A program made the translations under genes and the position numbers. DNA of 33,678 nucleotides from Falsigemmobacter faecalis (lineage in GTDB: Bacteria > Pseudomonadota > Alphaproteobacteria > Rhodobacterales > Rhodobacteraceae), in NCBI RefSeq assembly GCF_003863335.1, contig NZ_RRAZ01000037.1:1-33678 (forward strand), given 5' to 3'. Position 1 is the first letter of the stretch; each line of letters begins with the position of its first letter. The notes below the pieces were generated by a model, which saw only the letters and a program-made list of their open reading frames with translations, was not told the DNA's origin and made no database searches. Shown here one piece after another: positions 1 to 33,678 of the stretch.

Positions 1-269
1 CAGTATTGCTGCTCTGACGGCGTGCCCTCGCCATGGTCACTCGAACCAGTGGCATGTCATGGCTCGATCGTGGCGCTGCCATGACGAATTTGTCCCATAG
101 GACATCCTTCCATTCCTGCGAAAAGATCACACCATCAAACCGTGGGATCAAACACATAGCTGATCTTTTCAGGGTCAGGACGGTGTAGTTGCAGAAGTCC
201 TCTGTGAGCGGGATCCACACGACGAATTCATGGGTATAAGGGGCTGGACCTGAACCCGCCCGCTAGCGC

Positions 270-1355
270 ACGGCGAACGGGAAGTCCTATAACGAGGCGC
301 TGACGCAGCGCGGTTCCTTGCTGATCTGTGTGGACAAGGACATGGCGCGGCGCGGTCCCGGGACTGGTGATATCGGTCGGCCTGCAGTCCTCAGCGGTGA
401 GAAGGATGAGAAACAGTCCGGGTCTGAGCAGGATAAGCATTTGATCCCGGGATCAAATGCCCTGCGATTGGTTTGCCCGACGAAGGCCATTCAGGTCTGC
501 CTCGTGGTGAAAATCCTGTTCGGGCCTCCGCTCCGACAAGCGACCGGGATGGTGGAGACTATTCTGTCGATGGCTGGTCTCGACTGGCCGGTGCCCGACT
601 TCTCGACCCTGAGCCGTCGCCAGAAGCGCCTTATGGTGCAGATATCGAACCGCCCTGCGCCGGGTCCGCTGAACCTGCTGGCGGACACTGAGCCAAGGAG
701 CCGCCACTGGTCCGAGGCCCATGGCGAAGGGGATCAGGTTCCCCGAACTCCTTTCCGGCCCGGCTTTTATGCGCAGGCATGGCACGCAGCGCCGACGCCA
801 ATATCGTAGGGTCAATCGTCGGGAAAACGCTCCACCGGATCGGTTCCTGATCCTTCTCATACTTGTGATGAACACGGCCACAGGCGACATCCGCGCCGTG
901 GAGTTCCCCTCGCGCGATAAAGGCGACAGCCCTGTCCTGCCGCATCTGCGAACCAGATCCCTTCTGGCGAACAGATCGACACCGTGACCCGCGACGGTGC
1001 CTTTGACACAAAGCGATGCCAGAGCGCGGTGGAACGGCGATCTACCCATCCGCAGGATGGGGCGGCGAGGACGAAAGGACGGTCCAGCCGACAAGGCCCG
1101 CAAGAGACCCTCAAAGCCGCGCAACACCTCAGACGAGCCGCATGGACACGTTGGGCTGGATATCATGTCCGAAGCAGGATCGAGGCCAACAGATTCACCC
1201 GAACCAATGGCGTTCACCGGTTCGACCTCAAGGCCTTTGGCGAAGGCATCGCTTCACAAGACCCGCACCACCAGACAGCCGAAGTCCGGATCCGCGTGGC
1301 ATTCATGAACCGCATCAATGCGCTCGGCACCGCCGGGATCCAGGGCCTGGTTTGA
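270..1355 (+). pseudogene. Decayed IS5-family DDE transposase
   Basis: Pieces of one transposase can be read in shifting frames. Frame 3 from about 288 gives YNEALTQRGSL, then VVKILFGPPLRQATGMVE and VPDFSTLSRRQK up to a stop at 807-809. Frame 1 (about 775-985) gives HGTQRRRQYR and TATGDIRAVEF. Frame 3 again (984-1355) gives DGAFDTKRC, WAGYHVRSRIEA and TAEVRIRVAFMNRINALGTA. This is the familiar order of IS5-group transposases, including the D-G-A-(F/Y)-D-T block and the YHVRSRIEA block near the catalytic Glu. At least three frame changes, an internal stop and an in-frame insertion near 396-478 show the gene is dead. Positions 1-269 hold no recognisable gene; the element's left end should lie there, but I could not fix a terminal repeat. 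Family assignment is by motif memory only. Confidence 0.8.
437..460. repeat. 24-bp perfect palindrome inside dead transposase
   Basis: The half-site GCATTTGATCCC is followed at once by its exact reverse complement, with no spacer. It sits inside a segment of about 83 nt (roughly 396-478) that interrupts the transposase between the RPAVLS and AIQVCL blocks, which are nearly contiguous in intact relatives. The insertion keeps the reading frame. Its origin is unknown. Confidence 0.8.
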
Positions 1356-1469
1356 ACCTACGGGACAGAGGAGCGACCGGACAAGGCCTACTTCTGCAGC
1401 AACGCCGGTCGCGGGGCAGACATCCTGTCTGGGGTGAAGGGTCAGGTGGACGGATTTCAGCCCTGAACG

Positions 1470-1762
1470 GACGGATGTCGACGATCTTCAGAAAGAGCCG
1501 GGACCGGCTGCTGCGCAGGGAGATATCGCGGGAGGTGATGGCTGCACTTCGCAGCCCATCGCGAACCGACCACCTCTGAGACCACCCCAATGAACCGCCA
1601 AAGCCGCAATGCCGAAGTGACCTTTCCGCGTGCGAAGAGCTCCAGTATCACCCATATCTCGGCGACAGATCCGGATGCGCGGCTTTACAAAAAACCGCCT
1701 GGCACCGGTGTAAGCTGTGCTTTATCGGCCATGCGCTGATGGAGAACCGCTCCGGTTTGATC
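1470..1762 (+). pseudogene. Remnant of a second DDE transposase (IS5/IS1182-like)
   Basis: Three fragments follow the order of a different transposase group. Positions 1476-1578 read STIFRKSRDRLLRREISREV, like the helical region before the catalytic core. Positions 1590-1711 read RNAEVTFPRAKSSS and then ATDPDARLYKKPPGTG. Positions 1712-1762, in another frame, read KLCFIGHALMENRSGLI. The DP(D/E)ARLY+K and KLCF(I/M)GHALMENR blocks are characteristic of this transposase group. Most of the N-terminal half and everything after GLI is missing, and there are at least two frame changes. The junction with the preceding IS remnant (1356-1469) has no recognisable coding content. Positions 1763-1942 hold no gene. 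Confidence 0.72.
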
Positions 1763-1942
1763 CTTCGAAGGCGCGCCCTCACCCGCCGCGATGAGGCAGA
1801 GGGTGCATCACGCAGATTTTTTAAATAAATCAGTCAATTACGCTATGAATTTAGGCGACAGTCCGGAGACACGGGTTGGCTCCCTGCCGATTAAACCAAC
1901 GGACCCGGGGCCTGACGCAAATGGCGCAAAGGCCGCCTGCGG

Positions 1943-1977
1943 GACGAAAAACCCCGCCGCGGGATGCGCGGCGGGGC
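1943..1977 (-). terminator. Intrinsic terminator of katG
   Basis: Read on the minus strand, a 10-bp perfect stem (CCCCGCCGCG pairing 1952-1961 with 1967-1976) with a 5-nt loop is followed by five U residues (complement of 1947-1951). It lies about 45 bp past the katG stop codon. Confidence 0.9.
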
Positions 1978-2019
1978 TTTAAGGCCCCGGCCCGTCCGGG
2001 CCGGAGCAGATCAGAGCAG

Positions 2020-4278
<2,259 letters not shown>

Positions 4279-4285
4279 TCATAAA

Positions 4286-4327
4286 TTGAACTAGTATTTT
4301 CAAATAGATGTGATAAGCTTAGCTTAT
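4286..4327. promoter_or_regulatory. katG-oxyR divergent control region with two inverted repeats
   Basis: The 125-bp gap between the divergent katG and oxyR genes is AT-rich, unlike its surroundings. It contains TTGAA-N8-TTCAA (4286-4303), an inverted repeat of the T-N11-A layout typical of LysR-family sites. A second repeat, ATAAGCT-T-AGCTTAT (4313-4327), overlaps the oxyR start codon. Binding of OxyR is inferred from position and symmetry; the second repeat would suit autorepression. Neither site matches the full four-part E. coli OxyR consensus that I could reconstruct. Confidence 0.6.
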
Positions 4328-5237
4328 GATAACCCTGAAGCATCTGCGCTATTTCGCAGCCCTCGCCCAGCATCGCCACTTTCAGCGCGCCGCCGAGGCC
4401 TGCGCCATCAGCCAGCCCGCTTTATCGCTGCAGATCAAAGAGCTGGAGACCCTGCTCGGTGCGCCGCTGGTCGAACGCGGCAGCCGTCAGATTGGTCTGA
4501 CAGCCCTTGGTGAGGTCTTTGAAAAGCGCGCCCGGGGGATTTTGCTGGAGGTGTCAGAGCTTTCGGACCTCGCCCGCGCGGCCCAGGGCCGGATGCAGGG
4601 GACGCTGCGCCTTGGGATGATTTCAACGGTTGCGCCCTATCTCTTTCCCGCAGTGATCCGGCGGCTGCTGGACGAGATGCCCGATCTTGACCTGCGCCCG
4701 CGCGAAACCACCACCGACAAGCTGATTGAAGAGCTGACCGCAGGCCGCCTTGACGCCGCGGTGATGGCGCTGCCGGTCTCAGAACCCGGTCTGGAAGAGC
4801 ATTTCCTGTTTGAAGAGGAATTCCACCTCGTGCGGCCTGCGCAAGATGCGGGCGATCCGCTGCCCTTTCCCGGCCTGCTGCCGCCGGGCATGCGGCTTTT
4901 GCTGCTGGAGGAGGGGCACTGCTTCCGCGATCAGGCGCTTGGCTATTGCTCGATGCAAAATGACGTCGCCCCCGATATGCTGGAGGGGACGTCGCTGGCG
5001 ACGCTTGTGCAGATGGTGGAGGCCGGGATCGGCGTGACCCTGATCCCCGCCATGGCCATCGCGCGCGAAACCGCAGGCTCGGATGTCAGCGTCACCCGCC
5101 TGTCGCGGCCCCGCCCGGTGCGCCGCATCGGGATGATCTGGCGCAGCAGCAACCCCCTCTCGCAGCATCTGAGCGAGATCGCCAGCCTGATCCGCACCGA
5201 GCATGAGCGCCTGAGCGCAGGTCTTCCGCCCCGCTGA
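4326..5237 (+). CDS. oxyR: Hydrogen-peroxide sensor, LysR family OxyR
   Basis: LysR-type transcriptional regulator of the peroxide response, 303 residues. The N-terminal winged helix-turn-helix spans about residues 1-60 (HFQRAAEACAISQPALSLQI). The effector domain carries the OxyR redox signature GHCFRDQALGYC. Its two cysteines fall at residues 199 and 208, the same numbers and spacing as the peroxide-sensing disulfide of E. coli OxyR. This separates it from other LysR proteins. It is divergent from katG, its expected main target. No clear Shine-Dalgarno sequence precedes the ATG at 4326; the upstream bases form an inverted repeat instead. Confidence 0.95.
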   Translation: MITLKHLRYFAALAQHRHFQRAAEACAISQPALSLQIKELETLLGAPLVERGSRQIGLTALGEVFEKRARGILLEVSELSDLARAAQGRMQGTLRLGMISTVAPYLFPAVIRRLLDEMPDLDLRPRETTTDKLIEELTAGRLDAAVMALPVSEPGLEEHFLFEEEFHLVRPAQDAGDPLPFPGLLPPGMRLLLLEEGHCFRDQALGYCSMQNDVAPDMLEGTSLATLVQMVEAGIGVTLIPAMAIARETAGSDVSVTRLSRPRPVRRIGMIWRSSNPLSQHLSEIASLIRTEHERLSAGLPPR

Positions 5238-5417
5238 AGGCGGCTCCGGCGCATAAGCCCGCGCAACCAGAAGGCGGCACCGGAATTCCGCCGCCCCGCG
5301 CCTGAGGGTATCAGCAAAGGCCCGAACCCGCGATAAATCCTTTGCCAGCCGCAGCCCGCCCGCGCCATAACATCGGCGGGCGCATGCGAAAAAGGCGCCG
5401 CTGGCAGGAAGACACCG

Positions 5418-6932
5418 ATGACCAACCCGCTTTTTGACGCCCTGATCGCCCCGCATAAAGCCCGCCGGAGCCCGCTGCTGATCCTTCAGGATCAAAGCGA
5501 AATGAGCGGCGCGGATTTTGTCGCCCGCGCGCTGCGCTATGCCCGCGTGCTCAGCGATCTCGGTCTGCGTCCCGGCGACCGGATGGCGGTTCAGATCGCC
5601 AAATCGGGTGAAGCCCTGGCGCTTTACGCCGCAAGCCTCGCCGCAGGCGTGGTGTTTTTGCCGCTGAACACCGCCTATACCGGCCCTGAGGTCAGCTATT
5701 TCGTGACAGACAGCGGCGCGGCCCTGCTGGTTGGCGACCCGGAAAAAGCCGCGGCCCTGGGCGCGGTCGCCGCCTCTGCCGGGGCGCGCTTTGAAACCCT
5801 GGGGGCCGCGGGGGACGGCAGCCTTGCCGCCCTGGCCGATCGGGCAGCCGACGATTTCCAGCCCGTGGAGCGCGCGCCCGATGATCTGGCGGCGATCCTT
5901 TACACCTCGGGCACCACCGGGCGCTCAAAAGGCGCGATGCTCTCGCAGCGCAATCTTTTGGAAAACGCCCGCGTCCTGGTGAAGGCCTGGCACTTCACCC
6001 CCGACGACACGCTTTTGCACATGCTGCCGATTTTTCACACCCACGGTCTGTTTGTCGCCAGCAATGTCTCGCTGCTCTCAGGTGGAAAAATGATTTTCCT
6101 GCCGGGCTTTAACACCGCCGAGGCCCTCGCTTTTCTGCCGCGCGCCACCACCATGATGGGGGTGCCGACCTTTTACACCCGGCTTCTCTCAGAGCCCGGC
6201 TTCACCCGCGATCTGACCGCCCATATGCGGCTTTTCACCTCCGGCTCAGCCCCGCTTCTGGCAGAGACCCATATCGCCTTTGAAGAGCGCAGCGGCCACC
6301 GCATCCTTGAACGCTACGGCATGACCGAGACCAATATGACCACCTCAAACCCATATGAAGGCGAGCGCCGCGCCGGAACCGTCGGCCCCGCCCTGCCGGG
6401 GATTGAGGTGAAAATCACCGATCCCGCCACCGGAGAGACCCTGCCCAAGGGCAGGCCTGGCATGATCGAAGTGCGCGGCCCGAATGTCTTTCAGGGCTAT
6501 TGGAACATGCCCGAAAAGACCGCTGAGGAACTGCGCCCCGACGGCTTTTTCATCACCGGCGATATCGCGGTCATGGACGACCAGGGCTATGTCACCATCG
6601 TCGGCCGCCAGAAAGATCTTATCATCTCAGGGGGATATAACATCTACCCCAAAGAGCTGGAGCTGATCCTTGATGCCCGGCCCGGCGTTTTGGAAAGCGC
6701 CGTTGTGGGCGTGCCGCATCCCGATTTCGGCGAAGCCGTGGTGGCGGTTCTCGTCCGCCAGCCGGGGGTTGAGCCGGATCTTGCGGCGATCAAAGCCAGG
6801 CTCTCGGACGAATTGGCAAAGTTCAAACAACCCAAGCGCTATGTCGTGGTGGATGAACTGCCGCGCAACACCATGGGCAAAGTGCAAAAGAACCTGCTGC
6901 GCAAAGAATATGCAGAGAGTTTCCGCGCCTGA
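5418..6932 (+). CDS. matB: Malonyl-CoA synthetase MatB
   Basis: ATP-dependent ligase joining malonate (or methylmalonate) to CoA through an acyl-adenylate, 504 residues. The ANL-superfamily motifs are present: phosphate loop YTSGTTGRSKG (about residues 162-172), RYGMTET (about 298-304), the hinge region GRQKDLII and the catalytic C-terminal Lys in NTMGKVQK (about 485-491). The stretches FHTHGLFVASNV, FTSGSAPLLAETH and MTETNMTTSNPYEGER match the MatB subgroup rather than acetyl- or aryl-CoA ligases. An AGGAAG ribosome binding site precedes the ATG. The usual partners matA (malonyl-CoA decarboxylase) and matC (transporter) are not in the window, so the gene stands alone behind oxyR. The specificity call rests on subgroup motifs. 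Confidence 0.88.
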   Translation: MTNPLFDALIAPHKARRSPLLILQDQSEMSGADFVARALRYARVLSDLGLRPGDRMAVQIAKSGEALALYAASLAAGVVFLPLNTAYTGPEVSYFVTDSGAALLVGDPEKAAALGAVAASAGARFETLGAAGDGSLAALADRAADDFQPVERAPDDLAAILYTSGTTGRSKGAMLSQRNLLENARVLVKAWHFTPDDTLLHMLPIFHTHGLFVASNVSLLSGGKMIFLPGFNTAEALAFLPRATTMMGVPTFYTRLLSEPGFTRDLTAHMRLFTSGSAPLLAETHIAFEERSGHRILERYGMTETNMTTSNPYEGERRAGTVGPALPGIEVKITDPATGETLPKGRPGMIEVRGPNVFQGYWNMPEKTAEELRPDGFFITGDIAVMDDQGYVTIVGRQKDLIISGGYNIYPKELELILDARPGVLESAVVGVPHPDFGEAVVAVLVRQPGVEPDLAAIKARLSDELAKFKQPKRYVVVDELPRNTMGKVQKNLLRKEYAESFRA

Positions 6933-7075
6933 CGTCAAACGGCCCGGCCGGGACAAATTGCGCTGATCTGCGCTCGGAAGCTCTGCGCGAAAAGCGGATG
7001 GTCGCGCGACAGCCCCTCAGGCGAAGCCGCCAGAAAGAGACAGAGCGGCTGGCCGCTCTGGCCCGGGTCATGCGC

Positions 7076-7110
7076 GGGGCGGTGCGTGCCTTTAACAGCC
7101 GCACCGCCCC
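7076..7110. terminator. GC-rich hairpin between convergent genes
   Basis: An 11-bp perfect stem (GGGGCGGTGCG, 7076-7086, pairing with 7100-7110) with a 13-nt loop lies 7 bp past the stop of the leftward binding-protein gene and between it and the rightward matB. There is no U-run on either strand, so it may work as a transcript-end stabiliser or a weak terminator. Confidence 0.55.
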
Positions 7111-7117
7111 GTAAAGA

Positions 7118-8626
7118 TCAGCCCTTGGTCACGCCTTCGAGACGGATCAGACCATCCGCATAGGGCTGAAAGCCCTGCACAGCGGTGTTGAAGCCCCAGA
7201 TCCAGGCCTGGTGATAAAGATAGACCAGCGGCAGCTCATCGTTCAGCACTTTGCGCGCGGCATCATACTGCACCTTGCGCAGCGCCGGATCGCTTTGCGC
7301 CCGGGCCGCCGCCAGCGCCTCATCCACAACCGCGTTTGAGAGCTTCGCGTCGTTCATGCCACCGCCGGTGACGACGAACTGGTTAAGGTTGGTGTCAGGA
7401 TCGACATAGCCCGACCAGCCGGTCAGCGTCGCCTCATAGCGGCCTTCCGCCTGCGCGGCGAGCATCGAGGCAAATTCAACCGCCTCAATCTTCACCTCAA
7501 TCCCGGCCTCTGCGACCATGGCCTGCAGCACCTGCGCCACCTGCAGGTTCACCTGGTTGTTCGGCACGGTCAGAGTGAAGCTGAAGCCCTCAAGACCCAC
7601 CGATTTAATCAGCTCACGCGCTTTGGCCAGATCGCGCTGCGGCACCGGGGTCCCGGCGTCATTCCAGAACGAGCCCGGCGCGAAGGGCTGGTTGCCGGGC
7701 GTATAAAGCCCCTCAAAGACCACCTGGTTCAGCGCCTCGCGGTCGATGGCATAAGACAGCGCCTGGCGCAGTTCTTTGTGCTGCGACAGCGGGTTATGCG
7801 CACCCGCGCCGGTGCCGTTGGCCAGGTTGACCGTCATACCCTGATAGCCGAGGCTCTGGGCCTTCACATGGGCCAGACGCGCATCCGAGGTGACGGTTGC
7901 CAGATCCGCCGGCGCGATCCGCTCGATCATATCGAGATCGCCCGAGCGCAGGTTGGCCAGACGCACGGTCGAATCCGGGATCGGCAGGAAGGTCACGGTG
8001 TCAAAGGTATATCCGACGGCGTTATAATAGCCGGCGTCTTTTTCCAGAACGATGCGGTCCTGGGCCACGCGCTCTTTGAACTTATAGGGGCCGACGCAGA
8101 CCGGATGTGCGCCGAAAGTCTCGCCCGACGCCTCAACGGCGGTGGGCGAGGTGATCACGCCCGCCCGCGCCGCAAGACGCGGGATCAGCGTGGCATCGGG
8201 CGCATTCAGCGTGAAAACCACCTCATGGCTGCCCTTCGCGGTGATCTCATTCACCGAAGAAAGCTCGCTTGCACGGCGGCTGCCCTGGGCGGTTTTCGCA
8301 CGCATGATGCTGTGCACCACCGCCGCCGCATCAAAGGGCGTGCCATCCTGGAAGCTCACGCCCTCGCGCAGCGTCAGGCTCAGCGACAGACCATCCTCCG
8401 AGAGCGTCCAGCCCGTCGCCAGCGCCGGAACCAGCTCCGAGGCCGCCGAAAAGCCCACCAGCTTATCGCACATCGAGGCCATGACGATCTCACCCACAAA
8501 GGTGCGCGAGAAAACCGGGTCCAGAACATCGGCGTCATCATTCAGACCGATGCGAAGATCCGCCGACAAAGCCGGGGTTGCGAGTGCCACTGAAAGCAGC
8601 AGCCCGCGCAGGAGCGTAGAAGTCAT
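7118..8626 (-). CDS. ABC transporter substrate-binding protein, oligopeptide/nickel type
   Basis: Periplasmic solute-binding protein of the SBP_bac_5 (DppA/OppA/NikA) family, 502 residues. A signal peptide is clear (SVALATPALSADLRIG, cleavage near residue 21). The family pattern follows: LDPVFSRTFVGEIVMASMCDKLVG near the N terminus, ALATGWTLSEDGLSLSLTLREGVSFQDGTPF, and AVDRE-like AIDREALNQVVFEG in the middle. No lipobox is present. It follows the acetamidase gene by 34 bp in the same direction and probably shares its transcript. No matching permease or ATPase of the Opp type is in the window, so it either works with a distant transporter or acts as a scavenging receptor. The ligand cannot be read from sequence. 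Confidence 0.88.
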   Translation of the reverse strand: MTSTLLRGLLLSVALATPALSADLRIGLNDDADVLDPVFSRTFVGEIVMASMCDKLVGFSAASELVPALATGWTLSEDGLSLSLTLREGVSFQDGTPFDAAAVVHSIMRAKTAQGSRRASELSSVNEITAKGSHEVVFTLNAPDATLIPRLAARAGVITSPTAVEASGETFGAHPVCVGPYKFKERVAQDRIVLEKDAGYYNAVGYTFDTVTFLPIPDSTVRLANLRSGDLDMIERIAPADLATVTSDARLAHVKAQSLGYQGMTVNLANGTGAGAHNPLSQHKELRQALSYAIDREALNQVVFEGLYTPGNQPFAPGSFWNDAGTPVPQRDLAKARELIKSVGLEGFSFTLTVPNNQVNLQVAQVLQAMVAEAGIEVKIEAVEFASMLAAQAEGRYEATLTGWSGYVDPDTNLNQFVVTGGGMNDAKLSNAVVDEALAAARAQSDPALRKVQYDAARKVLNDELPLVYLYHQAWIWGFNTAVQGFQPYADGLIRLEGVTKG

Positions 8627-8660
8627 CCTGTTGGTCCTTTAAATCGAAAGACAGTCCCGC

Positions 8661-9617
8661 TCAGCCGCGCTGCAGCAGGGATTTTTTCACGCGGCCATGG
8701 ATGCCTTTTTCGCCGTTGACCGATTGGGTCACCGCAAAATCGACCGCCATAGAGCAGAATTGATAGGCCTCACCCGGGGTGATGCCGCAGTGGCGCGAGA
8801 TCAGCGCAATCATCTGACGCAGCGCGATTTTCAGCGCCTGATCGAGGCTTTCATGAAAGCCCATGGTGATGAATTCATCCGCCGTTTCGGCCATCGGATA
8901 ATCGACCTGCAGCGCGCCCTTTTTGTGCAGCCCAAAGGTGAAAGTCCCGGTCAGTGAGGTCTCAAGCGCTGTGATGCAGACCTCGCCATCGCCCTGACAG
9001 CCGTGCCCGTCCCCGCAGGAGAACAGCCCCCCTTCGGCCTGCACCGGCAGAAAAAGCTTCGCGCCTTCGGTCAGCAGTTTCAGGTCAATATTGCCGCCAA
9101 AAACCCGCGGCTGCACCGAAGTGAGTTCCCCCCATTCCGGCGCAGGCGCCAGCCCCATGACCCCGAAGAAGGGCGACAGCGGCAGCACCGCGCCCCAGGG
9201 CAGACGGGCGGTTTTTGCCGCGCGGTCGATCGGGATCACATCAAGGTTCATCGCCGAAACCGGCAGCTCGCCCATCAGCGTGCCCGCGCTCGGGCGCAGC
9301 GCATTATAGCCCCAGTCCGCGCCCAGATCGATCTTCTCAATCGCGATCTCCAGCACATCGCCGGGCATCGCGCCGCGCACCGCGACCGGGCCGGTCAGCA
9401 GATGCGCCACCCGCGGCAGATCGGCATCCAGCACCGCGCGATGCGCCGCGCTGACCGTCCTGCCCGAGCCCGCTTTGGGCAGATGCATCTCGCGACCCGA
9501 GAAGGTCTCAATCCTCACCCGGGCACCGGGATCGACTTCCATGACCGGCGGCAGGTCAGACCAAAAGCGGCCCCAATGCACCGTAGACGGGGTGGCGGGC
9601 AGGAAAAGATCTGACAT
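8661..9617 (-). CDS. Acetamidase/formamidase family amidohydrolase
   Basis: Member of the FmdA/AmdA family, which hydrolyses small amides to ammonia and a carboxylic acid. The 318-residue length is typical. Hallmarks are FGGNIDLKLLTEGAKLFLPV and GGLFSCGDGHGCQGDGEV, the metal/substrate region of this family, and the N-terminal GPVAVRGAMPGDVLEI strand. There is no signal peptide, so the enzyme is cytoplasmic. An AGAGG ribosome binding site precedes the ATG. It lies between the monooxygenase operon and an oligopeptide-type binding protein, which suggests release of nitrogen or of an acyl group from an imported compound. Whether it removes an N-acetyl group in the upstream pathway is speculation. 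Confidence 0.85.
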   Translation of the reverse strand: MSDLFLPATPSTVHWGRFWSDLPPVMEVDPGARVRIETFSGREMHLPKAGSGRTVSAAHRAVLDADLPRVAHLLTGPVAVRGAMPGDVLEIAIEKIDLGADWGYNALRPSAGTLMGELPVSAMNLDVIPIDRAAKTARLPWGAVLPLSPFFGVMGLAPAPEWGELTSVQPRVFGGNIDLKLLTEGAKLFLPVQAEGGLFSCGDGHGCQGDGEVCITALETSLTGTFTFGLHKKGALQVDYPMAETADEFITMGFHESLDQALKIALRQMIALISRHCGITPGEAYQFCSMAVDFAVTQSVNGEKGIHGRVKKSLLQRG

Positions 9618-9637
9618 AACAGCCTCTTAGTTGAACA

Positions 9638-9668
9638 GGCACCGGGTGCGCTACAGTGCATCGGTGCC
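9638..9668 (-). promoter_or_regulatory. Hairpin in amidase 5' leader
   Basis: GGCACCG (9638-9644) pairs with CGGTGCC (9662-9668), with a further inner TGC/GCA pairing. It lies 20-50 nt upstream of the amidase start on the transcribed minus strand. It could be a leader structure or an operator; nothing identifies a known riboswitch. Confidence 0.4.
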
Positions 9669-9732
9669 CGCCCGAGGGGGGATGTCAACGTGAGCAGAGG
9701 GCTGTGGCAAAGCGCCACCTGTCATTCGCCTC

Positions 9733-9747
9733 TTAATGATGCATTAA
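9733..9747. promoter_or_regulatory. Inverted repeat upstream of amidase gene
   Basis: TTAATG-ATG-CATTAA, a perfect 6-bp inverted repeat with a 3-bp centre, stands out in an AT-rich island about 115 bp upstream of the amidase gene. It is likely an operator or promoter-linked site; the regulator is unknown. Confidence 0.45.
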
Positions 9748-9790
9748 AATCACAAAGTGCTGACTTCCCGGGCATTCACGCCTCAAATGA

Positions 9791-9806
9791 CTGCCTTTTC
9801 AGGCAG
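9791..9806 (-). terminator. Small hairpin after the monooxygenase gene
   Basis: CTGCCT/AGGCAG with a GAAA loop (minus strand) lies 12 nt past the stop of the luciferase-like gene. Only a short mixed U stretch (UCAUUU) follows, so it is a weak terminator or processing site separating the upstream operon from the amidase gene. Confidence 0.5.
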
Positions 9807-9818
9807 ATGACTGAGATC

Positions 9819-10799
9819 TCAGCGCAGCGGTGCAAAAAGTTTGACCGCATCGCGCAGAATCTGTCGATAATCCGCCGCTTCAAATTCATAGGGCAGCTCA
9901 AAGCGCAGATGGTTGCTCAGCGGCAGCACCGGATCGCGGGCCAGGGCCGCCAGGATCTCCTCGCTGTGGCCGACCAGATCGGGCAGAAACATCACCCGCC
10001 CCGGCCCGTTGGGCGCGCGCGTCCGCGCCAGCCGCGCATCGCGGTAGGCCCTGTAGCGCGCCGCCTGCTCCGGCGTGGCGCTGTCGGTCAGCAGGATCAC
10101 CCGACCCAGCCCAAGGCGCGGCCCGCCCGGACCCGCCCAGTCGCGGCGGTGGCTCTCGATCAACTGCCTTTGCGTGGTCAGAAAATCCTCGCTCCCCTCA
10201 GCCGTGATCACATTCCCGGTCAGCAGATGCCAGCCGTTCTGCGCCGCCCAGGTCGCCGAAGCGGTCGAGCCCGCGCCATACCAAAGCCGCTCTGTCAGAC
10301 CCGCCGCATGGGGCAGCACCCGCGGCACCTGGGCCCCGGCGGCATTGCCGCTTAAGGCCTGATCCGCCAGCGGCTCTGATCGCAAGGCCTGCGCCAGCAG
10401 CGCCGCCGTTTCATGCTTTGCCCCCGGCGCGCGCAGCGGCAAAAGCGGGCCCAGCAGATCGGCGAAAGCCGCCCCCCCGGCGCTGACGCCCACATTCAGC
10501 CGCCCGCCCGAGAGCACATCCACCGTGGCCAGATCTTCCGCCAGCCGCAAAGGCGTCTCATAGCCCAGCGGGATCACCCCCGTCCCAAGGCCAATGCGCG
10601 AGGTGCGCTGCGTGGCCGCCGCCAGAAAGGTCGCCGCCGAGGAGACCCCGCGCTCCAGATGCCGCTGGCGCACCCAGGCGCTGTCAAAGCCCAGCTCTTC
10701 CGCAAGGGTAAAGAGCGAAAGGGTCTCCTCCAGCCCCTGGCGCGGCGCGTCAAAACCGTAGTTGCCCGGGATCAGCAATGCGAAATGAGAAATCGCCAT
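9819..10799 (-). CDS. Luciferase-like FMN-dependent monooxygenase
   Basis: LLM-class flavin-dependent oxidoreductase, 326 residues, with the bacterial-luciferase TIM-barrel pattern. Features are the N-terminal barrel strand (HFALLIPGN), FTLAEELGFDSAWVRQRHLERG, RIGLGTGVIPLGYETPLRLAEDLATVDVLSGGRLNVGVSAGG, and WYGAGSTASATWAAQNGWHLL. These enzymes use reduced FMN from a separate reductase to oxygenate a small substrate, often cleaving a C-S or C-N bond. It starts only 3 bp after the upstream binding-protein gene and closes that operon, so it most likely oxidises the imported compound. It corresponds in position and family to YtmO (CmoO) of the B. subtilis S-alkylcysteine operon. No flavin reductase gene is adjacent; the flavoprotein at 15615-16244 is a possible but unproven partner. 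Confidence 0.87.
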   Translation of the reverse strand: MAISHFALLIPGNYGFDAPRQGLEETLSLFTLAEELGFDSAWVRQRHLERGVSSAATFLAAATQRTSRIGLGTGVIPLGYETPLRLAEDLATVDVLSGGRLNVGVSAGGAAFADLLGPLLPLRAPGAKHETAALLAQALRSEPLADQALSGNAAGAQVPRVLPHAAGLTERLWYGAGSTASATWAAQNGWHLLTGNVITAEGSEDFLTTQRQLIESHRRDWAGPGGPRLGLGRVILLTDSATPEQAARYRAYRDARLARTRAPNGPGRVMFLPDLVGHSEEILAALARDPVLPLSNHLRFELPYEFEAADYRQILRDAVKLFAPLR

Positions 10800-10802
10800 G
10801 GC

Positions 10803-11735
10803 TCAGAACTTCGGCAGGCCCGGCGGGTTGACGCGGGAGACCTCCAGCCCCTCATCACTGACCAGCCAGCGCGCCAGGGTGCGGGCATAAACCCCGTCCT
10901 TCAGCAGCCCATTGACCGCGATCGCCACCGGCTCTGCCAGACCCGAGCCCTTGCGGAAGGTCGCCGCCACATCCGATTTCTCCGGCCAACCGGCGGAAAG
11001 CACGCCCACTTTGCGGAAATCGCCATCCCGCTCGGCGATCAGCACCAGCTGCGCATGGGGCTGCACCATAACATCCACCCGCCCGGCGCGCAGCGCCAGC
11101 AGCTTGGTGCCCTCATCATCGTAGTAAACCAGCTCCGCAGGCGGCAATCCGGCCTCAAGGACCAGCTCATTCCATTTGCCTAAAATACGCTCCTGATTGG
11201 TGCCGACGCCGACCACGATCTTCAGACCCGAGATATCTTTCGGCTCTGCGATCTTTTGCACGGGGCTGTTGTTATGCACGAAAAACCCATGCAGGCCCTG
11301 ACGATAGGTGGCGAAATCGAATTTCTCTTTGCGCTCTTCCGTCACGCCCACATTCGAGAAAACCGCATCCACCTTGCCCGATTGCAGCGCCAGCGGCCAG
11401 TCGGCCCAGGTCACCGTCACGATCTCCAGCTCCAGGCCCAGACTTTCGGCGATCAGCGAGGCGATATCGGGATCCGCCCCCACCACGGTCGCGGTGTCAC
11501 TGGCATAGGTGGCAAGCGGCGGCCCCGAAGGATTGGTGCCGATGGTGAATTTCCCAGGGGTGACGAATTTAAACTCCTTCGGGATCGCGGCAATGGCCTC
11601 TGCATTGGCGCCGATATGCGCGCGGTCGGGCTGCTCGGGCGAGAGGTCAAAGGGCAGATCCTTCGCCCCCGCCGCCGACACCCCAAGGGCGGCCAGCGAG
11701 AGCGACAGAAGAAGGCGGCGGCTGAGAAAGCTCAT
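10803..11735 (-). CDS. Amino-acid ABC transporter substrate-binding protein (second of two)
   Basis: Periplasmic binding protein of the polar amino acid family (SBP_bac_3), 310 residues from the ATG at 11735. That start opens a clean signal peptide (SRRLLLSLSLAALGVSAAGA); an in-frame ATG 42 codons upstream would bury it and lies in the preceding gene, so it was rejected. Family features are KFTIGTNPSGPPLATYA, GADPDIASLIAESLGLELEIV, DAVFSNVGVTEERKEKFDFATY and GVGTNQE. It is a clear paralogue of the protein encoded just upstream: both have DLSPEQP after the signal, WADWPL, VTE(E/A)RKEKFDF and end with NPPGLP. Like TcyJ and TcyK, the two probably deliver related amino acids to one shared transporter. 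Confidence 0.9.
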   Translation of the reverse strand: MSFLSRRLLLSLSLAALGVSAAGAKDLPFDLSPEQPDRAHIGANAEAIAAIPKEFKFVTPGKFTIGTNPSGPPLATYASDTATVVGADPDIASLIAESLGLELEIVTVTWADWPLALQSGKVDAVFSNVGVTEERKEKFDFATYRQGLHGFFVHNNSPVQKIAEPKDISGLKIVVGVGTNQERILGKWNELVLEAGLPPAELVYYDDEGTKLLALRAGRVDVMVQPHAQLVLIAERDGDFRKVGVLSAGWPEKSDVAATFRKGSGLAEPVAIAVNGLLKDGVYARTLARWLVSDEGLEVSRVNPPGLPKF

Positions 11736-11794
11736 AAGATGATCCGATCTGAAAAGGTCAGACCCCGCCCGATCCCCGGGCGGAGCCGGGAAAG

Positions 11795-12721
11795 TTACTT
11801 CGCAGGCAGACCCGGCGGATTGATGCGGCTCTCTGAGATGGCCTCGGCATCCAGACCCCATTTGCCCAGCACCTTGCCATAGGTGCCATTGGCGATCTGC
11901 CCGTTCAGCGCCGCCGTCACCGCATCGGCCAGCCCCGCATCCTTCTTCGTCGCCACCGCGATCTCAGCGGTCAGCGGAAAGCCCCCCGACAGCGTGCCGA
12001 CCAGGCGAATATTGCCGTCCTTCGCCGCCTTGAAAGCCGAGGTCGCATTGGGTCCGAGGTAGAAATCAATCCGCCCCGATTCCAGCGCCAGGTCCTGCAC
12101 CACATCATCGTCGAAATAGAAGACTTCGGTCGGCGCCAGCCCTTCGGCCTTATTCTCTTCGATCCAGCGCAGCAGAATCTCTTCCTGGTTGGTCCCCGAG
12201 AAGACCGCGGCTTTCAGACCGGCAATCTGGCTGCGCTCGGTGATCTGCGTGACGGGGCTGTTTTTGGAGACATAAAACCCAAGAAGATCATTGCGATAGG
12301 TCGAGAAATCGAATTTCTCTTTGCGCGCCTCGGTGACGGTGATGTTGTGGATCACCGCATCATATTTGCCCGAAGCCAGCCCCAGCGGCCAGTCGGCCCA
12401 GGCCACGGCGATCAACTCCAGCTCAAGCCCGAGGCTGTCGGCCACGATCTGCGCCAGATCCGGCTCCCCGCCGACCGGGGTGCGGGTGTCGGTGGCATAG
12501 ACCGAAAACGGCAGACGATTGGGCACCGAGGCCACGGTCAGCTTGCCGGGGGTCACCCATTTGTAATTCTGCGGCAAAAGATCAATCGCGCCCTGGATCT
12601 TTTCAGCCCGGATGCGGCCGGGTTGTTCGGGCGAGAGGTCAATCCCCTCAAGGGCCAGCGCCGGAAGCGGCAGCAGAGCCGAGAGGGTCAGGGCGAGAAA
12701 GCTGCGACGAAGAAGTGACAT
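11795..12721 (-). CDS. Amino-acid ABC transporter substrate-binding protein (first of two)
   Basis: Second SBP_bac_3 protein, 308 residues. The ATG at 12721 is preceded by AAGGAA at good distance and opens a signal peptide (SFLALTLSALLPLPALA, cleavage near residue 24). The domain follows with GKLTVASVPNRLPFSVYATD, GGEPDLAQIVADSLGLELELIAVAWADWPLGL and ITVTEARKEKFDFSTY. It shares its architecture and C-terminal NPPGLP ending with the neighbouring paralogue, but differs in the ligand-pocket stretches (for example SGTNQEEILLRW and YLGPNATSAFK). The 59-bp gap to the downstream paralogue has no obvious terminator. The two look like an old tandem duplication with diverged ligand preference. Confidence 0.9.
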   Translation of the reverse strand: MSLLRRSFLALTLSALLPLPALALEGIDLSPEQPGRIRAEKIQGAIDLLPQNYKWVTPGKLTVASVPNRLPFSVYATDTRTPVGGEPDLAQIVADSLGLELELIAVAWADWPLGLASGKYDAVIHNITVTEARKEKFDFSTYRNDLLGFYVSKNSPVTQITERSQIAGLKAAVFSGTNQEEILLRWIEENKAEGLAPTEVFYFDDDVVQDLALESGRIDFYLGPNATSAFKAAKDGNIRLVGTLSGGFPLTAEIAVATKKDAGLADAVTAALNGQIANGTYGKVLGKWGLDAEAISESRINPPGLPAK

Positions 12722-12815
12722 GGGAATTTCCTTAAGATTTGAGTTGCCCTCTCCGGGCCGGTCCCGGCACATGCCGGAACCGGAGACTGCGGAGAGGCAG
12801 AAGGGGGGTAAGAGC

Positions 12816-14594
12816 TCAGTTCACACGGGCGAGAAAATCCACCGTTCGCTGGTGGCGGGGCGCGGTCAGGATCCGGGCGGGCGGCCCGCTTTCGACCACG
12901 CGGCCCTGCTCCATAAAGATGATGCGGTCGGCCACATCGCGGGCAAAGCCGATCTCATGGGTGACGATGATCAGCGTGATGCCCGATGCGGCAAGCTCTC
13001 GAATAACATTCAGAACCTCGCCCACCAGCTCGGGATCCAGCGCCGAGGTCGGCTCATCAAAGAGCAGCACTTTCGGCTTCAGCGCCAGGGTCCGCGCAAT
13101 CGCCACCCGCTGTTGCTGTCCGCCCGACAGCTGGCGCGGATAGGCATCGGCCTTCTCAGCCAGACCCACCCGGGCCAGCAGATCGCGTGCCAGCGCCTCA
13201 GCCTCAGCCCGGCCAAGGCCGCGCACCCGGATCGGCGCTTCGGTGATATTTTGCAGCACCGTCAGATGCGGAAAGAGGTTAAAGTTCTGAAACACCATGC
13301 CGACATCGGTGCGCCGCTTCAGGATCTCGCGCTCTTCCAACTCATAAAGCGTGTCGCCGTCGCGGCGATAGCCGATCAGCTCTCCGTCAATGGCAATGGT
13401 GCCCGCATCCACCCGCTCCAGATGGTTAATCGCGCGCAGCAGCGTCGATTTCCCCGAACCCGAAGGACCGATAATCGCCGTGACCGACCCCGGCGCAAAG
13501 CTCAGATCAATGTCTGAGAGCACCTGCAGCGTGCCAAAGCTTTTCGCCACACCACGGATTTCCACCGCCCCGCCCCGGGGCAGCCCCTCAAAACCGCGCG
13601 AGGTGACCGGCACAGTCTGCGCCTCTGCAACCACCGCCACCGGCTTTTCTGCCGGATGAAGCGGCACCAGACCGAGTTTGGCAAAGACCACCCGAAAGGC
13701 ATTCGGCGGCAGCGTGCGCAGCGCACCACGGGCATAGTGACGCTCAATGTGATACTGAATGACCGAGAGTACCGAGAGGATGATCAGATACCAGACGGTC
13801 GCGACCATCAGCAGCGGAATAACCTCAAGGTTGCGGCGGTAGATGATCTGAATGGTGTAAAACAGCTCCGGCAGCGCCAGGACATAGACCACCGAGGTCC
13901 CCTTCGCGAGACCAATGATCTCATTAAACGCCGTCGGCACGATCGAACGCATCGCCTGGGGCAGCACAATGCGCCGCGCCTGATGGCTTTTGGGCAGGCC
14001 AAGCGCCGCCGCCGCCTCATGCTGGCCCTGATCGACGCTGAGGATCCCCCCGCGGATCACCTCGGCCGAGAACGCCCCCAGATTCAGTGTCAGCCCCAGA
14101 ACGGCGGCCAGAAAGGGCGTCATCAGCTGCGTGGTGGACCAGCTGGCAAAGGTGATATCGGTAAAGGGCACGCCCAGAGCCACGGTCTCATAAAGATAGC
14201 CGAGGTTATTCAGGATCAACAGCAGCACAATCAGCGGCAGCGAACGAAAGAGCCAGATAAACCCCCAGGCCAGCCCCGCCAGCAGGGGCGAAGATGACAC
14301 CCGCGCCAGCGCCAGCACCGTGCCCAGCGTAAAGCCAAAAAGCGCCCCAAGTGCCGTCAGCAAAAGCGTGCGCCCCAGCCCCATCAGCACCGGCTCAGAG
14401 AAGAACCACTGCGCAAAGATGCCCCAGCCCCAGCGGGGATTGCCCAGAACCGATTGCAAAATCAGCCCCAGCACCACCACGGCGGCCACGGTGCCAAGCG
14501 TGCGCGCCCGGTGGCGCACCGGCACCACCTTCAGATGCCCCTCCGCCGCCGGGGTCGCCGCGATCGGCAGGCGGTCGAAATCGGTAACGCTCAT
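12816..14594 (-). CDS. Fused permease-ATPase of a polar amino acid ABC importer
   Basis: A 592-residue protein joining membrane and ATPase subunits that are separate in most amino acid importers. Residues about 35-300 form a HisM/GlnP-type permease with several hydrophobic spans and the EAA loop (EAAAALGLPKSHQARRIVLPQAMRSIVP). A proline/alanine-rich linker follows. Residues about 345-592 form the ATPase: Walker A GPSGSGKST (about 374-382), Q-loop VFQNFNLFPH, signature LSGGQQQR (about 490), Walker B VLLFDEPTSALDPE and switch His in VTHEIGF. All catalytic residues are intact. Its ATG overlaps the acetyltransferase stop (ATGA overlap, 14591-14594), and the two binding-protein genes follow. It stands in for TcyL, TcyM and TcyN; one fused gene would supply both permease copies as a homodimer. 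Confidence 0.93.
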   Translation of the reverse strand: MSVTDFDRLPIAATPAAEGHLKVVPVRHRARTLGTVAAVVVLGLILQSVLGNPRWGWGIFAQWFFSEPVLMGLGRTLLLTALGALFGFTLGTVLALARVSSSPLLAGLAWGFIWLFRSLPLIVLLLILNNLGYLYETVALGVPFTDITFASWSTTQLMTPFLAAVLGLTLNLGAFSAEVIRGGILSVDQGQHEAAAALGLPKSHQARRIVLPQAMRSIVPTAFNEIIGLAKGTSVVYVLALPELFYTIQIIYRRNLEVIPLLMVATVWYLIILSVLSVIQYHIERHYARGALRTLPPNAFRVVFAKLGLVPLHPAEKPVAVVAEAQTVPVTSRGFEGLPRGGAVEIRGVAKSFGTLQVLSDIDLSFAPGSVTAIIGPSGSGKSTLLRAINHLERVDAGTIAIDGELIGYRRDGDTLYELEEREILKRRTDVGMVFQNFNLFPHLTVLQNITEAPIRVRGLGRAEAEALARDLLARVGLAEKADAYPRQLSGGQQQRVAIARTLALKPKVLLFDEPTSALDPELVGEVLNVIRELAASGITLIIVTHEIGFARDVADRIIFMEQGRVVESGPPARILTAPRHQRTVDFLARVN

Positions 14595-15214
14595 GCCGCC
14601 ACCTCCGACTTGCGCGACGCGGTCTGTGCCTTACGCGCAGAGGCTGCAGCCGCCGCCGCTTCGGGCGTCGCGGCCGGGGCACGCAGCGGCGAATTCGGCG
14701 TCACACCGCGCAATGCCCCGATATGCTTCTCAAAAGGCAGCGTGGCGTAAAGCTCTCCCGGGATCGTCGGATCAAAGAGCGGCCGATAGCCAAGCGACAG
14801 ATACAGCTCACGCGCCTCGGGCTGCCGGAACCCGGTGGTCAGATAAACCCGGGTATAGCCCTGGGCCTCTGCCGCGCGTTCAAGCGCTTCGACGACGCGC
14901 TTTGCCAGACCCTGGCGGCGGAAGGCCGGATCGGCCCAGACCCGCTTTAACTCAGCGGTCCCGGCGTCATAAAACATGAACGCCCCGCCCGCGATCACGC
15001 GGCCCGCGCGCTCCATCAGCAAAAAGGCACCGCGCTGGCCTTCGGTAAAGGCCGCAGCCGGATAGCGGTAAAGCTCTGCCCGCGCACCCTCGCTGCTGAA
15101 AAGCGTGCCATAGCGGCTGTCGTATTCGCGGATCAGATCTTCCACCAGCGGCTTTGCGCGGGGATCATCGGGGGAGGTGACAAAAATACGGTCGGCGGTC
15201 TGAGCCTCGGTCAT
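14591..15214 (-). CDS. GNAT-family N-acetyltransferase
   Basis: Acetyl-CoA-dependent N-acetyltransferase, 207 residues. The GNAT core covers about residues 10-165: motif A is LKRVWADPAFRRQGLAKRVVEALERAAE, containing the acetyl-CoA loop RRQGLA, and GYTRVYLTTGFRQPEARELYLSLGYRPLF forms the C-terminal part of the fold. The last 30 or so residues are an Ala-rich tail of low complexity. It is the first gene of the leftward operon and is translationally coupled to the permease-ATPase by a 4-bp overlap. By position it matches YtmI (SnaA), which acetylates S-substituted cysteines before their oxidative cleavage. The substrate here is inferred from context only. Confidence 0.9.
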   Translation of the reverse strand: MTEAQTADRIFVTSPDDPRAKPLVEDLIREYDSRYGTLFSSEGARAELYRYPAAAFTEGQRGAFLLMERAGRVIAGGAFMFYDAGTAELKRVWADPAFRRQGLAKRVVEALERAAEAQGYTRVYLTTGFRQPEARELYLSLGYRPLFDPTIPGELYATLPFEKHIGALRGVTPNSPLRAPAATPEAAAAAASARKAQTASRKSEVAA

Positions 15215-15340
15215 GGCAAAAAGTCTCCGTCAGCGAAAGCGGCGGCGGCGCACTTTCGTCAGCAAGGGGGCGTGCAAAACCAGCCCTCTCAAAGGGGTCA
15301 GCGGCTCTGCGGATCAGGGGGGCGTGTTACGGCGGCGGGG
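15215..15340 (-). promoter_or_regulatory. Possible attenuator between leader peptide and operon
   Basis: The 126-nt transcribed spacer after the leader peptide has self-complementary stretches. On the minus strand, ACCCCT pairs with AGG and GGT across UUGAG with a small bulge, followed directly by UUUU (around 15265-15290). Nearer the gene, CGAAAG and CTTTCG form a second stem with a 13-nt loop. The arrangement fits transcription attenuation, but no complete terminator/antiterminator pair could be proven by eye. Confidence 0.4.
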
Positions 15341-15418
15341 TCAGACCGCGCACATTCGACACGAAGACCGACAACAGCCGGACCGGACGGCGGCGGGCAG
15401 GACAGCAAAAATCTGCAT
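15341..15418 (-). CDS. Cys-rich leader peptide, candidate cysteine-sensing uORF
   Basis: A 25-codon frame on the minus strand begins ATG at 15418 and ends TGA at 15341. It is preceded by AAAGGAG with an 8-nt gap, one of the best ribosome binding sites in the window. The peptide starts MQIFAVLP and ends in CCRSSCRMCAV, so four of its last eleven residues are cysteine. Regulatory leader peptides put several codons for the monitored amino acid near their end, so ribosome stalling at low Cys-tRNA could control the operon 126 nt downstream. That operon looks like a sulfur amino acid uptake and salvage system, which makes the cysteine content meaningful. Too short for standard gene finders. Translation and function are inferred. 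Confidence 0.66.
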   Translation of the reverse strand: MQIFAVLPAAVRSGCCRSSCRMCAV

Positions 15419-15440
15419 CAGCCAGTCTCCTTTAAACTGA

Positions 15441-15463
15441 GCCTGCACCCTTCCCGGGCAGGC
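15441..15463. promoter_or_regulatory. Inverted repeat upstream of the leader peptide
   Basis: GCCTGC-N11-GCAGGC lies just upstream of the leader ribosome binding site, in the stretch that should hold the operon promoter. It could be an operator; no matching regulator is identified. The rest of 15464-15614 is GC-rich with no gene seen. Confidence 0.35.
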
Positions 15464-15614
15464 GGCGATGCTTACACAATAGGGCGCGGGGCGGCGGAGT
15501 AAATGAAACGTCCCGGTCGATTTTCGCCCCCCGGAGAGCGAATTCTTCCCCCCGCCGCCCCGCCGCCAGAACAGCCGCCCCTTTGCCCCCCGCAGGCGTG
15601 ATTCGAAGCGGCAA

Positions 15615-16244
15615 TCAGTAAAGCGTGTCCCTCAGCCGTGCGGGCAGCGCCGCATCATAGGCCCGGCCGCCCAGTTCCCCTTCCGAAAGCGCCGCCAGAA
15701 TGGCCCCCGCCGAGGGCAGTGCGGCGCGCGGGATCTGCGCCCCCGCCTCCCAGAGTTTCGCGCGCAAAACCGCGCGGCTGCATTGGAAAAACACCTTGCT
15801 CACCGCGATCCGCACCACCACGCGCGGGCTTTGGCCGTTTTGCGCGAATGACGCACAAAGCGCCGGATCGGTGGTCACCTCGGCCCGCCCCGTCAGCCGC
15901 AGGGTCTCGCCCACACCAGGCACGATGAAAAGCAGCGCCACCCGCGGGTCGGTGACGATATTGCGCAGACTGTCGAGACGGTTGTTGCCGCGCCGGTCCG
16001 GCATCAGCACCTCCCGCGGATCGGTCACCCGCAAAAACCCCGGCCCATCGCCCCGCGGGCTCAGATCCGGCCCCTCCGGCCCTGCGGTGGCCAGCACCAC
16101 AAAGGGCGCGGCCTCAATGAAGGGGCGATAAAGCGGATGAATGTGATCGCATTCCTTCACGATCGAGCCACGCCCCGGCGCGTCGTAAAGCGCCTCCAGC
16201 GCCGCCAGACTGCGGATGACCGCGCCCTCGTTCCCCTCCGCCAT
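15615..16244 (-). CDS. Pyridoxamine 5'-phosphate oxidase-family flavoprotein
   Basis: FMN-binding split-barrel protein of the PNPOx-like superfamily, 209 residues, of the type often annotated as MSMEG_1061 family. The barrel strands are visible in IEAAPFVVLATAGPEGPDLSPRGDGPGFLRV, DRRGNNRLDSLRNIVTDPRVALLFIVPGVGETLRLTGRAEV and the flavin-contact region near VVRIAVSKVFFQCSRAVLRAKLW. Members bind FMN or F420 and have redox or unknown roles; true pyridoxine biosynthesis is unlikely. It lies upstream of the sulfur-type operon in the same direction, about 200 bp before the leader peptide, and 72 bp after the TetR gene. It could share a transcript with either. Confidence 0.85.
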   Translation of the reverse strand: MAEGNEGAVIRSLAALEALYDAPGRGSIVKECDHIHPLYRPFIEAAPFVVLATAGPEGPDLSPRGDGPGFLRVTDPREVLMPDRRGNNRLDSLRNIVTDPRVALLFIVPGVGETLRLTGRAEVTTDPALCASFAQNGQSPRVVVRIAVSKVFFQCSRAVLRAKLWEAGAQIPRAALPSAGAILAALSEGELGGRAYDAALPARLRDTLY

Positions 16245-16316
16245 GCCCGGCCCTCCTGCTATTTTCAGGACCAGGATAACAGGCCGCGCTGCCGGGTGGC
16301 GACGAAATTTCGCCCC

Positions 16317-17021
16317 TCAGGCCTGCGTCTCACCCGCCAGGGTTTCAAGACGCAGCGTCACCGCCTCCAGCCGGCGCAAAGTCTCATCGCGCTGCGCAGG
16401 CGCGGCGGCAGGCAGCAGGCCCGTATAGAGCATATCGGTGATTTCCCGCGCCAGCGGCCCCGGCTCAAAACTGCTCTTGTGGTGCAGGTAAGACCAGGTC
16501 CGCATCTCAATGGCACCAAAAGCCATATCCCGCACCAGATCGGGATCCGCGTCCGGGCGAAACACCCCACGCTCCATCCCCTCGCGCACAATCCCGCACA
16601 AACGCCCGGTATATTCATAGTGCAGCGCATAAAGCCGGGTGTCGCGGTGATCGGGCTCCGGACGCAGTTCATAAAGAATCAGCCGCGTCAGGCCGGGGTC
16701 GCGGCGAATGGCTTCAAGCGTGTGAAAAATCACGAAATGCAGCGCATTCCACTCTCCGCGGATGGCCTCATAATGCGCCGCGGACTGGTCCATCATCTCC
16801 TGAAACCAGGCCTCAGCGACCTGTTGCAGCAGATCGTTTTTATTGGCGAAGAAGCGATAAATCGTCCCCTCGACCACACCGGCACGCTCTGCGATCTCTG
16901 AGATCACATGCTCCGTATAGCCCTTTTCGGTGAAGATTTCCCGCGCCGCTGTCATGATATCTGCAATCCGGCGCTCAGGCGGAAGGCGGCTGACCTGACG
17001 ACGGGGGCTGCGCTGTTGCAT
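16317..17021 (-). CDS. TetR-family transcriptional repressor
   Basis: 234 residues from the ATG at 17021, which has AGAGG upstream; a longer in-frame start at 17105 adds 28 unconserved residues and was rejected. The N-terminal TetR helix-turn-helix is clear (IMTAAREIFTEKGYTEHVISEIAERAGVVEGTIYRFFANKNDLLQQV, about residues 20-67). The C-terminal ligand domain is of the FadR/AcrR-like type and includes LRPEPDHRDTRLYALHYEYTGRL. It is divergent from the anthraniloyl-CoA monooxygenase gene with a 30-bp inverted repeat between them, so it most likely represses that gene and is released by an aromatic acyl-CoA. The ligand is inferred from context. Confidence 0.88.
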   Translation of the reverse strand: MQQRSPRRQVSRLPPERRIADIMTAAREIFTEKGYTEHVISEIAERAGVVEGTIYRFFANKNDLLQQVAEAWFQEMMDQSAAHYEAIRGEWNALHFVIFHTLEAIRRDPGLTRLILYELRPEPDHRDTRLYALHYEYTGRLCGIVREGMERGVFRPDADPDLVRDMAFGAIEMRTWSYLHHKSSFEPGPLAREITDMLYTGLLPAAAPAQRDETLRRLEAVTLRLETLAGETQA

Positions 17022-17219
17022 GTGAGACCTCTTTGTCCGAGCCGCGTTTTTAACCCGCCCTGCCCCCCATGCCCAGAGCCCGGATACCGGGAGGGCGCTC
17101 CGCAAAACCCCCGGTTTTCAGGGCCTTAGCCATCACGCCGCGCGCCATCTGGCGCGGCATATCGCCCCAGATCGGGCAGCGCGCGCGCCCTGCCCCGCCT
17201 GACGCCTTGCGCAATTGTC

Positions 17220-17264
17220 TTGACAGCCCGTCAGCCAATTTATTTTAAGTATAAAAGAAATTGG
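17220..17264 (+). promoter_or_regulatory. Promoter and probable TetR operator of the monooxygenase gene
   Basis: A perfect -35 TTGACA (17220-17225) is followed after 17 bp by TTTAAG (17243-17248) as a -10. Over the -10 region lies a 30-bp inverted repeat (17235-17264): CCAATTTATTTT, a 6-bp centre, then AAAAGAAATTGG, with one mismatch in 12 pairs. A repressor bound there would block RNA polymerase. The facing TetR gene is the obvious candidate. Confidence 0.7.
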
Positions 17265-17301
17265 GCCGCGACTGACCAGCGCAGGCAGGGAGAGAACAGT
17301 T

Positions 17302-19581
17302 ATGAAAATCGCAGTGCTTGGCGGCGGCCCGGCCGGACTTTACTTCGCCATCTCCATGAAACTCCGCGCCCCCGAAAGCGAGATCACCGTCTTTGAGCGC
17401 AACCGCGCCGACGACACCTTCGGCTGGGGCGTCGTGCTCTCCGATGAGACCATGAGCAATTTTGGCGAGAACGATCCCGTCTCTGAGGCGATGATCCGCG
17501 ACAGCTTTGCCTATTGGGACGATATCCGCGTGGTGCGCGGCGCCGAAGAGATGACCTCCACCGGCCACGGCTTCTGCGGCATCGGGCGCAAACGTCTGCT
17601 GCTGCTGCTGCAGGAACGCGCCCGCGATCTTGGCGTGGCGCTGAGCTTTGAAACCGACATCACCCCCGAGGCGCTGGAGCAGATGCGCCGCGACCATGAC
17701 GTGGTCGTCGCCGCCGACGGTCTGAATTCGCGCAGCCGCCAGCTTTATGCCGATCACTTCCGCCCGGAAATCGATCTGCGCCGCAATCACTTTGTCTGGC
17801 TCGGCACCGAACAAAAGTTCGATGATGCCTTCACCTTCATCTTTGAAGAGACCGAACACGGCTGGATCTGGGCCCACGCCTATCAGTTTGACGACCAGCT
17901 CGCGACCTTTATCGTCGAATGCGGCCCCGAAACCTATAAGGCCTTCGGCTTTGACACGCTGTCGCAGGCCGAGAGCATTGCGCTTTGTGAAAAGATCTTC
18001 GCGCGCCACCTTGGCGGTCATGCGCTGATGACCAATGCGGGCCATATCCGCGGCTCGGCCTGGATCCGCTTCCCCCGCGTGACCTGCGAGCATTGGTATC
18101 ACGAGAACCTGGTGCTGCTGGGCGATGCCTCCGCCACGGCGCATTTCTCAATCGGCTCGGGCTCAAAGCTGGGCATGGAAAGCGCCATCGCCCTCGCAGA
18201 GGAGCTGACTTCCGGCAAACCGCTTCAGGCCGCCCTGCAAAGCTATGAGCAGGAGCGCAAGCTGCAGGTGCTGCGCGTCACCTCAGCCGCGCGCAATTCC
18301 ACCGCCTGGTTCGAAGAGGTGGACCGCCACCTGAAGCTCGACCTCATGCAGTTCACCTATGCACTTCTGACCCGCAGTCAGCGGATTTCACACGAAAATC
18401 TGCGCCTGCGCGACCCCGACTGGCTGCGCGATGCCGAAAGCTGGTTCCAGACCCGGGCGGGGGCTACCTCGCAGCGCCGCCCGATGTTTGCGCCCTTTAA
18501 ACTACGCGAAATGACGCTGGCCAACCGCATCGTGGTCTCGCCTATGGCGCAGTATAAGGCCGTCGAGGGCAATCCCACCGACTGGCATTTCATCCATTAT
18601 GCCGAGCGGGCCAAAGGCGGTGCGGGACTTGTCTTCACCGAGATGCTCTGCGTTGAGCCCGAGGGCCGCATCACCCCCGGCTGCCCCTGCCTTATCAGCG
18701 ATGAACAGATCGCCCGCTTTAAACGGCTGACCGATTTCATCCATGCCGAGACCCCGGCGAAAATCTGCGCGCAGATCGGTCACGCGGGGCGCAAAGCTTC
18801 CACCCGGCTGGCCTGGGACGGGATCGATCAGCCGCTGCCGGAGGGCAACTGGCCCATCCTTTCGGCCTCGCCCCTGCCCTATCTGCCGCAAAGCCAGACC
18901 CCAAAACCGATTGATCGTTCGGATATGGACCGCATCCGCGATGCCCATGTTGCGGCGGCCCGAAATGCCGAAGCCGCGGGCTTTGATATGATCGAGATGC
19001 ATGCCGCCCATGGCTATCTTCTCGCCTCTTTCCTCTCGCCCGTCACCAATCACCGCGAGGATGATTACGGCGGCAGCCTGGAAAACCGTCTGCGCTTCCC
19101 GCTTGAGGTGTTCCGCGCCATGCGCGCCGCCTGGCCCGCCGACAAACCGATGTCGGTCCGGATTTCAGCCCACGACTGGATCGACGGCGGCGTCGATGAG
19201 CATGAGGCCGTTGAGATCGCCCGCGCCTTCCAGGAGGCCGGGGCCGATGCCATCAACGCCTCTTCCGGTCAGACCGACCGCGCGGAGCGTCCGGTCTATG
19301 GCCGCATGTTCCAGGTGCCCTTCGCCGATCTGATCCGCAACAGGCTGCAGATCCCCACGCTGGTCGCCGGAAATATCTATGAGGCCGACCATGTAAACTC
19401 GATCCTCATGGCCGGTCGCGCCGATCTTGTGCTGCTCGCGCGGCCGCATCTGGCGGACCCTTACTGGACGCTGCATCAGGCGGTTGATCTGCTCGACACC
19501 GAACAGCCCTGGCCTGTCCCCTATGAAGGCGGCCGCCGCCAGGCCCTGACAATCGCTGAGCGCGCAAAGGCAATGTCATGA
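17302..19581 (+). CDS. Anthraniloyl-CoA monooxygenase/reductase (two-domain flavoprotein)
   Basis: 759-residue fusion of two flavoenzymes. Residues 1 to about 390 are a p-hydroxybenzoate-hydroxylase-type FAD monooxygenase: GGGPAGLYFA (7-16), an internal DG motif (VVAADGLNSRSRQL) and GDASATAHFSIGSGSKLGMESA (about 273-294). Residues about 395-759 are an old-yellow-enzyme NADH:flavin oxidoreductase: FAPFKLREMTLANRIVVSPM, QIGHAGRKAS, HAAHGYLLASFLSPVTNHREDDYGGSLENR (about 566) and LVAGNIYEADH. This architecture belongs to 2-aminobenzoyl-CoA monooxygenase/reductase (Azoarcus type) and the related salicylyl-CoA 5-hydroxylase; the two cannot be separated by eye. GGGAGAG precedes the ATG. The stop overlaps the next gene by 4 bp. 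No aryl-CoA ligase or beta-oxidation genes are present, so the pathway is incomplete here. Confidence 0.9.
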   Translation: MKIAVLGGGPAGLYFAISMKLRAPESEITVFERNRADDTFGWGVVLSDETMSNFGENDPVSEAMIRDSFAYWDDIRVVRGAEEMTSTGHGFCGIGRKRLLLLLQERARDLGVALSFETDITPEALEQMRRDHDVVVAADGLNSRSRQLYADHFRPEIDLRRNHFVWLGTEQKFDDAFTFIFEETEHGWIWAHAYQFDDQLATFIVECGPETYKAFGFDTLSQAESIALCEKIFARHLGGHALMTNAGHIRGSAWIRFPRVTCEHWYHENLVLLGDASATAHFSIGSGSKLGMESAIALAEELTSGKPLQAALQSYEQERKLQVLRVTSAARNSTAWFEEVDRHLKLDLMQFTYALLTRSQRISHENLRLRDPDWLRDAESWFQTRAGATSQRRPMFAPFKLREMTLANRIVVSPMAQYKAVEGNPTDWHFIHYAERAKGGAGLVFTEMLCVEPEGRITPGCPCLISDEQIARFKRLTDFIHAETPAKICAQIGHAGRKASTRLAWDGIDQPLPEGNWPILSASPLPYLPQSQTPKPIDRSDMDRIRDAHVAAARNAEAAGFDMIEMHAAHGYLLASFLSPVTNHREDDYGGSLENRLRFPLEVFRAMRAAWPADKPMSVRISAHDWIDGGVDEHEAVEIARAFQEAGADAINASSGQTDRAERPVYGRMFQVPFADLIRNRLQIPTLVAGNIYEADHVNSILMAGRADLVLLARPHLADPYWTLHQAVDLLDTEQPWPVPYEGGRRQALTIAERAKAMS

Positions 19582-20327
19582 ATTTACAAGGGAAACGCGC
19601 CCTCGTCACCGGGGCAGGATCCGGCTCAGGCGCGGCCATCGCCCGCGCCCTCGCCCGCCAGGGGGCCGAGGTCGTGATCTGTGGCCGCCAGCCAGGCCCG
19701 CTTGAGGCCCTGGCAAAAGACCATCCGCTGATGCGCCCGCAGATCTGCGACGTCACCAGTGAAGCCTCCGTGGAGGCCGCTTTTGCTGCCGCAGGTCCCC
19801 TCGATATCGTGGTTGCCAATGCCGGGATTTCTGCTTCAGCCCCCCTCGCGCGCACCTCTCTCGCGGAGTTTCAGGCCCAGATCGACACCAATCTTCTCGG
19901 CACCTTTCTGACCTTCCGCGAGGCCGCGCGGCACCTGCCCCCCCGCAGCTGGGGCCGGGTCATCGCCATCGCCTCGACCGCGGCGGTCAAGGGTTACGCC
20001 TATGTCGCGCCCTATGCCGCCAGCAAGCACGGGGTCCTGGGCCTCGTGCGGTCGGCCGCACTGGAATACGCGCGCAAGGGCGTCACTTTCAACGCGCTCT
20101 GCCCCGGCTTCATGGACACCGAGATGACCCGCCGTTCGGTCGAGCGTATTTCCGCCACCACCGCCCGCAGCCCCGAAGAAGCCCGCGAAACCCTGGCCGC
20201 CAATTCCCCGCAACGCCGCCTCATCGACCCCGAAGAGGTCGCCGAAGCCGTCCTGTGGCTTTGCGGGCCCGGCAGCGGCGGGATCACCGGTCAGGCGATC
20301 CCGATCTGCGGCGGAGAGACCGCTTAG
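19578..20327 (+). CDS. Short-chain dehydrogenase/reductase
   Basis: Classical SDR, 249 residues. The cofactor loop TGAGSGSG (11-18), NAG motif (81-83) and catalytic Ser133, Tyr146 and Lys150 (PYAASK) are all present, and GFMDTEMTRR and GGITGQAIPICGG complete the fold. The Arg at position 37 (ICGRQPG) after the second strand suggests NADP(H) use, though this is only a tendency. The ATGA overlap with the monooxygenase gene indicates translational coupling, so it probably oxidises or reduces a ring-opened or cyclohexyl acyl-CoA intermediate in the same pathway. Its stop codon overlaps the stop of the convergent parB by 3 bases, leaving no room for a terminator. Confidence 0.9.
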   Translation: MNLQGKRALVTGAGSGSGAAIARALARQGAEVVICGRQPGPLEALAKDHPLMRPQICDVTSEASVEAAFAAAGPLDIVVANAGISASAPLARTSLAEFQAQIDTNLLGTFLTFREAARHLPPRSWGRVIAIASTAAVKGYAYVAPYAASKHGVLGLVRSAALEYARKGVTFNALCPGFMDTEMTRRSVERISATTARSPEEARETLAANSPQRRLIDPEEVAEAVLWLCGPGSGGITGQAIPICGGETA

Positions 20328-21403
20328 GGCTTCTCCAGAAGCCGCGTCACTTCACGCACCAGGCTCTCCATCAGCGCGCGGTCAATCTTGCGCCGCCCGC
20401 CGATGCGCAGGGCCCAGCCGCGCGCATCCTGTTCTGCCACAACGGTAAATCCACTGGTGGTCTCAGCCACCGGGCTTGCCACCCGCTTCGGACGCCCGCC
20501 CTTTCGCGGGTCCGGCGCAGGCGCATCAAGATCGTCAAGCAGACGCTCAATCGCGGCCAGCTCTGCCGCCGGATCGGCGGGATCCGCCTCTGCCAAACCG
20601 TCGCGCAGCCGCGCTTCGGCGCCGTCCCGCAGGGCCTGTGCGATCCGCAGCCCGTCCTTTTCGCGCAGAAGATCCGGGAATTTCAGCATATCCCCAAGCT
20701 CTTCAAAGATCAGCGCAAAGCTGCGGATCTTTGAGCGTTTCGCCTTGGACGCCACCGGGAAAAGCGCATCCACCGCCGCTTCGGGATTGGTAAAGGCCCC
20801 CTGCTGCGCCGCAATCACCGCAATCCGCCCGCGCTCATACTGGCTCAGGCTGGCGCGAACCTCATTCTCCTCGATCATGGCGGCAAAGGCGCCGCCCATG
20901 GCCGCAGGCTCCCGCACAACGGCGCGAATCGTGGCATAACGCGGCTCATGGGTCAGATCCCACAGCGCACGAACCGCCATCAATCGCCGATAGCCCGACA
21001 GCAGACCATAGGGCCGACCCGTCCCCGGCGCCTGCTCAAACACCTCAACCGGCAGCCGCAGCCCGGTTTTCGCGATCGAGGCCTTCAGCTCTTCCAGCTC
21101 TTCCGCGTCGATCACCACGCGGTCGCGCACCAAGGCATCCGCCTCAATGTCATCAAGCGGCAGCTCAACCATGACCAGCCCCCTGGTCTGCGCCTCGCGG
21201 AAGGCCCCGGCGACTGCGCGATCACGCGCCGCTTCCGCCCGCTCATCGGCGCTGCGCGGATCAAACACCGCCGCAGTCTCGGCCGCGACCTGCGCAATCG
21301 GGGCCACCCCCGCGCGCGCCGGCGCCGGTTCGCGCCGAAAATCCGCTTCCATCTTCTCCAGATCCGCGCTGGAGGGCACTGCCAGAACCCGACGTTTCGC
21401 CAC
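20324..21403 (-). CDS. parB: Plasmid partition protein ParB
   Basis: Centromere-binding CTPase-type partition protein, 359 residues. I chose a GTG start at 21403: it follows the parA stop by one base and has GAGGAG 7 nt upstream, while the longer ATG frame overlaps parA. The N-terminal ParB/Srx domain includes VELPLDDIEAD, VDAEELEELKASIAKTGLRLPVEV and LLSGYRRLMAVRAL. The box II CTP-binding region is seen as AAMIEENEVRASLSQYERGRIAVIAA, and an HTH-like stretch follows with SKAKRSKIRSFALIFEELGDML. The C-terminal part carries a Pro-rich linker (APAPDPRKGGRPKR) and a dimerisation-type end. Together with parA and the initiator gene it forms a complete segregation and replication module. Confidence 0.92.
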   Translation of the reverse strand: MAKRRVLAVPSSADLEKMEADFRREPAPARAGVAPIAQVAAETAAVFDPRSADERAEAARDRAVAGAFREAQTRGLVMVELPLDDIEADALVRDRVVIDAEELEELKASIAKTGLRLPVEVFEQAPGTGRPYGLLSGYRRLMAVRALWDLTHEPRYATIRAVVREPAAMGGAFAAMIEENEVRASLSQYERGRIAVIAAQQGAFTNPEAAVDALFPVASKAKRSKIRSFALIFEELGDMLKFPDLLREKDGLRIAQALRDGAEARLRDGLAEADPADPAAELAAIERLLDDLDAPAPDPRKGGRPKRVASPVAETTSGFTVVAEQDARGWALRIGGRRKIDRALMESLVREVTRLLEKP

Positions 21404-21404
21404 G

Positions 21405-22802
21405 TTACGACTCCTCTTTCCCGGCCATCTGCTGGTCACGCCACCAGGTCCCCAGGATCACTTCCTTCACCTCAGCCCAGGTGCGATCAAAGGTTTCGCG
21501 CCCGCGCACATAGGTATCGCGGTTAAAATTCCGATAGTCGGTCTCATAGATACCCGAGACCATTTCGCCGGCCTGACCCACCATAACGGTCATTTCCTGG
21601 CGATAGGTTGTCATGAAGTCGCCAAAATAGGCCTGGATGACATTGCCCAGATCGGCCTGTTGCGCCGGATCAAATCGGGTGACAAGCGCGCGCACGGCAT
21701 CCCACTCAAAGCGCATTTCCGGCAGACCATCCGCCCGACGGACCCGATTTTCGCCTTCCTCGATCGAGGCGAAGGTCGAATAGATCATGTCAAAGAAGCG
21801 CCCGGTGCTGTCAAACTCCAGAAAGGAAGCCCCCAGCGGAACCAGCAGAATATCCGCCGCGGCCAGCGCATTGATCGTCAGATAGCCAAGAGCGGGCGGC
21901 GTATCGAGCAGGATAATGTCATAATTATCCAGCATCCCGCCATCTTCCAGCGCATGGCTCAGCGCATCCCAGAGCGCCCAGGAGCGCAGCTGCATGCGCC
22001 AGACCGGCACCTGAAATTCCGCCCAATAGAGGTTGAGCTGAGCGCCGATCAGATCAATATTCGGCCAGTGTGTTTTCTGGATAAGGTTTCGCGGCGAAAC
22101 CTTCAACGCCTCAGTCAGGGTTTCGTCGAAAGGGAAGGGGGCCAGGCCTCCGGCCTCGCGGACCTTGTTTTCTTCCTGCAAGCGCAGGGCGTAATCCCTT
22201 GCCAGCAAAGGGAAAACGGTCTGCCATTCGTCTTCCACCTTACCGCCCATGATCGAAGTCATTGATCCCTGGCTGTCGAGATCGATCACCAGAACCTTAT
22301 ATCCGTCGAGCGCCGCAGACATCGCCAGATGAGCCGCCGTTGAGGTTTTGCCTACGCCGCCTTTGAAGTTCGCGACGGCGACAACCTTTGCCGGCAGCCC
22401 TTCGGGGCGCCAGGCACGGTATTCGCGATCCCGTGCCCCCTCGGTGGCGAAATGATTGCGCAGCGCCAGCACTTCTTCGAGGGTGAACCACTTGGAGCCG
22501 GCATCGCCTTCCCCCTGCGGGAGGTCGGGGTTCTGGCGCAGCACACGGCGCAGGTGCGCTGCGTTAACGGGAATGAGATATTTGCAGACTTCCCAGGTGG
22601 AAAATTTGCGAAGCCGTTTCTGACCATCAGGTGCATAACCGCGACGGGCAAGGTCATCCCGCCCCCGGGTCGCGAAGGCTGCAGCTTTGGCAAAACGTGC
22701 AGTATCGATCGGATCAGTCAGTTTTGCTGCTGCCTGAGCGGGATCGATGTTAAAGTAGGGCGGGAGATCCGCCTTGCCGGGAATTGCTGGTTTCTGAGCC
22801 AT
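21405..22802 (-). CDS. parA: Plasmid partition ATPase ParA
   Basis: Walker-type partition ATPase, 465 residues. The deviant Walker A motif KGGVGKT spans 147-153, followed by VLVIDLDSQGSMT (A' region) and IILLDTPPALGYL (Walker B). About 135 residues precede the ATPase and include a winged-helix-like section (FSTWEVCKYLIPVNAAHLRRVLRQ), as in large type Ia ParA proteins such as those of P1 and RepABC-type systems, which also repress their own operon. parB begins one base after the stop, so the two are coupled. It is divergent from the replication initiator, with the origin region between them. Confidence 0.95.
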   Translation of the reverse strand: MAQKPAIPGKADLPPYFNIDPAQAAAKLTDPIDTARFAKAAAFATRGRDDLARRGYAPDGQKRLRKFSTWEVCKYLIPVNAAHLRRVLRQNPDLPQGEGDAGSKWFTLEEVLALRNHFATEGARDREYRAWRPEGLPAKVVAVANFKGGVGKTSTAAHLAMSAALDGYKVLVIDLDSQGSMTSIMGGKVEDEWQTVFPLLARDYALRLQEENKVREAGGLAPFPFDETLTEALKVSPRNLIQKTHWPNIDLIGAQLNLYWAEFQVPVWRMQLRSWALWDALSHALEDGGMLDNYDIILLDTPPALGYLTINALAAADILLVPLGASFLEFDSTGRFFDMIYSTFASIEEGENRVRRADGLPEMRFEWDAVRALVTRFDPAQQADLGNVIQAYFGDFMTTYRQEMTVMVGQAGEMVSGIYETDYRNFNRDTYVRGRETFDRTWAEVKEVILGTWWRDQQMAGKEES

Positions 22803-22811
22803 TGCTTCGCC

Positions 22812-22857
22812 TGATGTGCGCCATTCTTCATGATGACCACCTAACTATGGCACATCA
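22812..22857. promoter_or_regulatory. Inverted repeat upstream of parA, possible par operator
   Basis: TGATGTGC (22812-22819) and GCACATCA (22850-22857) are exact reverse complements 30 bp apart, beginning 10 bp upstream of the parA start. Large type Ia ParA proteins repress their own promoter through such sites, but binding here is inferred. Confidence 0.45.
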
Positions 22858-22929
22858 CAGGGGGAAGAAGAAAGCCGCAAAGGAAATCTCATTGAAACTC
22901 TGGAATCCTGTCCCTGACCCGCGCGTTAT

Positions 22930-23088
22930 GATTTGAGAGATTCTGATTGGTTTTGAATCTTTAAGGTAGAAATTATATATCTATTTCAAACAGTTAGTAA
23001 GTTATAGGTACCAGCTTACAGGGAGTATGGTATCCGCTTACAGGATGAAAGGTACCAATCTACGGGATATAAGGTGCTGATTCACGGG
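22930..23088. other. Replication origin with AT-rich region and four 22-bp-spaced iterons
   Basis: Four direct copies begin at 23007, 23029, 23051 and 23073, spaced exactly 22 bp (two helical turns): GGTACCAGCTTACAGG, GGTATCCGCTTACAGG, GGTACCAATCTACGGG and GGTGCTGATTCACGGG. Consensus: GGTAYC-N3-YTACRGG. To their left, 22930-23006 is strikingly AT-rich for this genome, a fit for the DNA-unwinding element. No perfect DnaA box was seen. This is the layout of an iteron-controlled theta origin next to a Rep_3-type initiator gene. Confidence 0.85.
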
Positions 23089-23177
23089 TTTAGAGCGGAT
23101 TAGCGGGAATCGCTGCGCTTTTTCCGCGTCAGTTCTGACATCTCAGAGGGGCTCAGATCGAAGACTTCCCGGAATCG

Positions 23178-23265
23178 GGTACCTTACCCGCAGGGCAATT
23201 CGTGAAAGGTACCCTTATGCAGGATCTTCTAAAGGTGTCTGTCTGGTGCCTTGCAGGCGGATACC
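23178..23265. promoter_or_regulatory. Iteron-like copies in the rep promoter region
   Basis: Further copies of the iteron core lie upstream of the initiator gene: GGTACCTTACCCGCAGG (from 23178), GGTACCCTTATGCAGG (23208-23223) and an inverted copy at 23249-23265 (minus strand GGTATCCGCCTGCAAGG). Iteron plasmids commonly autoregulate rep through Rep dimers on such half or inverted iterons. Confidence 0.6.
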
Positions 23266-23319
23266 TTTTGTCAGAACATGTCGCGGTCAGGGCGACTCGC
23301 CTGACCTGGAAGGCAGAAG

Positions 23320-24528
23320 ATGACCCGGGCAAAAACCGCACTGGACGAAATCCCTCGTGACCGCCTCACCGGCCCTTTGCGGAGGGGGGCGGTGAAGAAG
23401 CACGTAGCGGCGATCCATATCTCCGGCAAGCTGACGCTGCTGCAGCGAAAGCTGAGCAATGTTCTGTTGCTGAACGCTTATGATACCCTGACCTCGCAGA
23501 GCCGGCATCAGATTGATGCGCGCACGCTGTGCCTGATGATTGGCTACAACTCCAATGACATCGAGACGCTGAAGCTTGCGCTGCGGGGGTTGGCGGAGAC
23601 TGTGGCGGAATGGGATATGCTTGACAGCGAAGGGCAGCAGGAATGGGGTGTCTCGGCCCTTCTGTCCTTTGCGCGGCTGAAGGGGGGGATCTGTGAATAC
23701 GCTTACTCTCCTGCCCTGGCGGAGAAACTGCATGATCCTAAGGTGTTCGCGCTGATCAATCTGAATATCCAGCGCCGTTTTACCTCTGGCCACGCGCTGG
23801 CGCTTTATGAGAACTGCTACCGGTTTGTGCGGACAGGATCGACTGGCTGGTGGCCGATTGAGCTGTTTCGCAGACTTATGGGCGTGGCGGACAGTCCTTA
23901 TTATGATGAGTTCAAGCATCTGAACGCCAAGATTATCAAGCCTGCTGTTGCGGAGGTGAATAAAACCTCAAACATCGTGGTGACGCCGGAATTTCGGAAG
24001 ATGGGTCGGGCCGTGAACGATGTGCGCTTTCTGATTTCTGAGAACCCGCAGCTGGCGATCCTGGATCTCGATGACGGCGAGGGGCATCGGAACTCGGATA
24101 TCTATGCGCGGCTGCGGGGGCTTGGTGTGTCGGACCGGCTGGCGCGGCAGTGGATCCGCGAGCATGGAGAGACGGTGATGGGTCAGCGGCTGGATTTTGT
24201 TGCGGCTCAGGGGGATGTGCGAAATCCTGTGGGCTATCTGACCCGGGTTTTGCGCGATGACGGCCCGGAGGTTTCGCCGCGAAACCCTGCGCCCGCCGTG
24301 GCGCTGTCGGGCAGGGCGCGGCGGCTGGAGCGGATCCGGGATCTTGCGGCGGCGCGGACGCCGACTCAGCGGGATGCGGACCGGCGGCTGTTCATGGCGC
24401 GGCTGGAAGGGACGGCCAGGGATGACTTTGAAAAGCATGGCTGGATGTCCGCGCTGAACGTTAAGGCCATCGCAGCTTTTTGGGAGGAAGTCTCTCCCGG
24501 GGCCTTTGACGGGCTGGAGGCAGAGTGA
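23320..24528 (+). CDS. Replication initiator, Rep_3/RepB type
   Basis: Plasmid replication initiator, 402 residues. The first 250 residues look like the tandem winged-helix Rep_3 superfamily: AVHI-like AAIHISGKLTLLQRKLSNVLLLNAYDTL near the start, IDARTLCLMIGYNSNDIETLKLALRGLAETVAEW, a conserved middle block YSPALAEKLHDPKVFALINLNIQRRFTSGHALALYENCYRFV, and FKHLNAKIIKPAVAEVNKTSNIVV. The C-terminal 130 residues are an extension including an HTH-like part (LGVSDRLARQWIREHGETVM). In Rhodobacterales this corresponds to the RepB-type replicons that travel with parAB. The start at 23320 lies 55 bp past the last iteron copy. Function follows from the fold pattern and from the neighbouring iterons and parAB. 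Confidence 0.88.
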   Translation: MTRAKTALDEIPRDRLTGPLRRGAVKKHVAAIHISGKLTLLQRKLSNVLLLNAYDTLTSQSRHQIDARTLCLMIGYNSNDIETLKLALRGLAETVAEWDMLDSEGQQEWGVSALLSFARLKGGICEYAYSPALAEKLHDPKVFALINLNIQRRFTSGHALALYENCYRFVRTGSTGWWPIELFRRLMGVADSPYYDEFKHLNAKIIKPAVAEVNKTSNIVVTPEFRKMGRAVNDVRFLISENPQLAILDLDDGEGHRNSDIYARLRGLGVSDRLARQWIREHGETVMGQRLDFVAAQGDVRNPVGYLTRVLRDDGPEVSPRNPAPAVALSGRARRLERIRDLAAARTPTQRDADRRLFMARLEGTARDDFEKHGWMSALNVKAIAAFWEEVSPGAFDGLEAE

Positions 24529-24533
24529 GACTG

Positions 24534-24560
24534 GCCGGGCAAATGCCCGGCTTTTTCTTT
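24534..24560 (+). terminator. Intrinsic terminator of rep
   Basis: GCCGGGCA pairs with TGCCCGGC across AA, followed by TTTTTCTTT, 5 bp after the rep stop codon. Confidence 0.95.
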
Positions 24561-24840
24561 CAGGTCTCCGTTTGCGGGATGAATTTGTGAGTGTTTTCCG
24601 CAGGCCTTGTCGGTCTGCCTTCTCTGAACACAGGGTTAAGGATGCGTTCCCCGGGGAAGGGTACCCTGCGGACAACGCGCCCAGGGGCACCTGACGGAGG
24701 GGGGATGCTGTTCCCGCGTCTCACGGAAACGTGTGTTTAGGTGATTAACCGGCGGCGGAACGTGAACTGACCGCAGCGGTTGCTTCTGCAGGCGGCCCGA
24801 TCGCCGGTTGGCGTTTGCCCGCAAGTTAAGGAGTGACTTC
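24561..24840. other. Intergenic region with abutting palindromes
   Basis: No gene is seen here. It contains TTCCCCGGGGAA (24647-24658), which runs into AGGGTACCCT (24658-24667), the latter sharing the GGTACC core of the iterons. The promoter of the following porin-like gene should lie near its 3' end. Confidence 0.5.
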
Positions 24841-25680
24841 ATGAGTGTTAAAAAAACATCCGCCCTCGGCCTTAGCGCTGTTGCTGCACTGGGTCTGATG
24901 AGTGTGACGGCTTTCGCGCAGGACACCCTGACCGGGGTCCGCGGGGTCAACGACCGTCTGGATGACGTAGAGCGGGATGTACGCGAAGATATGGCACGGG
25001 CGAATGATGCCGCGCGCTTTGGGAACCCCGAGTTTAACCCCGGCTTCAGCGGCAGTGCCTCGCTGGGCTATTCGGGCAAGACCGGGAACAATGAGACCCA
25101 GGACCTTTCGGTCGGCCTGCGCCTGCGCCATGCTCAGGGGCCGCTGGTCCAGACCCTGGGGGCCGTGCTTGATTTCCAGGAGGCCAATGGCTCGAAGACC
25201 AAACAGGATGTCTTCGCGGTCTATGACGCCAATTATTATTTCAACGACCAGTTCTATGCCTTCGCTCTGGCGCGGGTGCAGACCAATGGTCTGGCCGATA
25301 CCGCCGATGAAGTCCGCCGCGACGCCTTTGTCGGCGTGGGCCCGGGGTACCGCTTTATCAACACGCCCAGCACCACCTGGCGCGCCCAGGCCGGTATCGG
25401 TGTGAGCTATCTCCAGGATGGCGCCCGCAACTCGGTGACCGAGACCGGCTATATCGCCAGCTCGCGGTTCTTCCATCAGTTCAGCGACACCATGTTCCTG
25501 ACCAATGACACCGATGTTCTGAAGTCCGACAGCGCCCTGCGCGTAAACAACGACTTCGGCGTGAACTTCCGTATGACCAATGCGATGTCGACCCGCGTCA
25601 GCTATCTGACCGAGTACAATGACAACCGCGCGATCCGCACCGACAATAAGCTGGGCGTGTCGCTGGTCTTCGGCTTCTGA
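24841..25680 (+). CDS. DUF481-family outer membrane beta-barrel protein
   Basis: Putative outer membrane protein of the DUF481 (YdiY, salt-induced) family, 279 residues. The ATG at 24841 has AAGGAG 8 nt upstream and begins a signal peptide (SAVAALGLMSVTAFAQD), cleaved near residue 26; the longer frame from 24808 was rejected. A short coiled stretch (GVNDRLDDVERDVREDMARAND) precedes alternating beta strands such as GFSGSASLGYSGKTGNNETQDLSVGLRLRHAQG, FNDQFYAFALARVQTNG and VGPGYRFINTPSTTWRAQAGIGVSYLQDG. It ends in LGVSLVFGF with the terminal Phe expected of BAM-assembled barrels. Its transport role is unknown. Confidence 0.88.
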   Translation: MSVKKTSALGLSAVAALGLMSVTAFAQDTLTGVRGVNDRLDDVERDVREDMARANDAARFGNPEFNPGFSGSASLGYSGKTGNNETQDLSVGLRLRHAQGPLVQTLGAVLDFQEANGSKTKQDVFAVYDANYYFNDQFYAFALARVQTNGLADTADEVRRDAFVGVGPGYRFINTPSTTWRAQAGIGVSYLQDGARNSVTETGYIASSRFFHQFSDTMFLTNDTDVLKSDSALRVNNDFGVNFRMTNAMSTRVSYLTEYNDNRAIRTDNKLGVSLVFGF

Positions 25681-25707
25681 GCTGACGCAGTTTCCTCTCG
25701 TTGATCT

Positions 25708-25733
25708 GCGGCCCCTTCGGGGGCCGCTTTTTT
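25708..25733 (+). terminator. Intrinsic terminator with UUCG loop
   Basis: GCGGCCCC, TTCG tetraloop, GGGGCCGC, then six T, 27 bp past the DUF481 gene stop. Confidence 0.96.
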
Positions 25734-25746
25734 AGGGCGGGCGGGC

Positions 25747-26652
25747 TTAGTCCTGCGCGGGCTGAAGAACGGGCAGGGTGAGCAGCTCTTTGATTTCGCG
25801 CGCGATTTCCGCGCTGACCGGAAGGATGGGTTCCGGCGGCGGGAAGGGGGTCTGCCCGAGCTGGCGGGCCATTTCATGCACCACGCGAAAGCTGCTGGCG
25901 CGGCGGAAAAGATCCCAGACCGGTTCGAGCGCGAGTTGCAGGCGGGTGGTTTCCCTTACGTCACCGCGGCGCGCGGCTTTGGCCAGGGCGACGCAGGGGT
26001 GGGGCAGGGTGCCCGCGAGGACCGAATACCAGGTATCCGCGCCCTGCAGCAGCGCGCCTGCGCAATGCCAGTCGGCGCTGAAGCCGATCGAGACGCGCCC
26101 GGGCAGGCGGCGGCGCTGTGTGCTGAGCCGCCGGGTGACATCGGCGGGATCGGCGGCGGGGTTTTTCACGGCGATCACGCCCGGCAGTTCGGCGAGGCGG
26201 GCCAGAAGATCGTCTGAGATGGTGACCCGCGTGGTGCCGGGGTTGTCATAGATGCACAGCGGCAGGCCGCTGTCTTCGCTGACGCGGCGGGTGTGACTGA
26301 CGATCTCATCCTCGGTCAGCGGCGTATAAGAGACCATGGCCAGAAGTCCGGCGGCGGCCCCGGCTTTGCGCGCGGCGCGGGCATGGGCCACGGCGTCGCG
26401 GGTCGAAAGCGCGCCGACCCCGGCCAGCAGCGGCACCCGGCCGGCCGTCACTTCACAGGCGAGGCTGAGGGTGCGGGCACGTTCCGCCGCCGTCAGATAC
26501 ATATAGCCGCCCGTCGAGCCGAGCACGCCGAGGCTGTCGACGCCCGCCGTGATCAGCTGGTCGAGGGTGCGGGTGAAAGTGGCCGTCGCGACCCGGCCGT
26601 CGGGATCGGCGGGGGTGATCGGAAAGGCGGAAAGGCCGGTCAAAGCGGGCAT
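25747..26652 (-). CDS. DapA/DHDPS-family aldolase or lyase
   Basis: Class I (Schiff-base) TIM-barrel enzyme of the dihydrodipicolinate synthase/N-acetylneuraminate lyase family, 301 residues from the ATG at 26652. The same frame is open much farther upstream only because the repeat gene on the other strand lacks stops there. The catalytic Tyr135 sits in IYDNPGTT and the Schiff-base Lys163 in GVIAVKNPAAD. The pyruvate-binding loop, normally GTTGE, reads GSTGGYMYL (45-53), a departure from true DapA. Family members include many sugar-acid and hydroxyproline-pathway lyases acting on pyruvate or related oxo-acids, so lysine biosynthesis is not implied. It is divergent from the OmpA-family gene with a 165-bp gap. 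Confidence 0.87.
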   Translation of the reverse strand: MPALTGLSAFPITPADPDGRVATATFTRTLDQLITAGVDSLGVLGSTGGYMYLTAAERARTLSLACEVTAGRVPLLAGVGALSTRDAVAHARAARKAGAAAGLLAMVSYTPLTEDEIVSHTRRVSEDSGLPLCIYDNPGTTRVTISDDLLARLAELPGVIAVKNPAADPADVTRRLSTQRRRLPGRVSIGFSADWHCAGALLQGADTWYSVLAGTLPHPCVALAKAARRGDVRETTRLQLALEPVWDLFRRASSFRVVHEMARQLGQTPFPPPEPILPVSAEIAREIKELLTLPVLQPAQD

Positions 26653-26817
26653 AGCGGATCCTTGGGGGCAGTCGTCGGGGCAGTCGTTCCTGTGCAGCAT
26701 GGCGCAGGTTTGATCTGGCGGGAAGCGGCGCTTTTGGCGCATTTGGGAACAGAGCGGGTGCCCGCGCGTTTTAACGTCAACATTCACCGGCTTTGGCCGC
26801 TCGTGACGAGGTGATCC

Positions 26818-28512
26818 ATGAACCGTCTCTTTCGCAATACGACCGCTCTTGTGGCCTGCCTTTCGCTGGTGACGCCGCATCTGGCCCTGGCGCAGACCGC
26901 CCCCGATGCGGATTGTGCCGAGGCCCCCTGTCCGCCCGCCGCTGAGGACAGCACCACCCCGGCCCCTGAAGAGGCGACCCCTGAGGTGACCCCGGAAACG
27001 GCTCCGGAGGCTGCGCCGGAGAGCGTCCCTGAGCCAGCGCCTGAGGTCGCGCCTGAGGCGCCTGCGGATCCGGTTCCCGCGGCACCGGCAGAGCCTGCGC
27101 CGGAGGTGGCACCGGAAGTTGCCCCCGAAGTTGCACCGCAACCTGCGCCTGAAGCGCCTGAAGCCCCGGTTGAAGCTGCCCCCGAAGCCGCTCCCGGGGT
27201 GGCTCCTGAGGCTCCTGCAGAGGTCGCGCCTGTGCCGGCCCCTGAAGCTCCGGAAGTGACGCCGGAAGCTGCGCCGGAAGCTGCGCCCGTGGCTCCGGCT
27301 GAGGCTGCACCGGAAGCGCCTGCGGAGGCAACACCGCAAGCCCCGGCAGAGGGCGCGCCGGTGGTGGCCCCGGAAGCTGCGGCTGAGGCGCCGCGCGCGC
27401 CGGAAGAAGGCGTGGCCGAAACCGAGGCCGCGCGGGAGGCCGCCGAGGCGGTCGAAGCCCCGGCGGCCGCAGCCCTCAGCGAAGAGGCGGGTGGCGGCGA
27501 GGTGGTGGAGGAGACGGTCACCGAAGAGAACTCGCGCTCTTCGGCGCAGGACTTTGGCACCAGCCTGCGCGATGCGCTGCAGGCCGGATCGGCGGCCCCG
27601 GCAGCCGCGGCCAATAACGATAAGGACGACACGAAAACGCTGTCCCGGGCGCTTTTGCTGGGGCTTGGGGCGGTGGCGGTGGGCTCGGTCCTGTCAAACA
27701 ACCGCCAGGTTGAGCTGAGCGCGCCGGACCGGCTGGTGGTGACGCGGCCGGATGGCAGCTATCAGGTTATCAAGGATGATACGGCGATCTTCCGCCGTCC
27801 CGGTGCGCGGGTCTCAACGCAGAATTATCAGGACGGCTCGACCCGCACGATCGTCACCCGCGATGACGGCAGCCGTGTTGTCACCATCCGGGACGCGGAT
27901 CTGCGTGTGCTGCGCCGCTCGGTGATCGGCAATGACGGAGTAGAGCGGCTGCTGATCGATGAGACGCGCCGCGCCGCGCCGATCGACCTGCGCCGCCTGC
28001 CGCCGCCTGCTGTGATGCCGGAGCGCCGGGCCGCCTGGACTGAGGCCGATCTGCGCCGTGCGCTTGACCGCGAAACCCGGGTTGACCGCAGCTTTACCCT
28101 GGCGCAGGTGCGCGACATCCCGCAGGTGCGCGCGCTGGTGGCCCCGGTCAATGTGGATGCGATCACCTTTGACACCGGCTCGGCCGCGATTAATCCCAGC
28201 CAGGCCCGCAGCCTTGCGGATCTGGGCCATGTGCTGAAATCCATGATTGAGGCCAATCCCTATGAGATGTTCCTCATTGAGGGCCATACCGACACCGTGG
28301 GCTCTGATGCGGCGAACCTTGCGCTTTCGGACCGCCGGGCGGAATCGGTGGCGCTGGTGCTGACGGAATATTTCGATGTGCCGCCGGAGAATATGGTGGT
28401 CCAGGGCTATGGTGAGCAGTTCCTGAAGGTGCGTCAGGAAGGCAATATCCGCGAGAACCGCCGGGCCTCGGTGCGCCGGATCACCGAGCTGCTGGCGCGG
28501 GCTGAGAACTAA
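26818..28512 (+). CDS. OmpA-family protein with Pro/Ala/Glu-rich repeat region
   Basis: Envelope protein of 564 residues. A signal peptide (ALVACLSLVTPHLALAQTA) is followed by about 180 residues of low-complexity PEAAPEAP-type repeats (about 40-225), likely an extended spacer across periplasm or cell wall. A hydrophobic stretch (ALLLGLGAVAVGSVLSN, about 280-296) may be a membrane anchor. Residues about 300-400 hold strands rich in Arg and Asp (DDGSRVVTIRDADLRVLRRSVIG). The C-terminal OmpA domain binds peptidoglycan: DAITFDTGSAAINPSQ, EGHTDTVGSDAANLALSDRRAESV (about 488) and GYGEQFL with NRRASVRRI at the end. GAGGTGATCC precedes the ATG. The gene resembles OmpA/MotB-type cell-wall tethers. Confidence 0.9.
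   Translation: MNRLFRNTTALVACLSLVTPHLALAQTAPDADCAEAPCPPAAEDSTTPAPEEATPEVTPETAPEAAPESVPEPAPEVAPEAPADPVPAAPAEPAPEVAPEVAPEVAPQPAPEAPEAPVEAAPEAAPGVAPEAPAEVAPVPAPEAPEVTPEAAPEAAPVAPAEAAPEAPAEATPQAPAEGAPVVAPEAAAEAPRAPEEGVAETEAAREAAEAVEAPAAAALSEEAGGGEVVEETVTEENSRSSAQDFGTSLRDALQAGSAAPAAAANNDKDDTKTLSRALLLGLGAVAVGSVLSNNRQVELSAPDRLVVTRPDGSYQVIKDDTAIFRRPGARVSTQNYQDGSTRTIVTRDDGSRVVTIRDADLRVLRRSVIGNDGVERLLIDETRRAAPIDLRRLPPPAVMPERRAAWTEADLRRALDRETRVDRSFTLAQVRDIPQVRALVAPVNVDAITFDTGSAAINPSQARSLADLGHVLKSMIEANPYEMFLIEGHTDTVGSDAANLALSDRRAESVALVLTEYFDVPPENMVVQGYGEQFLKVRQEGNIRENRRASVRRITELLARAEN
26935..27480 (+). repeat. Degenerate PEAAPEAP-coding repeat
   Basis: Imperfect 6-12-nt units built on CCGGAA/CCTGAG and GCTGCG codons run for about 540 bp. 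Codon choice varies between units, so the protein repeat is better kept than the DNA repeat, suggesting selection on the amino acid pattern. The composition leaves long stop-free frames on the minus strand, which I read as artefacts. Confidence 0.75.
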
Positions 28513-28537
28513 GTCCCCGTCCCTGACAGACCCCGGG

Positions 28538-28570
28538 TACCGCGCAGAGGAAACTCTGCGCGGTATTTTC
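28538..28570 (+). terminator. Intrinsic terminator of the OmpA-family gene
   Basis: TACCGCGCAGAG pairs with CTCTGCGCGGTA (12 bp, perfect) across a GAAA loop, followed by TTTTC. Confidence 0.92.
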
Positions 28571-28646
28571 ACATCTGCTGGTCCGGCGGGGCAGGGGCCG
28601 GAACTTACCACCCCCGCCGCAGGTTTCCGTTCAAAGGAGTCACATC

Positions 28647-29465
28647 ATGCGGATATCGCTGGGCTATGACATTGAGATTGACTGTGCGCAGCCGATGGAA
28701 CTGGTTGCGCTCCTTGATCCGGCGGCGGAATGGGATGCGCGGATGGTCGGGCAGAGCGGATTGCAGCTGACGCCGCAGGTGCCGTACCGCCATTATACCG
28801 ACAGCCATGGCAACCGCTGTCTGCGGCTGACCGCCCCTGCCGGGGGGCTGCGGCTGACGGCGGAGTTTATCGTCGAAACCGATGGCCGCCCCGATGACTG
28901 GAGCCATGTCGGCGATCCCGGCGAGCCGCAGGATTTCCCCGATGCGGTGATGCGCTATCTGCTGCCGAGCCGCTACTGTGAAACCGATGTCATGATGGCA
29001 GAGGCCTGGGAGCGTTTCGGGGCAACCGAGCCGGGCTGGGAGCGGATCCGGGCGATCTTTGATCATGTGAACGGGCATATTGATTTCGGCTATGTCCATG
29101 CGCGGGCAACGCGCACGGCCTCGGAGGCGCAGTCGGAGGGGCGCGGCGTCTGCCGGGATTTCGCCCATCTGGCGATTACGCTCTGTCGCTGCATGAATAT
29201 CCCGGCGCGCTATGTGAACGGCTTTATGGGCGATATCGGGGTGCCGGTGGATCCGGCTCCGATGGATTACAACGCCTGGGCGGAGGTCTGGGCCTATGGG
29301 CGCTGGATCACGCTGGATGCGCGGCACAACATCCCGCGCATCGGCCGGGTGGCCGTGGCACGGGGGCGCGATGCCAGCGATGTGCCGCTGCTGCACAGTT
29401 TTGGCCCGCATGGGCTGACGCGCTTTGAGGTGCGCGCGGAAGAGCTGGCAAAGAGCGCGAAGTGA
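28647..29465 (+). CDS. Transglutaminase-like cysteine protease-fold protein
   Basis: 272-residue protein with a bacterial transglutaminase-like core. The nucleophile is Cys169 in EGRGVCRDFAHLAI, and the third-residue Asp224 is in WITLDARHNIPRIGR. At the place of the usual catalytic His (H-A-W) the sequence reads MDYNAWAEVW, with Asn209 instead; my recollection is that some members of this subgroup also lack His here, so loss of activity is not certain. The N-terminal 100 residues form the beta-rich domain usual in this group (YDIEIDCAQPMELVALLDP). AAAGGAG stands 8 nt before the ATG. No signal peptide is seen. Its substrate is unknown; proteins of this type act as peptidases or cross-linkers. 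Confidence 0.86.
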   Translation: MRISLGYDIEIDCAQPMELVALLDPAAEWDARMVGQSGLQLTPQVPYRHYTDSHGNRCLRLTAPAGGLRLTAEFIVETDGRPDDWSHVGDPGEPQDFPDAVMRYLLPSRYCETDVMMAEAWERFGATEPGWERIRAIFDHVNGHIDFGYVHARATRTASEAQSEGRGVCRDFAHLAITLCRCMNIPARYVNGFMGDIGVPVDPAPMDYNAWAEVWAYGRWITLDARHNIPRIGRVAVARGRDASDVPLLHSFGPHGLTRFEVRAEELAKSAK

Positions 29466-29636
29466 ATGTTCCAGGGGGATCTCATCACGCCCTGTTGAAG
29501 GCGGAATTCTGCCCGTCCGGCATGGCGCTTCGGCGAAATTCTGCTTCTGCTGCAAGAGTTTGGCGAAAGGAGAGTGAACCGTTTACCAATCCGGGCGTTG
29601 TCCCTGCATAACGATAACCCACGCCTGGAGGACTTC

Positions 29637-30092
29637 ATGCGCTTTGTAAAAGTTTCGGCTCTCGCCCTCACCGCTTCGCTTGGTTTTGCCGCTGCCGGCT
29701 TTGCCCAGACGGCTGTTACCCCCGCCGCGCCCGATGCCATGGCGCCGTCTGCAACGGCTCCGGCCACGGCCCCTTCGATGGTGATCACCGCGCCTGAGGG
29801 CTATGTTTTCACCGAGGTCGGCACCGTGACCGCGGATGAGCTGAAGGGGGTCAATATCTATGACCCGGAAGGCAAGGATGTGGGTGAGATCGCGGATGTG
29901 CAGATCGGCGCCACCAATTCGGTTGAGAAAATCATCACCGATGTCGGCGGCTTCCTGGGGATGGGGGAGCACCGCGTCGCGCTCGATCCCGCGCAGATCC
30001 AGGTCTATAAAAACAGCGACAACGACATGCGTGCCTATGTCAGCATGACGAAAGATGAGCTGAAGGCGCTGCCGAAGTTCGAAGCCAACTAA
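29637..30092 (+). CDS. Exported PRC-barrel domain protein
   Basis: 151 residues from the ATG at 29637, which follows GGAGG and starts a signal peptide (ALALTASLGFAAAGFAQTA). An upstream in-frame ATG (29574) would bury the signal and was rejected. After a short Ala/Pro linker (PAAPDAMAPSATAPATAPS) comes a PRC-barrel: VTADELKGVNIYDPEGKDVGEIADVQI, SVEKIITDVGGFLGMGEHRVALDPAQIQVYK and YVSMTKDELKALPKFE. Exported PRC-barrel proteins of this size are common in alphaproteobacteria; the function is not established. Confidence 0.88.
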   Translation: MRFVKVSALALTASLGFAAAGFAQTAVTPAAPDAMAPSATAPATAPSMVITAPEGYVFTEVGTVTADELKGVNIYDPEGKDVGEIADVQIGATNSVEKIITDVGGFLGMGEHRVALDPAQIQVYKNSDNDMRAYVSMTKDELKALPKFEAN

Positions 30093-30093
30093 C

Positions 30094-30160
30094 CCGTCTT
30101 CCGGTCACAGCCGGAAAGACGACCCGTCCCGGAGCCCCTGTGGCTCCGGGATTGCGGGTT
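30094..30160 (+). terminator. Tandem hairpins after the PRC-barrel gene
   Basis: Two stems follow the stop codon: GTCTTCCGG/CCGGAAAGAC with one bulge (30094-30119), and CCCGGAGCC/GGCTCCGGG (30128-30136 with 30142-30150). The second is followed by ATTGCGGGTTTT, a poor U-run, so termination may be partial. Confidence 0.6.
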
Positions 30161-30184
30161 TTGACGAGCAGACAGGCACGACTG

Positions 30185-30436
30185 ATGGAATGGACGACCA
30201 GCGCAGTTTTCAGTTGTTACTCAGACGAGGGAGAGCGGGTTTCCGTCATTGAACAGTGCCGGACGGGGCATGCCGGGGGCGGTCCGGACCAGCTGCAGAA
30301 ACGCTATGTCCTTGGCAACGGGCAGGAGATCTGGCAGCTGCACGGCAGCAGCTATCTCGATCCGCAGACCGGGCGTGAGTTCATCCGCGTCTGGCGGTGG
30401 CCCTCGGGGCTGAAGCCTGCGGCAGAAGCGTCATAG
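30185..30436 (+). CDS. Small protein of unknown function
   Basis: An 83-residue frame from the ATG at 30185, not recognised. The sequence is protein-like, with an ordered mix of charged, aromatic and glycine residues (YVLGNGQEIWQLHGSSYLDPQTG, FIRVWRW). It has no signal peptide or membrane span and two cysteines. Candidate alternative starts are TTG at 30161 and GTG at 30140; none has a good ribosome binding site, and the GTG lies inside the preceding hairpin. A strong terminator follows 23 bp after the stop, which supports transcription. It may be read from the PRC-barrel gene's promoter by read-through. Confidence 0.6.
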   Translation: MEWTTSAVFSCYSDEGERVSVIEQCRTGHAGGGPDQLQKRYVLGNGQEIWQLHGSSYLDPQTGREFIRVWRWPSGLKPAAEAS

Positions 30437-30458
30437 GCGGTTTGCCGCGGGAAGGCAG

Positions 30459-30489
30459 GGCCGTGCGAGAGGATCGCGCGGCCTTTTTT
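30459..30489 (+). terminator. Intrinsic terminator of the small gene
   Basis: GGCCGTGCG pairs with CGCGCGGCC (one G-U pair), loop AGAGGAT, then six T. Confidence 0.93.
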
Positions 30490-30801
30490 GCAACCCTGAG
30501 GGGTGATTCCCCGGTAGTCCCGCTCAGGGTCAGGACCCTGCAGGGGGGGCCATTTACGAGGGAACCGGAATGAAATCCGCATAAATTCGCGGCACGATTT
30601 TTTATTTTCTATATATTTCAGCGTGTTAAATGTGGTGCCCTGCAGGGATTACCCCCTCACGGGGTTTCCGGATTGGATGAAATTTATGTGAAAGTGGCGG
30701 GATTTCGCCGAGTGCCGCAATCGGGGGTTGGTGCGGGCGGGATGCTGGCTATTCTGCCCGTCGGGACAGGGCCGCCTGTCAGGCAACCGATGTGAGGACA
30801 G
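30490..30801. other. Intergenic region upstream of the CHAP gene
   Basis: No gene is seen. An AT-rich patch at about 30580-30640 (TTTTTTATTTTCTATATATTT) is the likely promoter area of the following gene. Confidence 0.5.
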
Positions 30802-31500
30802 ATGAGGTTTGTGAAGGTTCTTCCGACGCTGGCAATGATGGCCGTGACCTGCATGACTGTCGCGGCTTCGGCTCAGGATCTTCGCCCTCAGGCGCGCCCC
30901 GCCGCGCCGGTCCCCGCCGCGGTTGAACTGGCCCTGCCCGCGGCCCCGGCACAGCGCCCGCGCGCCCGGCCCGAGGCACTGCAGCTTGCGGCTGCCCCGG
31001 TTGCCCTTCAGGCCACCGTCTCGACCCGGAATGCGCCGGCCTCCACCCATGCGGTGCAGTCGGCCGGTCTGCGCCAGCGCACCCAGCTTGCGGTGCAAAA
31101 CGCCCAGGCCAAGCGCGCCCGCGGCCAGCGCGTCTGGTGCGTGCCCTTTGCCCGGGATGCGAGCGGCGTGCAGATCCGCGGCGATGCCCGGACCTGGTGG
31201 CATCAGGCCGCCGGTCAGTACCACCGCTCGCGCGAGCCGCATGTCGGTGCGGTGATGAACTTTGCGCCGACAAAGAAGATGCGTCGCGGCCATGTTGCGG
31301 TGGTCTCGCGGATTGTCAATTCGCGGCAGATCCTCATCAGCCATGCGAACTGGACCCGCAACCACGTCTCGCTGGATATGGTGGCCGTGGATGTCTCGCC
31401 CCGCAATGACTGGAGCCAGGTGCGTCTTGAGCATCGCCCCGGTCAGATGACCTCAACGACCTATCCGATCTACGGCTTCATCCAGCCGATCCGCGGCTGA
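30802..31500 (+). CDS. Exported CHAP-domain peptidoglycan amidase/endopeptidase
   Basis: 232 residues with a signal peptide (MAVTCMTVAASAQDL), a Pro/Ala-rich stretch (about 28-100) and a C-terminal CHAP domain of the NlpC/P60 superfamily. The catalytic triad can be placed: Cys113 in VWCVPFARDASG, His164 in RRGHVAVVSRIV and Asn183 in ISHANW. CHAP enzymes cut peptidoglycan cross-bridges or the amide at the glycan strand. In alphaproteobacteria, small exported CHAP proteins take part in cell division or wall remodelling. GAGG lies 4 nt before the ATG, slightly close. A UUCG-loop terminator follows. With the OmpA, DUF481 and PRC-barrel genes nearby, it forms an envelope-oriented gene group. Confidence 0.9.
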   Translation: MRFVKVLPTLAMMAVTCMTVAASAQDLRPQARPAAPVPAAVELALPAAPAQRPRARPEALQLAAAPVALQATVSTRNAPASTHAVQSAGLRQRTQLAVQNAQAKRARGQRVWCVPFARDASGVQIRGDARTWWHQAAGQYHRSREPHVGAVMNFAPTKKMRRGHVAVVSRIVNSRQILISHANWTRNHVSLDMVAVDVSPRNDWSQVRLEHRPGQMTSTTYPIYGFIQPIRG

Positions 31501-31522
31501 CCTGTTCCCGCTTTCCTGCCAG

Positions 31523-31543
31523 GCGCCCTTCGGGGCGCTTTTT
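31523..31543 (+). terminator. Intrinsic terminator of the CHAP gene
   Basis: GCGCCC, TTCG tetraloop, GGGCGC, then five T, 23 bp past the stop. Confidence 0.93.
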
Positions 31544-32193
31544 GGTTTGGGGGGCATAACATCGTCTTGCGGCGGTGCGGAGACAGGGATGGCTGCGGAG
31601 TGGGCATCGATCTGGCTGGGAGGTCAGCAGACCCGGCGGAGCTGCGGTGTCGTCGGATGCGGCGATCCGCAGTCGTCCGGAGCATGGGGGGTGGCCCGGA
31701 GAAAAGACAAAGGCCTGGCGTCCGACTGAGGGTGGCAGGCGCATCAGCTTCCCCGGCGATGGCGCATGCCAGGCCAGACAGCGCGGTACACAGGATTGTA
31801 TCCGGCGCCCTGGCTATGGATCTTATCGCAGCCAGCCCGCGGTTCCCGGTACTCCTCAGCCTCCTGAGTCCAGCACTTCGGTGCCGTGACGCCGAGCGGC
31901 CGCTGCAGCACTACCCGCAGCGAGCGAAAGGCCGCTGAGGCCACCCCATTCCGCAAGAGCGGCCGACCATGCAAAGCGGGCTGTCCGACAGCCGCCTTTC
32001 GGCAGCGCCGACAGCAAACGTCGAACCTGTTAAAATCGCCGGAGTTGAAATGAAGCGAAGTTGCTTCGTGGGCTCTCACCAGCCCGTGGCGTGTACCTGG
32101 CTGGCCACAGACACCTTCGAAGCGCTTATCTCGCCGCCAGCGCCCCGGATCGCCAGAGCCTGGTGATCCGGAACCGCGTAGCAGGGATGGGCC
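31544..32193. other. Non-coding or decayed region
   Basis: About 650 bp with no gene I can support. Several stop-free frames exist on both strands, but their translations show the Arg/Pro/Gly-heavy, unstructured composition of chance frames. The region sits next to an inverted-repeat element, so it may be degraded mobile DNA. Confidence 0.5.
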
Positions 32194-32352
32194 GAGGCCG
32201 TGTGAAAACTTAGCTGGGCGGCAGATAGCGCGGGACAGTGTTCTCTCATCGCGGAAATGGTGTGAAGATATTCCGTTCTGTTCCGCGTTGAGCAACAGCA
32301 GAGGGAAGTCATTCTCAGCGAGTTCATGGATTTCGAGTTTCCACACAGCCTC
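32194..32352. mobile_element. MITE-like element with 17-bp terminal inverted repeats
   Basis: GAGGCCGTGTGAAAACT (32194-32210) and the reverse complement of 32336-32352, GAGGCTGTGTGGAAACT, match at 15 of 17 positions. The enclosed 125 bp codes for nothing recognisable. GAGGCTGTGTGAAAAC-type ends resemble those of alphaproteobacterial IS elements as I remember them, so this could be an internally deleted IS or a MITE. No target-site duplication is clear. Confidence 0.5.
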
Positions 32353-32549
32353 TGCCTCTTCCGGACCCTCAAAAGGGTCGAGATCCTATGCTTAGCCAGA
32401 GACTGCAGCAGAAGCGATAGATTATCGCCTTAGACATACCTGTCCAACCAGAGCTATGTGAGCATAAATAAAATATTTTGCGCATTTATTCACGATTCTA
32501 GGTATAACGATAAGTTTTCATTATCGGATGTTATTTAGCGCGCGACGGT

Positions 32550-32583
32550 CCGCTTTGCGGACAAAGCGGGCATTGATCCTGCT
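32550..32583. repeat. Dispersed intergenic repeat, copy 1
   Basis: AAAGCGGGCATTGATCCTGCT at 32563-32583, the first of three related copies. It overlaps an inverted repeat, CCGCTTT-GCGGAC-AAAGCGG (32550-32569). Confidence 0.55.
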
Positions 32584-32636
32584 CCTCAAGTAAAGCATCG
32601 TCATCATCGAATGATCTAACCGGGCTTCGCGTGGTG

Positions 32637-33070
32637 ATGTTAAAACTTTACTTCGGGCAGCCAGTCCACGGATGGCTGCCATTCGATCTGATGGTTGGAG
32701 AATTTCAGCTCCATGATGAAATATCTGACATCACCATCAATCCGATAGACGAATTCACATTGGCACTCTTAGAAGCATCACAAGGCCGTCGGTCTGAGGT
32801 GCAGCTATTTTTGGAGCCTGGATTTTATCATCCCGGTTTTCTCCCACGACTGACCAGAGGGTCACGTTTCGCATCGATTATGTATCTGACTATCCAGGCG
32901 CGGAACGTCGCAAGCCGATCCTCTCGATCTCAGGGCATCGGGACGAAATACTCCTCCCGCTTTCTAGGGCTATTGTGGATTTTTCACGTCATTCGTATGC
33001 CGAGCATGACTGGCCAGAATTTGATACCCTTGCCCTCGCCAAGCTAAGCGCACTGCTTGCCGCCGACTGA
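32637..33070 (+). pseudogene. Immunity-like protein gene with a single-base frameshift
   Basis: The first part (from 32637) reads MLKLYFGQPVHGWLPFDLMV to FLEPGFYHPGF, then drifts into an unnatural sequence. A different frame continues convincingly from about 32842, reading SPTTDQRVTFRIDYVSDYPG, then RRKPILSISGHRDEILLPLS, and stops at 33068-33070. Adding one T to the run of four at 32837-32840 would join the halves into a protein of about 145 residues. The F/Y-G-x-PVHGWLP opening and acidic character resemble small immunity-type proteins from polymorphic toxin loci, but this is resemblance only. In-frame GTG codons at 32631 and 32634 are alternative starts. Lower GC than the rest of the window suggests transfer. 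The frameshift could also be a sequencing error. Confidence 0.6.
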
Positions 33071-33074
33071 CCGC

Positions 33075-33093
33075 TAAGCGGACATTGCTGCCG
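33075..33093. repeat. Dispersed intergenic repeat, copy 2
   Basis: TAAGCGGACATTGCTGCCG lies just after the stop of the frameshifted gene and before the next one. Confidence 0.55.
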
Positions 33094-33118
33094 TTCGCAA
33101 TTCAGCTAGATTACTTGC

Positions 33119-33520
33119 GTGACAAAGGGTGTTCTCAGATTCTTCTTCGACTATGGCTCGGGTTGCCTTTGGTCCGGAGATGCCAAGACGCTTGACCTCC
33201 TGGACGTGGGTCCGGTCGATAGCATTTTGTCACTCTCGGAACCGGTGCGTGAGTTAACAGATCGCATACTTTTTATGCAATCGTGCTATCTCAACCCTCT
33301 GTATCCCCCTGATCCTAGCCTTTGGTCTGAGTCACTTTGTGATCGCTTCAATGGTGAAGTGGACAGCTTGATTCAGCACATACGTCAGGAGATTGGGGAG
33401 GATTATGACATCCTCGATCAACAAGAGCGGTATGCCGAAGACGTCAGGCTGACTGCCTATCTTCTGGAACACCCGGAGCTGGAAAAGCAGGATGAGGCCA
33501 CGCAGCCGACCGTCAGCTAA
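33119..33520 (+). CDS. Small acidic protein, possible immunity protein
   Basis: 133 residues from a GTG at 33119. Not matched to a named family. It opens with a strand-rich LRFFFDYGSGCLWSGD, continues with LDLLDVGPVDSILSLSEPVRELTDRILFMQ and has a helical, acidic second half (EVDSLIQHIRQEIGEDYDILDQQERYAEDVRL). The FFFDYGSG-C-LWSGD opening and the small acidic build fit orphan immunity proteins found beside contact-dependent toxin genes, which I infer rather than know. No signal peptide. Its GC content is clearly lower than that of the central genes. The adjacent upstream gene is of similar character and size, and the spacer between them carries one copy of the dispersed repeat. No toxin gene is visible in the window. 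Confidence 0.7.
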   Translation: MTKGVLRFFFDYGSGCLWSGDAKTLDLLDVGPVDSILSLSEPVRELTDRILFMQSCYLNPLYPPDPSLWSESLCDRFNGEVDSLIQHIRQEIGEDYDILDQQERYAEDVRLTAYLLEHPELEKQDEATQPTVS

Positions 33521-33602
33521 GGGCTCTGTGCGTCGTCAGTCTTGCGGCCTCTCACGGGCTAATCTTATCTTATCAGACATGAAGGGCGCGCGAAGGTCGG
33601 CT

Positions 33603-33624
33603 ATGCGGACATTGATGCTGCGCT
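33603..33624. repeat. Dispersed intergenic repeat, copy 3
   Basis: ATGCGGACATTGATGCTGCG, about 85 bp after the last gene. Positions 33521-33678 otherwise show no gene. Confidence 0.55.
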
Positions 33625-33678
33625 ACCGCCGTGCTTAACAGGGTGCTGAAATAGTCCTGAGTGCAGGACCACTTTCTT

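Follow-up and report, generated by a model that had tools for sequence, protein, structure and literature searches.

The most probable reading of a short Cys-rich frame in Falsigemmobacter faecalis is that it constitutes the gene for a Cys-sensing leader peptide, placed ahead of an operon of GNAT acetyltransferase, ABC transporter and monooxygenase genes that would be governed by Cys-responsive attenuation; we hold this reading with somewhat more confidence than doubt. The DNA analysed, referred to here as the window, comprises 33,678 nucleotides (contig NZ_RRAZ01000037.1). In the proposed mechanism, scarcity of charged tRNA-Cys would make the ribosome pause at the Cys codons of the frame (15-16, 20 and 23), the pause would alter the pairing of the Cys-codon stretch, and this altered pairing would open GNAT and the genes behind it for expression.

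The Leader Frame

The frame is found in a 400-nt gap between a PPOX-type flavoprotein gene and the GNAT gene, both encoded on the same strand as the leader. The relevant features are the following:

16244-15615, minus strand: PPOX-type flavoprotein gene, upstream border of the gap
15427..15433, minus strand: AAAGGAG Shine-Dalgarno (SD) site of the leader, 8 nt before its ATG
15418-15341, minus strand: leader ORF of 25 codons plus stop, translated as MQIFAVLPAAVRSGCCRSSCRMCAV

The first-pass annotation had described a frame of 25 codons with AAAGGAG 8 nt upstream and a stop 126 nt before the acetyltransferase gene, and translation and coordinates confirmed each of these elements (the GNAT ATG lies at 15214). 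Its position, 15341-15418, was also correct; the strand, which had been left unstated, is the minus strand. The Cys codons 15, 16, 20 and 23 are TGT, TGT, TGT and TGC, so that TGT accounts for three of the four, yet the operon genes and PPOX together use TGC 11 times and TGT twice. The arrangement found, namely an SD-led short frame with clustered Cys codons ahead of genes with a probable sulfur role, is that of a Cys-codon leader peptide.

Such a frame exceeds chance expectation. Among 20,000 dinucleotide shuffles of the 400-nt gap, a short frame with SD and ATG appeared in 707, one with at least three Cys in 45, and one with at least four in 9. In 400 kb of the F. faecalis genome, both strands included, there were 94 SD-ATG frames of 10-40 codons, three of them with at least four Cys.

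Conservation in Falsigemmobacter intermedius

An ortholog, MQNFAVLPAAASSGCCRSSCRMCGC followed by a stop, is found at the same place in F. intermedius (locus L004). In it, the start, SD, frame and stop are retained together with the four Cys codons, and codon 25 provides a fifth Cys. Identity between both species amounts to 70 of 78 positions in the leader ORF, against 234 of 329 in the remaining gap (binomial 7e-5, Fisher 3e-4), and falls to only 24 of 44 directly past the stop; the region containing the leader SD (15437-15419) is identical at 18 of 19 positions. Counting identical runs from 14 nt up, the gap contains five, all on the minus strand:

15512-15497: 16 nt
15433-15412: 22 nt, covering SD and start of the leader
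15410-15388: 23 nt
15383-15349: 35 nt, with all Cys codons
15243-15223: 21 nt, with the GNAT SD

The 35-nt run begins at the third position of codon 12 and ends at the first position of codon 24; codons 13-23 encode the same peptide in both species and the last two residues differ. Five leader codons differ between the two species, all of them changing the amino acid and none synonymous. At fourfold sites, identity was 71/108 in GNAT, 89/122 in PPOX and 268/365 in the ABC gene, that is, a quarter to a third of these sites differ. As the leader lacks synonymous differences, its nucleotides, and not just the peptide, seem to be under constraint, and the Cys-codon block would appear to be constrained at the nucleotide level. 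A genus-wide DNA search placed the leader in two of five Falsigemmobacter genomes, F. faecalis included, the second being G394, taken as F. intermedius. With two carrier genomes in one genus, there is no covariation to use.

Distribution among More Distant Relatives

Conservation of the leader in relatives within Rhodobacterales had been anticipated in the first-pass annotation; this expectation held for one species, F. intermedius, with all four Cys, and found no support beyond it. The one-genome-per-species collection provided 36 GNAT loci, of which L039, a weak partial match, was covered by one of the frame listings. No leader ortholog was found at the 34 more distant loci (L005-L038), a count in which GNAT was assumed to be the first gene at the loci outside the group with an M20 amidohydrolase gene, and in which L013 offered just 43 nt of upstream sequence. 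Other frames containing Cys do occur at these loci: SD-led ones with at least two Cys at L006, L014, L019, L023 (two starts, one frame) and L036 (four Cys), and others at loci such as L017 (within the M20 gene, at 4535-4645), L023, L027 and L032. Because none is common to two loci, they were left uncounted as orthologs. The SD-led GTG frame at L006, from Paracoccus caeni, encodes MKMCCHDKPELTAAP, with tandem Cys, 92 nt before the M20 gene, with no counterpart seen at the other loci.

A search with the 25-residue peptide yielded no convincing relative in 389 further genomes from the order, a sample in which the genus was represented by one additional genome (G234) and F. intermedius/G394 was not listed. 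Some match at E ≤ 1 was obtained in 261 of 390 genomes, F. faecalis included; among the matches listed, that of F. faecalis itself scored 5.7e-12 and the next, with an internal stop, 0.0067. In 29 further loci from this search (L105-L133), none combined ATG, an SD-like site and tandem Cys. The nearest were L106 (ATG frame, loose SD-like 4-mer, three separate Cys), L109 (TTG frame, loose SD-like 4-mer, GCCRLSC) and L107, L108 and L125 (at least two Cys, loose SD-like 4-mer). Since a frame of at least 150 codons overlaps the match in 27 of the 29, these candidates were rejected as chance frames within or against genes. The degenerate DNA pattern CCRxxCRxxC proved uninformative, as it matched 276 of 394 genomes of the family and gave many control matches too. 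No match to the leader region was found in the plasmid collection searched. Its presence in a single genus, with no ortholog found at the 34 more distant loci, indicates that the leader is young or fast-changing.

The contig itself probably represents all or part of a plasmid, given the genes for replication and partition that it carries:

23320-24528: Rep3-type replication initiator
22802-21405, minus strand: ParA-like gene
21439-20324, minus strand: gene with a ParB_N match just under the Pfam cut-off

The contig ends do not overlap. Elsewhere in it, a minus-strand gene with a peroxidase-family match (2020-4200) lies beside a plus-strand LysR-type regulator gene (4326-5237).

The Operon behind the Leader

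The following minus-strand genes are found behind the leader:

14591..15214: GNAT acetyltransferase, first gene past the leader (family match)
12816..14594: amino-acid ABC transporter, permease-ATPase fusion (family match)
11795..12772: family 3 solute-binding protein (family match)
10803..11861: family 3 solute-binding protein, overlapping the 11795..12772 gene as listed; its start codon is uncertain
9819..10799: luciferase-like monooxygenase, LLM (family match)
8661..9617: FmdA/AmdA-type amidase (family match)
7118..8626: family 5 solute-binding protein, whose nearest NCBIfam model, GsiB, is below cut-off

The ATPase part of the ABC fusion is nearest to the EhuA and cystine TcyN models, both below cut-off. 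The proposal that this is a sulfur-type uptake and salvage operon gained support from family matches and from synteny. The ABC fusion lies directly behind GNAT in 13 of 35 loci (L004-L038), and binding-protein genes follow it in all 13. In 12 of these 13, all except L004, an M20 amidohydrolase gene (similar to that of L009) immediately precedes GNAT; among these 12, an NtaA/DmoA-family FMN monooxygenase gene precedes the M20 gene in 10, and an LLM gene is found within the fetched stretch in nine, as it also is in L004. In the remaining 22 loci, the NtaA-type gene is more distant or displaced in 16, and the M20 gene occurs in none. Both the window and F. intermedius lack the M20 and NtaA-type front genes at GNAT, which comes first, with the leader ahead of it. 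Five M20 relatives (45-52% identity) are encoded elsewhere in the F. faecalis genome.

The scm, ytn and yha clusters of Bacillus subtilis act on S-(2-succino)cysteine and S-alkylcysteine through acetylation, an FMN monooxygenase and deacetylation, with the genes for acetyltransferase, monooxygenase and deacetylase grouped together (accessible part of PMC12757645). It is the M20 and NtaA-type genes before GNAT in the relatives, as in B. subtilis, that make the sulfur reading better founded than it was from the window alone. Compared with that salvage-operon set, the window contains an acetyltransferase, a transporter, an LLM monooxygenase and an amidase of a different family (FmdA/AmdA), whereas the M20 gene is not in the window. 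Judged from gene families and gene order, the operon probably serves the salvage of S-modified cysteine, by uptake, acetylation, oxidative cleavage and deacylation.

Candidate RNA Elements and Possible Pairing of the Cys-Codon Stretch

The region ahead of GNAT would contain the following elements, all on the minus strand:

15497..15526: conserved box CGAAAATCGACCGGGACGTTTCATTTACTC (28 of 30 positions shared with F. intermedius), candidate promoter or operator
15476..15503: TTTACT-16-TATTGT, a weak promoter candidate (4/6 + 4/6) recognised by eye
15441..15463: 5' hairpin by the inferred transcript start, in both species (z -2.0; 16 of 400 column shuffles as good)
15430-15421: leader SD segment GGAGACUGGC
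15363..15372: Cys-codon stretch GUCGGUCUUC, which could base-pair with the leader SD segment
15369-15361: GGUCUUCGU, overlapping the Cys-codon stretch, which could base-pair with the GNAT SD segment
15284..15296: hairpin CCCTTTGAGAGGG followed by CTGGTTTTGC, weakly terminator-like and at chance level
15234..15258: hairpin CGAAAG...CUUUCG immediately before the GNAT SD, in both species (z -2.0; 14 of 400 as good)
15222..15230: GNAT SD segment ACGGAGACU (GGAG at 15228-15225), in the 21-nt identical run

The box lies roughly 80-110 nt before the leader start. The candidate promoter reads TTTACT / TATTCT in F. intermedius; a promoter scan of 15000-15800 found none. By eye, the promoter-like pair together with the box would place the transcript start near 15470. 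The hairpins at the 5' end and before the GNAT SD are modestly supported by two-species folding, being two of the seven regions tested.

The Cys-codon stretch may form contiguous helices over GGAG, with 10 pairs at the leader SD and nine at the GNAT SD. Both helices appeared together in 209 of 20,000 synonymous recodings and in 61 of 20,000 plain shuffles, in a test that was post hoc: the energy test came first and failed, and the contiguous-helix test, which favours pairing, came later, when the helices had already been noticed. For the GNAT SD, helices of 9 pairs arose in 1539 of 20,000 plain shuffles, and one of nine control SD cores reached nine pairs. The total duplex energy between the Cys stretch and the GNAT SD was ordinary, being equalled in 708 of 5000 recodings for the window and 1080 of 5000 for F. 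intermedius. The predicted probability that the GNAT SD is paired to the Cys stretch was approximately 0.89 in F. intermedius and 0.06 in the window.

Ribosome masking was also modelled. In F. intermedius, a ribosome over codons 19-23 would raise GNAT SD accessibility from 0.01 to 0.30-0.34, but one placed on the tandem codons 15-16 would hardly open it (0.05-0.07). For the window, masking at codons 15-16 gave 0.29-0.30, compared to 0.30 with no ribosome, and a rise from 0.30 to 0.39-0.40 was predicted at codons 22-23 only. With the ribosome on the stop codon, the predicted values were 0.08 in the window and 0.01 in F. intermedius, the latter the same as with no ribosome. Pairing of the Cys codons with both SDs is, in these models, a post hoc hint at translational control.

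Alternative Explanations

Several other explanations for the frame were weighed. That it arose by chance inside a conserved promoter region is very improbable. The F. faecalis genome does hold three SD-led frames with at least four Cys in the 400 kb examined, but frame and SD are highly conserved and conservation drops directly past the stop, and few shuffles reproduced the frame (9/20,000, as given above). The conserved stretch might instead be an RNA element, such as the target of a small RNA or of an RNA-binding protein, with the frame incidental or weakly translated. The constraint at the nucleotide level, with zero synonymous change, speaks for this explanation; however, a strong SD at the right distance, the ATG, the frame and the stop are all retained, no Rfam family was found in the leader region at the gathering threshold, and the folding of the leader RNA does not surpass that of shuffled sequences (z +1.39; -0.2 for the whole-UTR alignment), so that we regard it as unlikely. 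The same folding result also counts against Cys-responsive attenuation, as does the restriction of the leader to two genomes of one genus. Less likely still, the product could be a small protein with a function of its own, in which CC-x3-C-x2-C would bind a metal or a thiol rather than serve to sense translation. Its four Cys are close together and codons 13-23 are peptide-identical in both species, but the fact that all five differing codons are nonsynonymous runs counter to ordinary constraint on a protein, the two final residues are not shared, and the product has 25 residues only and no NCBIfam match.

Within Cys-responsive attenuation itself, the classical form, in which stalling at the Cys codons would prevent a terminator from forming between leader and GNAT, takes the smaller share and is held tentatively, at rather low probability. 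It is favoured by the small hairpin followed by CTGGTTTTGC at 15296-15284, with a hairpin ahead of GGTTTTG at the corresponding position in F. intermedius, and by uORFC-8-2, a Cys-codon element from the same order that ends in a U run consistent with a terminator (accessible part of PMC8632094). Against it, the terminator scan gave one terminator-like site versus 0.8 expected, the two-species fold of the region was no better than shuffled columns (z +0.6), and the U run falls within a stem in the minimum-energy fold of either species. Given the lack of a convincing terminator and the near-invariance of the GNAT SD block, translational control through freeing of the GNAT SD is slightly favoured as the output of attenuation, although this is uncertain. 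In its most elaborate form, which we consider speculative and somewhat less probable than the classical one, the Cys-codon stretch would act as an anti-Shine-Dalgarno element for two sites, the leader SD and that of the acetyltransferase gene, and the second site would become accessible once a ribosome slows over the later Cys codons, with no terminator involved. This would be a cysteine-sensing translational switch, arisen in a genus where the front genes of the salvage operon (monooxygenase and deacetylase) are missing.

Comparison with Known Cysteine Leaders

The first-pass annotation knew of no leader described at such a locus. This was borne out insofar as no Cys leader before a salvage operon was found among the titles and abstract openings listed from the open-access literature, and the accessible part of the report on the B. 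subtilis clusters makes no mention of one (PMC12757645). It needs qualifying insofar as Cys-codon leaders were already known in Rhodobacterales before cysS: uORFC-8-2 comprises 145 examples, with tandem Cys codons usually at 14-15 and a terminator-like end, for which sensing of charged tRNA-Cys through stalled ribosomes has been proposed (accessible part of PMC8632094). The window leader shares the order, the tandem codons (15/16) and possibly the placement of the Cys codons, which in uORFC-8-2 lie in the first stem. It differs in that, as described in the accessible part of that source, uORFC-8-2 occurs exclusively before cysS and ends terminator-like (PMC8632094), whereas here the first gene is GNAT and there is no clear terminator; the cysS leader peptides, such as MNKRCTLICCIIPC, also differ from that of the window.

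A model (R1), built here from eight cysS leaders, with only eight pairs and distinct from the published uORFC-8-2 model, gave no match in the window or L004 up to E 10. Applied to nine cysS loci, it matched six at 7.9e-8 or better, two of which had been used in building it and four of which (L173, L190, L191 and L192) had not; L181 scored 0.08, and L182 and L185 gave no match. By eye, a clear tandem-Cys leader precedes cysS at 14 of 30 loci, with L181 and L193 doubtful, and the cysS genes of F. faecalis and F. intermedius (L182 and L185) have no leader of the uORFC-8-2 kind. Two other Falsigemmobacter genomes (L191 and L192) match the cysS-leader model, and both carriers of the window leader do not. 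By this small-model test, the window leader would work like uORFC-8-2 but is not a member of it. The mycobacterial Cys leader set of Canestrari (2020; cited in PMC9094748) is, going by the title, reportedly leaderless; the window frame has an SD.

The actinobacterial cys and cbs genes offer another likeness, with short frames whose runs of Cys codons lie close to the stop, sulfur genes next and no obvious terminator, although these leaders belong to another phylum and precede cys/cbs genes rather than salvage operons (accessible part of PMC1262725). Placement before a salvage operon is not among these known cases. With no clear terminator, one may ask whether control is exerted at translation, and the invariant 35-nt Cys-codon block provides a small, directly testable target. 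While the known Cys-codon leaders precede a tRNA synthetase gene or cys/cbs genes, the one proposed here, if true, would tie sulfur scavenging directly to the charging of tRNA-Cys in Rhodobacterales.
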